Shown here piece by piece: positions 1 through 64,000 of a DNA stretch of 64,000 nt (position 1 is its first letter; each line of letters begins with the position of its first letter). The DNA is from Gemmatimonadaceae bacterium (lineage in GTDB: Bacteria; Gemmatimonadota; Gemmatimonadetes; Gemmatimonadales; Gemmatimonadaceae), in assembly GCA_011525845.1 (NCBI GenBank), contig WYBP01000002.1, positions 62,001 through 126,000 on the forward strand, in the 5' to 3' direction. Made by a program: the position numbers and the translations under genes. Under the pieces are notes generated by a model that saw only the letters and a program-made list of their open reading frames with translations, was not told the origin of the DNA and did no database searches.

Positions 1-1
1 G

Positions 2-847
2 CGCGACGCGACGGCGACGGTCGAGGCCATCCCGCTCATCGCCGCGAGCATCATGAGCAAGAAGCTCGCGGAGGGGCTCACCGGGCTCGTGCTCGACGTG
101 AAGACCGGCGCCGGCTCCTTCATGCCCAGGCTCGAGGACGCGATCAAGCTCGCCCGCACGATGATCGCGCTCGGCGAGCGCCACGGCTGTCCCACGGTCG
201 CGCTCCTCACGGACATGGACGCGCCCCTCGGCGAGGCGTGCGGGAACGCGGTGGAGGTCGTGGAGTCCATCGAAGTGCTGCGCGGTGGCGGGCCGGCGGA
301 CCTGCGCGAGGTGACGCTGGCGCTCGCCGCCGAGATGCTGCTCGTGGGGAAGGTGGCGGCGGACCGGGCGACCGCGCGCGCGAAGGTGGCCGAGGCGCTC
401 ATGAGCGGGGCCGCGCTCGCCAAGTTCCGCGAGATCGTCCAGGCGCAGGGTGGGCATCCGGGCGCCGTGGACGATCCGGTGAAGCACCTCCCGCAGGCGC
501 CGCTCCAGGTGGAGGTCGCGGCGGAGCGCGCCGGCGTGGTGCAGCGGGTGGAGCCGCGGGTGATCGGGCGGGCGATCACCACGCTGGGTGGCGGACGCCA
601 GCGGGTGGACGACGAGATCGACCACGCCGTCGGGTTCCGGCTGCGCGTGAAGCCGGGGAGTGCCGTGCGCCCCGGCGAGACGCTCGCCACCATCCTCGCC
701 CGCGACGCCACCACGCTGGAGGCGGCGCGCGAGGCGCTCCTGCGCGCGATCGTCATCGGCGAGGAGGCGCCCCCGGCCCGCCGGCGCGTCTCGCACCGCA
801 TCACGAGCGGGGGACTGGAGGAACTCACCGGTCCGGGTGCAACTTGA
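2..847 (+). CDS. Thymidine/pyrimidine-nucleoside phosphorylase, 3' part
   Basis: Cytosolic enzyme of pyrimidine salvage that splits (deoxy)thymidine or uridine with phosphate into base and pentose-1-phosphate. The reading frame is open from the first bases, so the start lies outside the window; about 281 residues are present. The opening ATVEAIPLIAASIMSKKLAEG followed by LVLDVKTGAGSFM is the conserved phosphate/substrate-binding part of the family (the Lys/Ser-rich glycosyltransferase-family-3 core). The end, from about VIGRAITTLGGGR to PGETLATILARD, is the PYNP C-terminal domain. Thymidine versus general pyrimidine specificity (deoA or pdp) cannot be told from this part. A small membrane-protein gene follows after 5 bases. 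Confidence 0.9.
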   Translation, partial: RDATATVEAIPLIAASIMSKKLAEGLTGLVLDVKTGAGSFMPRLEDAIKLARTMIALGERHGCPTVALLTDMDAPLGEACGNAVEVVESIEVLRGGGPADLREVTLALAAEMLLVGKVAADRATARAKVAEALMSGAALAKFREIVQAQGGHPGAVDDPVKHLPQAPLQVEVAAERAGVVQRVEPRVIGRAITTLGGGRQRVDDEIDHAVGFRLRVKPGSAVRPGETLATILARDATTLEAAREALLRAIVIGEEAPPARRRVSHRITSGGLEELTGPGAT

Positions 848-852
848 GGGCC

Positions 853-1083
853 ATGGACTTCCAGAAGATGGCCGCCCTCGGGGCGCAGGGAGCTGCCGGC
901 GGGATCCTCGCCGCCTGGCTCGGGTTCGTCTGGCTCATCCGCCCGGTCTCGTCCGGCGGCATCGACGCCGTGAGCTGGCACGCGGCCAGCATCTCGACCT
1001 TCGTGATCTTCGGGCTGCTCTCCGCGGTGCACCTGTACTTCGCCGCGCAGCTCAAGCGCGGGGCGGATTCGATCCGGGGATGA
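853..1083 (+). CDS. Small two-helix membrane protein
   Basis: A 76-residue protein of unknown function. Two hydrophobic stretches (about residues 13-31 and 46-65) predict two transmembrane helices joined by a short polar loop, with a basic C-terminus (QLKRGADSIRG). The start ATG lies 5 bases after the phosphorylase stop, so the two genes are probably cotranscribed. No catalytic motif is visible and I do not recognise a family. The call rests on position, hydrophobicity pattern and the absence of a better frame. Confidence 0.6.
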   Translation: MDFQKMAALGAQGAAGGILAAWLGFVWLIRPVSSGGIDAVSWHAASISTFVIFGLLSAVHLYFAAQLKRGADSIRG

Positions 1084-1195
1084 GGGGATCCGGGCCGTCG
1101 GCGCTCGCGCCGAGGCCACCGGAAACCCGGAGGGGGCGAGCGACGTAGAACGGTGCTGACCCCAACGACGACCACCGTCCTGACGCACGACTCCG

Positions 1196-4100
1196 ATGTC
1201 CCTCTCTCGCGCCCTGCGGTGCGCGCTCCCCGGCGCGCTGCTCCCCCTGAGTATTGCGGCCCAAGGGCCTGAGACATCGGGGACCGTGCACGCCGTCTGG
1301 CGTGACCCCGCGCGCGCCGGCGAGCCCGCCACCCTCACGCACCACCTCACACTCGACGACGGCACCACGCTTCGCGTCGGCATCGCGCGCGGGCTCGCGG
1401 AGCCGTACGGTGGGCTCGATGCGCTCGATCGCCGGCGCGTGCGCGTGGCCCTGCGCGATGGGCAGGTGACGGCGATCCGCGGCATCGACGCGCCGGCCGC
1501 CGGGACGCTGCCGGAGGCACGCCTCCTCGCGGGGCTCGCACAGCCGCGTCCCTACGTGACGCTGCTCTGCGCGTTCCCCGACTTCCCCGACATCCGGCCC
1601 GCGACCCTCGCGGAGGCCGAGCGTGCCATGGGCGGCACGTATCCCGGGATGGCGCACTACTGGGACGAGGTCTCCAACGGCGAGATCTCGATGGCCGGAA
1701 GCATCGTGCGCGGGTGGTACACGCTTCCCCAGCCGAAGTCGGCGTACGTGGGGAGCAGCGAGGCGAACGTCACGCTCCTCGCGCGGGACTGCGCCGCCGC
1801 GGCCGACGCGGACGTCCACTTCCCCGACTTCGCGGGCGTGAACTTCGTGATGAACACCGACATCGGCTGCTGCTTCTGGGGCGGGAGCGGCGGCCTGACG
1901 CTGGACGGCGGGCCGCGATCCTACGGCATGACCTGGCTCGGCGGCGACGTGATGCGGAACGTCGGGTTCGTGGCGCACGAGATGGGGCACTCCCTCGGGC
2001 TCGGGCACTCGAGCGGGCCCTACGGCCTCGTCTACGACTCCCGCTGGGACGTGATGAGCATGGGTGCCTGGTACGTCACGCCCGGGGAGGGGTTCGTCAT
2101 CGGCTCGCACGTGAACGCGTACGGCAAGCGGCGGCTCGGCTGGATCCCCGATGCGAGGCACTACGAGGCGGTCGTCGGGACGCAGACGATCCTGATCGAG
2201 AGCGCGGCACAGCCCGCGGCGAACGGCAACCCCCTGATGGCGCGCGTCCCCACGCCGCGCTTCGGCGCCTCGCAGTACTACACGCTCGAGGCGCGGGGGC
2301 TCGCCGGCTACGATGCGCCCCTCCCGGGCGCGGGCATCGTCATCCATCGCGTGGGGGGCGGAGGCGCGACCGCCTCGAACGTGGTGGACCCGGACGGCAA
2401 CTTCGAGCCGAGCGACCTGGGGGCGGTCTTCGCGCCGGGGGAGGTGTTCGAGGACCGCGTGAACGACATCACCGTCTCCGTCATCGAGCGCGTGGGGAAT
2501 GCCTTCCGCGTGACGATCCGCCTCGGCGACCATCCGCGCGTGTCGATCGGCGTGCCCTCGCGGCAGCTCACGGCGACCGCGGGAACGACGGCCGCCATCG
2601 CCGACTCCGCGGTGCTCACCGTCGGAGGCGTGCCGCCGGGCACCACCTGGACCGCGCGCTCGATGTTCGCCGGGCCCCTCGCCCTGCAGACCACCAGCGG
2701 GACGGGGAGCGGGATGCTCCGCTGGACGCTCCAGACCGCAGGACTCGGACCCGGCGTGTACTACCAGTCGGTGCGCGTGGAACTCATGCCCGCGGTGTTC
2801 GCCGACCTCGAGGTGCGGCTCCAGGTGACCGCCTCGGGCACGCTCGTCGCCGGCCTCTCGCAGACCGCGCTGCACGACTCCACGATCGCCGGCACCCGGC
2901 GGTCCGGCTTCACCGCGGTCCGCCTGAGCGGCCCCGGCGCCGACACCGCCAGCTGGACGGTGAGCAGCGCGGCGCCCTGGATCACGGTCGACTCGGTCGC
3001 GGGTCGGGGGGACCGCTGGGTCTCCTACACGCGCGACGCGACGTCGCTGGCACCGGGACTCCACACGGCGCAGATCCTCGTCGACGTGCCCGCGGCCTCC
3101 CCCTCGCGCGTCACGATGTACGACACGTTGCGCGTGGTCGCACGCCCCTCGTGGGGCGTGACCGCGCGCGGCGCCTCCCGGACGACGCTCGCGCAGGGCG
3201 CCATGCCGGTGCGCGACTCGCTCCGCGTGGAGATCAGCGGCCCCTGGGGCGCGGGCGGGGAATGGTTCGCCAACCAGTCGACCGGCTCGTTCTACCTGAT
3301 GCCCGAGTATCCCCTGCCGCGCGGGAGCGGGTGGCTCCGCTTCACGCGGGCGCCGGGTGACCTGGCACCCGGCGTCTATCCCGCCACGATCGGGTTCACC
3401 TTCTCCGCGGCGCCGGACGTCGAGCCCTTCGCGATCGTCGACACCCTCGTCGTGGTCGCCGGGACCTCCGCGCTCAAGCTCTCGAGACAGACCACGCGCG
3501 ACTCCCTCGTGGCCGGCACCACCGTGAGCGAGGACTCCGTGTTCGTCCACCCGGAGGGACCGTCCAGCTCGAGTCGCGTCTGGGCTGCGGATGCGCCGCC
3601 GACGCGGCTCGCCTTCCCGCTGATGGGGAGCCTCATCCCCAACCAGCGGACCGGGCCGGAGTGGATCCGCTGGGTGCGGAACGTCGCCGGCCGCAGCGGT
3701 GGCTGGCACGTGGACACCATCCGCTTCGCCTTCGTCTCCGGCGGTGGGACGGGCGCGCAGCTCATCGACAGCCTCTTCATCGCGGGTCCCGCGGCACCGG
3801 CGACCCTCGCCGTCTCGGCGAGCTCGCGGCGGACGGAGCTGCAGGCGGGATCCTCGACGATCGTCGCCGACTCGGCGTTCGTGACCCTGGGAGGGGCGAG
3901 CGGCGGCAGCGTGGGCTGGAGTGCCACGCGCTCGTCCACCTGGATCGCGCTCACCACCGCCAACGGGCTCGGGTCCGGGACGCTGCGCTGGACGCGCGGC
4001 GCGGCCGGTCTCACGGCGGGATGGCACGTGGACACCATCCGCATCACCGCCGCGGCCACCGGGTCCCCCGCGCGCATCCTCGACTCGCTCCGCGTCTACG

Positions 4101-4597
4101 CGCCGCTGGCGATCACCGGCGCGTCGCTCCGTCCGGCCGGCGTGATGGGGGCGGCCTATGCGGACCAGCTCACCAGTGCCGACGGGCCGAGCGCACCGGT
4201 GCGGTGGCGGGTCACCTCGGGTGCGCTCCCGGCCGGCGTCGCGCTCGATTCACTGACCGGAGCGGTCGCCGGCGTACCGGAGGCGAGCGGGAGCTTCTCC
4301 TTCACCGTCCGCGTCGTTGCGGGCACCGCCACGGCCGACCGCGCCATGACCATGACCGTGACCGAACCGACGCTCGCCGCGACCGCCGTGATCGACCAGC
4401 TGCTCGGCGGCGCGCGCCTCGCGGACGATCACCAGCGCTATCTCGACCTGCTCGGGAACCGGAACGGGCGCGTGGACATCGGTGATGTGCGCGCGTGGCG
4501 CAACCGGATCCTGGCCGCCGCGGCGGAATCACCGGCCGAGCCGCCGGCCGAGCTGCAGCGCCTCGACACGCTGCTGGCGCAGCGGAGGGCACCATGA
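1196..4597 (+). CDS. Secreted M6-like metzincin protease with BACON-like repeats
   Basis: A 1133-residue exported protein with a signal peptide of about 22 residues ending SIAAQ. The catalytic domain carries HEMGHSLGLGH at residues 261-271 (zinc ligands H261, H265, H271; catalytic E262) and a downstream methionine turn (WDVMSMG), which makes it a metzincin; the N-terminal region resembles M6-family proteases. From about residue 450 there are several copies of a roughly 100-residue module with a recurring pattern (ADSAFVTLGG, then SGTLRWT, then AGWHVDTIR), similar to BACON/immunoglobulin-like sandwiches. A putative-Ig (He_PIG) module follows near residues 980-1060, and the end (LLGNRNGRVDIGDVRAWRN) is dockerin-like. 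Likely an extracellular or surface protease; the substrate is unknown. The stop overlaps the next gene's ATG. Confidence 0.85.
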   Translation: MSLSRALRCALPGALLPLSIAAQGPETSGTVHAVWRDPARAGEPATLTHHLTLDDGTTLRVGIARGLAEPYGGLDALDRRRVRVALRDGQVTAIRGIDAPAAGTLPEARLLAGLAQPRPYVTLLCAFPDFPDIRPATLAEAERAMGGTYPGMAHYWDEVSNGEISMAGSIVRGWYTLPQPKSAYVGSSEANVTLLARDCAAAADADVHFPDFAGVNFVMNTDIGCCFWGGSGGLTLDGGPRSYGMTWLGGDVMRNVGFVAHEMGHSLGLGHSSGPYGLVYDSRWDVMSMGAWYVTPGEGFVIGSHVNAYGKRRLGWIPDARHYEAVVGTQTILIESAAQPAANGNPLMARVPTPRFGASQYYTLEARGLAGYDAPLPGAGIVIHRVGGGGATASNVVDPDGNFEPSDLGAVFAPGEVFEDRVNDITVSVIERVGNAFRVTIRLGDHPRVSIGVPSRQLTATAGTTAAIADSAVLTVGGVPPGTTWTARSMFAGPLALQTTSGTGSGMLRWTLQTAGLGPGVYYQSVRVELMPAVFADLEVRLQVTASGTLVAGLSQTALHDSTIAGTRRSGFTAVRLSGPGADTASWTVSSAAPWITVDSVAGRGDRWVSYTRDATSLAPGLHTAQILVDVPAASPSRVTMYDTLRVVARPSWGVTARGASRTTLAQGAMPVRDSLRVEISGPWGAGGEWFANQSTGSFYLMPEYPLPRGSGWLRFTRAPGDLAPGVYPATIGFTFSAAPDVEPFAIVDTLVVVAGTSALKLSRQTTRDSLVAGTTVSEDSVFVHPEGPSSSSRVWAADAPPTRLAFPLMGSLIPNQRTGPEWIRWVRNVAGRSGGWHVDTIRFAFVSGGGTGAQLIDSLFIAGPAAPATLAVSASSRRTELQAGSSTIVADSAFVTLGGASGGSVGWSATRSSTWIALTTANGLGSGTLRWTRGAAGLTAGWHVDTIRITAAATGSPARILDSLRVYAPLAITGASLRPAGVMGAAYADQLTSADGPSAPVRWRVTSGALPAGVALDSLTGAVAGVPEASGSFSFTVRVVAGTATADRAMTMTVTEPTLAATAVIDQLLGGARLADDHQRYLDLLGNRNGRVDIGDVRAWRNRILAAAAESPAEPPAELQRLDTLLAQRRAP

Positions 4598-4998
4598 GAC
4601 CGATGCCGAGGCACCTGCTCATCGGCCTCGCCGCCGCCTTCGCGATCGGGGTGGCCTGCAGCGAGCCCACCGCGCCGCCGCGAGCGGTGCCGGGGACGCT
4701 CGAGCTCTCGCTCGCCTCGCCCAACGCCGACGACCGTGCGCTCCTCGCCAAGGTGGTGCTGCCGCGCGGCGTGACCGTCACGGCGGTCACCGCGGGCGCG
4801 GGGCTCGAGCTCTTCCACCGGGTCACGGCGGACACCGTGCGTCTCGCGCTCTTCGGCGACCTCGCGAGCGGCGTCGTCGCGCGCCTGGAGGTCTCCGACG
4901 CGGCGGCGGCGGTCCAGGCGCAGGTGCTCGAGGTGTCGGGGCCGGACGACCGCCTGCGCGAGGCGCTCGGCGGCTACGCCCTCACCGTCCGCCGCTGA
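4594..4998 (+). CDS. Small lipoprotein, function unknown
   Basis: A 134-residue protein beginning MRPMPRHLLIGLAAAF and ending its signal at AIGVAC-S, a plausible lipobox, so it is probably lipidated and envelope-anchored. The mature part is an all-beta-looking domain rich in Val, Thr and Ala with no recognised motif. Its ATG overlaps the protease stop (ATGA), which shows translational coupling and suggests the lipoprotein works with the protease, possibly as an anchor or chaperone; that role is inference. Its stop abuts the gyrB stop on the other strand with no spacer. Confidence 0.7.
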   Translation: MRPMPRHLLIGLAAAFAIGVACSEPTAPPRAVPGTLELSLASPNADDRALLAKVVLPRGVTVTAVTAGAGLELFHRVTADTVRLALFGDLASGVVARLEVSDAAAAVQAQVLEVSGPDDRLREALGGYALTVRR

Positions 4999-7026
<2,028 letters not shown>

Positions 7027-7048
7027 TCAGGGTGAAAGCAACGCGATT

Positions 7049-7067
7049 CCCCCTCTGAAAACGGGGG
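7049..7067 (-). terminator. Short hairpin after the dciA-like gene
   Basis: A 5-bp C/G stem with a 9-base loop (CCCCC, GTTTTCAGA, GGGGG on the minus strand) starts directly after the dciA-like stop codon and lies 107 bases before gyrB. There is no T tract after it, so it may only be a weak pause or processing site. The remaining gap up to gyrB presumably holds the gyrB promoter, but I see no convincing pair of hexamers. Confidence 0.3.
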
Positions 7068-7388
7068 TCAGCGCTGCAGTTCCCAGCGGATCCGGCGCAC
7101 GGGGTTCTTGGGGGCCGCGGCGTTCACCTTCGCGACGAGCGTGCGCTCCATCATCGCGAGCTCGGTCATCCACCCGTGCGTCCGCACGCCGACCACCAGC
7201 GTGCCGTCCTCGGCGACCAGCCGCGGCTCCGTCACGGCCGCGATCTGCGGGCCCACGAGCTCCGCCCACGTCTCGAGCACCCAGGCGCGCGCCACGTCGT
7301 CGTCGAGCCCGCGAAGCCGCAGCATCTCCTCGAGCGCGTCGGCGATCGCGCGCGGACGCCCGGTCTCCCCGTCGCGCCGCCGCCTCAC
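7068..7388 (-). CDS. DciA-like (DUF721) protein
   Basis: A 106-residue DUF721 protein. The family includes DciA, which helps load or run the replicative helicase DnaB in bacteria that lack DnaC. The core reads IADALEEMLRLRGLDD, then VLETWAELVGPQIAAVTEP, then LVVGVRTHGWMTELAMM, and ends NPVRRIRWELQR: the usual helix plus KH-like half. I chose the GTG at 7388 because it overlaps the recF stop (GTGA), giving coupled translation and the length typical of the family; the frame is open further upstream but that part runs through recF. Position between recF and gyrB is the classic place for this gene. Confidence 0.85.
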   Translation of the reverse strand: MRRRRDGETGRPRAIADALEEMLRLRGLDDDVARAWVLETWAELVGPQIAAVTEPRLVAEDGTLVVGVRTHGWMTELAMMERTLVAKVNAAAPKNPVRRIRWELQR

Positions 7389-8503
7389 GCCGCCTCCGCC
7401 GCGAACACGCCGTCGCGCACGCGCCAGCGCGGGAGCCCGGTGTACTGCGCCGGGATCTCGTCCTCGCGCGGGACGCACACCACGCATTGCCCCGTGCCCA
7501 CCGCACCCAGCAGGTCGAGGATGCGGTCGGAGCGGCGGCGGTCCAGCTCGGCGAACGGGTCGTCGAGGAGGAGGATCGGGGTCACCCCCGCCGCGTCCCG
7601 GTGCGTGGCCGCCTCGAGCAGGCGGAGCACGATCGCGGCCGTGCGCTGCTGGCCCGCGGATCCGATCGTGCGGAGGTCGTGCCCGTCGATCGCCAGGGCG
7701 AGGTCGTCGCGGTGCGGCCCCGCGTGCGTGACGAGGCGGCGCACGTCATGCTCGCGCTGCCGCTCGAGCTGCGCGGCGATCGCGCCGCGCGGGTCCTCCT
7801 CGTCGGCGAGCGGGCTGTCATAGCGGATGGTCGCCGCCCCGCGCTCGCCGATCGCGGCACACTGGTCGGCGAAGGACGCGGCGCGCTCCGCGACCCAGGC
7901 GCGGCGCTGGGTGACGAGCACCGCGCCATGCTCCGCGAGCGCGGGCTCCCAGGCCGCCACGCTCGAGAGGTCGCTCCGGCCCGCGCGCCCCGCCTCGCGC
8001 ATCGCGGCGTTGCGGCGCGCGAGGGCGCCGCGATAGTGGCGCAGCGCGCCCAGGTACGCGCGCGAGGTGAGCGCGAGCGTGATGTCGAGGTAGCGCCGGC
8101 GCTCGGCGGGGGCGCCCGCCACCAGGTCCACGTCCCGCGGGGAGAAGGAGACGGAGGGCACTGTGTCGAGGGCGTCCGTGAGTTTCTCCGCCTCCCCGCC
8201 GTCGAGGGTGACCTTCTTGCGTCCGCTGCGGTCGACCGCCGCGGTCGCGCGACGCGCCCGGAGGCCCTCGCCCGCGGCCTCGAGGTGGAAGGCGGGGGCG
8301 CCGAAGCGGATCAGGTCGCGGTCGCGCGCGCCGCGCTGCGAACGCATCAGCCGGAAGTAGGCGATCGCCTCGATCAGGTTCGTCTTGCCATGCCCGTTCT
8401 CCCCGACGACCACCACGCCGGCCGCCGGGAAGGCGAGATCGGCCCGGGCGATGTTGCGGAAGTCGCGCACGGCGAGCGCCGTCAGTCGCGCCGCCGCGCC
8501 CAC
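7385..8503 (-). CDS. recF: DNA replication and repair protein RecF
   Basis: SMC-like ABC ATPase that binds gapped or stalled-fork DNA and helps load RecA. The protein has 372 residues, the usual family length. Walker A is GENGHGKTN at residues 34-42, the signature is GSAGQQRTA near residue 280, and Walker B is PILLLDDPFAELD near residue 305. The N-terminus (LTALAVRDFRNIARADLAF) is the typical RecF opening strand pair. It is followed by the dciA-like gene and gyrB, and preceded by an enoyl-CoA hydratase gene with one base between them, so the four may form one transcription unit. Confidence 0.97.
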   Translation of the reverse strand: MGAAARLTALAVRDFRNIARADLAFPAAGVVVVGENGHGKTNLIEAIAYFRLMRSQRGARDRDLIRFGAPAFHLEAAGEGLRARRATAAVDRSGRKKVTLDGGEAEKLTDALDTVPSVSFSPRDVDLVAGAPAERRRYLDITLALTSRAYLGALRHYRGALARRNAAMREAGRAGRSDLSSVAAWEPALAEHGAVLVTQRRAWVAERAASFADQCAAIGERGAATIRYDSPLADEEDPRGAIAAQLERQREHDVRRLVTHAGPHRDDLALAIDGHDLRTIGSAGQQRTAAIVLRLLEAATHRDAAGVTPILLLDDPFAELDRRRSDRILDLLGAVGTGQCVVCVPREDEIPAQYTGLPRWRVRDGVFAAEAA

Positions 8504-8504
8504 G

Positions 8505-9296
8505 CTAGGCCCCGCGGAACTCGGGAGAGCGCTTCTCGAGGAAGGCGCGCGTCCCCTCGCGCATGTCCGCGGTGCGCCCGACCGCGCCGAACTCCTTCGA
8601 CTCGAGCGCGAGCGCGTCGTCGAGGCTCAGGTCCGCGCCGGCGGTGACGGCGTGGATCGCGTGCGCGAGCGCGAGCGGGCCGTTCTTGATCGCCTCGCGG
8701 GCGATCGAGCGTGCGGCTTCCATGAGCGCCTCGGGCGGATGCACGCTGTTGGCGAGCCCCATGGCGGCGGCCGCGGTGCCGTCGACCATCTCCCCGGTGA
8801 AGATCAGCTGCAGCGCCCGTCCCATCCCGACGAGGCGTGGCAGGCGCTGCGTGCCGCCATAGCCGGGGATCAGCCCGAGCTTCGTCTCGGGGAGCCCGAA
8901 CTTGGCCTGGGTGCTCGCGATCCGGAAATGGCAGGCGAGCGCGAGCTCGCAGCCGCCGCCCAGCGCGAACCCGTTCACCGCCGCGATCACCGGCTTGGGC
9001 CCGCGCTCGATCCGCGTGAAGACGGCCGAACCGAACGCGGAGGTGGCCTCGAGTCCGGCCGGCGTCGCGGCCGCGGCGGCCACCTCGGCGATGTCCGCAC
9101 CCGCCACGAAGGCGCGGCCGGCGCCCGTCAGGATGATGGCGCCCACCTGCGGGCGCGTCGCGAGCTCGCCGAACATGCGGTCGAGCTCGCCGATCACCGC
9201 GGCGTTGAGCGCGTTCAGCTTGTCGGGCCGGTTGATCGTCACCGTCGCGATGCGGTCGGTGATGTCCAGCAGCAGGAATTCGAAGGGCGCGGTCAT
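8505..9296 (-). CDS. Enoyl-CoA hydratase/isomerase family protein
   Basis: A 263-residue crotonase-fold enzyme, most likely hydrating 2-enoyl-CoA in fatty-acid beta-oxidation. The oxyanion-hole segments are AFVAGADIAEV and GFALGGGCELALACH. Both glutamates used by classical hydratases are present, in GGGCELAL and in LPETKLGLIPGYGGTQRL. The C-terminus ends FLEKRSPEFRG, the usual ending that packs against the neighbouring subunit. Exact substrate cannot be assigned. Its 3' end is one base from recF; the pairing with replication genes is probably incidental. It diverges from mtnA across a 57-base gap. Confidence 0.93.
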   Translation of the reverse strand: MTAPFEFLLLDITDRIATVTINRPDKLNALNAAVIGELDRMFGELATRPQVGAIILTGAGRAFVAGADIAEVAAAAATPAGLEATSAFGSAVFTRIERGPKPVIAAVNGFALGGGCELALACHFRIASTQAKFGLPETKLGLIPGYGGTQRLPRLVGMGRALQLIFTGEMVDGTAAAAMGLANSVHPPEALMEAARSIAREAIKNGPLALAHAIHAVTAGADLSLDDALALESKEFGAVGRTADMREGTRAFLEKRSPEFRGA

Positions 9297-9353
9297 GGCT
9301 CGGGGCGCAGAAGTCGGCTGGAGTGTACCGGGGACAATCTATACGTTAGGCGC

Positions 9354-10409
9354 ATGACGCAGACCGGGACGCCGGTGCACGCCGTGGGGTGGTCGCCGGC
9401 GGGGGGCCTCCAGCTCCTCGACCAGCGCGCGCTCCCCGAGCGCGAGGTGCTGCTCACGCCGCGCACCATCGAGGAGGTCGCCGACGCGATCCGTACGCTC
9501 GCGGTGCGCGGGGCGCCGGCCATCGGCGTGGCGGCCGCGATCGGTCTTGCGTCCTCCCTCCCGCGCGCGACGCCGGCCGAGGTGGAGTCCGCGGCGGCGC
9601 TCCTGCGCGGGACGCGCCCCACGGCGGTGAACCTCGGGTGGGCGCTCGACCGCATGCTCGCCGTGGCGCGCGCCGCTGCGGATGCCGGTGACGCGGGGGG
9701 CGACGCGCTCGGCGAGGCGATGCGCGCGGAGGCGGAGGCGATCCGCGCGGAGGACGAGGCGATGTGCCGCGCCATCGGCGCGCACGGGCAGCCCTGGATG
9801 GAGCCGGGGATCGGCGTGCTCACGCACTGCAACGCCGGTGCCCTCGCCACCGCGGGCATCGGGACGGCGCTCGCGCCGCTCTACGTGGCGCACGCGCGCG
9901 GCGTGACGCCGCATGTCTTCGCCTGCGAGACTCGGCCGCTCCTGCAGGGCGCGCGGCTCACCGCCTGGGAGCTCCGGCGCGCCGGGATCCCCGTCACCGT
10001 CATCACCGACGGCATGGCGGGGAGCGTGCTCGCGTCGGGGGCGGTCGCGCTGGTGATCGTCGGCGCCGACCGGATCGCCGCGAACGGCGACGTGGCCAAC
10101 AAGGTCGGCACGTACGGGCTCGCCGTGCTCGCGAAACATCACGGCGTCCCCTTCGTGGTCGCCGCCCCCTGGAGCACGGTGGACCTCGCCACGCCCGACG
10201 GCGCGTCGATCGAGATCGAGATGCGCGCGCGCGAGGAACTCACCGTTCTGGGCGGGCGCCAGGTGGTGCCGGCGGGCGCCGAGGTGCACAACCCTGCGTT
10301 CGACGTCACGCCGCACACGCTGATCACGGCGATGATCACCGACCGTGGCGTGCTGCGGCCGCCCTTCCCGTTCGTGGTAACTTCCGCGCTCGTCCCACCC
10401 CCGGTGTAG
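9354..10409 (+). CDS. mtnA: S-methyl-5-thioribose-1-phosphate isomerase
   Basis: Cytosolic aldose-ketose isomerase of the methionine salvage pathway, converting methylthioribose-1-phosphate to methylthioribulose-1-phosphate; eIF2B-like fold. The protein has 351 residues, normal for MtnA. The catalytic cysteine is C159 in THCNAGALATAG and the catalytic aspartate D239 in GADRIAANGDVANKVGTY. The N-terminal substrate-binding run is RTLAVRGAPAIGVAAA. A TATACG hexamer at 9340-9345 lies 8 bases before the ATG, too close for an ordinary leader, so a leaderless mRNA is possible. glpK follows after 7 bases. No other salvage genes are present here. Confidence 0.95.
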   Translation: MTQTGTPVHAVGWSPAGGLQLLDQRALPEREVLLTPRTIEEVADAIRTLAVRGAPAIGVAAAIGLASSLPRATPAEVESAAALLRGTRPTAVNLGWALDRMLAVARAAADAGDAGGDALGEAMRAEAEAIRAEDEAMCRAIGAHGQPWMEPGIGVLTHCNAGALATAGIGTALAPLYVAHARGVTPHVFACETRPLLQGARLTAWELRRAGIPVTVITDGMAGSVLASGAVALVIVGADRIAANGDVANKVGTYGLAVLAKHHGVPFVVAAPWSTVDLATPDGASIEIEMRAREELTVLGGRQVVPAGAEVHNPAFDVTPHTLITAMITDRGVLRPPFPFVVTSALVPPPV

Positions 10410-10416
10410 GAGACCC

Positions 10417-11907
10417 GTGCGCCACGTCCTCGCGCTCGACCAGGGCACCACCAGCTCCCGCGCGCTCGTCGTCGCGGCGGATGGCCGCGTCGTCGGCCGC
10501 GGCTCGCGCGAGCTCCAGCAGCACTTCCCGCAGCCCGGCTGGGTGGAGCACGACGCGCAGGAGATCTTCCGCGGCACGGTCGAGGCCGCGCGCGACGCGC
10601 TGCGCGAGGCCGGGGTCACCCCGGACGCGATCGGGATCACCAACCAGCGGGAGACGATCGTGCTCTGGGACCGCACGACCGGACGTCCGCTCGACCGCGC
10701 CCTGGTCTGGCAGGACCGGCGCACGACGGCGCGCTGCGCCGAACTGCGCGCGGCGGGGCACGCGGAGGCGATCAGTCGCGCCACCGGGCTCGTGCCGGAC
10801 CCGTACTTCAGCGCCACCAAGCTCGAGTGGCTGCTCCAGCAGAAGGCGCGCGCGGCGAAGGTCCCCCTGGAACGGCTCGCCGCGGGCACGATCGACAGCT
10901 GGCTCGTCTGGAAGCTCACCAACGGCGCGGTGCACGCCACCGATCCGACGAACGCCTCGCGCACCATGCTCTTCGACATCGACCGGATGGCGTGGAGCGA
11001 CGAGCTGCTCGCGCTCTTCGGCGTGCCGCGCGACCTGATGCCGGAGGTGCGCCCCTCCTCGGGCGCGTTCGGCGTGGCGGGCGCGGAGCACCTCGGTGCG
11101 GCCATCCCGATCCTCGGCGTGGCCGGGGACCAGCAGGCGGCGCTCTTCGGGCAGGGGTGCTGGGCGGCCGGGGAGAGCAAGAACACCTACGGCACGGGTG
11201 CCTTCCTCCTCCTCAATACCGGGCCCGTGCGGCCCGCGGGAGGCCAGGGGATCCTCACCACCGTGGCCTGCGACGCCACCGGGGCGCCGGCGTACGCGCT
11301 GGAGGCGAGCATCTTCGTCGCCGGCGCGGCCGTGCAGTGGCTGCGCGACGGCCTCCGGCTGCTCGAGAAGGCGCCGGAGAGCGAGGCGATGGCCCGCGCA
11401 CTCGCGAGCAACGAGGGCGTCTATTTCGTGCCGGCGCTCACCGGGCTCGGCGCGCCGGCGTGGGAGCCCGAGGCGCGCGGCACGATCGTGGGCCTCACGC
11501 GCGGCACCACGCGCGAGCACCTCGTGCGCGCGGCGCTGGAAGCCATGGCGTACGGCACGGCGGACGTGCTCGAGGCGATGCGCGGCGCGAGCGGCGCCCC
11601 GCTCGACGTGCTGCGCGTGGACGGCGGCGCGACCTTCAACGACTGGCTCATGCAGTTCCAGGCCGACGTGCTCGGCGTGCCGGTCGAGCGTCCGGACGTG
11701 ATCGAGACCACCGCGATGGGAGCGGCGGGACTCGCGGGGATCGCGGCGGGCGTCTGGCCGGACGCCGCCACGTTCTTCGCTTCCCGGACCTACCAGCGCT
11801 TCTCGCCCACCCCGGGGGCCAACGTCGCGCGCCAGGGGCTCGGGGGCTGGCGGCGTGCCGTGCGGGCGGCGGTCTCGTGGGCGCGCGACACCGATCGCGG
11901 GACATGA
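10417..11907 (+). CDS. glpK: Glycerol kinase
   Basis: FGGY-family kinase that phosphorylates glycerol to sn-glycerol-3-phosphate with ATP. The protein has 496 residues, the standard length. The N-terminal phosphate-binding motif is DQGTTSSRALV, the glycerol site is in GITNQRETIVLWDRTTGRP, and the ATP-binding C-terminal half shows NTYGTGAFLLLNTG and LRVDGGATFNDWLMQFQAD. The start is GTG at 10417. No glpF, glpD or glpR is next to it, so regulation by glycerol-3-phosphate is not visible. The stop overlaps the ATG of the next gene (ATGA). Confidence 0.96.
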   Translation: MRHVLALDQGTTSSRALVVAADGRVVGRGSRELQQHFPQPGWVEHDAQEIFRGTVEAARDALREAGVTPDAIGITNQRETIVLWDRTTGRPLDRALVWQDRRTTARCAELRAAGHAEAISRATGLVPDPYFSATKLEWLLQQKARAAKVPLERLAAGTIDSWLVWKLTNGAVHATDPTNASRTMLFDIDRMAWSDELLALFGVPRDLMPEVRPSSGAFGVAGAEHLGAAIPILGVAGDQQAALFGQGCWAAGESKNTYGTGAFLLLNTGPVRPAGGQGILTTVACDATGAPAYALEASIFVAGAAVQWLRDGLRLLEKAPESEAMARALASNEGVYFVPALTGLGAPAWEPEARGTIVGLTRGTTREHLVRAALEAMAYGTADVLEAMRGASGAPLDVLRVDGGATFNDWLMQFQADVLGVPVERPDVIETTAMGAAGLAGIAAGVWPDAATFFASRTYQRFSPTPGANVARQGLGGWRRAVRAAVSWARDTDRGT

Positions 11908-12230
11908 AGTTCGCGCTGGCGTTCGTCCTCAGCGGTTTCCCGTTCGGCGGACCGGCGCGCGAGGCACCGGCGGACCCCTGGTTCGGCGCGGACAAGTTGA
12001 AGCACTTCGTGGTCTCGGCGGCGATCCAGAGCGCGGGGCACTCGGTGCTCCGGGCGAATGGCGTCGCGTATCGCGAGGCCGCGTGGACCGCCGGGGCGAT
12101 GACCCTCTCGGTCGGCGTGGGGAAGGAGCTCTGGGACCGCCGCCGGGGCGCCTTCTCCTGGCGCGACCTCACGGCCGACGCGCTCGGCGGCGGCGCGGGC
12201 GCGGTCGTGATGCGCCAGGCGGACCGCTAA
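11904..12230 (+). CDS. YfiM/DUF2279-like protein
   Basis: A 108-residue protein. The motif WFGADKLKHFVVSAAIQS followed by an alanine/glycine-rich helix pair and KELWDRR...FSWRDLTADALGGG matches the pattern of YfiM-like (DUF2279) envelope proteins: D-K-x-K-H near the start and D-x-x-A-D-x-x-G near the end. The N-terminus (MKFALAFVLSGFPFG) is hydrophobic and may be a signal or anchor. Its ATG overlaps the glpK stop. The molecular role of this family is not established. Confidence 0.7.
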   Translation: MKFALAFVLSGFPFGGPAREAPADPWFGADKLKHFVVSAAIQSAGHSVLRANGVAYREAAWTAGAMTLSVGVGKELWDRRRGAFSWRDLTADALGGGAGAVVMRQADR

Positions 12231-12296
12231 CGATCCGCGGGGTCCGGCGTCCAAGGGTGGGAACCGCAGCGACATCCGCCCCATCATTCCCCTCCC

Positions 12297-13436
12297 GTGC
12301 GCGTCACGAGTCCGCTCCGTCTCCTTGCAGCACTGCCGATCCTCGGCGCCTCTTTCATGGTCGGCTGCGGAGCCGACGCGCCCGTCGCGGCGGTCGTCGC
12401 GGACGACGGGCTCCCGTTGCCCGTGCTCCCGGCCGCGCTGCTCTCCTACCGGGTGGCGGGGAATCCGCTGCCGGCGCACTTCATCACCGGACCGGGCGCG
12501 GTCGTCGCCGCCGACAACACGCCCGCGACCAACCCCATCACGGACGCGGGTGCGACCCTGGGTCGCGTGCTCTTCTATGACGTGCGCCTCTCCGCGAACA
12601 ACACGGTCTCCTGCGGGTCGTGCCATCTCCAGTCCGTGGCCTTCGGCGATACGGCGCGATTCAGCCGGGGCCTGAACGGGACGCTCAGCACGCGGCACTC
12701 GCCGTCACTCGCGAACGCACGGTTCTACGCGCCCGGGCGGTTCTTCTGGGACGAACGCGCCGCGACGCTGGAGGCGCAGGTGCTGGACCCGATCGCGAAC
12801 CCCGCGGAGATGGGGCTCCCGCTCGACTCCCTCGAGTCGAAGCTCGGCGCCACGCGACACTACGGCCCCCTCTTCGAGGCGGCGTTCGGGACGTCGGCGG
12901 TCACGCGCACGGGCGTCGCTCGCGCCCTCTCGCAGTTCGTGCGCGCGATGGTCTCGGCGCGCTCCCGGTATGACGACGCGTTCCAGGGCGGCGCCGTGGG
13001 GAACTTCGCGGCCGTCCTGACGCCGCAGGAGGCCGAGGGGGAGCAGCTCTTCCGCGGGGTGGGGAAGTGCGCGGTCTGCCACGTGGGCAACGCGCAGATC
13101 GCCACGCAGGCGCGGAACATCGGTTTCGTGCTCGCTCCCTCCGACACCGGCGCGGGGGGCGGACGCTTCAAGGTCCCCTCCCTCCGGAATGTCGGGGTGC
13201 GCACGCGCTTCATGCACGACGGGCGCTTCTCCTCGCTCGCGCAGGTGGTGGACCACTACAACAACGGGGTCGCCGACGTGGCCGGGCTCGACCCGGTGCT
13301 TCGCAATGCGGCCGGGCTCTCGCAGCGCCTGGGGCTCAGCCAGGCGCAGCGGGACGCCCTCGTGGCGTACCTCCGCACCCTGACGGACCCGGCCTTCCTC
13401 GCCGACCCCAGGTTCGCGGACCCCTTCCCGCGGTAG
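12297..13436 (+). CDS. Di-haem cytochrome c peroxidase-like lipoprotein
   Basis: A 379-residue exported protein of the cytochrome c peroxidase/MauG family. Two c-type haem sites are visible: CGSCH at residues 106-110 and CAVCH at 258-262. The N-terminus ends GASFMVGC-G, a plausible lipobox, so it is probably anchored in the outer or inner membrane facing the periplasm. Typical family blocks include LGRVLFYDVRLSANNTVSC, the distal RHSPSLANARFY and VPSLRNVGVRTRFMHDGRF with a possible axial methionine (FMHDG). It probably reduces peroxides or carries out an oxidation with electrons from a small c-type cytochrome. GTG start. The cytochrome c maturation genes follow directly. Confidence 0.9.
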   Translation: MRVTSPLRLLAALPILGASFMVGCGADAPVAAVVADDGLPLPVLPAALLSYRVAGNPLPAHFITGPGAVVAADNTPATNPITDAGATLGRVLFYDVRLSANNTVSCGSCHLQSVAFGDTARFSRGLNGTLSTRHSPSLANARFYAPGRFFWDERAATLEAQVLDPIANPAEMGLPLDSLESKLGATRHYGPLFEAAFGTSAVTRTGVARALSQFVRAMVSARSRYDDAFQGGAVGNFAAVLTPQEAEGEQLFRGVGKCAVCHVGNAQIATQARNIGFVLAPSDTGAGGGRFKVPSLRNVGVRTRFMHDGRFSSLAQVVDHYNNGVADVAGLDPVLRNAAGLSQRLGLSQAQRDALVAYLRTLTDPAFLADPRFADPFPR

Positions 13437-13499
13437 CCGGAGGGGCCCGTCGGGCGGCGCAGCGATTATATTCCGCGCAGACCCACGCACCGAGTCCCT

Positions 13500-13982
13500 A
13501 TGCATCCCCGCAACAAGTTCATCATCGGTGGCGCGCTGGTCCTCGGGACCGCGGGCTTCCTCATGGCCGGCAGCATCCGCGACACGGGTGTCTACTTCCT
13601 CACGCCCGCCGAGCTGCAGGCGAAGGTCGCGGCCGACCCGACGCTCCGCGAGACGGGCGTGAAGGTCGGCGCGCGCGTGGTCGCCGGCTCCGTGGTCCGC
13701 GATTCGGGTGGCCGCCAGGTCACCTTCCAGATGACGGACGGCACCGCGACCTACACGGTCGACTACCGCGGCATCATCCCCGACACCTTCAGCGACTCGG
13801 TGGACGTCGTCGTGGAGGGCCGCCTGGGCGCCGATGGCACCTTCCGCGCCACCACCCTGCTCGCGAAGTGCGCCTCGCGCTACGAGGCGGCTCCGGAGGG
13901 ATACAAGCCCGGCACGCGCGAGGCGTACGAGCGCGCCGCGGCGGAGACGCCCGCGACGCCGGCGACCGATACGCCGCGCTAG
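13500..13982 (+). CDS. ccmE: Cytochrome c haem chaperone CcmE, CxxxY type
   Basis: Periplasm-facing haem chaperone of System I cytochrome c maturation; it holds haem covalently and passes it to CcmF. The protein has 160 residues: an N-terminal anchor (FIIGGALVLGTAGFLMAGS), an OB-fold domain (VKVGARVVAGSVV, VTFQMTDGTATYTVDYRGIIP, VVVEGRL) and a flexible tail. The haem-binding position, usually His in HxxxY, is Cys: C124 in AKCASRY with Y128, giving CxxxY. This variant is known in some archaea and sulfate reducers. A TATATT hexamer at 13467-13472 could be a -10 element, without a clear -35. Confidence 0.92.
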   Translation: MHPRNKFIIGGALVLGTAGFLMAGSIRDTGVYFLTPAELQAKVAADPTLRETGVKVGARVVAGSVVRDSGGRQVTFQMTDGTATYTVDYRGIIPDTFSDSVDVVVEGRLGADGTFRATTLLAKCASRYEAAPEGYKPGTREAYERAAAETPATPATDTPR

Positions 13983-13991
13983 GCGCGCGCC

Positions 13992-16010
13992 GTGATCCTC
14001 GTCGGCGAGCTCTCCCTCTGGATCGCGCTGCTCATGTGCGCGTGGTCCGTCACCCTCTCGTTCGCGGGAGGGCGGCTCCGCCGTGAGGACCTGGTCGCCT
14101 CGGGTGAGCGCGGCCTCTATGCCGGCGCGGGGTTCGTCGCGCTCGCCTCCGTCGGGCTCTGGACGGCGCTCCTCTCGAGCGACTTCTCGCTCCGCTACGT
14201 CGCCTCGTTCACGAGCGCCAACCTCCCGATCGTCTACAAGATCTCGGCGTTCTGGGGCGGGCAGGCGGGCTCCATGCTCTTCTGGTGCCTCATCCTCGCC
14301 CTCTACGCGGCGCTCGCCACCTGGGTGAACCGGGGCAAGAACCGCGAGCTCATGCCCTGGGTGACGGGCACCAGCGCGCTGGTGCTCCTCTTCTTCGTCG
14401 CGACCACGGCCATCTCGTCCAACCCGTTCGAGCGGCTCGAGTGGGTGCCGGCGGACGGCCGCGGGCTCAACCCGCAGCTCCAGAACCCCGCGATGGCGAT
14501 CCACCCGCCGATGCTCTACCTCGGCTACGTCGCCACGGCGATCCCCTTCGCCTTCGCCGTGGGGGCGCTCGTCTCGCGCCGGCTCGACGCCGCCTGGCTC
14601 GGTGCCGTGCGCCGCTGGGCGCTCGTGAGCTGGGTCTTCCTCACCGTGGGCATCGTGCTCGGGATGTGGTGGGCGTACGTGGAACTCGGCTGGGGGGGCT
14701 ACTGGATGTGGGACCCCGTCGAGAACGCGTCCCTCCTCCCCTGGCTGACCGGCACCGCCTTCCTGCACTCCATCATGATCCAGGAGAAGCGCGGGATGCT
14801 GCGGAAGTGGAACGTGGTGCTCGTGATCGGGACCTTCCTGCTCTCGATCCTCGGCACCTTCATCACCCGCTCCGGGGTGATCCAGTCGGTGCACTCGTTC
14901 GCGCAGTCGCCGGTGGGCGCCTGGTTCGCCTGGTTCCTCGCCGGGACGCTCGCGGCCTCCGTCTGGCTGGTCTCCATCCGGCTCAAGGACCTGGAGCCGA
15001 AGGCCGAGCTGGAGGCGATGATCAGCCGCGAGGCGGCGTTCCTCTACAACAACCTGGTGCTGGTGGGGATCGCGTTCAGCGTGCTCTGGGGCACGCTCTT
15101 CCCGATCCTCTCCGAGGCGGTGCGGGGCGCGAAGATCACGGTGGGCGAGTCGTTCTTCAACTCGGTGAACGTGCCGCTCGGGCTCCTCCTGCTCGCGCTC
15201 ACGGGGATCGGACCGCTCATCGCGTGGCGTCGCGCGTCGTTCGCGAACGTGCGGCGGCAGTTCGCCGCGCCGGCCGCCCTCGGCCTCATCGTCGGCGCGG
15301 TGCTCTTCACGCTCGGGGTGCGGCAGCTCTCGCCGCTCGTGGCGTGGACGCTCTGCGCCTTCGTCGCCGGCACCATCCTGCAGGAGTTCCACAAGGGCGT
15401 GGGCGCGCGCCGTCGCATGTACGACGAGGCGGCACCGGTCGCCCTGGCGCGGCTCGTCGCACGGAACCGGCGCCGCTACGGCGGCTACATCGTGCACGCG
15501 GGGATCGTGATCCTCTTCGCGGCCTTCGCGGGGATGGCGTTCCGCGCCGAGCACGATGTCACGCTCGCCGACGGCGAGTCCTTCACCACGCTGGATCCGT
15601 ACGGGCGCAGCTGGACCTTCACGAACGACGGGCTCTCGCAGTACAAGGTGCTCAACCGCGAGGTGGTGGCCGTCTCGCTCCGCCCGGAGATGGAGGGGAG
15701 AGCCCTCCCGCTCCTGATCAGCGAGAAGCGCCAGCACGTCGACTCGCGCGGCAACCCGACCTTCCAGCCCTCCACCGAGGTGGGGATCCTCTACACGGCG
15801 CGTCAGGACGTCTACCTCGTCCTCGCCGGCGTGATCGGCAACCGCGCCGAGGTGCGGATCAACTTCAACCCGCTGGTGATGTGGGTCTGGGCGGGCGGGC
15901 TGCTGATGGCGGTGGGCGGGTTGATCGTGATGTGGCCGCAGTCCGAGCGGCGGCGGCAGAGCGGGTACGCGGCGGAGCTCGCGCCCGGCGTCGAGGTCGG
16001 GGCCGCCTGA
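13992..16010 (+). CDS. ccmF: Cytochrome c haem lyase CcmF
   Basis: Large integral membrane protein of System I that joins haem from CcmE to apocytochrome c. The protein has 672 residues with about 14-15 predicted transmembrane helices. The tryptophan-rich haem-handling segment reads WWAYVELGWGGYWMWDPVEN and is followed by ASLLPWLTGTAFLHS; a conserved histidine lies in AMAIHPPMLYLGY. A periplasmic domain (about residues 520-615) precedes the last helix. The GTG start is 9 bases after the ccmE stop, and the stop overlaps the next ATG (TGATG). No ccmABCD, ccmG or ccmH gene is next to it. Confidence 0.95.
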   Translation: MILVGELSLWIALLMCAWSVTLSFAGGRLRREDLVASGERGLYAGAGFVALASVGLWTALLSSDFSLRYVASFTSANLPIVYKISAFWGGQAGSMLFWCLILALYAALATWVNRGKNRELMPWVTGTSALVLLFFVATTAISSNPFERLEWVPADGRGLNPQLQNPAMAIHPPMLYLGYVATAIPFAFAVGALVSRRLDAAWLGAVRRWALVSWVFLTVGIVLGMWWAYVELGWGGYWMWDPVENASLLPWLTGTAFLHSIMIQEKRGMLRKWNVVLVIGTFLLSILGTFITRSGVIQSVHSFAQSPVGAWFAWFLAGTLAASVWLVSIRLKDLEPKAELEAMISREAAFLYNNLVLVGIAFSVLWGTLFPILSEAVRGAKITVGESFFNSVNVPLGLLLLALTGIGPLIAWRRASFANVRRQFAAPAALGLIVGAVLFTLGVRQLSPLVAWTLCAFVAGTILQEFHKGVGARRRMYDEAAPVALARLVARNRRRYGGYIVHAGIVILFAAFAGMAFRAEHDVTLADGESFTTLDPYGRSWTFTNDGLSQYKVLNREVVAVSLRPEMEGRALPLLISEKRQHVDSRGNPTFQPSTEVGILYTARQDVYLVLAGVIGNRAEVRINFNPLVMWVWAGGLLMAVGGLIVMWPQSERRRQSGYAAELAPGVEVGAA

Positions 16011-16525
16011 TGGCGGCGCTGCTGCTGGGAGGCGTCCTGGCGGTCGCCGGGTTGGCGTGGGTGCTGCTGCCCATCCTGCGCGGGGTCCCGGCGGTGACGG
16101 CCGCCACGCCGGCCGGTCCCGTCGACGCCGGCGCCACCGCGCTCGAGACGCTGCGCGAGATCGAGTTCGACCACGCCACCGGGAAGCTGGCCGCCGAGGA
16201 CTACGCGACGCTCCGCGCGGAGTTCGCGCCGCGTGCGGTGGAGGAACTGCGGGCGCGCGACGCCCTGGCGGCGGCGAGCGCCGGCGCGCCCGCCGGTGGT
16301 TCCAGCTCCAGCTCCAGCGCCACCGACCCCGCGGAGCAGCTGATCAACCGCGCCAAGTCCCGCGCCCGGGAATGCGCGAAGTGCGGCCCGCGCCCCGAGT
16401 CGGACGCGCTCTTCTGCTCCGACTGCGGGCGCTACCTCGCCGCCGCATGCCTGCGCTGCGGCGCGAAGGTCGACGCCGAGCGCGCGCGCTTCTGCACGGA
16501 GTGCGGCGGGACGCTGGCCGCGTAG
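16010..16525 (+). CDS. Membrane-anchored double zinc-ribbon protein
   Basis: A 171-residue protein with one N-terminal transmembrane helix (LLLGGVLAVAGLAWVLLPIL), then a short helical segment (ALETLREIEFDHATGKLAAEDYATL) like the N-terminal region of CcmI/CycH-type proteins, a serine-rich linker, and four CxxC knuckles: CAKC, CSDC, CLRC, CTEC. That is two zinc ribbons. It overlaps the ccmF stop, so it is translated with the cytochrome c maturation genes and may hold apocytochromes or act in the same assembly; that role is inference. It does not carry the thiol-disulfide site of CcmH. Confidence 0.75.
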   Translation: MAALLLGGVLAVAGLAWVLLPILRGVPAVTAATPAGPVDAGATALETLREIEFDHATGKLAAEDYATLRAEFAPRAVEELRARDALAAASAGAPAGGSSSSSSATDPAEQLINRAKSRARECAKCGPRPESDALFCSDCGRYLAAACLRCGAKVDAERARFCTECGGTLAA

Positions 16526-16547
16526 CCCGCGCCACCCGCGCCGCCCC

Positions 16548-17858
16548 TCAGGGCGTGACGCGCGCGGCGGGCGGCATCAGGAAGTCCAGCGCCAGCGACG
16601 ACATCGTGCGCACGCCCACGGGGAGCGCCGACTCGTCCGCGAAGAAGTACGGCGAATGGTTCGCCGGCGCCTTGGTGTGGTCCTGGTCGCGCGGGGTCAC
16701 GCCGAGGAAGACGAAGAGACCCGGCACCCGCTGCTGGAAGTACGAGAAGTCCTCGGCGCCCGTGATGAGCGGGCCGACGTCGACGGAGAAGTTCCCGACG
16801 GCGCGCTTGAGGGTCGGGAGCATCCGCTCCGTGAGGGCGGGGTCGTTGCGCGTGACCGGGTAGCCCGAGTCGATCCGCACCTCCGCCGTGGCGCCACCGG
16901 CGGCCGCGATCTGCTCGGCCGTGCGGGCGATCTTCTCGAAGATGCTCTTCCGCATGTCCATGTCGTACGTGCGGACGGTCCCCTCCATCACGACGCTGTC
17001 CGGGATGATGTTCGACCGGATCCCGCCGTTGAACACGGCCACGGTCACGATCGCGGGCGCGGTGGTGATGTTGATCTGCCGGCTCACGATGGTCTGGAGG
17101 CCGAGGACGATCTGCGAGCTGATCACGATCGGGTCCACGCCGCCCCAGGGATTGGCGCCATGCGTCTGCCGGCCGCGCACGATGATGTTCAGCGTGTTGG
17201 ACGCGGCGAGGGTGGGACCGGAGCGGTAGAGGATGTCGCCGGCGGGCCCGGGCCAGACGTGCAGGCCGAAGATCGCCTCCACCTTCGGGTTGTCGAGCGC
17301 ACCGTCCTTGATCATCGGCTCGGCGCCCCCCGGCCCCTCCTCGGCGGGCTGGAAGAGGAAGACCACGGTGCCCGCGATGCGCGCCCGCATGGAGGCCAGC
17401 ACCTCGGCGGCTCCCATGAGGATCGCGACGTGGTTGTCGTGGCCGCATGCGTGCATCACCCCGGTCTCCTGCCCGCGCACCGTGGTGCGCACCTTCGACT
17501 TGAAGGGCAGGTCGACCATCTCCGTCACGGGGAGCGCGTCCATGTCGGCGCGGAGCGCGACGACGCGGCCGGGCCGTCCGCCGCGCAGCACCCCCACCAC
17601 GCCCGTCCCGCCGACGCCGGTGCGCACCTCCATCCCGAGCGAGCGGAGATGCGCGGCGACGAGTGCCGCCGTGCGCGTCTCCTGCATGCCGAGCTCGGGA
17701 TGCTCGTGGATGTCGCGGCGCCAGGCCACGACCTTCGCGTTCACCTGCGAGGTGAGCCGGTCGAGCTCGGCGTGCACGGGCGAGACCTGCGCGGTCGCGA
17801 CCGGCGGAGCCAGCAGGAGGGCGAGCGCGGCGAGGACGGAACGGGTCGTGGAGGGCAT
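16548..17858 (-). CDS. M20D amidohydrolase (secreted peptidase family)
   Basis: A 436-residue zinc/manganese-dependent hydrolase of the M20D family (hippurate hydrolase, N-acyl amino acid amidohydrolase, IAA-amino acid hydrolase). The start at 17858 gives a signal peptide (MPSTTRSVLAALALLLAPP, cut after VATAQ), so the enzyme is exported, unlike many relatives. Metal-site motifs are HACGHDNHVAILMGAAE and PAEEGPGGAEPMI; RRDIHEHPELGMQETRT is the N-terminal family signature; TGAEDFSYFQQRVPG lies near the end. The dimerisation domain is inserted after HVWPG. The frame stays open far upstream, but that part overlaps the divergent DinB-like gene. It converges with the zinc-ribbon gene. Confidence 0.92.
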   Translation of the reverse strand: MPSTTRSVLAALALLLAPPVATAQVSPVHAELDRLTSQVNAKVVAWRRDIHEHPELGMQETRTAALVAAHLRSLGMEVRTGVGGTGVVGVLRGGRPGRVVALRADMDALPVTEMVDLPFKSKVRTTVRGQETGVMHACGHDNHVAILMGAAEVLASMRARIAGTVVFLFQPAEEGPGGAEPMIKDGALDNPKVEAIFGLHVWPGPAGDILYRSGPTLAASNTLNIIVRGRQTHGANPWGGVDPIVISSQIVLGLQTIVSRQINITTAPAIVTVAVFNGGIRSNIIPDSVVMEGTVRTYDMDMRKSIFEKIARTAEQIAAAGGATAEVRIDSGYPVTRNDPALTERMLPTLKRAVGNFSVDVGPLITGAEDFSYFQQRVPGLFVFLGVTPRDQDHTKAPANHSPYFFADESALPVGVRTMSSLALDFLMPPAARVTP

Positions 17859-17993
17859 CGGTCGGGCGCGGGATGGGGGAAGGGAGGACCCCGGATGATG
17901 CGACAGGGTGCCCGTCGCGGGAAGGGCGGGCGTGGACGCGTGGCGAGCCGCGCCGCATCTTCCGCGACCGGACCCCCGAGCACGGAGCGCGCC

Positions 17994-18545
17994 ATGCACC
18001 CGCAACTGCAGTCCGTCGAGCAGGAGTTCGCCACCGCCCGCAGCCGGTTCCACCGGCTGATGGCGGCCACGTCCGATGCACGCTGGGGCGTGCGGCCCGC
18101 GGACGGCGGATGGTCGGTGGCGGAGTGCATCGCGCACCTCAACCTCGCGTCGCGCGCGATGCAGCCCCTGCTCGAGCGGTGCGTGGCGGACGCCCGCGCG
18201 TTCGGGGGCGGGGCACCGAGGCGCTTCCGTCGCACCTTCATCGGCCGGATGCTGGGCGCCATCGTGGGGCCCGCGCCCGGCATCGGGCGCTTCCGCCTGG
18301 GGAAGGTGCGCACGCCGGCGTCCTTCGTTCCCGGCGGGGAGCTCGCGCGCGCGGCGGTGGTCGCCGAGTTCGAGCGGCACCTCGAGGCGCACGCGCGCAC
18401 GCTCGCGGCGGCCGAGGGACTTCCGATCGACCGCACGCGCCTGGAATCCCCCTTCGCCCCGGGAGTGTCGTATGATGGATACTCGGCGTTCCTGGTCGTC
18501 GCGCGGCACATGCACCGGCATCTCGCGCAGGCGGAGCGGGTATAG
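17994..18545 (+). CDS. DinB-like four-helix protein
   Basis: A 183-residue protein of the DinB/YfiT superfamily of metal-binding four-helix bundles. The pattern WSVAECIAHLNLASRAM carries the first conserved histidine; the last pair is near the end in ARHMHRHLAQAERV, typical of the three-histidine metal site. Family members act in thiol-dependent transfer reactions (for example bacillithiol or mycothiol transferases) or have no known role; none can be chosen here. It diverges from the M20 gene over a 135-base gap that probably holds both promoters. Confidence 0.8.
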   Translation: MHPQLQSVEQEFATARSRFHRLMAATSDARWGVRPADGGWSVAECIAHLNLASRAMQPLLERCVADARAFGGGAPRRFRRTFIGRMLGAIVGPAPGIGRFRLGKVRTPASFVPGGELARAAVVAEFERHLEAHARTLAAAEGLPIDRTRLESPFAPGVSYDGYSAFLVVARHMHRHLAQAERV

Positions 18546-18610
18546 GCAAGGGACGTCCTTAACGGTCGCGCGCGCTCAGCGTACTCCTCGCGACCCGCGT
18601 ACTCCCTTCA

Positions 18611-20890
18611 ATGGATGCCGTGCTCACGTTCCTGTTCAAGTATTCGTCGCGGGTCTGGGAACGGGGTGAGGTCGTCCTGAGCCCGGTGGCGCCACCCTGG
18701 TTCATCGCGGGGCTCGCGCTCCTTGCGATCGCGGTGGCGGCGATGACCTACCACCGGGTGCAGGGGATCTCGCGGATGCACCGCACGATCCTGCTCGCGC
18801 TGCGGGCGACGGCCCTCCTCCTGCTGGTCGCGTGCCTGCTCCGGCCCCGCCTCGTCGTCGCGAGCGCGGTGCCGCAGCGGAACGTGCTCGCGATCCTGCT
18901 CGACGACTCGCGCTCCATGGCCCTCAACGACGGGGGCGCGGAGTCGCGCGCCGCGCGCGTGGAGCGCGCGTTCGCCGACTCCGCCGCGCTGGTGCGTGCG
19001 CTCTCCGACCGATTCGCGCTCCGCTTCTACCGGTTCGCGGCCGACGTGCGGCCGGCGGCGGAGGCCGCGGGGCTCCGGAGCGCGGGGACGCGGACCGACC
19101 TCGCGCGCGCCCTCGAAGGGGCGCGGCAGGAGCTGGCCGGCACGCCGCTGGCCGGCGTGATCGTCGTGACCGACGGCGCGGACAACGGGGGCCGCGACCT
19201 CGAGCCCGCGGTGCTCGCGCTGCGCGCCCGCAAGGTGCCCGTGCACACGGTGGGCGTCGGGCTCGAGCGCTTCCCGCGCGACGTCGCGATCGAGCGCGTC
19301 TCGCTCCCGGCGCGTCCCCTGGTCGGGGCGAACCTGCTCGCGGACGTCACCCTGCGGCTCCGGGGCGTCGGCGGGGAGCGGATCCGGCTCACGGCGGAGG
19401 CGGACGGCCGCGTCGTCGCGACCGAGGAGGTCACCCTCCCCTCCCGCGAGGAGAGCGTGCGCGTGCGGCTCCGGCTCGCGGACCTGGCGCCGGGCACGCA
19501 TCGCATCACCGTGCGCACCCCCGTGCTGCCGCGGGAGACGGTGGCCGAGAACAACGAGTCGCACGGCATCGTGCAGGTGCGCGGCGGACCCGACCGGGTG
19601 CTCTACCTCGAAGGGGAGCCGCGGGCCGAGCTCGGCTTCATCCGGCGCGCGATCGCGACCGACAGCGCGCTGCAGCTCGTCGCGCTGCTGCGGAGCGCGG
19701 AGCGGAAGTACCTCCGGCTCGGCGTGCGCGACTCGCTCGAGCTAGCGGGGGGCTTCCCCACCACGCGGCAGGAGCTCTACGCGTACCGCGGCGTGATCCT
19801 CGGGAGCATCGAGGCGGCGTTCTTCACGCCGGACCAGCTGCGCATGCTCGCGGACTTCGTGAACCAGCGCGGCGGCGGGCTGCTCGCCCTGGGCGGTCGT
19901 GCGGCGTTCGCCGAAGGGGGCTTCCGTGGCACCCCGCTCGCCGAGGTGATGCCGCTGGCGCTCGACCGCGCGCCGCGCGAGGCGGAGGGGCCCGCGCTCG
20001 AACTCCGCATCCGGCCGACGGTCGCGGGCACGTCGGCGCCCGCGCTGCAGCTGCGGGCGTCGGACACCGCCTCCGCGCGCGTCTGGGACTCGCTCCCGCC
20101 CCTCACGGTGGTGAATGCGCTCGGCTCGCTGCGCCCCGGGGCCACCGCGTACCTCACGGGGCGCGCGGAGGGCGAGACCACCGACCAGCCCGTGCTCGCC
20201 ACCCAGCGGTTCGGCCGCGGCACCGCGACCGTGTTCACGGCGCAGGACAGCTGGCTCTGGAAGATGCACGCGGACATCCCGGTGGAGGATGCGACCCACG
20301 TGACGCTCTGGCGGCAGCTCGTGCGGTCGCTCACCGAGGAGAGCCCCGACCGCGTCGAGCTCGCCGTCACGCCGGACCGCGTGGCACCCGGCGAGCCGGT
20401 GGAGATCCGCGCGCGCGTGGCCGACGAGCAGTACCTCGACGTGAACGATGCGGCGGTGACCGCGACCGTCCGCACGCCATCCGGGCGCGAGGCGGAGGTC
20501 CCGCTCGAGTGGGCGCTCACGGAGAACGGGGTGTACACAGGACGATTCGTCGCGGAGGAGGCGGGAGTGTACGCGGTCGGCGCCGAATCGCGGCGCGGCC
20601 GCGATGTCGCCGCGGCGAGGAGCGTCGCGATGCTGGCCGACGACCAGGGAGCGGACGTCGAGCAGGCGGAGCTGCGCGCCCCCCTCCTGCAGCGGATCGC
20701 GCGGGAGACGGGTGGCCGCTACTACCCGCTCGCGGAGGCGGAGCGGCTCAGCGACGACGTGCTCTACACGGAGAGCGGCGTCACCGTGCGCGAGGCGCTC
20801 GACCTCTGGGACATGCCGGTGGTCTTCCTCGTCCTGGCCACGCTGCTCGGCGTGGAGTGGGCACTCCGCAGGTCGCGGGGGTTGGCGTGA
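18611..20890 (+). CDS. Membrane protein with VWA and GATase-like domains
   Basis: A 759-residue membrane protein that opens an eight-gene operon. Two N-terminal helices (about residues 30-46 and 59-77) are followed by a von Willebrand A-like domain: metal-site start LLDDSRSMAL at 96-105 and VVTDGADNGG at 175-184. A CARDB-like beta domain comes next (to the run VAENNESHGIVQV). A class I glutamine amidotransferase-like fold follows (LYLEGEPRAELGFIRRAI, LADFVNQRGGGLLALGG) without an obvious catalytic Cys-His-Glu set. A last helix near residues 735-752 ends in RRSRG. Probably an envelope scaffold that works with the downstream MoxR ATPase. The stop overlaps the next ATG (TGATG). Confidence 0.82.
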   Translation: MDAVLTFLFKYSSRVWERGEVVLSPVAPPWFIAGLALLAIAVAAMTYHRVQGISRMHRTILLALRATALLLLVACLLRPRLVVASAVPQRNVLAILLDDSRSMALNDGGAESRAARVERAFADSAALVRALSDRFALRFYRFAADVRPAAEAAGLRSAGTRTDLARALEGARQELAGTPLAGVIVVTDGADNGGRDLEPAVLALRARKVPVHTVGVGLERFPRDVAIERVSLPARPLVGANLLADVTLRLRGVGGERIRLTAEADGRVVATEEVTLPSREESVRVRLRLADLAPGTHRITVRTPVLPRETVAENNESHGIVQVRGGPDRVLYLEGEPRAELGFIRRAIATDSALQLVALLRSAERKYLRLGVRDSLELAGGFPTTRQELYAYRGVILGSIEAAFFTPDQLRMLADFVNQRGGGLLALGGRAAFAEGGFRGTPLAEVMPLALDRAPREAEGPALELRIRPTVAGTSAPALQLRASDTASARVWDSLPPLTVVNALGSLRPGATAYLTGRAEGETTDQPVLATQRFGRGTATVFTAQDSWLWKMHADIPVEDATHVTLWRQLVRSLTEESPDRVELAVTPDRVAPGEPVEIRARVADEQYLDVNDAAVTATVRTPSGREAEVPLEWALTENGVYTGRFVAEEAGVYAVGAESRRGRDVAAARSVAMLADDQGADVEQAELRAPLLQRIARETGGRYYPLAEAERLSDDVLYTESGVTVREALDLWDMPVVFLVLATLLGVEWALRRSRGLA

Positions 20891-21831
20891 TGCGCCGCGC
20901 GCTCTCTCTCGCCGCGATCGCGCTGGCCGCGGGTCTCGTCCTCGCCGCGCCGCTCGGCGCGCAGCGCACCCATCTCCTGGTGGTGACCGGGCTCGGCGGG
21001 GAGCCGCGCTTCTCCGAGGCGTTCGCGCGGCAGGGTGCGGCCCTGCACACGCTCGCGCGCACGCAGTGGCGCGTGGCGGACTCCAGCGTCGTCTGGCTCG
21101 CCGAGGATCCGGCGCGCGACCCCCGGCGCATCCGGGGGCGCGCGACGCGCGAGGCGATCGGGGCCGCGTTCCTCTCCCTCTCGCGACGCGTCGCGGCGGG
21201 GGACGTGCTGGTCGTGATCCTGATCGGCCACGGGAGCGGGGAGGGGCCGGGTTCCCGCGTGAACGTGCCTGGCGCGGACCCCACCGCCGCGGACTATGCG
21301 GCCTGGCTCTCGGGCTTCGCGCGGCAGACGGTGGTGTTCGTGAACGCGGCGAGCGCGAGCGGGGACTTCGTGGATGTGCTGCGCGCGCCGAACCGCGTGG
21401 TCCTGACGGCGACGCGCACCGCGTTCGAGCGGAACGAGAGCATCTTCGGCGAGCACTTCGTCCGGGGGCTCTCGGGTGCCGAGGCGGACGCGGACAAGGA
21501 CGGTCGCACCACCGTGCTCGAGGCGTTCGCCTACGCGGTGCGCGAGGTGGCGCGCGTCTACGAGCAGGACCAGCGCATGCTCACCGAGCACGCGGCGCTC
21601 AGCGACTCGACGCTGGCGGCGCGGACGGTCTTCGCCGCGGCGGCCGCGAGCGACGACCCGCGCGTGGTCGCGCTCGTCGCGGAGCGGCGCGTGCTGGAGG
21701 ACTCGGTGGCGGCGCTCCGCGCCCGGAAGGCGAGCATGCCGGCGGCGGCGTACGAGGACGCGCTCGAGCGGTTGCTCGTCGCGATCGCGGAGAAGTCCGA
21801 GGCGATCCGCGCGGCGGGGGTGAAGCCATGA
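20890..21831 (+). CDS. Exported caspase-fold-like protein lacking the catalytic cysteine
   Basis: A 313-residue protein with a signal peptide (cut near PLGAQ). The body looks like a clan CD (caspase/legumain C13-like) domain: a first strand HLLVVTGLGG, the histidine motif VVILIGHGSGEG (H114), and the second-strand motif VVFVNAASASGDF at about 148-160. In active members the second motif is D-A-C-x-S-G; here the cysteine position is S155. A typical post-domain segment DADKDGRTTVLEAFAYAV is present. The C-terminal 60 residues are a predicted coiled coil (VAERRVLEDSVAALRARK). It is probably non-peptidolytic or has altered chemistry. Both ends overlap neighbours (TGATG, ATGA), which ties it to the operon. 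Confidence 0.7.
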   Translation: MRRALSLAAIALAAGLVLAAPLGAQRTHLLVVTGLGGEPRFSEAFARQGAALHTLARTQWRVADSSVVWLAEDPARDPRRIRGRATREAIGAAFLSLSRRVAAGDVLVVILIGHGSGEGPGSRVNVPGADPTAADYAAWLSGFARQTVVFVNAASASGDFVDVLRAPNRVVLTATRTAFERNESIFGEHFVRGLSGAEADADKDGRTTVLEAFAYAVREVARVYEQDQRMLTEHAALSDSTLAARTVFAAAAASDDPRVVALVAERRVLEDSVAALRARKASMPAAAYEDALERLLVAIAEKSEAIRAAGVKP

Positions 21832-24098
21832 GCCGGTGGATCGTGGCGGTCGGGGCGGCACTCGTCGTCGGCGTCGCGGCCGGGGCGGGGCACACGGCAC
21901 AGCCGTCCAGCGCGCGCGCGCGCGTGGACGCGATGCTCGAGGCCGGCCAGCTCGTGGATGCTGAGGCCACGGCGCGCGCCGGTGGCGCGGGGCTGCGCAC
22001 AGCCCTGGGGGACGTCCTCGTGCTCCGCGGGCGGCTCGCGGCCGCGGACTCCGCGTATCGTGCCGCGGTCGCGTCCGGCGGCCCGGAGGAGCGTGGCGCG
22101 CGCGTCGGGCTCGCGGAGCTCATGGCGCGCCGCGGGGACCGCGCCGGCGCCGCCCGGATGGCGGGCGCGCTCATCGCCGAGTCGGCGCGGGGCACCGCGG
22201 GTTGGAGCGCGCGCGACCAGGTCGCACTGGGGCGCGCCTACCTGCTGGTGGCGAGCGGCGACGCGAACGCCGTGCGGAGCGCGCTGCGCGCCTTCGATGC
22301 CGCGACGGCGCAGGAGCCGACGCTGGTCGATGCCGCGCTCCGCGCGTCCGACCTCTTCCTCGAGAAGTTCGTCGCGCCGGAGGCGAAGAAGGGGTACGAA
22401 TCCGTACTCGCGGTGCAGCGCGGGAACGCGCGCGCCACGCTCGGGCTCGCGCGCGTGATGGAGTTCCTGAACGATGGGGACGCGATCGGGAGGGCGCGCG
22501 AGGCGCTCAAGGCGAATCCGTCGCTCGTCGCCGCGGAGCTCTTCATCGCACGGTTGCACCTCGAGGCGGAGCGCGGCGACTCGGCGCAGGCGGCGGCGCG
22601 GCGCGCCCTCGCCGTGGATCCGAGCGCGATGGATGCCTGGGCCACGCTGGGTGCCGTGGCCTGGCTCGCGGGTGACTCCGCGTCGTGGGACCGCGCCCGC
22701 GCGGAGGCGCACCGGCTCTCGACGAGCCCGGCGTCGTTCTACGTGACGCTCGCGGACGCGGCGGCGCGGCAGCGGCGCTACGCGGCGGCCGAGGCGTTCA
22801 GTGCCCAGGCCCTCGCGCTCGACTCGCTCTCGGTGGCCGCGCTCGGTGCGCTCGGCACCAACCGCCTGCGCGCGGGGGAGATCGCGGCCGGCCGTGCGCA
22901 GATCGAGCGCGCCTTCGCGATCGACCCGTTCAACCTCTGGCACAAGAATACGCTCGACCTGCTCGACGTGCTCGACGGGTTCCGGACGGTGGACCAGGGG
23001 AGGTTCCGGTTCGTCGCGCCGGCGAGGGAGGCGGACGTGCTGCTCCCGTACCTCGCGCCGCTGCTCGAGGAGGCGTACGCCGACCTCGCGAGGCGGTACG
23101 ACTATCGCCCCGCGGCGCCGATCCGGTTCGAGATCTATGACCGGCACGCGGACTTCTCCGTGCGCACCGTGGGACTCACGGGACTCGGCGCGCTCGGCGT
23201 GAGCTTCGGGCGGGTGCTCGCGATCGACGCGCCCTCCGCGCGGCCGCCGGGGAGCTTCAACTGGGGGTCCACCTCCTGGCACGAGCTGGCGCACACCTTC
23301 ACGCTCGGGCTCTCGGGGAACCGGGTGCCGCGCTGGTTCTCCGAGGGCGTCTCGGTGTTGGAGGAGCGGCGCGCGCGGCCGGGGTGGGGAGCGCAGCCGA
23401 CGCCGGAGTACCTCGCGGCGCTCAAGGCGAAGTTCATGCGGCCGGTGAGCACGCTCAACGAGGGGTTCGTGCGGCCGCGGCGCCCGGACGAGGTGGTGCT
23501 GAGCTACTACCACGCATCGCTGGTCTGCGAGTGGATCGAGTCCGAGTTCGGCGCCCCGGCGCTCCCGGCGATGCTGCGCGGATGGCGCGACGGCCTCACC
23601 ACGGAGGCGGTGGTGCAGCGCGTGCTGCGGATCGACCTGCCCGCGCTCGATGCGCGCTTCGACACCTGGGTGCAGGCGAGGTTCAGGGACCGGACGGTGT
23701 CGGAGGCGCCCGAGGGCGATGCGGCGCTCGAGCCGCTCCTGCAGGAGGTGGCGGCCCGGGAGCGCGCCGGTGACGACGCGGGTCTGGTCGCGGCGCTCGA
23801 GCGCCTGGTGTGGGTCTGGCCGTACGACGCGGGGGTGCATGTGAAGCTCGCCGAGGCGGCCGCGCGCACCGGGGACTTCGCGCGCGCGTTGCGGGAGCGG
23901 CGGGTGGTGCTGGCGCTGGGCCCCTCGGACCCGCTGGGTGCGCGCGTGGAGCTCGCCCGCGCCATGCTGGGCGCGGGGGACCGCGCCGGAGCGCGGCGCG
24001 AGGTGCTCGCCGTGCTGGAGCAGGCGCCGACCTTCGAGCGGGCGCAGACCCTGCTGCTCGAGCTGCGGCGCAGTGCGCCGCCGGAGGACTCGCGATGA
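21828..24098 (+). CDS. TPR protein with MA-type (gluzincin) peptidase domain
   Basis: A 756-residue exported protein (signal peptide ends near GAGHTAQ). Residues 30-390 are tetratricopeptide-like repeats (for example LDSLSVAALGALGTNRLRAG). The middle is a peptidase MA-like domain: HELAH at 485-489 and the third ligand E506 in RWFSEGVS, the standard gluzincin site. Two or more further TPR units close the protein (CHVKL-type helices from about 640). All catalytic residues are intact, so active proteolysis in the periplasm is likely; the substrate is unknown. Its ATG overlaps the caspase-like gene's stop, and its own stop overlaps the DUF4159 gene's ATG. Confidence 0.83.
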   Translation: MSRWIVAVGAALVVGVAAGAGHTAQPSSARARVDAMLEAGQLVDAEATARAGGAGLRTALGDVLVLRGRLAAADSAYRAAVASGGPEERGARVGLAELMARRGDRAGAARMAGALIAESARGTAGWSARDQVALGRAYLLVASGDANAVRSALRAFDAATAQEPTLVDAALRASDLFLEKFVAPEAKKGYESVLAVQRGNARATLGLARVMEFLNDGDAIGRAREALKANPSLVAAELFIARLHLEAERGDSAQAAARRALAVDPSAMDAWATLGAVAWLAGDSASWDRARAEAHRLSTSPASFYVTLADAAARQRRYAAAEAFSAQALALDSLSVAALGALGTNRLRAGEIAAGRAQIERAFAIDPFNLWHKNTLDLLDVLDGFRTVDQGRFRFVAPAREADVLLPYLAPLLEEAYADLARRYDYRPAAPIRFEIYDRHADFSVRTVGLTGLGALGVSFGRVLAIDAPSARPPGSFNWGSTSWHELAHTFTLGLSGNRVPRWFSEGVSVLEERRARPGWGAQPTPEYLAALKAKFMRPVSTLNEGFVRPRRPDEVVLSYYHASLVCEWIESEFGAPALPAMLRGWRDGLTTEAVVQRVLRIDLPALDARFDTWVQARFRDRTVSEAPEGDAALEPLLQEVAARERAGDDAGLVAALERLVWVWPYDAGVHVKLAEAAARTGDFARALRERRVVLALGPSDPLGARVELARAMLGAGDRAGARREVLAVLEQAPTFERAQTLLLELRRSAPPEDSR

Positions 24099-24886
24099 CG
24101 CGGATCACGATGCTGGCGGTCTCGGTGGCGATGGCTCTGGCGATGGTGCCCGTGCTGCCGTCCACGGCGAGCGCCCAGCGCGGCGGCGGTCGCGAGCGGT
24201 TCGTGGAGCCCGAGGACAACCCGCGCTACGACGGGCGGTTCACGTTCGTGCGCGTGCGCTACGAGATGGGGTTGAACTCGGAGTTCGGCTTCCGCGGGCG
24301 CGGCGGCGGCGGGCTCCCGCCCTGGGCGCACGACTACCCGCGCGGCGAGCGCAACTTCACGCAGATCCTCTCCGAGCTCGCCACCGTGCGCGTGCGCACG
24401 CGGGAGAGCGTGATCCTCTCGCTCAACGACCCGGAGCTCACGAAGTATCCCGTGGCGTACATGTCGGAACCGGGATTCTGGACGCCGAACGACGCGGAGG
24501 TCGCGGGGCTGCGCGCGTACCTGCTCAAGGGCGGGTTCATCATCTTCGACGACTTCCGCGGCCGCGACTGGTTCAACCTCGAGCAGCGGATGAGCCAGGT
24601 GCTCCCCGAACTCCGGTTCGTCCAGATCGACGCCACGCACCCGATCTTCGACTCGTTCTACCGCATCACGAATCCCGAGGTGATGAACGCCTACGACGCG
24701 GTGCCGACGTACTGGGCGATCTTCGAGGAGAACGACCCCAGGAAGCGGATGCTCGCGATCGCCAACCGCGACAACGACATGTCGGAGTACTGGGAGTGGT
24801 CCGGCAACGGCTTCTTCGCCGTGGACATCACCAACGAAGCGTACAAGATCGGCATCAACTACATCATCTACGCCCTCAGTCGCTGA
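24095..24886 (+). CDS. DUF4159 domain protein, exported
   Basis: A 263-residue protein with a signal peptide (MTRITMLAVSVAMALAMVPV, cut after TASAQ). Nearly all of the rest is one DUF4159 domain: FTFVRVRYEMG at the start, ILSLNDPELTKYPVAYMSEPG, LRAYLLKGGFIIFDDFRG and DATHPIFDSFY in the middle. The fold is flavodoxin/GATase-like with no visible catalytic set. DUF4159 genes are regularly found next to moxR and DUF58 genes, as here; function is not established. The moxR gene follows after 21 bases behind a purine-rich ribosome-binding site (GGAGAG). Confidence 0.85.
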   Translation: MTRITMLAVSVAMALAMVPVLPSTASAQRGGGRERFVEPEDNPRYDGRFTFVRVRYEMGLNSEFGFRGRGGGGLPPWAHDYPRGERNFTQILSELATVRVRTRESVILSLNDPELTKYPVAYMSEPGFWTPNDAEVAGLRAYLLKGGFIIFDDFRGRDWFNLEQRMSQVLPELRFVQIDATHPIFDSFYRITNPEVMNAYDAVPTYWAIFEENDPRKRMLAIANRDNDMSEYWEWSGNGFFAVDITNEAYKIGINYIIYALSR

Positions 24887-24907
24887 CCCTTACGTGGAGA
24901 GACACTC

Positions 24908-25942
<1,035 letters not shown>

Positions 25943-25947
25943 CGCCG

Positions 25948-26853
25948 ATGACCGCGACGCCGGCCAAGGAGACCTTCCTCGACCCCGCGCTCCTCGCGCG
26001 GATCAGCGACCTGCCGCTCATCGCGCGGATGGTCGTGGACGGCTTCATGCACGGCCTGCACCGCTCCGTGAAGAAGGGGCTCTCGCTCGACTTCGCCGAG
26101 CACCGCCAGTACCAGCCGGGGGACGACCTGCGGCGGATCGACTGGAAGGCGTACGCCCGCACCGACCGCTTCTACATCAAGGAGTACGAGGCGGACACCA
26201 ACGCCGGCGTGCTCTTCGCGCTCGACGTCACCGGGTCGATGGACTACGCGAGCGCCGCGGTGAACAAGTTCACGTACGCGAAGATCCTCGTGGCTGCGCT
26301 CGCCTGGCTCACGCAGCGGCAGGGGGACCGCGTGGGGATCGCCACCTTCGGTGACGACCTCGTGGACATGGTGCCCCCCTCGACGCGGCACCTGCAGCTC
26401 CTGCTGAGCGTGCTCGGCCGCGCGGTGGCGAAGGGGGAGGGCGCGCTCCCGCTCGCGATCGACCGCGTGGCGGACGTCGCGACGCGCCCGGGGATCGTGA
26501 TCCTCGTGAGCGACTTCTATGGTGAACCCGAGGCGATCGGCCGGTCGGTGAACACGCTCCGCGCGCGCGGCCACGACGTGCTCGTCTTCCACCTGCTCGA
26601 CCCGGCCGAGGAGTCCTTCCCGTTCGAGGCGGCCACCGTGTTCGAGGACGGGGAGAGCGGGCTGCGCATGCCGCTGCGGCCGGAGGAGGTGAAGGAGCGC
26701 TACCAGCGGATGTTCCGCGCGCACCGCGCCGACCTCGAGGGGCGCTTCGCCGCCGCCGGCGTCGAGTACGTCGCGCTCCGAACCGACCAGCCGCTCGACC
26801 ACGCCCTCTACGCCTACCTCGACCACCGCCTCTCGCGGAGCCGGGTGCGCTGA
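25948..26853 (+). CDS. DUF58 family protein
   Basis: A 301-residue cytosolic DUF58 protein. The family motif is PGDDLRRIDWKAYARTDRF, followed by a VWA-like core with a degenerate metal site (LFALDVTGSMDYAS) and VILVSDFYGEP. DUF58 proteins are the regular partners of MoxR ATPases and are thought to be their direct substrates or adaptors. It begins 5 bases after moxR and its stop overlaps the ATG of the BatA-like gene (TGATG), so dosage is tightly coupled. Confidence 0.93.
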   Translation: MTATPAKETFLDPALLARISDLPLIARMVVDGFMHGLHRSVKKGLSLDFAEHRQYQPGDDLRRIDWKAYARTDRFYIKEYEADTNAGVLFALDVTGSMDYASAAVNKFTYAKILVAALAWLTQRQGDRVGIATFGDDLVDMVPPSTRHLQLLLSVLGRAVAKGEGALPLAIDRVADVATRPGIVILVSDFYGEPEAIGRSVNTLRARGHDVLVFHLLDPAEESFPFEAATVFEDGESGLRMPLRPEEVKERYQRMFRAHRADLEGRFAAAGVEYVALRTDQPLDHALYAYLDHRLSRSRVR

Positions 26854-28934
26854 TGGGACTCGGCTTCCTCGTCCCCGCCTTCCTCGCCGGGCTCGCCGCG
26901 ATCGCGATCCCGCTGCTGATGCACCTCCGCGACCGGAACGAGGAGACACCCACCCGGTTCCCGTCGCTGATGTTCCTCGTGCGGCTCCCGATCCGCACCT
27001 CGGACCGTCGCAAGGTCACGGACTGGCCGCTCCTGCTCCTGCGGGCGCTGGCGGTGGCGATCCTCGTGCTGGCCTTCTCGCGCCCCTTCTTCGGCCGCGA
27101 CGCGGCGGCGGCGGGCGAGGGGCGCGTGCGCACGATGGTCGTCATGCTCGACCGTTCGATGAGCATGGGGTACGCCGGCACCTGGGCGGCGGCGCGGGAC
27201 TCCGTGCGCGCGCTCCTCGACGGGCTCGCCACGGACGACCAGGTGGCGCTCGTGCTCTTCGACGAGGAGGCGACGCTCGCGCAGAACTGGACGGCCGACC
27301 GTGCCGCCGTGCGGGCCATCGTGGACGCGACCGAGCCGGCCGCGCGCGCGACGGGGTTCGGCGCGGCACTGCGCGTGGCCCGCAGCGCGCTCGTCGCCGC
27401 CCCGCCGGGGGCACCCGAGATCGTGCTCGTCACCGACCTCCAGCGGAGCGGGCTCACCGGCGTCGCGGGACTCGCCATGCCGGCGGGCCTGCCGATCCGC
27501 GTGGTCTCCGTCGCACCGCCGGCGCGCGCCAACACCGCGGTCTCCTCGGTGGATGCCCGTCGTGTCGCGGACGGCTCGCGCGTGCAGCTGCACGTGCAGG
27601 CCCGAGTCACGACCCGCGAACTCCCGGCGCCGCGGTCGGTGCGCCTCGCGCTGGCGCTCGCGGGGCGCGAGGTGGGGACGCGCACCGTCACGCTCCCGGC
27701 GGACGGAGAGCTGAACGTCGTGTTCGACCCCGTCACCGCACCCGCGGGCGCCATCAGCGGCCGCGTCACCGTGGACTCCGACGCGCTGCCGGGGGACGAC
27801 CGCCTCGAGTTCGCGCTCCCCGCGGACGACGCGCTCACGGTCGTCCTCGTGGTCCCCGACGACCTCAACCGCGACGAGACGCTCTACTTCGAGCGCGCGC
27901 TCGCCATCGGCCGGGCGCCGGCGGTGCGTATCGAGCGCCGCCGCACCGGTGCCGTGGATGCCGCGACGCTGGCGCGCGCGGGCATCGTCTTCCATTGGGA
28001 TGTCGCCCCGGCCAGCGGCGCCGCGGGTGCTGGGCTCGACACCTGGGTGCAGGGCGGCGGTGGACTGGTCGTCCTCGCCGGCCCGCGCCTGGGCGCACGC
28101 CGCGTCTCGGCGCTGGCCGCGACGGCGGGCGTCAATGGTCAGGCCGACCGCAGCGCGGCGGGCGGCGCCACGGTGGGAGAGGTGCGGATGGAGCATCCCC
28201 TCTTCACGCCCTTCCGCGCGGCCCCGGCCGCGCTCAGCGCGCCGCGCTTCCTCCGCTATCCACGCCTCGAACCGCTCGTGGGCTCGGAGGTGCTCGCCCG
28301 CTTCGACGACGGGTCGCCCGCGATCCTCGAGCGGACCGCCGGCGAGGGGCGCGTGCTCGTGCTCGCCCCGGGCCTCGACGTGCGCGAGGGCGACTTCCCG
28401 CTCCAACCGGCGTTCCTTCCGTTCCTGCGGCGCGTCGCGCTCTACGCGGCGGGCCACGAGGCCGCGCCGCTCTGGCGCAGCACCGGGGAGAGCTGGATGC
28501 CGCGCGGGGTCCGCCGAGCCCCGGTGATCCAGGCTCCGGACGGCACACTGCTCCGCCCCGAAGCCACGGAGTTCGCCGTCGCGCTGACCCTTGAACAGGT
28601 CGGGGTGTATGCTGCGTATGAGGGACGGGTGGACGGCTCGCCGCGGGACCGGATCGCCGTGAACGTCGGGGCCGCGGAGTCCGACCTGACCCCGGCCGAT
28701 CCGTCGGAACTGCTGCTCGGCGTCGCCGAGACCGCCGACTCCACGCTCCGCGGCCTCGCGCCCCCGACGTCCGTCGAGATCGAATCGCGCCAGCTGGCGT
28801 GGCGCATCCTGCTGCTGGTCGGCCTGCTGCTCCTGCTCGCCGAGTCCGTGATCGCATCAAGAGGCTGGCGCGGGCGCGCCCGGCGTGCCACCGTCGTAGG
28901 ACCAGCCGCCACTCCGAAGGAGAGCCAGGGATGA
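26853..28934 (+). CDS. BatA-like membrane VWA protein
   Basis: A 693-residue membrane protein. The N-terminus matches the BatA N-terminal region: two helices around FLVPAFLAGLAAIAIPLLMH and VTDWPLLLLRALAVAILVLAF joined by a cytosolic turn with RDRN. The VWA domain follows with its metal-site motif VVMLDRSMSMG (near residue 93) and LVTDLQRSG. A beta-rich periplasmic part and a GATase-like stretch run to a last helix (AWRILLLVGLLLLLAE) and a basic tail. It probably pairs with DUF58 and the first operon VWA protein. Its stop overlaps the next ATG (ATGA). Confidence 0.88.
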   Translation: MGLGFLVPAFLAGLAAIAIPLLMHLRDRNEETPTRFPSLMFLVRLPIRTSDRRKVTDWPLLLLRALAVAILVLAFSRPFFGRDAAAAGEGRVRTMVVMLDRSMSMGYAGTWAAARDSVRALLDGLATDDQVALVLFDEEATLAQNWTADRAAVRAIVDATEPAARATGFGAALRVARSALVAAPPGAPEIVLVTDLQRSGLTGVAGLAMPAGLPIRVVSVAPPARANTAVSSVDARRVADGSRVQLHVQARVTTRELPAPRSVRLALALAGREVGTRTVTLPADGELNVVFDPVTAPAGAISGRVTVDSDALPGDDRLEFALPADDALTVVLVVPDDLNRDETLYFERALAIGRAPAVRIERRRTGAVDAATLARAGIVFHWDVAPASGAAGAGLDTWVQGGGGLVVLAGPRLGARRVSALAATAGVNGQADRSAAGGATVGEVRMEHPLFTPFRAAPAALSAPRFLRYPRLEPLVGSEVLARFDDGSPAILERTAGEGRVLVLAPGLDVREGDFPLQPAFLPFLRRVALYAAGHEAAPLWRSTGESWMPRGVRRAPVIQAPDGTLLRPEATEFAVALTLEQVGVYAAYEGRVDGSPRDRIAVNVGAAESDLTPADPSELLLGVAETADSTLRGLAPPTSVEIESRQLAWRILLLVGLLLLLAESVIASRGWRGRARRATVVGPAATPKESQG

Positions 28935-31900
28935 CCGCCACCGAGCATCTCCACGACCTGCTGCGCACGCTGCGTGTGCAGCGCCGGAACCGCCTCCTGC
29001 TCGAGGCGGCGGCCTCGGTCGTCATCGCCGCGGTGGCGGCGATCCTCGTCGGCCAGCTCGTGACGGCGCTCTTCGGACGCACGGGGGATGGCGTGCTCGT
29101 CGCGCGCCTCGTCGGGTACGGCCTGGTCGTGGCGGCGGCGGTGCGATTCCTGGTGCTCCCACTCCTCCGGCGCGCGAGCGACGCGGAGTTCGCGCTCTAC
29201 GTGGAGGAGCACGCGCCGTCCCTTCGGCAGGGACTCATCTCCGCCGTGCACGAGCTCGGCGCTCCCCCCGCGCAGCAGTCGTCGCCCGCGCTCACCGCGC
29301 GCGTGGTGGCGCACGCGGTGCGCGACCTCCGCCCGCTGGCCACCGAACGCCGGATCGAGCGGCCGCGCGAGCGGCGCGCCCAGCGCCTGCTGGGCGGTGC
29401 CGTCGCCGCGGCCGTGCTCCTGCTCGCCTTCGGACCCGCCGGTGTGCGCGACATGGCGCGCGTGCTCTTCGCGCCCTGGTCGGTGGCGATCGCGGCCACG
29501 CCGCCGGCGCCGGCCGTCGAGGTCGAGCCGGGCGATGCCGCGGTGCCGCGCGGCGGCGCGATCGACGTGCGCGCCACGCTCGCGCATTTCACGGCCGACG
29601 GCGCCGAGGTCGTCTTCCGCGCCGACAGCGCGGCGGAGTGGGTGCGGCTCCCGATGGGGCGCGAGACGGCGGACGGCGCCTTCGCCGGCCGCCTCTTCGA
29701 CTTGAGCCAGCCCACCGAGTACTACGTGGAGGCAGCGGGCGTGCGGTCCCGCACGTATCGACTCCGCATCACCGACCTGCCCGCCGTCACGCAGCTCGCC
29801 GTGGAGCTGCGCTTCCCCGCGTACACCGGGCTGCCGATGGACCGCACGGAGGATGGCGGGGACATCGCGGCGGTCGCGGGGACGATGGTCACCATCGAGC
29901 CCAAGGTGACGCGCCCGGTGCGGAGCGGGACGCTCGTGTTCGATGATGGCCGCACGGTCGCGCTCGAGGCGGACTCCACGGGCCAGCTCCGCGGCCGCTT
30001 CCGCCTCGCGACCCCGGGCTTCTACCGCGTGGACCTCGTCGCCGCCGACGGCCGCAGCGTCGCGGGAGGGGTGCAGTACGCGGTGGAGGTGCTGCAGGAC
30101 CGCGCGCCCCAGGTCCGCATCAAGGAGCCCGGGCGCGACACCAAGGTCACGGCGCTCGAGGAGGTCACGATCGAGGCGCTCGCGAACGACGACTTCGGCG
30201 TGCGCTCCCTCGAGCTCCGCTACCGGGTGAACGGCGGTGAGGAGCAGCGGATCACCCTCGCGACGCCCAGCGGGCAGTCGGAGGAGACGCAGGCCGCGCA
30301 CACCCTCCTCCTCGAGGAGATGGGCCTCAAGCCAGGCGACCTCGTGGCCTACAACGCGGCCGCCACGGATGCCGCGGGCCAGGAAGCGCTGAGCGACGTC
30401 TACTTCCTGCAGGTGCGCCCCTGGTCGCGCGACTATCGCCAGGCGGAGTCGGGAGGCGGCGGCGGAGGTGGCGGGGCAGGCGGCGGCGAGTCGCCCGGCG
30501 ACCTCGTGCAGCGGCAGCGCGACGTGGTGGCGGGCACCTACAACTGGCTCCGCGACAGCGCGAAGACGGCCGAGCGCCAGCGGAACGAGGACGTCACCAC
30601 GCTCGCCATCGCCCAGGGGAGCCTCCGCGAGGAGGTCGCGACGCTGGCGCAGCGGATGCTCGAGCGCGGCATCACGCAGGGGGACACGACCTTCGCGCAG
30701 ATCCGCGAGGCGCTCGTGAGCGCCACCAAGGAGATGAAGGTCGCCGAGGAGAAGCTCGGCACCCGCGACGGCCGCGCGGCCCTCCCCTCCGAGGAGCGGG
30801 CGCTCCGCGACCTGCAGCGCGCCGACGCGCTCTACCGCGAGGTGCAGATCCAGCAGGGGAACCAGCAGGGGGGCGGGGGAGGCGGCGGCGGCGGACAGCG
30901 CGCCGAGGACCTCGCCGACCTGTTCGAGCTCGAGAACGACCGCATGCGCAACCAGTACGAGGCCGTGCAGCAGCAGGCGGCGGCTGGGGGCGCGCAGGAG
31001 GTGAACGAGACGCTCGAGCGGCTGCGCCAGTTGGCAGCGCGACAGCAGCAGGAGAACGAGCGGTTGCAGCGGCAGGCCGAGGCGATGCGCGACCGCATGG
31101 GGCGCGAGGCCGCCGGCGGAGGGGGTGGCGCGCAGCGCGAACTCGCGCGCCAGGCGGAGGAGGAGGCGCGCCGGCTCGAGCGGCTCGCGCGCGAGCAGCA
31201 GTCGCAGGACCTCGCCGAGGCCGCGCGGCAGATGCAGCGCGCCGCGGACGCCATGCGGCAGGCGGCGGGCGGGTCGGAGGCGCAGGGGAGTGCCGCGCTC
31301 GAGGAGCTGGAGCGCGCGACGCGCCGCCTGGAGGATTCGCGCAACCGCGACCTGAGTGATGGCATCAAGCAGCTCGCCGACCAGGCGAAGGCGCTCGAGG
31401 CGCGGCAGCGCGCGATCGCCGAGGACGTGAAGCGGATGCTCGGGTCGAGCGGCGCGCAGCGCGCCGAACAGCAGCGGCAGCTCACCGAGCGGAAGGACGG
31501 CCTGAACGCCGAGGTCGGCCGGCTGGAGGCGGAGGCGGAGCGCCTCTCGCGCGAGGGGCGGCGCGACCAGCCGACGGCGGCGAGCCGGCTGCGCGAGGCG
31601 TCGGACGCGATCCGCGAGAACCGGGTGCAGGACAAGATCCAGTTCTCCAAGAGCGTCATCCGCGGCGGTTCACCGGAGTACGCCACCGCGTTCGAGGAGC
31701 AGATCGGGGACAACATCGCCGAGGCGTCGGAGAAGCTGCGCGAGGCCGTCGGCGCGCTGGCGGGCGAGTCGGTGGCACGCCAGCAGGAGCGGGCGCTGGA
31801 GCAGGCGCGCGCGCTGGTGCGCGGTGTCGAGAGCCTGCGCGACCGCGCGCAGCAGCAGGCGCAGCAGGGCGAGCAGGGGCAGCAGGGCCAGCAGGGGCAG

Positions 31901-32512
31901 CAGGGGCAGCAGGCGCAGCAGGGCCAGCAGGGGCAGCAGGGGCAACAGGGGCAGCAGGGCCAGCAAGGGCAGCAAGGGCAGCAAGGGCAGCAAGGGCAGC
32001 AAGGGCAGCAAGGGCAGCAAGGGCAGCAAGGGCAGCAAGGCCAGGGCGGCGGGCAGCCCGGCCAGCGCGGCGACGGGAATCCGCAGAATGGCGGGATGGC
32101 CGACGGCCGCCCCGGCGCCAACCGCACGCCCACCCTCTCGGGCGCACAGCAGCGCCAGCTCTCCCGCGAGTTCGGGCTTCGCCGCGAGGACGCCGAGTCG
32201 CTCCGCGAGCTCGCGCGGGCGCAGGGACTCGACGTGAGCGCCCTCAACCGCGCGATCGACGACCTGCGGCGCCTCGAGGCCGGCCGCACGCTCAACGACT
32301 ACCACGCCACGGAGGCGCTCCAGACCGCGTTGCTCGAACGCCTCAAGGCCTTCGAGTTCGCGCTCCACCGCGAGCTCACCCAGAACGCGGGCCCGAAGTC
32401 CGCCCTCGGGGCGCGGTCGCCGGTGCCGAGCGAGTACCGCGCGCAGGTCGAGGAGTACTACCGCTCGTTGGCGCGCCCGCAGCCGCCGACACCGCCCGAC
32501 CCGCGTCCGTGA
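28931..32512 (+). CDS. DUF4175-like membrane protein with coiled coil and collagen-like tract
   Basis: A 1193-residue protein, the last gene of the operon. The N-terminal third has three hydrophobic helices (about residues 23-45, 58-77 and 157-175) and beta domains, as in DUF4175 proteins. A glycine run near residue 508 and another near 647 act as linkers. Residues about 540-970 are almost entirely helical, charged and Gln-rich (a long coiled coil, for example RQQQENERLQRQAEAMRDRM). Residues about 977-1038 are a Gly-Gln-Gln collagen-like repeat. The last 150 residues form a small alpha domain ending in a Pro-rich tail. Probably a large periplasmic stalk or scaffold. The APC permease gene follows after 10 bases. 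Confidence 0.82.
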   Translation: MTATEHLHDLLRTLRVQRRNRLLLEAAASVVIAAVAAILVGQLVTALFGRTGDGVLVARLVGYGLVVAAAVRFLVLPLLRRASDAEFALYVEEHAPSLRQGLISAVHELGAPPAQQSSPALTARVVAHAVRDLRPLATERRIERPRERRAQRLLGGAVAAAVLLLAFGPAGVRDMARVLFAPWSVAIAATPPAPAVEVEPGDAAVPRGGAIDVRATLAHFTADGAEVVFRADSAAEWVRLPMGRETADGAFAGRLFDLSQPTEYYVEAAGVRSRTYRLRITDLPAVTQLAVELRFPAYTGLPMDRTEDGGDIAAVAGTMVTIEPKVTRPVRSGTLVFDDGRTVALEADSTGQLRGRFRLATPGFYRVDLVAADGRSVAGGVQYAVEVLQDRAPQVRIKEPGRDTKVTALEEVTIEALANDDFGVRSLELRYRVNGGEEQRITLATPSGQSEETQAAHTLLLEEMGLKPGDLVAYNAAATDAAGQEALSDVYFLQVRPWSRDYRQAESGGGGGGGGAGGGESPGDLVQRQRDVVAGTYNWLRDSAKTAERQRNEDVTTLAIAQGSLREEVATLAQRMLERGITQGDTTFAQIREALVSATKEMKVAEEKLGTRDGRAALPSEERALRDLQRADALYREVQIQQGNQQGGGGGGGGGQRAEDLADLFELENDRMRNQYEAVQQQAAAGGAQEVNETLERLRQLAARQQQENERLQRQAEAMRDRMGREAAGGGGGAQRELARQAEEEARRLERLAREQQSQDLAEAARQMQRAADAMRQAAGGSEAQGSAALEELERATRRLEDSRNRDLSDGIKQLADQAKALEARQRAIAEDVKRMLGSSGAQRAEQQRQLTERKDGLNAEVGRLEAEAERLSREGRRDQPTAASRLREASDAIRENRVQDKIQFSKSVIRGGSPEYATAFEEQIGDNIAEASEKLREAVGALAGESVARQQERALEQARALVRGVESLRDRAQQQAQQGEQGQQGQQGQQGQQAQQGQQGQQGQQGQQGQQGQQGQQGQQGQQGQQGQQGQQGQQGQGGGQPGQRGDGNPQNGGMADGRPGANRTPTLSGAQQRQLSREFGLRREDAESLRELARAQGLDVSALNRAIDDLRRLEAGRTLNDYHATEALQTALLERLKAFEFALHRELTQNAGPKSALGARSPVPSEYRAQVEEYYRSLARPQPPTPPDPRP
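31863..32046 (+). repeat. In-frame 9-bp tandem repeat (Gly-Gln-Gln) in the DUF4175-like gene
   Basis: A 9-base unit encoding Gly-Gln-Gln is repeated about 18-20 times, with scattered variants (GEQ, AQQ). The last part, 31967-32038, is eight perfect copies of GGGCAGCAA, while earlier units use CAG or CCAG variants, so the 3' end looks recently expanded. Because the unit is a multiple of three, copy-number change alters the length of the protein but not the frame. Confidence 0.95.
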
Positions 32513-32522
32513 CCCTCCCCGC

Positions 32523-33908
32523 GTGACGGGGGCGACCTACGCGCGCCGGCTCGGGCTCTTCTCCGGCACGCTACTGGTCGTCGGGGGGATCATCGGGTCG
32601 GGGATCTTCCTGAACCCCGCGGTGGTCGCGCAGCGCGTGGGCACGCCCGCGCTCACGATGGTCGCATGGGCGCTCGGTGCCCTGGTCGCGATCCTCGGCG
32701 CGTTCATCTTCGCGGAGCTCGGTGCGCGCGCACCGGCCGCCGGTGGTGGGTACGCCTACCTGCGGGATGCCTTCGGACCGCTCCCGGCGTTCCTCTACGG
32801 CTGGGCCCTGCTGCTCGCCATCGCGAGCGGCGCCACGGCGGCCGTCGCGGTCACCTTCGCCAACTACGCCGCACCGCTCGTGGGCCTCGCGCCCGGCACC
32901 GAGCGCGCGCTCGCGGTGGGGGCGATCACCCTCTTCTCCCTCGTGAACGTGGTGGGTGTCGCGCCGGGCGCCTGGGTGCAGAACGTCCTCACCCTGCTCA
33001 AGCTCGCGGCCATCACCGGACTCGTCCTGGTGGGAGTCGGTGCGTTCGGGGCGCTCGACGCCACCCCCGCGGCGGCGATCGCTGCCGGGTCCGCCGCGGC
33101 GCCGGCCGCCTCCGCGCTCACCGTTCCCGATGGGGCGCTCGCCCTCGCCGTCGCGATCGGCACCGCGCTCGTGCCGGTGCTCTTCGCGTTCGGGGGCTGG
33201 CAGCAGACGAACTTCGTGGCCGAGGAGATGGTCGATCCCCGACGCGACCTGCCGCGCGCGCTCATCCTCGGCGTCTCGATCGTCGCGGTGGCGTACCTGC
33301 TGGTGAACCTCGCCTACCTGCAGGCACTGGGCATCGACGGGCTGGCGGCGAGCACGGCGCCTGCCGCCGAGACGATGGCGCTCCATCTCGGAGCCGCCGG
33401 CCGCACGGCGATCGCGATCGGCATCGCCTGTTCCACCGCGGGCTTCCTGATGGTGGTGATCCTGGTGACGCCGCGCGTCTACCAGGCCATGGCGCGTGAC
33501 GGGGTCTTCTTCGCCGGACTGGCCACGCTCCACCCGCGCACCCGCACGCCCGTGAACGCGATCCTCCTGCAGGGAGCGTGGGCCGTCGCGCTCGTGCTCT
33601 CGGGCACCTATGGCGAGCTGCTGGACTGGGTGACCTTCGCGGACTGGATCTTCTTCGGGGCGACGGCGGCCACACTCGTGGTGTACCGGCGCCGTGCTCC
33701 CGCAGGCGAGCACTACCGCGCTCCGCTCCACCCCTGGAGCACCGGGCTCTTCATGCTCGCCGCGCTCTACGTGGTGCTCGGTGCCATCGTCTCCAATCCG
33801 GTGAATGCGCTGCGCGGATCGCTCGTGCTGCTGGCGGGGGTGCCGGCCTATCTCTGGTGGCGGGGGCGCGGCGGGACCCCTGACACCAGGCCGGCCGCCG
33901 CGCCGTAA
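32523..33908 (+). CDS. APC-family amino acid permease
   Basis: A 461-residue inner-membrane transporter with about 12 transmembrane helices. The first helix shows the APC signature VVGGIIGSGIFLNPAVV; the loop AELGARAPAAGGGYAYLRDAFGP follows; helix 6 region shows FAFGGWQQTNFVAEEMVDPRRDLPRA, typical of the LAT/amino-acid exchanger branch. Substrate cannot be assigned. GTG start at 32523. It begins 10 bases after the DUF4175-like gene, so it may be read through from that operon, but its function seems unrelated. Confidence 0.92.
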   Translation: MTGATYARRLGLFSGTLLVVGGIIGSGIFLNPAVVAQRVGTPALTMVAWALGALVAILGAFIFAELGARAPAAGGGYAYLRDAFGPLPAFLYGWALLLAIASGATAAVAVTFANYAAPLVGLAPGTERALAVGAITLFSLVNVVGVAPGAWVQNVLTLLKLAAITGLVLVGVGAFGALDATPAAAIAAGSAAAPAASALTVPDGALALAVAIGTALVPVLFAFGGWQQTNFVAEEMVDPRRDLPRALILGVSIVAVAYLLVNLAYLQALGIDGLAASTAPAAETMALHLGAAGRTAIAIGIACSTAGFLMVVILVTPRVYQAMARDGVFFAGLATLHPRTRTPVNAILLQGAWAVALVLSGTYGELLDWVTFADWIFFGATAATLVVYRRRAPAGEHYRAPLHPWSTGLFMLAALYVVLGAIVSNPVNALRGSLVLLAGVPAYLWWRGRGGTPDTRPAAAP

Positions 33909-33916
33909 GTTCAGGC

Positions 33917-34585
33917 ATGGACCAAGCCGTCACGCAGGCAGCACCCGCCGGGGTCACGCAGCAGAGCGCCCCGCCAGCGCCTCCCGCACCGCCGCCGTCA
34001 CCGAGCGCGCCCTACGTCACCTCCACGGGCGTGGTGCTGAACCCGCCGACGACGGCGGCGGAGATCCGGGCGCTGCGCGACCAGCGCTCCGAACTCTCCA
34101 ACCAGCTCGTCTCGGCCGCCGGCCGCCGCGAGGAACTCGCCCGCGACATGGCCAGGGCTCCGGACGCCGCGCAACCGGGCCTGCAGGCGCGCATCGACCT
34201 CCTCGACGAGCGCATCCTCAAGCTCGAGGCCGACATCGCCGAGAGCGGCCGACTCCTCGTCTCCGCGACGGGAAGTGTCGTGGACGACGCACCCTCGATC
34301 CCCGGGATCCCCCGCATGGACTTCACCGCCGTCTCCGTCGTCTTCACGCTCTTCGTCCTCGCACCCATCGCGTTCACGATCGCGCGCAGCATCTGGCGCC
34401 GCGGGTCCGCGCCGCCGGCCGACGCCACGCTCGAGCGCGCCAACGCCGAGCGTCTCGGCCGGCTCGAGACCGCCGTCGACTCGATCGCCGTCGAGGTCGA
34501 GCGCATCTCGGAGGGTCAGCGATTCGTGACCAAGCTGCTCGCGGAGTCCAAGGACAAGCTGCGCGTCGAGGCGCCGCGCTCGTAG
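33917..34585 (+). CDS. Coiled-coil single-pass membrane protein
   Basis: A 222-residue protein of unknown function. The first 40 residues are Pro/Ala rich. Residues about 50-115 are a coiled coil (EIRALRDQRSELSNQLVSAAGRR and LDERILKLEADIAESGRL). A single transmembrane helix lies near residues 135-155 (VSVVFTLFVLAPIAFTIA), followed by RSIWRRG and another helical stretch. It starts 8 bases after the permease gene. No family recognised. Confidence 0.7.
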   Translation: MDQAVTQAAPAGVTQQSAPPAPPAPPPSPSAPYVTSTGVVLNPPTTAAEIRALRDQRSELSNQLVSAAGRREELARDMARAPDAAQPGLQARIDLLDERILKLEADIAESGRLLVSATGSVVDDAPSIPGIPRMDFTAVSVVFTLFVLAPIAFTIARSIWRRGSAPPADATLERANAERLGRLETAVDSIAVEVERISEGQRFVTKLLAESKDKLRVEAPRS

Positions 34586-34592
34586 CGCGGCG

Positions 34593-35762
34593 TCAGCTCG
34601 AGTAGTAGGACGCGTTCTCCTCGATGTAGCCCTTGGTGAGGTCGCAGCCGTAGACGGTCGCGCTCCCATCGCCGACGCCGAGGGCGACCTCGAGGTCCAC
34701 GACCTCGGCGGCGAGCGCGGTGCGCACGACCGCGTCGTCGAAGGTGAGCCGCTCCCCGCCCCGCACCACCTGGAACCCATTGATCCAGGCGTCGGTGGAC
34801 GCGGGCCGGATCTCGCAGTCGAAGCACTTGCCCACCGCCATCAGCAGGCGCCCGACGTTCGGGTCCGCGCCGTGCACCATCGTCTTCACGAGGGGCGAGT
34901 TGAGGATGGACTTGGCGACGGTCGCCGCCTCGCCGGCGTCCCGCGCCCCACGCACCGAGACGCGGAGCAGGTGCTCGGCGCCCTCGCCGTCGCGGCCGAG
35001 GATCTCGGTCATCCGCACGCAGCCGGCCACGAGCGCCTCCAGGAAGGCGCCCTCGTCCACGGGGCCCGCGAGGCCGTTCGCGAGGATCGCGCAGGTGTCG
35101 GAGGTGCTCGTGTCCGTGTCCACGCTGAGCATGTTGAACGAGCGCGCCACGGCGGTGCGCAGCATGCGGTCGAGCGTGGGCGCGGCGATCGCCGCGTCGG
35201 TGAAGATGTAGGCGAGCATCGTCGCCATGTTCGGCTCGATCATCCCCGAGCCCTTGGCCACCCAGGTGATCGTCGACGCACCGACGCTCGTGGAGAGCGC
35301 CTTGGGATGCGTGTCGGTGGTCATGATCCCCTCCGCGCCCACCAGCGGGTCCGTCTGGAGGTCCGCCGCCATGCCCCGGATGCCGGTCTCGATCTTCTCC
35401 ACCGGGAGCTGCACGCCGATGACGCCGGTGGAGCTCACGAGCACGCGGTCGGCCCCCGTCCCGATCTCGGCGGCGGCCGCGGCGGCCATGCGCCGCGCGT
35501 TCTCCAGTCCGCGCGCCCCGGTGGCGACGTTGCTCACCTTGCTGTTGGCGACGATCGCCCGGAGCGTGCCACCGCGGATCGTCTCGCGGCCGAGCACGAT
35601 CGGCGCGCCGGGGAAGTGGTTCCGGGTGAAGACGGCCGCGGCGGCGGCGTCCACGTCGCTCACGAAGAGTGTGAGGTCCCTGGCGCTGGGCTTGAGGCCG
35701 ACGTTGCGGCTGGCGCACCGGAAGCCCGTGGGGAAGCGCGGGGGGTCGTGGAACGTCGGCAT
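34593..35762 (-). CDS. argJ: ArgJ, ornithine/glutamate N-acetyltransferase
   Basis: Enzyme of the cyclic arginine pathway that moves acetyl from N-acetylornithine to glutamate; some members also use acetyl-CoA. The protein has 389 residues, the normal length. Family blocks are FPTGFRCASRNVGLKPSARD near the start and the self-cleavage site around KGSGMIEPNMATMLAYIFTD, where the precursor splits just before the nucleophilic threonine (in MATML). The end GCDLTKGYIEENASYYSS is the typical C-terminus. No other arginine genes are next to it. It stands alone between a coiled-coil gene and a Spy-like gene. Confidence 0.95.
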   Translation of the reverse strand: MPTFHDPPRFPTGFRCASRNVGLKPSARDLTLFVSDVDAAAAAVFTRNHFPGAPIVLGRETIRGGTLRAIVANSKVSNVATGARGLENARRMAAAAAAEIGTGADRVLVSSTGVIGVQLPVEKIETGIRGMAADLQTDPLVGAEGIMTTDTHPKALSTSVGASTITWVAKGSGMIEPNMATMLAYIFTDAAIAAPTLDRMLRTAVARSFNMLSVDTDTSTSDTCAILANGLAGPVDEGAFLEALVAGCVRMTEILGRDGEGAEHLLRVSVRGARDAGEAATVAKSILNSPLVKTMVHGADPNVGRLLMAVGKCFDCEIRPASTDAWINGFQVVRGGERLTFDDAVVRTALAAEVVDLEVALGVGDGSATVYGCDLTKGYIEENASYYSS

Positions 35763-35959
35763 CGCGGAGGTCGGGTGGGGCGGGAAAGGGGAGCGCGGAA
35801 GTTATCGTGCCACGGCGGAACCGCGCCACGCGAGGCGGCGGGCGGCTGGCGGGTTCGCGCGCCCGGGGACGCGGTTAACATCCCCGTCCGCCTGGCGTCA
35901 GATGGACAGAACCGGGTGTCCACCACGGACGCCCGCACCGCAGATGCCAGGAGAGGACC

Positions 35960-36655
35960 ATGAAGCACCCCATCCCTCGTTCCTTCCTCGTGCTGGGCGC
36001 GCTGATGCTCGCGCTGCCCTCGCTCGCGCCGGCCCAGCCCGGCACGGCTCCCCGCCGGCCGGCTCCCGAGGGTCCGCAGGGCGCTCCGGGCGCGCGCGCC
36101 GAGCTCCCGCCGATGGACGTCACGGCGCTGCTCAACGCGCGCCGCGCGCTCGACCTCACGCCGCGCCAGGTGGCGCAGCTCGACTCGATCGAGCGCTCGC
36201 TCGTCGCGGAGCGCCGCCAGATGGAGACCCGCATGCGCGCCATGGGCGACTCGGTGCGCGCGTCGGTGCAGGGCACGGCCCCGGCTCCCGGCGAGCGCGC
36301 CGACCGGCGCCGCGGCGTCGCCGATTCCGCCATGCGCGCCCGGATGGAGACGCTGCGCCCACAGATGGAACAGATGCGGCGTCGCGACTCCGCCTCGCGC
36401 GCCGCGGCCCAGCGGGTGCTGACGGACGCGCAGCGGCAGCAGGTGCGTGAGATGCAGGCGGAGGAGCGTGGTCGGCAGCGCGGGATGCGCGAGGCGCGGC
36501 AGGGCGGGCGCGGCGGTGCGATGCGCGGAGGCCCGCGCGGCGGTGCGCGTGGCGGCGCGCGAGGCCCAGGGGACGCGCGGGGAGCGCCGGGCGCGCGCGG
36601 GGACCGCGGGATGCGTCCGGGCCGATCGCCCGGCGCGCCCGCGCGCCGTCCGTAG
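35960..36655 (+). CDS. Exported Spy/CpxP-like protein with RGG tail
   Basis: A 231-residue exported protein (signal peptide ends near LAPAQ). The mature part has the LTxxQ-like motif of Spy/CpxP chaperone-type proteins: RRALDLTPRQVAQLDSIERS, then a long charged helix rich in Arg, Met and Glu. The last 70 residues are an Arg-Gly-Gly tail (for example RGGPRGGARGGARG). RGG tails usually bind nucleic acid, which is unexpected in a periplasmic protein. A good ribosome-binding site (GGAGAGGA) precedes the ATG. Role: possibly envelope stress; that is inference. Confidence 0.75.
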   Translation: MKHPIPRSFLVLGALMLALPSLAPAQPGTAPRRPAPEGPQGAPGARAELPPMDVTALLNARRALDLTPRQVAQLDSIERSLVAERRQMETRMRAMGDSVRASVQGTAPAPGERADRRRGVADSAMRARMETLRPQMEQMRRRDSASRAAAQRVLTDAQRQQVREMQAEERGRQRGMREARQGGRGGAMRGGPRGGARGGARGPGDARGAPGARGDRGMRPGRSPGAPARRP

Positions 36656-36670
36656 CATTGCGGCCGGGAG

Positions 36671-36712
36671 GGAAGGAGGGGCAGACTAGTGGGGTCGTCT
36701 GCCCCTCCTTCC
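36671..36712 (+). terminator. Perfect 16-bp inverted repeat
   Basis: GGAAGGAGGGGCAGAC at 36671-36686 is the exact reverse complement of 36697-36712, with a 10-base loop. It lies 15 bases after the Spy-like stop and 15 bases before the start of the Yip1-like gene. The following AATTCGGA is not a T run, so it may be a factor-independent pause, an mRNA-stabilising hairpin or a regulatory leader rather than a classic terminator. Confidence 0.6.
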
Positions 36713-36727
36713 AATTCGGAGACTCCC

Positions 36728-37465
36728 GTGCCCGAGATCGTCGACGCTCCCACCACGCCGACACCAGAGAAGGCGTCCCTGCTCGAGGACTTCATCGACA
36801 TCTTCACGAGCCCCTCCCAGGTGTTCGCGCGCCGTGCGGACTCCGGGTTCGTCGTGGTCACGCTCGTGCTCACCCTGCTGATCGGCGTGCTCTACTTCGC
36901 CAATCGCGGTCCGATGCAGGGGATCATGGACGCCGAGTTCGGGCGTGCGGTGGCCGACATCCAGGAGCAGAACCCGGGCATGACCGCCGAGCAGGTCGAG
37001 GGGATGCGCGGGATCATGGAGATGAGCGCGACGTTCGGCGTGATCGTCTTCATCCCGATCATCGTCCTGGCGCTGGGCTTCGCGACCTGGCTGGTGACGA
37101 AGCTCTTCGGCGGATCGATCGCGTTCAAGGCTGGCCTGATGATCGCCGCGTACTCATACCTGCCGCGCGTCGTGGAGTCGGTGCTCGTCGCCGTCCAGGG
37201 TCTGGTCCTCGACACCTCGACCATGACCGGCCGCTACCAGCTCTCACTGGGGGTCGGGCGCTTCATGGATCCGGCGACGACCTCGGCGGGGCTCCTCGGC
37301 GTGGTGGGCCGGATCGACCTCTTCACGATCTGGATCACGATCCTCATCGGGATCGGCATCTCCGTCGTCGCGAAGATCCCGCGCGAGAAGGGGATGATGG
37401 CGGCGGCCGTGATCTGGGTGATCGGCGCGGTGCCGGCGCTCTTCCAGTTGGTGACGGGGACGTGA
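36728..37465 (+). CDS. Yip1-like membrane protein
   Basis: A 245-residue protein with a cytosolic N-terminus and about five transmembrane helices (FVVVTLVLTLLIGVLYFA, VIVFIPIIVLALGFATWLV and others), the pattern of the Yip1 family. The early motif LEDFIDIFTSPSQVFARRA is typical: in bacterial Yip1 proteins a short segment like this precedes the first helix. I chose the GTG at 36728, behind GGAG 6 bases upstream; an earlier in-frame GTG lies in the loop of the hairpin. Bacterial members have no firm function. Confidence 0.82.
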   Translation: MPEIVDAPTTPTPEKASLLEDFIDIFTSPSQVFARRADSGFVVVTLVLTLLIGVLYFANRGPMQGIMDAEFGRAVADIQEQNPGMTAEQVEGMRGIMEMSATFGVIVFIPIIVLALGFATWLVTKLFGGSIAFKAGLMIAAYSYLPRVVESVLVAVQGLVLDTSTMTGRYQLSLGVGRFMDPATTSAGLLGVVGRIDLFTIWITILIGIGISVVAKIPREKGMMAAAVIWVIGAVPALFQLVTGT

Positions 37466-37510
37466 GCCGCTGACCGATCGCGCGCGGCGGTCCGTCCCGG
37501 GCGCCCAGCC

Positions 37511-37975
37511 CTAGGCGAGCCGCCGCGCGAAGCAGTGCTTCTCGCCCACCTCGAGTTCCGTCTTGTCGACCTTCACGTAGCGCGAGATCTTCTCGGGATA
37601 CGTGGTGAGTGGCACGCGCTCGAACCCGCTCGAGAGGAAGAGGTCGTCCGAGTAGGACACCGAGAAGAGCTCGATGTACCCGCGCGAGCGCGCGAGCTCC
37701 ACCGCCGCGGCGATCAGCGCGCGGCCATGCCCGAGCCCCTGCGCGTCCTGCTCCACCGCGAGCGAGATCACCTCCGCCACCGAGGGGGAGTACTCGTCGA
37801 GCGCCACGCACCCCACCACGCCCCCCGTGGCATCGCGGAGCACGCGATAGTCGCCGAGGTGGTTCGCGGCGAACTCCGGCGTGCGGGCCAGCGTGAGGCC
37901 TGACGCCGAGAAGCGGTTGTTGAGCGAGACGAGCATCGGGATGTCCGTCTCGTTCGCGCTGGTGATGCGGGTCAT
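37511..37975 (-). CDS. ArgA-like short GNAT acetyltransferase
   Basis: A 154-residue GNAT-fold acetyltransferase. The acetyl-CoA loop is EQDAQGLGHGRALIAAAVE; the surrounding strands VGCVALDEYSPSVAEVISLAV and SDDLFLSSGFERVPLTTYPEK match the C-terminal domain of N-acetylglutamate synthase (ArgA), so a role in amino-acid N-acetylation is likely. It is the last gene of a five-gene minus-strand operon: its ATG overlaps the permease stop by 4 bases. The tie to the ABC transporter is not explained; a free-standing glutamate acetyltransferase that feeds ArgJ is one possibility. Confidence 0.82.
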   Translation of the reverse strand: MTRITSANETDIPMLVSLNNRFSASGLTLARTPEFAANHLGDYRVLRDATGGVVGCVALDEYSPSVAEVISLAVEQDAQGLGHGRALIAAAVELARSRGYIELFSVSYSDDLFLSSGFERVPLTTYPEKISRYVKVDKTELEVGEKHCFARRLA

Positions 37976-39744
37976 CGTTCCACTGCCTCGAGCCGTGAGA
38001 GGGCGATCCGGATGGGGATGATGGTGGCGGCCACGCAGAGCAGCGCCGCCGAGCCGAACCCGAGGATCATCTCCGTGGGGTCCGCCGGCGTGCCGAACGC
38101 GCGTGCCGAGAGGTAGCCATAGACGGGGCGCGCCTCAAGGATCACCACCCCGCCGATCACCACCACCGACGCCATCATGTACAGGAGCCCGCCGAACGAG
38201 GTGGGGATCTGCGCGGCGTTCTCCGTCTCGAACTGCGGGAACATCGTGCCGAACCCCATCGCGAGCCCCGAGAGCGCGAAGGTGAGGAGCGTGATGCTCG
38301 CCACCGAGACGAAGAACATGAAGTCGCTCACCTCCAGCAGTGCGTTCGTCACCCCGACGATCGCGAGCGCGAGCACCAGGAACGGGAGCGTCCCCACCCA
38401 GAACTTCGCCCAGAGCAGGTCGCGCACCTCCATCGGGCTCGACCGGAGGAGCCAGAGCGTGCGCCCCTCGAGCGAGACGCCCGGGAAGATGAAGCGGGCC
38501 GCGATGGACGCCAGCACGAAGCCCGCGAGCACCAGGTTCAGGAAGGGCACCACGTTCACGAGGAAGAAGGTGATCCCCTCGCCCCGCAGCGGGAGGTACT
38601 TGATGTTGAAGACGTAGACCACCACGAGCACCGCGAGCAGGATCAGCTGCGACCACTGCGTCGTGTCGCGGAAGAAGAGCCGGAGCTCCTTCATCACGAG
38701 CTCGCGGCGCAGCACGCCGAAGGGGCTCAGGAGCCGCCGCCCAATCTGCGCCAGCGTGCCCCCTCCCGTCACGACCCGCTGCGCGCTCTCCTGCGCCTTG
38801 CTGAACCCGGTCATGTAGAGCCAGCGGTGCAGGAGCGCGCCGAGCACCACGGCCGCGGCGGCGGTGGTCCAGAGCAGGTAGAGCGAGAGCCACTCGGGCC
38901 GGTCGTTCAGGAACCCCATCGTCGAGCGCTGCACCCACTCGCTCGGGAGCAGCGGCGAGGTGGGCGTGCGGAGCACGGAGATGAAGTCCATCAGCGAGCG
39001 GAACCCCTCGGGGCGCGCCAGTCGCTCCGGACGGATGAGCCGGAAGAGGAGGACGATGCCGCCGGCCGTGAGCACGGCGATCACCGAGAGGATGTCGCGC
39101 GTGCGGTGCGCCGGGAAGATGTTCACGAGCAGGAGCGTGATCGCGCTCCCCACCACCGCCGGGATGATGAAGAGCGGCACCATCAGCGCGATGACGAGGA
39201 AGGGGAAGCTCCACCCGCCATCGTAGGCCACGCCGTACGCCGCGAACATCGGGATCGATACGAGGAACACCATCCAGCTCGACGCCAGCACGGTCTCCAG
39301 CAGCTTGGCCCCGTAGAGCCGGAACCAGTCCACCGGCGCCGCCACGAGCATGTCGAGGTCCTTCGCGAGGAAGAAGCTCGAGAGCGAGGTGATCACGTTC
39401 GAGAGGAGCAGGATCGAGGTGAAGCCGAGCAGGATCAGCCCGAGCAGCTTCCCCGCGAGCAGGGCCCCGATCTCCTCGACGCCGCGGAAGTAGCTGAGCA
39501 GCCGGTAGAGCACGCCGAACACCAGCGCCCAGAAGAAGAAGCCCGTGACGCCGAGGATCGCGAAGCGGGCGCCCCGCCCCTTCTCCCCCTGCATGGTGCG
39601 CGAGCGCGCCGTGAGCCACTTGGGGAGCAGGAGGTGCAGGAGGGGCGGGTCCGGGAGGGGCCCGACCGCGCGGATGCTCCCGCTCGAGCTCCGGCGCGGC
39701 GGCAGCACGTCCACGGCCGCGAGGGACTCAGGCGTCGAGGACAT
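37972..39744 (-). CDS. ABC transporter permease, ABC-2-like
   Basis: A 590-residue integral membrane protein with about 12 transmembrane helices and long loops, in the ABC-2 exporter style. It resembles the permeases of the putative ABC exporter group: GFFFWALVFGVLYRLLSYFRG near the start, SFFLAKDLDMLVAAPVDWFRLYGAKL as an early amphipathic loop, and FPGVSLEGRTLWLLRSSPMEVRDLLWAKF in the second half, which suggests an internally duplicated permease. It overlaps the ATPase gene upstream by 17 bases. Substrate unknown. Confidence 0.85.
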   Translation of the reverse strand: MSSTPESLAAVDVLPPRRSSSGSIRAVGPLPDPPLLHLLLPKWLTARSRTMQGEKGRGARFAILGVTGFFFWALVFGVLYRLLSYFRGVEEIGALLAGKLLGLILLGFTSILLLSNVITSLSSFFLAKDLDMLVAAPVDWFRLYGAKLLETVLASSWMVFLVSIPMFAAYGVAYDGGWSFPFLVIALMVPLFIIPAVVGSAITLLLVNIFPAHRTRDILSVIAVLTAGGIVLLFRLIRPERLARPEGFRSLMDFISVLRTPTSPLLPSEWVQRSTMGFLNDRPEWLSLYLLWTTAAAAVVLGALLHRWLYMTGFSKAQESAQRVVTGGGTLAQIGRRLLSPFGVLRRELVMKELRLFFRDTTQWSQLILLAVLVVVYVFNIKYLPLRGEGITFFLVNVVPFLNLVLAGFVLASIAARFIFPGVSLEGRTLWLLRSSPMEVRDLLWAKFWVGTLPFLVLALAIVGVTNALLEVSDFMFFVSVASITLLTFALSGLAMGFGTMFPQFETENAAQIPTSFGGLLYMMASVVVIGGVVILEARPVYGYLSARAFGTPADPTEMILGFGSAALLCVAATIIPIRIALSRLEAVER

Positions 39745-40486
39745 CCACCAGGTTCCGTGCGGCGTTCTCGCCCGTGAGGCGGAGGAAGATCTCCTCCAGC
39801 CCGCGCTCGCCTCCCTGCAGGTCGCGGCGCAGGTCCGCCATCGTCCCGTAGGCGCGGATCTTCCCGTTCACGATGATCGCGAGCCGGTCGCAGAGCGACT
39901 CGGCCACCTCGAGCGTGTGCGTCGAGAAGATGATCGTGTGCCCGCGCCGCGTGTACTCGCGGAAGAGGTCCTTGAGGATCTTCGCCGCCTTGGGGTCGAG
40001 CCCCACCATCGGCTCGTCCACCACGATCACCTCGGGACGGTGCACGAAGGCGCTCGAGATGATCAGCTTCTGCCGCATCCCGTGCGAGTAGCTCTCCACG
40101 AGCTCGTCGCGCCACTCCTCGAGGTCGAAGAGCGCGAGCAGCTCGCGCCCGCGGTGCTCCACCTCCTCCCCCTGCTGGTCGTAGAGCCCCGCGACGAAGC
40201 GCAGGAACTCGGCCCCCGTGAGCTTCTCGTAGATGAAGGGCCGGTCGGGGATGAAGCCGAGCTTCGACTTCGCGGTGATCGGGTCGGCCGCGACGTCCAC
40301 GCCGGCGACCCGGATCGTGCCGCTCGACGGCTTGAGGATGCCCGCGATCATCCGGAGCGTGGTCGTCTTCCCGGCGCCGTTCGGCCCGAGGAAGCCGAAG
40401 AGCTCGCCGCGCGGCACGACGAGGTCGATCCCGTCCACCGCGGTGAAGTCGCCGTACTGCTTCGTGAGCTTCTCGATCTCGATCAT
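39728..40486 (-). CDS. ABC transporter ATP-binding protein
   Basis: A 252-residue ATPase of an ABC-2-type exporter. Walker A GPNGAGKTTTLRMIAG, Q-loop region SKLGFIPDRPFIYEKLTG, signature YSHGMRQKL (LSGGQ replaced by YSHGM), Walker B VIVVDEPMVGLDPKAAK, and the H-loop THTLEVAES are all present, so the protein should be active. The ATG at 40486 overlaps the transglutaminase gene's stop (ATGA). It directly precedes the permease gene and together they make a transporter. Confidence 0.94.
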   Translation of the reverse strand: MIEIEKLTKQYGDFTAVDGIDLVVPRGELFGFLGPNGAGKTTTLRMIAGILKPSSGTIRVAGVDVAADPITAKSKLGFIPDRPFIYEKLTGAEFLRFVAGLYDQQGEEVEHRGRELLALFDLEEWRDELVESYSHGMRQKLIISSAFVHRPEVIVVDEPMVGLDPKAAKILKDLFREYTRRGHTIIFSTHTLEVAESLCDRLAIIVNGKIRAYGTMADLRRDLQGGERGLEEIFLRLTGENAARNLVDVLDA

Positions 40487-42087
40487 CGTGCGTCCAGGAC
40501 CTCGATCCGGAGGTTGCCGACCAGGCGGAGCAGTTCCCCCTGCCGCGTGAGCCCGCCGCGCACGAAGCGCAGGTGCGCCGCGTCCGCGGGGAACTGGCCG
40601 AACGTCGGGTCCACCGCCACCCAGTCCGCGAGACGCACCTCGGGCCAGGCGTGGTAGTAGAACTTCCCATCCACGTACGCCACGCCCGTCGCGATGCGCG
40701 TGGGGATCCCCGCCGCGCGCGCCAGTGCCGTGAAGAGCTGCGTGTGCTCGTTGCAGTCGCCGCGCCGCGTGCGGAGCACCTGCAGCGCGTTCGGCACGCT
40801 CACGGTGATCTCCTTGGCGAGCGAGTCGTGCACCCAGCGATTGATCTTCTCGGCCACCACGCGCGGGTCGCGGTCGCGGCCGGCGATGCGCACCGCGAGC
40901 TGGATGATCTCGCGCGCGTCGGCCTGGAGCAGCGGCTCGGCGCGAAGCTCGGGCTCGAAGCGCTGGCGCCACCCTGCGGTGCGCGTGGCGAGCGACCAGT
41001 CCGCCCGCAGCGCCTCCTCGCGTTCGCGCTCGATCGTGAGGTCGTTCCCCTCGAGCCGCTGGCGCCCTCCCTGCAGGTCGAAGCCGGTGAGCGAGACGCC
41101 ACTCAGGCGCACCCGGAGACGGTCGGGACCGTCCTTCCCCGGGAGCGCGCCGGCCGCGATCGCGGTCCCCTCGAGGATGCCCCCCGCCGGCGCCGTGGAC
41201 GTGCTGGGGGTGGCGCCCCGCGTGCGGCGCCAGTTCTCGAACGCGATCTCGTACGCCATCCGCCGGAGCTTGATGCCGCCGGGCTGCGTGGTCTCGACCA
41301 CGCGCCCCTGCGCGTCCACCCATCCGGTGAATCCCGCCGCGTCCTCCGGCGCGAGCCGCCACGCGCGCACCGTGTCCACGAGGGCGGGCACGAACTCCAT
41401 CCGCGTCGAGTCGAACGCCGCGCTGTCCACGAGCGTGAAGAGCGACTCCGCGGTGAACCGGAGCTTCATGTCCTGCGTCGTCATCGTCCGCGGGTCGAAG
41501 CTGGCGATCGTGACCGTGCGCCCCACCGCCGGGTCGGCCACCAGCATCGCCGCCGCCGGGATCAGCGTCGGGAGGAGGATCGGCCCGCCGACGCGGATCC
41601 GCTGGCTGTCCGCCGGCTGCCCGGGGAGCTGCAGCACGAAGGAGACGACCGAGTCCCCCTCCGCCTGCCCGGTGACGCTCATCGGTGAGTCCGCGGACTC
41701 GAACTGCACGTCGAACGCGCGGAGCGCGAGCGCGCGCGAGAGGGTGATCACGCTCCGCGCGGACGCGCGGAACACCCCCGTGCCGAGCGGGAGGTCGGCC
41801 GTGAAGTAATCCACCACCTCGAACGTCGTCGTCGACGTGTCGATGGTCGTGGAGGCGAACCCGATCTGCCGCCCGTCCTGCTCCACCACGTAGAAGCTCG
41901 TGCTCGGGCCGAGGCGCATGGCGGCCTCGGCGAGCACGGCCGAGCGCTCACGGAAGAACTCGCGGTCGACGAGCGCGCCGAGCCCGACGCCCCAGGCGAG
42001 GAGGATCGCGGCGGCCGCGATGGCGCGGTTCCGGCCGCGGGTGCGCGTCGCGCGCTTCGGATCCGTGGGGGCGGCGGGGGTGGTCAT
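40483..42087 (-). CDS. Membrane-anchored transglutaminase-like protein
   Basis: A 534-residue protein with one N-terminal helix (AIAAAAILLAWGVGLGALV), a roughly 330-residue region of unknown fold, and a transglutaminase-like cysteine protease domain: C445 in RRGDCNEHTQLF, H479 in FYYHAWPEV and D493 in VAVDPTFGQ. The triad is complete. It is probably anchored in the inner membrane with the catalytic domain outside. Bacterial members cut or modify peptides or cell-envelope proteins. It is cotranscribed with an ABC transporter, an association seen in other bacteria. Confidence 0.88.
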   Translation of the reverse strand: MTTPAAPTDPKRATRTRGRNRAIAAAAILLAWGVGLGALVDREFFRERSAVLAEAAMRLGPSTSFYVVEQDGRQIGFASTTIDTSTTTFEVVDYFTADLPLGTGVFRASARSVITLSRALALRAFDVQFESADSPMSVTGQAEGDSVVSFVLQLPGQPADSQRIRVGGPILLPTLIPAAAMLVADPAVGRTVTIASFDPRTMTTQDMKLRFTAESLFTLVDSAAFDSTRMEFVPALVDTVRAWRLAPEDAAGFTGWVDAQGRVVETTQPGGIKLRRMAYEIAFENWRRTRGATPSTSTAPAGGILEGTAIAAGALPGKDGPDRLRVRLSGVSLTGFDLQGGRQRLEGNDLTIEREREEALRADWSLATRTAGWRQRFEPELRAEPLLQADAREIIQLAVRIAGRDRDPRVVAEKINRWVHDSLAKEITVSVPNALQVLRTRRGDCNEHTQLFTALARAAGIPTRIATGVAYVDGKFYYHAWPEVRLADWVAVDPTFGQFPADAAHLRFVRGGLTRQGELLRLVGNLRIEVLDAR

Positions 42088-42091
42088 GCCG

Positions 42092-43027
42092 TCACGCGCG
42101 CTGGGCGTCCCGCGCCCGGCGGTAGTAGGCCGCCGCGTCTCCCGGGCGCCCGAGCCGGTCGAGCACGATCCCGACGCCCTTGAGCGCGCGCCAGTGGTCC
42201 GGCTCGAGCTCGGCCGCGCGCTGGTACGCCGCGAGCGCTCCCTGGAGGTCGTCCGTGTGGTTCAGCGCCTCGCCGATGAAATAGTGCGCCGTCGCGTTGT
42301 CCGGTTCGAGCGCCACGCCGCGCTGCAGCGGCTCGATCGCGTCGCGCCACCGGCCGCGCCGGCAGGCGAGGATCCCCGTCTGCAGCTCCACCTCGGCGGC
42401 GTCGGGCCGCAGCTTCGCCGCCGCCTTGATCATCTTCGCGGCATCCGCGTAGCGGAGTTTGGCTCCCAGCGCGCTCGCACGCGCGCAGGCGATTCCGAAG
42501 GCGTCGGCACCGGCGGCCTCGGCCGTGTCCAGCACCGTGAGCGCGGTGGACGCGTCCCCCTTCTTCTCGAGCGCCGCGACGTAGGCCAGCGCACGTACGG
42601 AGTCGCCGGGTGTCTGCTCGTGGGCGAGCCGCAGCGCCTCGATCGTCGGGCGGTTCGCGCGCGAGGGAGGCGCCTCCACGGCGGGACGCGCGGGCTCCGG
42701 GCGCGCCGCCTCGTGCGCCGCGACGCGCGCCGCGTTCGCGCGCGGGTCCATCGTCACGCGGATCGGCATCACCGGCGTGGCCTTGCTCGTGGGAGCGGCC
42801 ACCCCGTCCACGCGCCGCCCCGCGAAGCGCGGCTCCTCCAGCTCGCTGTCGTCGTACGACCACTCCCCGCACACCGGCGGCTCGCGCACCGGGATGACCA
42901 CGATCTCGTCGTCCGGGCCGATCGTCTCCAGCGGCACCAGCGGCACGCCCTCGAACATCCCGAGCGGCAGCTGCTCGGGATCGGGCGCGGAGGGTGGCTC
43001 CTGGGGGGCGAACGGGTTGGTGGACAA
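42092..43027 (-). CDS. TPR protein
   Basis: A 311-residue protein. After an acidic N-terminal stretch (about 100 residues, with VVPLE and EIVVIPVREPP) come tetratricopeptide repeats: LAYVAALEKKGDASTALTVL, AKMIKAAAKLRPDAAEVELQ, ALEPDNATAHYFIGEALNHT and ALKGVGIVLDRLGRPGDAAA. It is probably a cytosolic adaptor for the transporter and transglutaminase that follow 4 bases later. The start is a TTG at 43027 giving MSTNPFAPQEPP; no clear ribosome-binding site is seen, so the start is the weakest point. The next Met is in LPLGMFEGV. Confidence 0.78.
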   Translation of the reverse strand: MSTNPFAPQEPPSAPDPEQLPLGMFEGVPLVPLETIGPDDEIVVIPVREPPVCGEWSYDDSELEEPRFAGRRVDGVAAPTSKATPVMPIRVTMDPRANAARVAAHEAARPEPARPAVEAPPSRANRPTIEALRLAHEQTPGDSVRALAYVAALEKKGDASTALTVLDTAEAAGADAFGIACARASALGAKLRYADAAKMIKAAAKLRPDAAEVELQTGILACRRGRWRDAIEPLQRGVALEPDNATAHYFIGEALNHTDDLQGALAAYQRAAELEPDHWRALKGVGIVLDRLGRPGDAAAYYRRARDAQRA

Positions 43028-43032
43028 GGTTC

Positions 43033-43083
43033 GAGGTGGGAGGTGTGAGGTGGGAGGGGTGAGGTGGGAGGGGTGAGGTAGGA
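43033..43083. repeat. Purine-rich tandem copy of the intergenic repeat
   Basis: Two full copies of the 14-base unit TGAGGTGGGAGGGG at 43046-43059 and 43060-43073, with a partial third after them. It resembles the purine-rich strand of the intergenic element at 43140-43180 and faces it in inverted orientation, so the pair could form a large hairpin. It sits in the 200-base gap between the TPR gene and uvrA. Confidence 0.75.
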
Positions 43084-43139
43084 AGACTCCGGAATCTAAG
43101 CCTCGGTCACCGCCCGGGCCCCCTCCGCGCCGAGAAGTC

Positions 43140-43180
43140 GCAGTTCCTCACATCTCCCCTCTCCCATCTCACATCTGCCG
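43140..43180. repeat. 41-bp intergenic repeat copy A2
   Basis: The 41-base element starts GCAGTTCCTCACATCTCCC and ends ACATCTGCCG. It differs from the copy at 54561-54601 at only 3 of 41 positions, and its reverse complement matches the copy at 53065-53100 at 33 of 36 positions. It lies 47 bases before the uvrA ATG. The rest of this gap has no other feature I can support. Confidence 0.85.
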
Positions 43181-43227
43181 TTCGGTCTCCTTCCAAAAAT
43201 CCGCGCCGCTAGCGAACTTGCGTGACT

Positions 43228-46041
43228 ATGCCCGGCGACGCCCTCATCATCCGCGGTGCCCGCGAGCACAACCTCAAGAACATAGACGTCACGATCCCCC
43301 GCGATCGCCTGACGGTCATCACCGGTCTCTCGGGGTCAGGGAAGTCCTCGCTCGCGTTCGACACGATCTTCGCGGAAGGCCAGCGCCGCTACGTGGAGTC
43401 GCTCTCGGCGTACGCCCGCCAGTTCCTCGGGCTGATGGAGAAGCCCGACGTCGACGCGATCGAGGGGCTCTCCCCCGCGATCTCCATCGAGCAGAAGACC
43501 GCCGGCGCCAACCCGCGCTCCACCGTCGGCACGGTCACGGAGATCTACGACTACCTCCGCCTCCTCTACGCGCGCGCCGGCACGCCCCACTGCGCCAACT
43601 GCGGGCGCGCCGTCGAACGGCAGTCCCCCGCGCAGATCGCCGACCAGGTGCTCGCCTGGCCCAGCGGCACGAAGATCGAGATCCTCTCCCCCCTCATCCG
43701 CGGCCGGAAGGGGGAGTTCCGCGAGCTCTTCGAGGACGCGCGCAAGCAGGGCTTCGTGCGCGCGATCGTCGACGGCTCGCTCATCGAGCTCGCGGACCCG
43801 CCCAAGCTCAACCGCCGCCAGAACCACGACGTCTCGGTGGTCGTCGACCGGCTGACGGTCCGCAAGGAGGACCGCGGGCGCCTCACCGACTCGATCGAGA
43901 CGGCGCTGCGGCTCGCCGAGGGCCTCGTGGAGGTCGTGCGCCACGACGACACCGAGGGGAAGCACCTCTTCTCCGAGAAGTACGGCTGCCCCGACTGCGG
44001 CATCTCCCTCGCTGAGCTCGAGCCGCGCCACTTCTCCTTCAACTCCCCCTTCGGCGCCTGCGGCACCTGCAGCGGCCTCGGCACCAAGCGGAGCGCGAGC
44101 CCGGAGCTGATCCTCGGCGACCACTCGATCTCCATCCTCGAGGGCGTCGTCCTTCCGTGGGGGGAGCCGGACGGCTACCTGCGGCGCGTGATCCTCCCCG
44201 GGCTCGCGAAGCAGCTCAAGTTCGAGCTCAACACGCCGTGGGGAGAGCTCCCCGACCGCGTGAAGTTCGAGCTCCTCTTCGGCACCTCGGGCAAGAAGAA
44301 GGGGGAGGAATCCGCGCGCTGGGAGGGGATCCTCGCGAACGTACAGCGCCGGTACACGGAGACCAACTCCGACTCGGTGCGCAGCGACCTCGAGGGGTAC
44401 ATGGTCGTGGCCGAGTGCCCCGACTGCAACGGGAAGCGCCTCAAGCCGGAGTCGCTCGCGGTGACGCTCGCCGGGCGGAACATCGGGGAGTTCACCGAGG
44501 CCTCCGCCGCCGACGCGCTCGCGTTCGCCGAGAGCATCCCCGTGCGATCCAACGGGAAGCCCGGGATCGATGCGGGGATCGCCGGCCCCATCCTCAAGGA
44601 AGTGCGCGAGCGCCTCCGCTTCCTCGTGGACGTCGGCCTGGACTACCTCACGCTCGACCGCTCCGCGGAGTCCCTCTCGGGCGGGGAGGCGCAGCGCATC
44701 CGCCTCGCCACGCAGATCGGCTCGCGGCTGGTCGGCGTGCTCTACATCCTGGACGAGCCGAGCATCGGGCTCCACCAGCGCGACAACGCACGCCTCCTCG
44801 GCACGCTCAAGCGGCTGCGCGACCTGGGGAACACGGTGCTCGTGGTGGAGCACGACGAGGAGACGATCCTCGAGGCCGACCACCTGATCGACCTGGGGCC
44901 GGGCGCCGGCAAGCATGGTGGCGAGGTGATCGCCGAGGGCACCGTCGACGCGGTGAAGAAGGTGAAGCGGAGCATCACCGCGCAGTACCTCACCGGGGCG
45001 CGCACCATCCCGATGCCCGAGGAACGCCGAGCGCGCGACCCCAAGCGCGTGCTGCGCGTGGAGGGCGCGCGCGAGCACAACCTGCAGAGGATCGACGCCG
45101 AGTTCCCGCTCGGGCTCTTCGTGGCGGTCACCGGCGTGTCGGGCTCGGGGAAGTCCACGCTGGTCGAGGACATCCTGCAGCGCACGCTCGCGCGGCACTT
45201 CTTCCGCGCCCGCGTGATCCCCGGCGCCCACGACCGCGTGGTCGGCCTCGAGCACCTCGACAAGGTGATCGACATCGACCAGACGCCGATCGGGCGCACG
45301 CCGCGCTCCAACCCGGCGACGTACACGGGGCTCTTCACCCCGATCCGCGAGCTCTTCGCGGAGATGCCGGAGGCGAAGCTCCGCGGGTACGGCCCTGGCC
45401 GCTTCTCCTTCAACGTGAAGGGCGGGCGCTGCGAGGCGTGCCAGGGGGACGGGCTCGTCAAGATCGAGATGCACTTCCTCCCCGACGTCTACGTCACCTG
45501 CGAGCAGTGCCGCGGCAAGCGCTACAACCGCGAGACGCTCGACGTGAAGTTCCGCGAGATGAGCATCAGCGAGGTGCTGGAGCTCACGGTGGAGGACGCG
45601 ATGGCGCACTTCGAGAACCAGCCGCGCATCCACCACAAGCTCGTGACGCTCAACGACGTGGGGCTCGGCTACATCCACCTCGGCCAGAGCGCCACCACGC
45701 TCTCCGGCGGCGAGGCGCAGCGCGTGAAGCTCGCCACCGAGCTCAGCAAGCGTGACACCGGGCGCACGCTCTACATCCTGGACGAGCCCACCACCGGGCT
45801 CCACTTCGAGGACGTGCGCGTGCTCCTCGAGGTGCTCCACAAGCTCGTGGACAAGGGGAACACCGTGCTCGTGATCGAGCACAACCTCGACGTGGTGAAG
45901 ACGGCAGATTGGATCGTCGACCTTGGGCCCGAAGGTGGAGCCGGGGGCGGGCGGATCGTCGCCGCGGGGACGCCCGAGGAGGTGGCGAAGACCAAGGGGT
46001 CCTACACGGGGCAGTACCTGAAGAAGGTGCTCAAGGGGTAG
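43228..46041 (+). CDS. uvrA: Excinuclease ABC subunit A
   Basis: Damage-recognition ATPase of nucleotide-excision repair; a dimer hands the lesion to UvrB. The protein has 937 residues with the ATG start; a GTG two codons earlier (43222) is also possible. Two ABC modules are visible: Walker [10 protein letters not shown] at 33-41 and GVSGSGKST near 636, signatures [11 protein letters not shown] and [11 protein letters not shown], and Walker [15 protein letters not shown] and [14 protein letters not shown]. Zinc-binding knuckles are CANC, CPDC with CGTC, CPDC and CEAC with CEQC. Divergent to the TPR gene. No uvrB or uvrC nearby. Confidence 0.97.
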
Positions 46042-46321
46042 CGTCGGCGGCGCGCAGGTAGCGCTCCGCCACCTGCTCCAGCCGGTCGTCACCGGCAGCG
46101 GTCGCCTCGGCCAGGACGCGCTCCACGTGCCGCACCAGCCGTGGCTCCCCCCACTTCACGCCCGTCGCCACCTCCGCCTCGGCCACCTCGCTCACCCGCG
46201 CGGCCTCGAGGAGCGCCCGCGCGACCGCCGCGTCGAACCCTGGGTCGTCGGGCGAAGGCAGGTCGAAGGTCATCCGCTTGCGCGGCGGCTCGTGGTCCTC
46301 GTTCACGAAAGCGCGTGACAT
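46031..46321 (-). CDS. Small conserved hypothetical protein
   Basis: A 96-residue protein opening [20 protein letters not shown]. It continues as alpha-helical ([54 protein letters not shown]). The opening is shared by short conserved proteins of several phyla; no function is known to me. I chose the Met at 46321; the frame is open a little further. Its last 11 bases overlap the end of uvrA on the other strand, so the two genes converge. It is divergent from sdaAB over only 29 bases. Confidence 0.7.
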
Positions 46322-46350
46322 CCGTCCATTGTAGCTAAGTTCCACGCACC

Positions 46351-47025
46351 ATGGTCTCCATCCTCGACATCATCGGGCCCGTGATGGTCGGCCCGTCCTC
46401 CAGCCACACCGCGGGGGCCTGCCGCCTCGGGCTCATCGCGCGCGACCTCGTCGCGGGCACGCCGCAGTCGGCGCTGATCGAGCTGCACGGCTCCTTCGCG
46501 CGCACGGGGGAGGGGCATGGCACCGACAAGGCGATCGTCGGCGGCCTCCTCGGCTTCCGCCCCGACGACGAGCGGCTCCGCGACGCGCTCACGATCATGG
46601 AGAAGGAAGGGCTCCCCTACCGCTTCGAGAAGACCACCCTGGGGCCCGAACCCGAGGTGCATCCCAACTCGGTGCGCATCACCGTGGAGCGCGAGCACCG
46701 GAAGCACGTGATGGTCGGCGCCTCCCTCGGCGCCGGCCGCATCAAGGTCAGCCAGATCGACGGCTACCCGGTGGAGGTCGACGGCTCGAGCCACACCATC
46801 GTGCTGGTGGCGGAGGACATCAAGGGATCCATCGCGCGCATCGCGGGCATCCTGAGCGACGACGGCGTGAACATCGCGACCCTCCGCCTCACCCGGAAAC
46901 ACCGGGGCGGGGACGCGTTCATGGTGATCGAGGTGGACGAGCGCCCCGCGGACAGCGTCGGCGCGGACCTCAAGGCGCTCCCCTGGGTGCGATGGAGCCA
47001 CCGCATCGACAAGGTGGGGGGCTGA
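46351..47025 (+). CDS. sdaAB: L-serine dehydratase, beta subunit
   Basis: Regulatory/beta subunit of the iron-sulfur L-serine dehydratase that converts serine to pyruvate and ammonia. The protein has 224 residues. The N-terminus SILDIIGPVMVGPSSSHTAGACRLG is the family opening; SFARTGEGHGTDKAIVGG follows, and residues about 148-220 form an ACT domain (HTIVLVAEDIKGSIARIAG) that would sense serine. Its stop overlaps the ATG of the alpha-subunit gene (TGATG), matching the fixed subunit ratio. Confidence 0.94.
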   Translation: MVSILDIIGPVMVGPSSSHTAGACRLGLIARDLVAGTPQSALIELHGSFARTGEGHGTDKAIVGGLLGFRPDDERLRDALTIMEKEGLPYRFEKTTLGPEPEVHPNSVRITVEREHRKHVMVGASLGAGRIKVSQIDGYPVEVDGSSHTIVLVAEDIKGSIARIAGILSDDGVNIATLRLTRKHRGGDAFMVIEVDERPADSVGADLKALPWVRWSHRIDKVGG

Positions 47026-47903
47026 TGTACACCGCCCTCCACGACGCCATCCGCGACGCCGAGGCGCGCGGCGTGACGCTCGCCACGGTCGCGCTCGAGA
47101 TCGAGTCGCGCGACCAGGGGCGGAGTGTCGAGGACATCCGCTCCGCGCTCGGTCGCGCGCTCGCCGTGATGCGACATGCCGTGGAGCAAGGGCTCACCGG
47201 CGACCTCCGCTCCGCCTCGGGCCTCGTGGGTGGGGACGCGGCCAAGCTCCGCACCGGACCCGCCGGGCCGCTCGCAGGCACGGTGTTCCGGGACGTGTTG
47301 ATGCGCGCCCTCGCGGTGCAGGAGGTGAATGCCGCGATGGGGGTGATCGTCGCGGCGCCAACGGCCGGCGGTGCCGGTGTGCTCCCGGCCGTGCTGCTCG
47401 GCATCGCCCAGAAGGAGAAGGTCGACGACACGCGGCTGGTCGACGCGCTCGCGACCGCCGGGCTGATCGGCGCCGTGGTCGCGCACCGGGCCTCCCTCTC
47501 GGGGGCCGAGGGGGGGTGCCAGGCGGAGACCGGGGCGGCGGCGGGGATGGCGGCGGGGGCGGCCACGGAGATGCTCGGCGGCTCTCCCGCGCAGGTGGGG
47601 CACGCCGTCGCGCTCGCCCAACAGGGGACGCTCGGCCTGGTCTGCGACCCGCTGGGCGGGCTTGTCGAGCTGCCCTGCGTGTTCCGGAACGCGACCGGTG
47701 CCGCCATCGCGCTCGCGGCCGTGGAGATGGCCATGGCGGGGGTGGAGTTCGCCATCCCGGCCGACGAGGTGATCGACACCATGGGGGAGATCGGCCGGGA
47801 GATGGACGTGCGGTACCGGGAGACCGCGGGGGGCGGGTTGGCGGCCACCCCGACGGGCCGGCGGCTCGCGAAGGACCGGCTCACCCAGATCAAGCGGGCG
47901 TAG
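47025..47903 (+). CDS. sdaAA: L-serine dehydratase, alpha subunit
   Basis: Catalytic subunit of the two-subunit, [4Fe-4S]-dependent L-serine dehydratase. The protein has 292 residues. Cysteines that could bind the cluster are in EGGCQAETGAA and LVCDPLGGLVELPC; the glycine-rich core reads IVAAPTAGGAGVLPAVLLG. The ATG at 47025 overlaps the beta-subunit stop and gives the normal family start MYTALHDAIRDAEARG. The reaction feeds pyruvate and releases ammonium. The cluster is oxygen-sensitive. Confidence 0.94.
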   Translation: MYTALHDAIRDAEARGVTLATVALEIESRDQGRSVEDIRSALGRALAVMRHAVEQGLTGDLRSASGLVGGDAAKLRTGPAGPLAGTVFRDVLMRALAVQEVNAAMGVIVAAPTAGGAGVLPAVLLGIAQKEKVDDTRLVDALATAGLIGAVVAHRASLSGAEGGCQAETGAAAGMAAGAATEMLGGSPAQVGHAVALAQQGTLGLVCDPLGGLVELPCVFRNATGAAIALAAVEMAMAGVEFAIPADEVIDTMGEIGREMDVRYRETAGGGLAATPTGRRLAKDRLTQIKRA

Positions 47904-47975
47904 CAGCGGAGTCGCCCGGTCGCCTCGCCGGGCGCCGTATCTCCCGCCCCCGACTGGCGTTGCGCCGCTCAGGGG

Positions 47976-48003
47976 TGAAACTTTCCGACACACTCGGCGC
48001 GTA
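47976..48003 (+). promoter_or_regulatory. Possible ECF-sigma promoter before ybjN-pspA
   Basis: TGAAAC at 47976-47981 and CGTA at 48000-48003, 18 bases apart, resemble the -35 and -10 of ECF sigma-W-type promoters (usual spacing about 16-17). The site is 33 bases before the YbjN-like gene's ATG. The downstream gene set (YbjN-like, PspA-like, AI-2E-like) is the type of envelope-stress set that such sigma factors control in other bacteria. The spacing is slightly long, so this is a candidate only. The rest of the 132-base gap holds no clear hairpin. Confidence 0.4.
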
Positions 48004-48035
48004 GGCCCACGCGTCCCCTCACGCAAAGGTTCGTC

Positions 48036-48440
48036 ATGGTGACCCCGGAACAGATCGAAGGCTTCCTCGGCCGCCTCGCGGCGGAGGGCGCCTCCTACAA
48101 CGAGGTGGAGCCCGGTCTCTGGGCAGTGCACCCCGGTGGCGAGCTGGACCTGACCGTCGTCATCCATCACTCCCCCCCGGTGGTCGTGATCCGGGTGAAG
48201 GTGATGACCCTGCCCGAGAAGAAGAAGCAGTCCGACGGCCTCTGCCGCCGGCTGCTGGAGTTGAACGCGACCGACCTGCTCCACGGCTCCTACGGGATCC
48301 AGGGGGAGGAGGTGGTCCTGACCGAAGCGCTGGAACTCTCGCACCTCGACTTCGAGGAGTTCCTGGCGAGCTACGAGAGCATCACACTGGCCCTCGCGTC
48401 ACACCTGCGCGAGCTGGCGACCTTCAAAGAGGCGCGCTGA
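48036..48440 (+). CDS. YbjN-like protein
   Basis: A 134-residue protein of the YbjN/type III secretion chaperone-like fold: a helix (EQIEGFLGRLAAEG), strands (WAVHPGGELDLTVVIH and VVVIRVKVMTLPEK) and a long helix (DGLCRRLLELNATDLLHGS) with YGIQGEEVVLTEALEL. The family is linked to stress and motility regulation in enterics but has no defined activity. It is 2 bases ahead of the PspA-like gene, so it is cotranscribed and probably binds or senses the same stress. Confidence 0.8.
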   Translation: MVTPEQIEGFLGRLAAEGASYNEVEPGLWAVHPGGELDLTVVIHHSPPVVVIRVKVMTLPEKKKQSDGLCRRLLELNATDLLHGSYGIQGEEVVLTEALELSHLDFEEFLASYESITLALASHLRELATFKEAR

Positions 48441-48442
48441 CG

Positions 48443-49210
48443 ATGGGGATCTTCGACCGGCTGGCCACGCTCCTGAAGTCCAACATCAATGACCTGATCT
48501 CCAAGGCGGAGAATCCGGAGAAGATGCTGGACCAGATCGTGACCGACATGCGGAACCAGCTCGCGCGCGCCAAGCAGCAGGTGGCGGCCGCGATCGCGGA
48601 CGAGAAGCGCCTCAAGGACCAGGCGGAGGCCGAGTACAAGGCGGCGGCCGACTGGGAGGCGAAGGCGATGCTGGCGGTGAAGGAGGGGCGCGACGACCTC
48701 GCCAAGCAGGCGCTCGTGCGGCACGGCGAGCACCTCGAGCACGGCCAGACGCTCGAGACCACCTGGCAGGCGCACCAGCTGGAGACGGAGAAGCTCAAGA
48801 ACTCGCTCCGAGACCTGAACGACAAGATCGAGGAGGCGAAGCGGAAGAAGAACCTCCTCCTCGCCCGCCAGCGCCGCGCGCAGGCGCAGCAGAAGATCTC
48901 CGAGACGATGAGCTCGATGTCGGAGAAGTCGGCCTTCGAGGCCTTCGCGCGGATGGAGGAGAAGATCACCTCCAACGAGCGGATGATCAAAGCGAGCTCG
49001 GAGATCGACGAGGAGTTCTCGGGCGACCGCCTCGCGCACGACTTCAAGCGGCTCGAGAAGACGGCCGGCGCCGCGAGCGCCGACCAGCAGCTCCTCGCGC
49101 TCAAGCAGAAGATGGGGCTCCTCGGCCCCGGCGCGGCCGCGCCGCCCAAGCGCATCGGGGCGGGTGAGGAGACCGTGAACGCGGACGTCGAGGAGAAGGG
49201 GAAGAAGTGA
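48443..49210 (+). CDS. PspA/IM30 family protein
   Basis: A 255-residue membrane-associated coiled-coil protein of the PspA/Vipp1 (ESCRT-III-like) family. The N-terminus GIFDRLATLLKSNINDLISKAE is the amphipathic membrane-binding helix; NPEKMLDQIVTDMRNQLARAKQQVA begins the long hairpin (helices 1-2) and the Lys/Arg/Glu-rich coil (KLKNSLRDLNDKIEEAKRKKN) follows. In other bacteria such proteins cover damaged inner membrane and preserve the proton gradient. Its neighbours are a YbjN-like and an AI-2E-like protein; no PspB/PspC is present. Confidence 0.93.
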   Translation: MGIFDRLATLLKSNINDLISKAENPEKMLDQIVTDMRNQLARAKQQVAAAIADEKRLKDQAEAEYKAAADWEAKAMLAVKEGRDDLAKQALVRHGEHLEHGQTLETTWQAHQLETEKLKNSLRDLNDKIEEAKRKKNLLLARQRRAQAQQKISETMSSMSEKSAFEAFARMEEKITSNERMIKASSEIDEEFSGDRLAHDFKRLEKTAGAASADQQLLALKQKMGLLGPGAAAPPKRIGAGEETVNADVEEKGKK

Positions 49211-50364
49211 TCGACCCCGCGGTGCGGAAGGTCTGGATCCTTCCGGGCTTCACCGCGATCCTCGTCACGGTCCTGCTCGTCTGGCTGGCCGGCACCGTCG
49301 CCGACCTGCTCCTCCTGCTCTTCCTCGGGATCCTGCTGGCCGTCTACCTCTCCTCGGTGACGGACCTGCTGGTCGCGCGCACGTCGATGCCGCGCGGCGC
49401 CGCGTTCGCGATCGCGGTCGTCGTCTCCCTCGCCGCCCTGGTGGGGATCGGCTTCCTCCTCATCCCGCCGGTCGTGGAGCAGACGCGCCAGCTCCTCACC
49501 GTGCTCCCCGAGGTGGTAGGGGAGTGGGAGGCCGGCCTCGAGCGGATCGTCGCGCGCATCCCCGGGATGGAGGACGTCCTCGTCCCCGGGGAGCACCGGA
49601 TCTTCGCCGTCGCGCTCGAGGAGGCCCAGCGCCTCATGGGCGAGCTCGTCCCGCGCCTCTTCGACACGCTGCACCTCGTCGTGAACCTCGTCGCCGTGCT
49701 GGTGATGGCGATCTACTTCGCGCTCCGGCCCGACCTCTACCGCGACCTCGCGATCGCGGTGACGCCCCCCGCGTACCGCGATGCCGCGACCGAGGTGATC
49801 ACGGCGGTGAACGAGACGCTCCGCGCCTGGACCATCGCGCAGCTGCTGGCGATGACCACGCTGGCGGCGCTCACCGCGGTGGGGCTCTGGCTGCTCGACG
49901 TCCCGTACTGGCTCGCGTTCGGGATCTTCACCGGGCTCGTGGCGATCGTCCCCTTCTTCGGTACCTTCGTCTCGACGCTGCTCCCGGCGCTCTTCGTGCT
50001 CCCGGGGCCGGACGGCGGCACGCGCGCGCTCCTCGTGATCCTGCTCGGCACGGTGATCCACGTGGCCGAGAACCAGCTCGTCATCCCGATGCTGATGCAC
50101 CGGAAGGTGGACCTCCCGCCGGTGCTCACCATCATGAGCGTGCTCATCTGCGGCAAGCTGCTCGGGCCGTTCGGGCTGCTGGTGGCGGTGCCGACGCTCG
50201 CCGTCACGATGGTGCTCGTGCGCCGGGTGCTGATCGTGCGAGTGTACGGTGACGCGGCGTCGGCCAAGCCGGTGCTGCAGCCCGTGCTCTCGCGGCGCGA
50301 GAAGAAGGCGCGGCAGGAGGCGGAGCGTCGATCGGGGGAGTTCCAGGAGCCACCCGGGCCGTAG
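49207..50364 (+). CDS. AI-2E family transporter
   Basis: A 385-residue membrane protein of the AI-2E family, about eight transmembrane helices. The pattern is VWLAGTVADLLLLLFLGILLAVYLSS early, LRAWTIAQLLAMTTLAALTAVGLW, then GLVAIVPFFGTFVSTLLPAL and VAVPTLAVTMVLVRR in the C-terminal half. Members move quorum-sensing molecules, sodium or protons, or are uncharacterised; the specific job here is unknown. The GTG start overlaps the PspA gene stop. Cotranscription suggests a membrane-stress role. Confidence 0.88.
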   Translation: MIDPAVRKVWILPGFTAILVTVLLVWLAGTVADLLLLLFLGILLAVYLSSVTDLLVARTSMPRGAAFAIAVVVSLAALVGIGFLLIPPVVEQTRQLLTVLPEVVGEWEAGLERIVARIPGMEDVLVPGEHRIFAVALEEAQRLMGELVPRLFDTLHLVVNLVAVLVMAIYFALRPDLYRDLAIAVTPPAYRDAATEVITAVNETLRAWTIAQLLAMTTLAALTAVGLWLLDVPYWLAFGIFTGLVAIVPFFGTFVSTLLPALFVLPGPDGGTRALLVILLGTVIHVAENQLVIPMLMHRKVDLPPVLTIMSVLICGKLLGPFGLLVAVPTLAVTMVLVRRVLIVRVYGDAASAKPVLQPVLSRREKKARQEAERRSGEFQEPPGP

Positions 50365-50448
50365 GTAGCGCGGGCCTCGACTGCGCTTTCGATGGGCACG
50401 GCACGAAGGCGATGACGGTGCGCCGTCGATCCCGCCCATCCTTCGCGG

Positions 50449-51378
50449 GTGATCACCGACCCCCGCCCCTCCGTGCTCGAGTTCGAGCAGGTCACCCGGC
50501 GCTGGCGCTCCGGGATACTCGGGGCCGGGCGCGAGGAGACCGCCCTCGACTCCTGCACGCTCCGCGTGCACGTGGGTGAGGTGGTCGTGGTGACGGGCGC
50601 GGGGGGCTCCGGGAAGAGCACCCTCCTGCTCCTGGCCAGCGCGCAGACCGCGCCGACCAGCGGCACGGTACGCTGGGGAGGCGCCCCCGAGCCGGACGCG
50701 GTGCGACCGCAGCTGATCGGCGCGCGCCCCTGGGAGTACAACTTCCTCACCGTGCGGCAGGCGCTCGCCTTCCACGCCGATGTCCTCGCGCTCCGCAGCG
50801 CGGACCTCCCGCCGCGCACCCGCTTCGTGCCACTCATGGCGACCGTGGGACTGCGCGGCCGTTCGCGTTGCCGGCTCGGCGAGCTGAGTGCGATCGACCG
50901 GCTGCGGGTGGTCGTGGCGCAGGCGCTGCTCGCGGAGCCCGCGCTCATCTGCTGCGAGGAGCCGCTCGCCTTCTGCGGGCCGGCGGAGCGCCATCTCGGC
51001 GCTCGGCTCCTGCGGTCGGTCGCCGCGCGGGGGATCGGGATCCTCGTCGCCACGCGTGACGAGGCGGGCGCGGAGGACCTCGCGCTCGCCGACCGCGTGG
51101 TGCGACTCGACCGGGGGCGCGTCGCCCCGCGCGCTCCCGGGCGCAGCGTGCTCGAACTCTCCGTCCCGAGCCCGGAGGACGCGATGCGTCGCCTGGCGGG
51201 TCGGCTCCCCAGCCTCGCGCGCCGCGGCCGTCGGCTCCGGGTGGCGCTCCACGCCACCTCGCCCGAGGCGGTGCTCGCGCTCTTCCGTGACGCGGGGGTG
51301 CGCGTGCGGGCGTCGCGCGTGGCCGAGGAGCGCGCGCCGTTAGGCGCGCCGTTGCCCGCGCGCGGCGCGAGTCCGTAG
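50449..51378 (+). CDS. Stand-alone degenerate ABC ATPase
   Basis: A 309-residue protein with the fold of an ABC-type ATPase and some altered motifs. Walker A is intact (GAGGSGKST at residues 50-58). The signature LSGGQ is replaced by ELSAIDRLR (about 145-153). The Walker B motif LLLDEP is ALICCEEP (about 165-172): the magnesium-binding Asp is a Glu (E170), followed by a Glu at the catalytic position. The H-loop is TRDEAGAE instead of a THD-like motif. The C-terminal 100 residues (RRLAGRLPSLARRGRRLRVAL) hold an unknown small domain. No permease is next to it. Weak or no hydrolysis is likely; the role is unknown. GTG start. Confidence 0.75.
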   Translation: MITDPRPSVLEFEQVTRRWRSGILGAGREETALDSCTLRVHVGEVVVVTGAGGSGKSTLLLLASAQTAPTSGTVRWGGAPEPDAVRPQLIGARPWEYNFLTVRQALAFHADVLALRSADLPPRTRFVPLMATVGLRGRSRCRLGELSAIDRLRVVVAQALLAEPALICCEEPLAFCGPAERHLGARLLRSVAARGIGILVATRDEAGAEDLALADRVVRLDRGRVAPRAPGRSVLELSVPSPEDAMRRLAGRLPSLARRGRRLRVALHATSPEAVLALFRDAGVRVRASRVAEERAPLGAPLPARGASP

Positions 51379-51387
51379 CTTTCGCGG

Positions 51388-52800
51388 ATGCCCGGGTTCA
51401 AGCTCTACAACTCGCTCTCCCGCACCGTCGAACCGTTCGCGCCCGCGGACGGCGAGACCGTCAAGCTCTACTCGTGCGGGCCGACGATCTACAACCCGGC
51501 GCACCTCGGGAACTTCCGCACCTTCCTCTTCACGGACCTGCTGCGGCGCGTGCTGCAGCTGCGCGGCTGGAAGGTTGACCAGGTGATGAACCTCACCGAC
51601 GTCGACGACAAGATCATCAAGCGGGCGACGGAGCAGGGGAAGACGATCCGCGAGGTGACCGACCCGGTCGCGAGCATCTTCCACGAGGACCGGAAGTACC
51701 TGCGCATCGCGGACGCGGAGCACTACCCGCGCGCCACCGCGTACATCCCGCAGATGATCGCGCTCGTGGAGCGCCTCGTGCGCAACGGCGTGGCCTATCA
51801 GGCGGAGGACGGGTCCGTCTACTTCGCCATCCGCAAGTTCGCCGGCTACGGGAAGCTCTCGCGGCTCGACACGCGTGAGATCCAGAGCGGCGCGCGGGTG
51901 GCGCAGGACGACTATTCCAAGGAGAACGCGCAGGACTTCGCGCTCTGGAAGGCGGCCAAGCCCGAGGACGAGGCGTGCGGGGCGGCGTGGGACTCCCCCT
52001 GGGGGCGCGGGCGTCCGGGCTGGCACCTCGAGTGCTCGGCGATGGCGATGGCGATCCTCGGGGAGACGCTCGACCTGCACACCGGGGGGATCGACCTCAT
52101 CTTCCCGCACCACGAGGACGAGATCGCGCAGAGCGAGGCCGCGACGGGGAAGCCCTTCGCGCGCTGCTGGTGCCATGGCGAGTTCCTCCTCACCGACGGC
52201 GCGAAGATGGCCAAGCGGGTCGGCAACGTGCAGAACGTCGCGGACCTGCGCGCGGAGGGGGTGAGTGGCGCCGCCGTGCGGCACTTCGTGTACTCCACCC
52301 ACTACCGCAAGCAGCTCAACCTGTCGGGGGACGCGCTCGAGGGATCGATGGAGGCGGTACGGCGCGTCGCGGACTTCGCGGAGCGGCTGGCGGCCGCCAA
52401 GGGCGGGACGCGGGCGCTGGACGACGCGGCGGACCGGTTCGAGAACGACTTCCGTGCGGCGCTCTTCGACGACCTGAACGCCCCCGAGGCGATGGCCGCG
52501 CTCTTCACCTTCATCCGCGTGGCGAACAAGGAGCTCGACGCCGGCGGGACGGACGCGAGTGCCGTCCACCGGGCGCGCGAGGTGTTCGCGCTCGCGGACG
52601 GGATCCTCGACATCGTGCCGGAGCCGGTCGAGGCGGATGGCGCGCTGGCCGCGTGGGTGGAGGGGCAGCTCGCCGCCCGGGCGGAGGCGAGGGCGCGCCG
52701 CGACTTCGCGGCGGCGGATGCGATCCGCGACGCCCTGGACGCGAAGGGGATCGTGATCGAGGACGGGGCCGGGGGCACGCGCTGGAAGGCGACGCGCTGA
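51388..52800 (+). CDS. cysS: Cysteinyl-tRNA synthetase
   Basis: Class I aminoacyl-tRNA synthetase charging tRNA-Cys. The protein has 470 residues. Zinc-site and catalytic motifs: YSCGPTIYNPAHLGNFRTF (HIGH-like PAHLGN), GWHLECSAMAMA, FPHHEDEIAQSEA and KMAKRVGNV (the KMSKS-type loop). The C-terminal domain with DALDAKGIVIEDGAGG recognises the tRNA. Its stop is followed at once by the promoter for a tRNA cluster. All catalytic features look intact. Confidence 0.97.
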   Translation: MPGFKLYNSLSRTVEPFAPADGETVKLYSCGPTIYNPAHLGNFRTFLFTDLLRRVLQLRGWKVDQVMNLTDVDDKIIKRATEQGKTIREVTDPVASIFHEDRKYLRIADAEHYPRATAYIPQMIALVERLVRNGVAYQAEDGSVYFAIRKFAGYGKLSRLDTREIQSGARVAQDDYSKENAQDFALWKAAKPEDEACGAAWDSPWGRGRPGWHLECSAMAMAILGETLDLHTGGIDLIFPHHEDEIAQSEAATGKPFARCWCHGEFLLTDGAKMAKRVGNVQNVADLRAEGVSGAAVRHFVYSTHYRKQLNLSGDALEGSMEAVRRVADFAERLAAAKGGTRALDDAADRFENDFRAALFDDLNAPEAMAALFTFIRVANKELDAGGTDASAVHRAREVFALADGILDIVPEPVEADGALAAWVEGQLAARAEARARRDFAAADAIRDALDAKGIVIEDGAGGTRWKATR

Positions 52801-52829
52801 TTGACGCTCCGCATGGTCCCGACTATCCT
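52801..52829 (+). promoter_or_regulatory. Sigma-70-type promoter for the tRNA cluster
   Basis: TTGACG at 52801-52806 and TATCCT at 52824-52829 with exactly 17 bases between them. The -35 begins one base after the cysS stop, and tRNA-Thr starts 27 bases after the -10. The spacing and near-consensus hexamers are strong for a stable-RNA promoter. Confidence 0.75.
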
Positions 52830-52856
52830 TCGAAGCTCGCGCAGGAGATCGGTTTC

Positions 52857-52929
52857 GCCGACGTAGCTCAGTTGGTAGAGCACCCGATTTGTAATCGGGC
52901 GGTCGCGAGTTCGAGTCTCGCCGTCGGCT
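52857..52929 (+). tRNA. tRNA-Thr (anticodon TGT)
   Basis: Full cloverleaf of 73 bases. The 7-bp acceptor stem (GCCGACG/CGTCGGC), D arm AGCTCAGTTGGTAGAGCA, anticodon loop TTTGTAA (anticodon TGT for ACA) on a CCCGA/TCGGG stem, and T arm GCGAGTTCGAGTCTCGC are all visible; the discriminator is T and CCA is not encoded. The first of four tRNA genes. Confidence 0.97.
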
Positions 52930-52976
52930 CTCGGATCAGTGGTCCCGTGGCCGGCGGATGGTGCGATCGATGTCGC

Positions 52977-53059
52977 GGTGGGGTACCCAAGTGGCCAACG
53001 GGAGCAGACTGTAAATCTGCCGGCTTATGCCTTCGAAGGTTCGAATCCTTCCCCCACCA
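52977..53059 (+). tRNA. tRNA-Tyr (anticodon GTA)
   Basis: 83 bases, class II with a long variable arm (about CGGCTTATGCCTTC). Acceptor stem GGTGGGG/CCCCACC, anticodon stem GCAGA/TCTGC with loop CTGTAAA (anticodon GTA), T arm GAAGGTTCGAATCCTTC, discriminator A at 53059. The mature CCA is not encoded, although a chance CCAT follows. Confidence 0.97.
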
Positions 53060-53064
53060 TGTGA

Positions 53065-53100
53065 CGGCAGATGTGAGGTGGGAGAGGGGAGCGGTGAGGA
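53065..53100. repeat. Intergenic repeat copy B, between tRNA-Tyr and tRNA-Gly
   Basis: 36 bases starting CGGCAGATGTGAGGTGGGAG. It matches the reverse complement of the copy at 43140-43180 at 33 of 36 positions. The copy lies only 6 bases after tRNA-Tyr and 15 before tRNA-Gly, so it would be part of the precursor tRNA transcript. Confidence 0.8.
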
Positions 53101-53114
53101 CCCTGGGATAGTCT

Positions 53115-53187
53115 GCGGGAGTAGCTCAGCTGGTAGAGCGCAAGCCTTCCAAGCTTGATGTCGCGGGTTCGAGCCCCGTCTCCCGCT
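53115..53187 (+). tRNA. tRNA-Gly (anticodon TCC)
   Basis: 73 bases. Acceptor stem GCGGGAG/CTCCCGC, D arm AGCTCAGCTGGTAGAGCG, anticodon stem CAAGC/GCTTG with loop CTTCCAA (anticodon TCC for GGA), T arm GCGGGTTCGAGCCCCGT, discriminator T. Third member of the cluster. Confidence 0.97.
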
Positions 53188-53194
53188 CTGTGAA

Positions 53195-53222
53195 CGGCAG
53201 GTGTGAGGTGTGAGGAGGGAGG
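53195..53222. repeat. Intergenic repeat copy C, between tRNA-Gly and tRNA-Thr
   Basis: A diverged copy, CGGCAGGTGTGAGGTGTGAG at its start, in the same orientation as copy B. It begins 8 bases after tRNA-Gly. The match is weaker (the central GGGAGAGGGG is replaced by a GAGG/GAGGGA pattern), so it is a probable but less certain member. Confidence 0.6.
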
Positions 53223-53242
53223 TGCACGGGCGGCACCTGACT

Positions 53243-53315
53243 GCACGCGTAGCTCAGTTGGTAGAGCACGCCCTTGGTAAGGGCGAGGTCACCGGTTCAA
53301 TCCCGGTCGCGTGCT
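53243..53315 (+). tRNA. tRNA-Thr (anticodon GGT)
   Basis: 73 bases. Acceptor stem GCACGCG/CGCGTGC, D arm AGCTCAGTTGGTAGAGCA, anticodon stem CGCCC/GGGCG with loop TTGGTAA (anticodon GGT for ACC/ACU), T arm CACCGGTTCAATCCCGGT, discriminator T. The order Thr-Tyr-Gly-Thr equals that of thrU-tyrU-glyT-thrT. Confidence 0.97.
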
Positions 53316-53329
53316 TTGGGCAGGAGGGG

Positions 53330-53358
53330 AGGGGCCTCGGCGAGTCCGGGGCCCCTTT
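53330..53358 (+). terminator. Terminator of the tRNA operon
   Basis: Stem AGGGGCC (53330-53336) / GGCCCCT (53350-53356) with an inner CGG/CCG pair around a CGAGT loop, ending in TTT at 53356-53358. It starts 15 bases after the last tRNA. The rest of the 232-base gap to rpmG holds the rpmG promoter; I see no gene in it. Confidence 0.65.
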
Positions 53359-53421
53359 CGCGTTCGGGGGCCGGCGAGGGGGCGACGCCCCGGCGGGTGG
53401 AAAGGCGCGTGGGGGCAGGAC

Positions 53422-53450
53422 TTGCACGCGGTCCTCCGTCCCTCTACCTT
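53422..53450 (+). promoter_or_regulatory. Promoter for rpmG-secE-nusG
   Basis: TTGCAC at 53422-53427 and TACCTT at 53445-53450, 17 bases apart, followed by 97 bases to the rpmG ATG. The -10 is imperfect. Its place between the tRNA terminator and rpmG makes it the likely start of this transcript. Confidence 0.5.
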
Positions 53451-53547
53451 TCAAGGCTCGCCACCCTGCGCCCGTTTCCCGGGCCGTCGGGTGGCCCGGC
53501 GCGTCCCCGGTCCGGGCGCCCGTGAACCCGATTCCGCCGAGAAAGCC

Positions 53548-53700
53548 ATGCCGCGCGACAAGATCATCCTCGCGTGCAGTGATTGCAAGAACCGCAACTA
53601 CTTCACCACCAAGAACAAGCGGCTCCACCCGGAGCGCGTCGAGTGGAAGAAGTACTGCCCGCGCTGCAACAAGCACGTGCTGCACAAGGAGACGAAGTAG
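53548..53700 (+). CDS. rpmG: Ribosomal protein L33
   Basis: Large-subunit protein of 50 residues. It is the zinc-binding (C+) form: CSDC and CPRC knuckles in [20 protein letters not shown] and [17 protein letters not shown]. The ATG at 53548 is set by the normal start [13 protein letters not shown]. The stop touches the ATG of secE. The order rpmG-secE-nusG is common in bacteria. Confidence 0.96.
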
Positions 53701-53931
53701 ATGGCCACCGAGGTGACCGTCGCCCCGAGTCTCCCCAGGCGCCTGTACACGTTCTACAACGACGTGGTGGCGGAGATGAAGCGCGTCACCTGGCCGGACT
53801 GGCCGCAGGCGCGCCAGCTCTCGATCGGCGTGATCATCCTCTCGCTCTTCATCGGCCTGGTGATCTGGCTGATGGACCTCGTGTTCCAGGCCATCCTGGT
53901 GCGGGGCATCCCGTCGATCTTCGGAGCCTGA
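53701..53931 (+). CDS. secE: Preprotein translocase subunit SecE
   Basis: A 76-residue inner-membrane subunit of the SecYEG channel. It has the short one-helix form: the amphipathic segment YNDVVAEMKRVTWPDWPQAR precedes the transmembrane helix (IGVIILSLFIGLVIWLMDL). The V-x-W-P signature (VTWPDW) is conserved. It starts directly after rpmG; nusG follows 4 bases later. Confidence 0.96.
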   Translation: MATEVTVAPSLPRRLYTFYNDVVAEMKRVTWPDWPQARQLSIGVIILSLFIGLVIWLMDLVFQAILVRGIPSIFGA

Positions 53932-53935
53932 GCCC

Positions 53936-54478
53936 GTGAGCCACCGGTGGTACGCGGTCCAGACGACCTCTGGGCATGAGAACAAGGTGCGGATGCTGGT
54001 CCAGCGGAAGATCGACGCGGATCCGGCACCCGCGGACGCGCGTGCGGTCCGGCAGGCGCTGGTCCCCACCGAGCAGGTGGTGGAGATCAAGAACGGCAAG
54101 AAGGTGACCGTCGAGAAGAAGGTCTTCCCGGGCTACGTGCTCGTGGAGATGGAGCTGGGCGAGGAGACGCTCCACATGATCAACGCCATCCAGGGCGTGA
54201 TCAAGTTCGTGGGGAAGGATCGCGACCCGCAGCCTCTGCGCGACGACGAGGTGAAGCGCCTGCTGGGCATCGCGGTCGAGGAAGAGGAAGCCGAGCCGAA
54301 GGAGGAGATCCCGTTCCTCGTCGGGCAGGCGGTGGCGATCACGGACGGCCCGTTCACGGACTTCAACGGGACGGTCGAGGACGTGATGGCGGACAAGGGG
54401 AAGGTGCGGGTGTCGGTGTCGCTGTTCGGGCGGCCGACGTCCGTCGAGTTGGACTATCTGCAGCTGAAGGGGCACTAG
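53936..54478 (+). CDS. nusG: Transcription termination/antitermination protein NusG
   Basis: A 180-residue cytosolic factor that binds RNA polymerase, suppresses pausing and links to Rho or the ribosome. The N-terminal NGN domain starts WYAVQTTSGHENKVRMLVQ and contains FPGYVLVEMELGEETLHMI; the KOW domain is VGQAVAITDGPFTDFNGTVEDV to the end. GTG start with the gene 4 bases after secE. The 279-base gap that follows contains the repeat pair and a strong hairpin. Confidence 0.97.
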   Translation: MSHRWYAVQTTSGHENKVRMLVQRKIDADPAPADARAVRQALVPTEQVVEIKNGKKVTVEKKVFPGYVLVEMELGEETLHMINAIQGVIKFVGKDRDPQPLRDDEVKRLLGIAVEEEEAEPKEEIPFLVGQAVAITDGPFTDFNGTVEDVMADKGKVRVSVSLFGRPTSVELDYLQLKGH

Positions 54479-54485
54479 TCGGACT

Positions 54486-54513
54486 GCAGATGTGAGATGG
54501 GAGAGGGGAGGGG
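54486..54513. repeat. Intergenic repeat, purine-rich arm D1
   Basis: 28 bases (GCAGATGTGAGATGGGAGAG, then GGGAGGGG) shortly after the nusG stop. It is the reverse-orientation partner of the copy at 54561-54601; together they bracket a perfect hairpin at 54512-54533. It resembles the arms of the pair upstream of uvrA. Confidence 0.8.
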
Positions 54514-54533
54514 CGCGCCCGTGCGGGCGCGCC
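54512..54533 (+). terminator. Perfect 10-bp hairpin after nusG
   Basis: GGCGCGCCCG (54512-54521) pairs with CGGGCGCGCC (54524-54533) around a TG loop, followed by TT. It may end the secE-nusG transcript or pause it before the L11 operon. No long T tract. Confidence 0.5.
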
Positions 54534-54560
54534 TTGGCGGCACGAAGGGTCGGATGCGAG

Positions 54561-54601
54561 GCAGTTCCTCACATCTCCCATCTCCCATCTCCCCTCTGCC
54601 G
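54561..54601. repeat. 41-bp intergenic repeat copy D2
   Basis: 41 bases starting GCAGTTCCTCACATCTCCC and ending CTCTGCCG. It differs from the copy at 43140-43180 at 3 positions. It is the pyrimidine-rich arm of the inverted pair with 54486-54513. The remaining 150 bases to rplK contain a possible TTGACG at 54696-54701 but no good -10. Confidence 0.85.
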
Positions 54602-54757
54602 GTTGATGCCTTTGCGCGGGGCAGCTGCGAGACGCAGCGAGTAGCGCACCGTCGGATACCACAACGACGCTAAACGGAACCGTGGGAGTCAGCGGTTGAC
54701 GCCAGCGCATTCGCTCTCGGATGCCGCCCGCCGCCGCTTCACGTACAGAGGAAGGCA

Positions 54758-55180
54758 ATGGCAAAGAAGGTCACCGGTTTCGTCAAGCTGCAGATCCCTG
54801 CAGGCAAGGCGAATCCGGCCCCGCCGGTCGGCACCGCGCTCGGTCCGCAGGGGATCAACATCATGGCGTTCTGCAAGGAGTTCAACTCCCGCACGCAGGG
54901 CCAGGATTCGATCCTCCCGGTCGAGATCACGATCTATGCCGACAAGTCGTTCTCGTTCATCCTGAAGACGCCCCCCGCGGCGTTCCTCGTCAAGCGCGAG
55001 GCCGGGATCGAGAAGGGCTCGGGTCAGCCGAACCGCAACAAGGTCGGCTCGATCACGAAGGCGCAGGTCCGGAAGATCGCCGAACTCAAGATGCCCGACC
55101 TCAACACCGACTCGATCGAGGGTGCGATGGCGATGGTGGCCGGCGCGGCCCGCTCGATGGGCGTGGAGGTCAAGGAATGA
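54758..55180 (+). CDS. rplK: Ribosomal protein L11
   Basis: Large-subunit protein of the GTPase-associated centre, 140 residues. Family blocks: [37 protein letters not shown] and [13 protein letters not shown] at the end. A purine-rich ribosome-binding site (AGAGGAAGG) precedes the ATG. Its stop overlaps the ATG of rplA (ATGA), so L11 and L1 are made in step; in other bacteria L1 represses this mRNA. Confidence 0.98.
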
Positions 55181-55866
55181 AGACGCACGGCAAGAAGTTC
55201 CGCGCGGCCGCCGAGAAGGTGAACGCCGCCGCGACGTACGCCCCGAAGGCCGCGCTCGAGCTCGTGAAGAGCGGCGCCTTCGCCAAGTTCGACGAGACGG
55301 TGGAGATCGCCGTCCGCCTCGGCGTGGACCCGCGGCACGCGGACCAGGTGGTCCGTGGCACCGTGGTGCTCCCGGCGGGCACGGGCAAGACGATCCGCGT
55401 GCTGGTGATCGCGGTCGGCGAGAAGGCGAACGAGGCCCAGGCCGCGGGCGCCGACTTCGTGGGCGCGGAGTACATCCAGAAGATCAAGGACGGCTGGACC
55501 GACTTCGACGTGATGATCGCCACCCCGGACCAGATGGGGCAGGTCGGTCAGCTCGGCCGGGTGCTCGGCCCCCGCGGCCTGATGCCCAACCCGAAGGCGG
55601 GCACGGTGACGTTCGACGTCGCCCGCGCGGTGAAGGAGACGAAGGCCGGCAAGATCGAGTTCCGCGTCGACAAGGCGGGGAACGTGCAGGCCGCCATCGG
55701 CAAGGTGTCGTTCGGCCTCGACTCGCTCGAGACGAACTTCACGGCGTTCATGGAGCAGATCATGCGCTCCAAGCCCGCCGCGGCGAAGGGTGTCTACGTC
55801 CGCACGGTCGCGGTGTCCAGCACGATGGGCCCCGGTGTCCGCATCGATACCAACCCCTACCGGTAA
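55177..55866 (+). CDS. rplA: Ribosomal protein L1
   Basis: Large-subunit stalk protein of 229 residues; usually the autogenous repressor of the L11 operon. Family motifs: [40 protein letters not shown] and [16 protein letters not shown]. The ATG ([15 protein letters not shown]) overlaps the rplK stop. It is followed 6 bases later by rplJ. Confidence 0.98.
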
Positions 55867-55872
55867 CCGACG

Positions 55873-56358
55873 ATGAAGCGATCCGACAAGGACCAGCTCG
55901 TCGCCGAGCTGAAGACGAAGCTCTCGGGCGCCGAGGGCGTGTTCTACACCGACTTCACGGGCCTGAACGTGAAGAGCATGACGGAGCTCCGCCGCCGGTT
56001 CCGCAAGGCGGGCGTCGAGTACGTGGTGATCAAGAACACCCTCGCGCTCCGCGCGGTGAACGAGGCGGGGCTCACGAGCCAGCGCCTGAAGGGCCCGACG
56101 GGCGTGGTGGTGGCGAAGGACCCCATCACCGCGGCGAAGCTGCTGCACGACTTCGCGAAGGAGAACGACGCGAAGCCGAGCGTGAAGGGCGGCCTGTACG
56201 AGGGCGCCCAGATCGACGAGGCGACGGTGAAGAAGCTGGCGTCGCTCCCGACGCGCACGGAGGCGCTCTCGATCCTCGTCGGCACGTTCAACAGCGTGCT
56301 GATGATGTTCGCGCTGGCGCTGGAAGCGAAGAAGACCCAACTCGAAGGTTCGAACTGA
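55873..56358 (+). CDS. rplJ: Ribosomal protein L10
   Basis: Stalk-base protein of 161 residues. Family blocks: DQLVAELKTKLSGAEGVFYTDFTGLNVKSM, RRRFRKAGVEYVVIKNTLALRA, and the C-terminal helix that carries L7/L12 dimers (LVGTFNSVLMMFALALEAKK). The gap to rplA is 6 bases, shorter than the autoregulated rplJ leader of enterics, so an L10-binding leader must lie further upstream or be absent. Confidence 0.97.
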   Translation: MKRSDKDQLVAELKTKLSGAEGVFYTDFTGLNVKSMTELRRRFRKAGVEYVVIKNTLALRAVNEAGLTSQRLKGPTGVVVAKDPITAAKLLHDFAKENDAKPSVKGGLYEGAQIDEATVKKLASLPTRTEALSILVGTFNSVLMMFALALEAKKTQLEGSN

Positions 56359-56385
56359 TCCCCCAGGCGTCTGCCTGATCACACG

Positions 56386-56403
56386 CCCCAGGGATCCCTG
56401 GGG
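56386..56403 (+). promoter_or_regulatory. 18-bp perfect palindrome between rplJ and rplL
   Basis: CCCCAGGGATCCCTGGGG is its own reverse complement and can form a hairpin just 10 bases before the rplL ribosome-binding site (GGAG at 56414-56417). A weaker CAGGC/GCCTG hairpin lies 20 bases earlier. It may control rplL translation or transcript processing, which would fit the need for extra L7/L12. Confidence 0.55.
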
Positions 56404-56426
56404 GAACACTTTTGGAGAACGGAACA

Positions 56427-56816
56427 ATGGCTAACGCGACCCTGAGCAAGGACGAGATCCTCGAAGCGATCGGCAACATGTCGGTCATCGAGCTCACGGA
56501 CCTGATCGAGGCGTTCAAGACGAAGTTCAACGTGACCATCGCCGCCGTCGCCGCTGGTGGCGCCGCGGGTGGTGGTGGCGCCGCCGCCGCCGCGGTCGAG
56601 GAGAAGACGGAGTTCGACGTCGTCCTCAAGGAAGCCGGCGGCAAGAAGATCCAGGTCATCAAGGTGGTCCGCGAGATCACCGGCCTGGGCCTGAAGGAAG
56701 CGAAGGACATGGTCGACGGTGCGCCGCAGACCGTGAAGGCCGGCGTCTCGAAGGACGAGGCGGCGCAGGTCAAGGCCAAGCTCGAGGCCGAAGGCGCGAC
56801 GGTCGAGATCAAGTAA
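56427..56816 (+). CDS. rplL: Ribosomal protein L7/L12
   Basis: Stalk protein of 129 residues, present in several copies per ribosome. The N-terminal dimer domain ([20 protein letters not shown]), an Ala/Gly hinge ([18 protein letters not shown]) and the C-terminal factor-binding domain ([34 protein letters not shown]) are all present. ATG at 56427 rather than an upstream Met, because GGAG sits 9 bases ahead of it and the protein then starts normally. Confidence 0.98.
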
Positions 56817-56834
56817 GGGCGAGGGGCACCGCCC

Positions 56835-56860
56835 GGCGCCGGCCCTCGCGGGCCGGCGCC
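56835..56860 (+). promoter_or_regulatory. 11-bp hairpin in the rplL-rpoB gap
   Basis: GGCGCCGGCCC (56835-56845) pairs fully with GGGCCGGCGCC (56850-56860) around TCGC. It lies 18 bases after the rplL stop. Without a T tract it may be an RNase III-type processing site or pause, comparable to the rplL-rpoB spacer of enteric bacteria. Confidence 0.55.
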
Positions 56861-56938
56861 GCGCGGAACTCCTTCCACCCTCACTTGGTCCCGCTGATGT
56901 CGCATTCGCTCCCTTCGCTCCACATCTGAAGCTCCTTT

Positions 56939-56983
56939 CGCCTCGCTCCGGACGGGTCCGCCGTCCGGGGGCGAGGCGGTTTT
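56939..56983 (+). terminator. Attenuator-like terminator before rpoB
   Basis: A long stem: CGCCTCGC/GCGAGGCG outer 8 bp and CCGGACGG/CCGTCCGG inner 8 bp, separated by a T/GG bulge and closed by loop GTCCG, followed by TTTT at 56980-56983. It is 31 bases before the rpoB ATG. It has the shape of an intrinsic terminator and should reduce rpoBC transcription relative to the ribosomal genes. Confidence 0.75.
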
Positions 56984-57013
56984 CGCCTGTTCACGGGTGA
57001 GTCCCGGGTTGCC

Positions 57014-61600
<4,587 letters not shown>

Positions 61601-61603
61601 CTG

Positions 61604-64000
<2,397 letters not shown>

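Follow-up and report, generated by a model that had tools for sequence, protein, structure and literature searches.

Loss of the catalytic cysteine is already a known event in clan CD proteins, with the bacterial pseudo-orthocaspases and metacaspase 4 of Trypanosoma brucei as described cases. In the excerpted text of Klemencic et al. (2019, PMC6426788), pseudo-orthocaspases are C14 p20 proteins in which the dyad most often reads Tyr-Ser, and they are given as absent from phototrophic Gemmatimonadetes. T. brucei metacaspase 4, as described in the available part of PMC6657590, is a eukaryotic C14B metacaspase with Ser in place of Cys, inactive yet functional and linked to the membrane. Inactive caspase-fold domains have also been tied to MoxR-vWA pairs, which are known chaperone-like pairs (e.g., in the available part of PMC9976466). 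The excerpted text of Kaur et al. (2020, PMC7159879) on MoxR-vWA ternary systems judges about 70% of the caspase domains in the effector position to be inactive, and proposes that such domains bind peptides or act in a dominant-negative way. Bat (MoxR-DUF58-BatA) operons, in the portion of PMC3557215 consulted, encode MoxR, BatA-type vWA and TPR proteins at the membrane, for which a complex has been proposed.

The gene at 20890-21831 of a 64,000-nucleotide stretch of DNA from a Gemmatimonadaceae soil bacterium (hereafter the window) can be set beside each of these systems. Its family shares with legumain (C13, PF01650) the predicted fold, the His motif and the order of His followed by C/S-x-S-G, but lacks the catalytic Cys (0 of 162 orthologues), and the window protein matches no Pfam family. 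As far as the excerpts go, it resembles the pseudo-orthocaspases in being a bacterial clan CD family with family-level loss in the dyad and often Ser at the Cys position; however, those belong to C14 p20, whereas the window family keeps its His and is related to C13. The systems of Kaur et al. likewise join inactive caspase-fold domains to MoxR-vWA pairs, but, in the text seen, are variable, conflict-type and carry the domain fused to vWA, whereas the window family sits in a conserved operon as a separate, predicted exported protein. Compared with the Bat operons as excerpted, the window operon adds clan CD, DUF4159 and vWA-GATase proteins.

The gene encodes a protein of 313 aa and occurs in one copy in its genome. 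It overlaps the upstream gene at TGATG (20888-20892) and the downstream gene at ATGA (21828-21831), an arrangement typical of translational coupling within an operon. The N-terminus, MRRALSLAAIALAAGLVLAAPLGAQ, looks like a Sec-type signal by eye, in line with the signal peptide proposed originally. The GHGSG motif with H114 and the AASASG motif with S155 were found in the open reading frame exactly as first described. A search with the window protein alone gave no match in Pfam at E 1, nothing meaningful in NCBIfam and no match among PDB sequences, and PADLOC returned a weak 'caspase' match (E 0.0033). Searching the whole genome for the C13 and C14 Pfam families found neither; PF00656, the C14 p20 caspase domain expected of a pseudo-orthocaspase, had no match even at E 1. 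The features of the locus are collected in Table 1.

Table 1. Features of the operon and of the C13/legumain-like gene, numbered by position in the window
Feature	Position	Strand	Basis or remark
Membrane vWA protein with GATase1-like domain, 759 aa, directly upstream	18611-20890	+	Matches under Pfam cut-offs
C13/legumain-like pseudopeptidase, 313 aa, exported (predicted)	20890-21831	+	ORF, ATG start; fold match
Sec-type signal peptide, residues 1-24 (predicted)	20890-20961	+	By eye; pLDDT <50 over residues 1-23
GHGSG, residues 113-117	21226-21240	+	H114 is the clan CD catalytic His; His in 161/162 rows
AASASG, residues 153-158	21346-21363	+	S155 at Cys position; S157-G158 nearly invariant
EF-hand-like 12-residue loop DADKDGRTTVLE, residues 200-211	21487-21522	+	D200 and E211 in 161/161 rows with residues
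C-terminal helical pair, residues 257-310 (predicted)	21658-21819	+	AlphaFold2 model: H257-278, H285-310
Exported TPR protein with gluzincin domain (Peptidase_MA_2), HELAH...E, directly downstream	21828-24098	+	E 5.2e-9, over cut-off
Exported DUF4159 protein	24095-24886	+	E 3.8e-44
MoxR AAA+ ATPase	24908-25942	+	Walker A Lys and Walker B DE in 64/64
DUF58/vWA protein	25948-26853	+	Pfam match; motif check in relatives
BatA-type membrane vWA protein	26853-28934	+	Pfam match; motif check in relatives
DUF4175 protein, likely eighth operon gene	28931-32512	+	Read in window only

The AlphaFold2 model of the window protein, built from 10 sequences, reached a pLDDT of 80.9 and a pTM of 0.72. A Foldseek search using this model revealed similarity with the paracaspase MALT1, metacaspases and legumain at E values of about 1e-6. 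The top VIA-align match was legumain (4nol_A; Z 21.3, 203 residues, rmsd 2.6 Å), followed within less than one Z unit by Arabidopsis metacaspase 4 (6w8r_A, Z 20.7). On the strength of these matches, the window protein is predicted to have the clan CD (caspase/legumain alpha-beta) fold, with legumain or metacaspase as its nearest relative, and the caspase-like fold of the original prediction is borne out by the model. At the sequence level, five family members passed the PF01650 cut-off, while in another scan 3 of 10 members matched PF01650 (best E 0.0027) and the window protein did not. A 44-row profile matched metacaspases over the N-terminal half only (best E 2.8e-4), with legumain rows at E of about 0.5. 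The catalytic His expected of C13 in (D/G)HG after strand 3 is present as H114, but the Cys of E-A-C-x-S-G is a Ser in the window protein.

S155 had been proposed to occupy the position of the catalytic Cys, and two kinds of alignment agree with this. A phmmer search aligned T-A-S-A-S-G of the orthologue G099, which is also over the PF01650 cut-off, to E-A-C-E-S-G of human legumain, at an E value (0.61) that is weak alone. Residues 24-158 were also folded alone with 37 relatives (pLDDT 94.5, pTM 0.88). This fragment ends near S155, so the end of a structural alignment shows which residue S155 matches; the Cys position was read three residues back from that end, which presumes that the last four residues are ungapped. 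In six of the seven listed structure rows naming a mutated Cys, S155 fell on the catalytic Cys named in the title (4f6p, C276; 4afr, C213; 1sc4 and 1sc3, C285; 6kmv and 6kn1, C254). The legumain rows 7fqi_B and 7fqk_A give residue 189 at S155, which we take to be the catalytic Cys of legumain. The caspase-7 rows 1i51_A and 4lsz_C give residue 186, the Cys named for caspase-7 in PMC4357240, and in 3p45_A the last aligned position is S155 itself, paired with residue 163. The misfits were 6w8r_A (C139A), where the alignment ends at 228, and 4nol_A, where it ends at 194, off by two. In most solved relatives the residue that S155 matches is thus the catalytic Cys. By this match S155 would lie near H114, so neither of the two outcomes named against the original prediction, a fold that is not caspase-like or an S155 away from H114, is indicated by the models.

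A family profile searched against 395 genomes of the phylum Gemmatimonadota found the gene in 197 of them, so the motif observation is more than chance. We read 162 non-identical orthologue rows, as far as discernible each from a different genome; they are mostly the better-scoring of the listed matches with some weaker ones, and leave out some tens of the 197 genomes. Residue 155 is Ser in 133 rows, Thr in 26, Pro in 2 and Asp in 1, and is never Cys; an earlier survey of 86 rows had given S 79, T 6 and D 1. The survey of orthologues, suggested originally as a check, shows that the Ser substitution is not a quirk of a single gene: judged from these sequences, the loss of Cys is fixed throughout the family among the 162 Gemmatimonadota orthologues read. 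H114 is found in 161 of 162 rows, G158 in 160 and S157 in all 162; the unvarying serine of AASASG is S157 rather than S155, and S157 is encoded by both codon types (AGY in 122 and TCN in 23 of 145). By entropy, S155 ranks 62nd among 307 columns. On a quick tree built without column 155, its state changes at least seven times, the Thr155 rows do not form one clade and Pro155 arose twice. One orthologue (L162, genome G274) has Gln114 and Pro155, so that both dyad positions are changed, with nearly all other conserved columns intact; another (L213) has Pro155 with the His kept.

Other explanations of the motif were considered and rejected: sequencing or annotation error, because 162 rows have the same state; a decayed pseudogene, because of the open frames, the conserved columns and the kept operon; and a chance motif, because of the structural fold matches. 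A search of plasmids with the window protein matched only Gemmatirosa.

The same profile also detected more distant clan CD proteins in the same genomes. Six of seven keep the Cys, in the motifs DACFSG (three times), DACYSG, DHCNSG and EQCYSG, and the seventh (in G005) has no Cys motif. Since six of these seven distant relatives keep it, the loss of Cys belongs to the window-gene family; it reflects neither the phylum nor the alignment. With the catalytic residue lost family-wide and the fold apparently kept, the family has the marks of a pseudoenzyme. The distant relative at L135/L229 (G005, of the same genus) is a protein of 364 aa with GAG for GHG and DAADAAG for the Cys motif; its genome lacks the vWA partner, and the protein is a second, more degenerate clan CD protein.

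Residues 200-211, within DADKDGRTTVLEAF (residues 200-213), fit the pattern D-x-D-x-D-G-x-x-x-x-x-E, whose positions 1 and 12 are constant in all rows with residues there. D202 is Asp in 150 rows and Asn in 11, and D204 is Asp in 151 and Asn in 10. Pfam EF-hand models matched the loop weakly (best E 0.057). The original prediction likened this segment to exported clan CD proteins, and Cys-bearing relatives do carry a similar segment (e.g., DANSNGRISAREAF in L123), so the segment is ancient within clan CD. The cleft region (GHG, S157-G158, R169, T175, E180) is conserved as much as this loop, and Y288 and several C-terminal positions are among the most conserved columns.

For the neighbourhood survey, 80 loci were fetched with their flanks. 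In 78 of them the next gene upstream is vWA-GATase; the remaining two stop there at a contig end. The TPR-gluzincin gene was found in 74 loci. Of the other six, four run out within 0.8 kb, and in L118 and L119 no TPR-gluzincin was found within about 6 kb downstream. The order vWA-GATase, pseudopeptidase, TPR-gluzincin, DUF4159, MoxR, DUF58 and BatA is complete in 47 of 80 loci; in most of the others the contig or the fetched stretch stops short, or DUF4159 is unmatched or lies upstream. Of 74 gluzincin rows, 5 are gapped at the motif and all 69 others keep HExxH and the distal Glu; the vWA proteins keep the MIDAS Asp and Ser. The MoxR ATPase adjoins vWA proteins, as expected of a MoxR-vWA operon. 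The vWA partner was missing (0/15 at E 1e-5) from the 15 relatives that lack the gene, so the operon seems, from these genomes, to come and go as a unit, while its clan CD protein has lost the nucleophile.

Some loci depart from this arrangement. A TPR-gluzincin match lies about 5.9 kb downstream and does not adjoin in L101 and L121, so these operons may carry an insertion. In several loci, among them L087, L090, L100, L105 and L118, the region upstream of the vWA-GATase gene holds another DUF4159-like match, a weaker one at 31-35% identity. The Planctomyces sp. SH-PL62 plasmid pPL62-3 (L235) carries MoxR, DUF58, BatA and a distant vWA protein, and the stretch read holds no clan CD, gluzincin or DUF4159 genes. 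Because it has the core without those three, this one case suggests that they were added to an older MoxR-DUF58-BatA-vWA core. In the window, neither the vWA-GATase protein (LGGRAAF) nor the DUF4159 protein (GGFIIFDDF) shows, by eye, an obvious Cys where a glutamine amidotransferase would have its nucleophile, so disarmed enzyme folds may occur more than once in the operon. Within the DUF4175 gene, a 9-bp unit, GCAGCAGGG, is repeated 20.7 times at 31852-32037 and encodes a (GQQ)n tract.

Since the Cys is missing from the entire family and yet the gene stays in one conserved cluster, the C13-like protein probably serves a MoxR-vWA machine as a periplasmic subunit that does no catalysis and perhaps binds peptides. 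The pseudoprotease reading of the original prediction is supported by the absence of Cys in 162 rows, by Pro and Asp at position 155 and by L162, which lacks both dyad residues. Some observations count against it: keeping H114 in 161 of 162 rows is unusual for a site without chemistry, and Ser or Thr, both possible nucleophiles, stand at position 155 in 159 of 162. The only row that has lost the His also lacks Ser/Thr155, a hint that the two residues act as a pair. The same facts favour a working Ser/Thr-His hydrolase or transpeptidase of legumain fold, with S155 (or Thr) as nucleophile and H114 as base. However, Pro155 occurs twice and Asp155 once in otherwise intact proteins, 61 other columns are more conserved than S155, the state of which changes at least seven times, and in T. 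brucei metacaspase 4 the change from Cys to Ser goes with an inactive protein (PMC6657590, in the part available). The serine variant named originally as an alternative is therefore weakened by Thr, Pro, Asp and the double-loss orthologue, and we regard it as unlikely. If it were true, an exported clan CD serine enzyme would be tied to a MoxR-vWA machine across Gemmatimonadota, and a whole lineage would have swapped Cys for Ser or Thr with the His kept.

A shift of the nucleophile by two residues, to S157, would account for a Ser that is invariant in spite of its two codon types, but Ser-Gly already belongs to the C-x-S-G of Cys-bearing relatives (EACESG, EQCYSG, DACFSG), all of which share the Ser matching S157. 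Its conservation needs no new chemistry, and this shift is highly improbable. The protein might also be a structural scaffold or a calcium-dependent switch with a vestigial cleft, whose EF-hand-like loop and C-terminal helices hold the vWA and TPR partners. D200 and E211 (161/161), the conserved Y288 and C-terminal columns and the conserved operon would agree with this; however, the cleft is conserved equally with the loop, which suggests that it is still used, and a purely structural role is only a slender possibility.

Under the preferred reading of a non-catalytic subunit, the exported, catalytically dead clan CD protein would act in the periplasm. Its caspase-type cleft (His, S-G and the EF-hand-like loop) would have a frame steadied by calcium and bind a peptide or the tail of a protein, which would be presented to, or sensed for, the membrane vWA proteins, themselves coupled to cytosolic MoxR-DUF58. 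Ser, Thr, Asp and Pro are common in the first turn of a helix, where clan CD places the catalytic Cys position, and residue 155 would be such a helix-cap position and not a nucleophile. For any cutting, the adjoining TPR-gluzincin would be the likely blade. Gene order is consistent with the original proposal that the pseudopeptidase may bind substrates or regulate this neighbouring gluzincin. The weak EF-hand matches, the loci L118 and L119 without a TPR-gluzincin and the misfits of 6w8r_A and 4nol_A speak against the subunit model.

A search of a limited literature collection for pseudo-C13 proteins or MoxR in Gemmatimonadota found nothing on the window family, and no paper on DUF4159 was found there. 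What is new here is a C13-like family in which the His is kept, the loss of Cys is fixed across the Gemmatimonadota orthologues read, and the gene lies in a conserved MoxR-vWA operon. Surveys confined to C14 caspases miss families such as these C13-like pseudopeptidases. What Bat-like MoxR-vWA machines do is left open in the consulted part of PMC3557215, and the operon offers well-defined components with which to address it. A legumain-like fold that lacks its nucleophile throughout the phylum and is locked into a seven-gene operon would point to a non-cutting job in the cell envelope.
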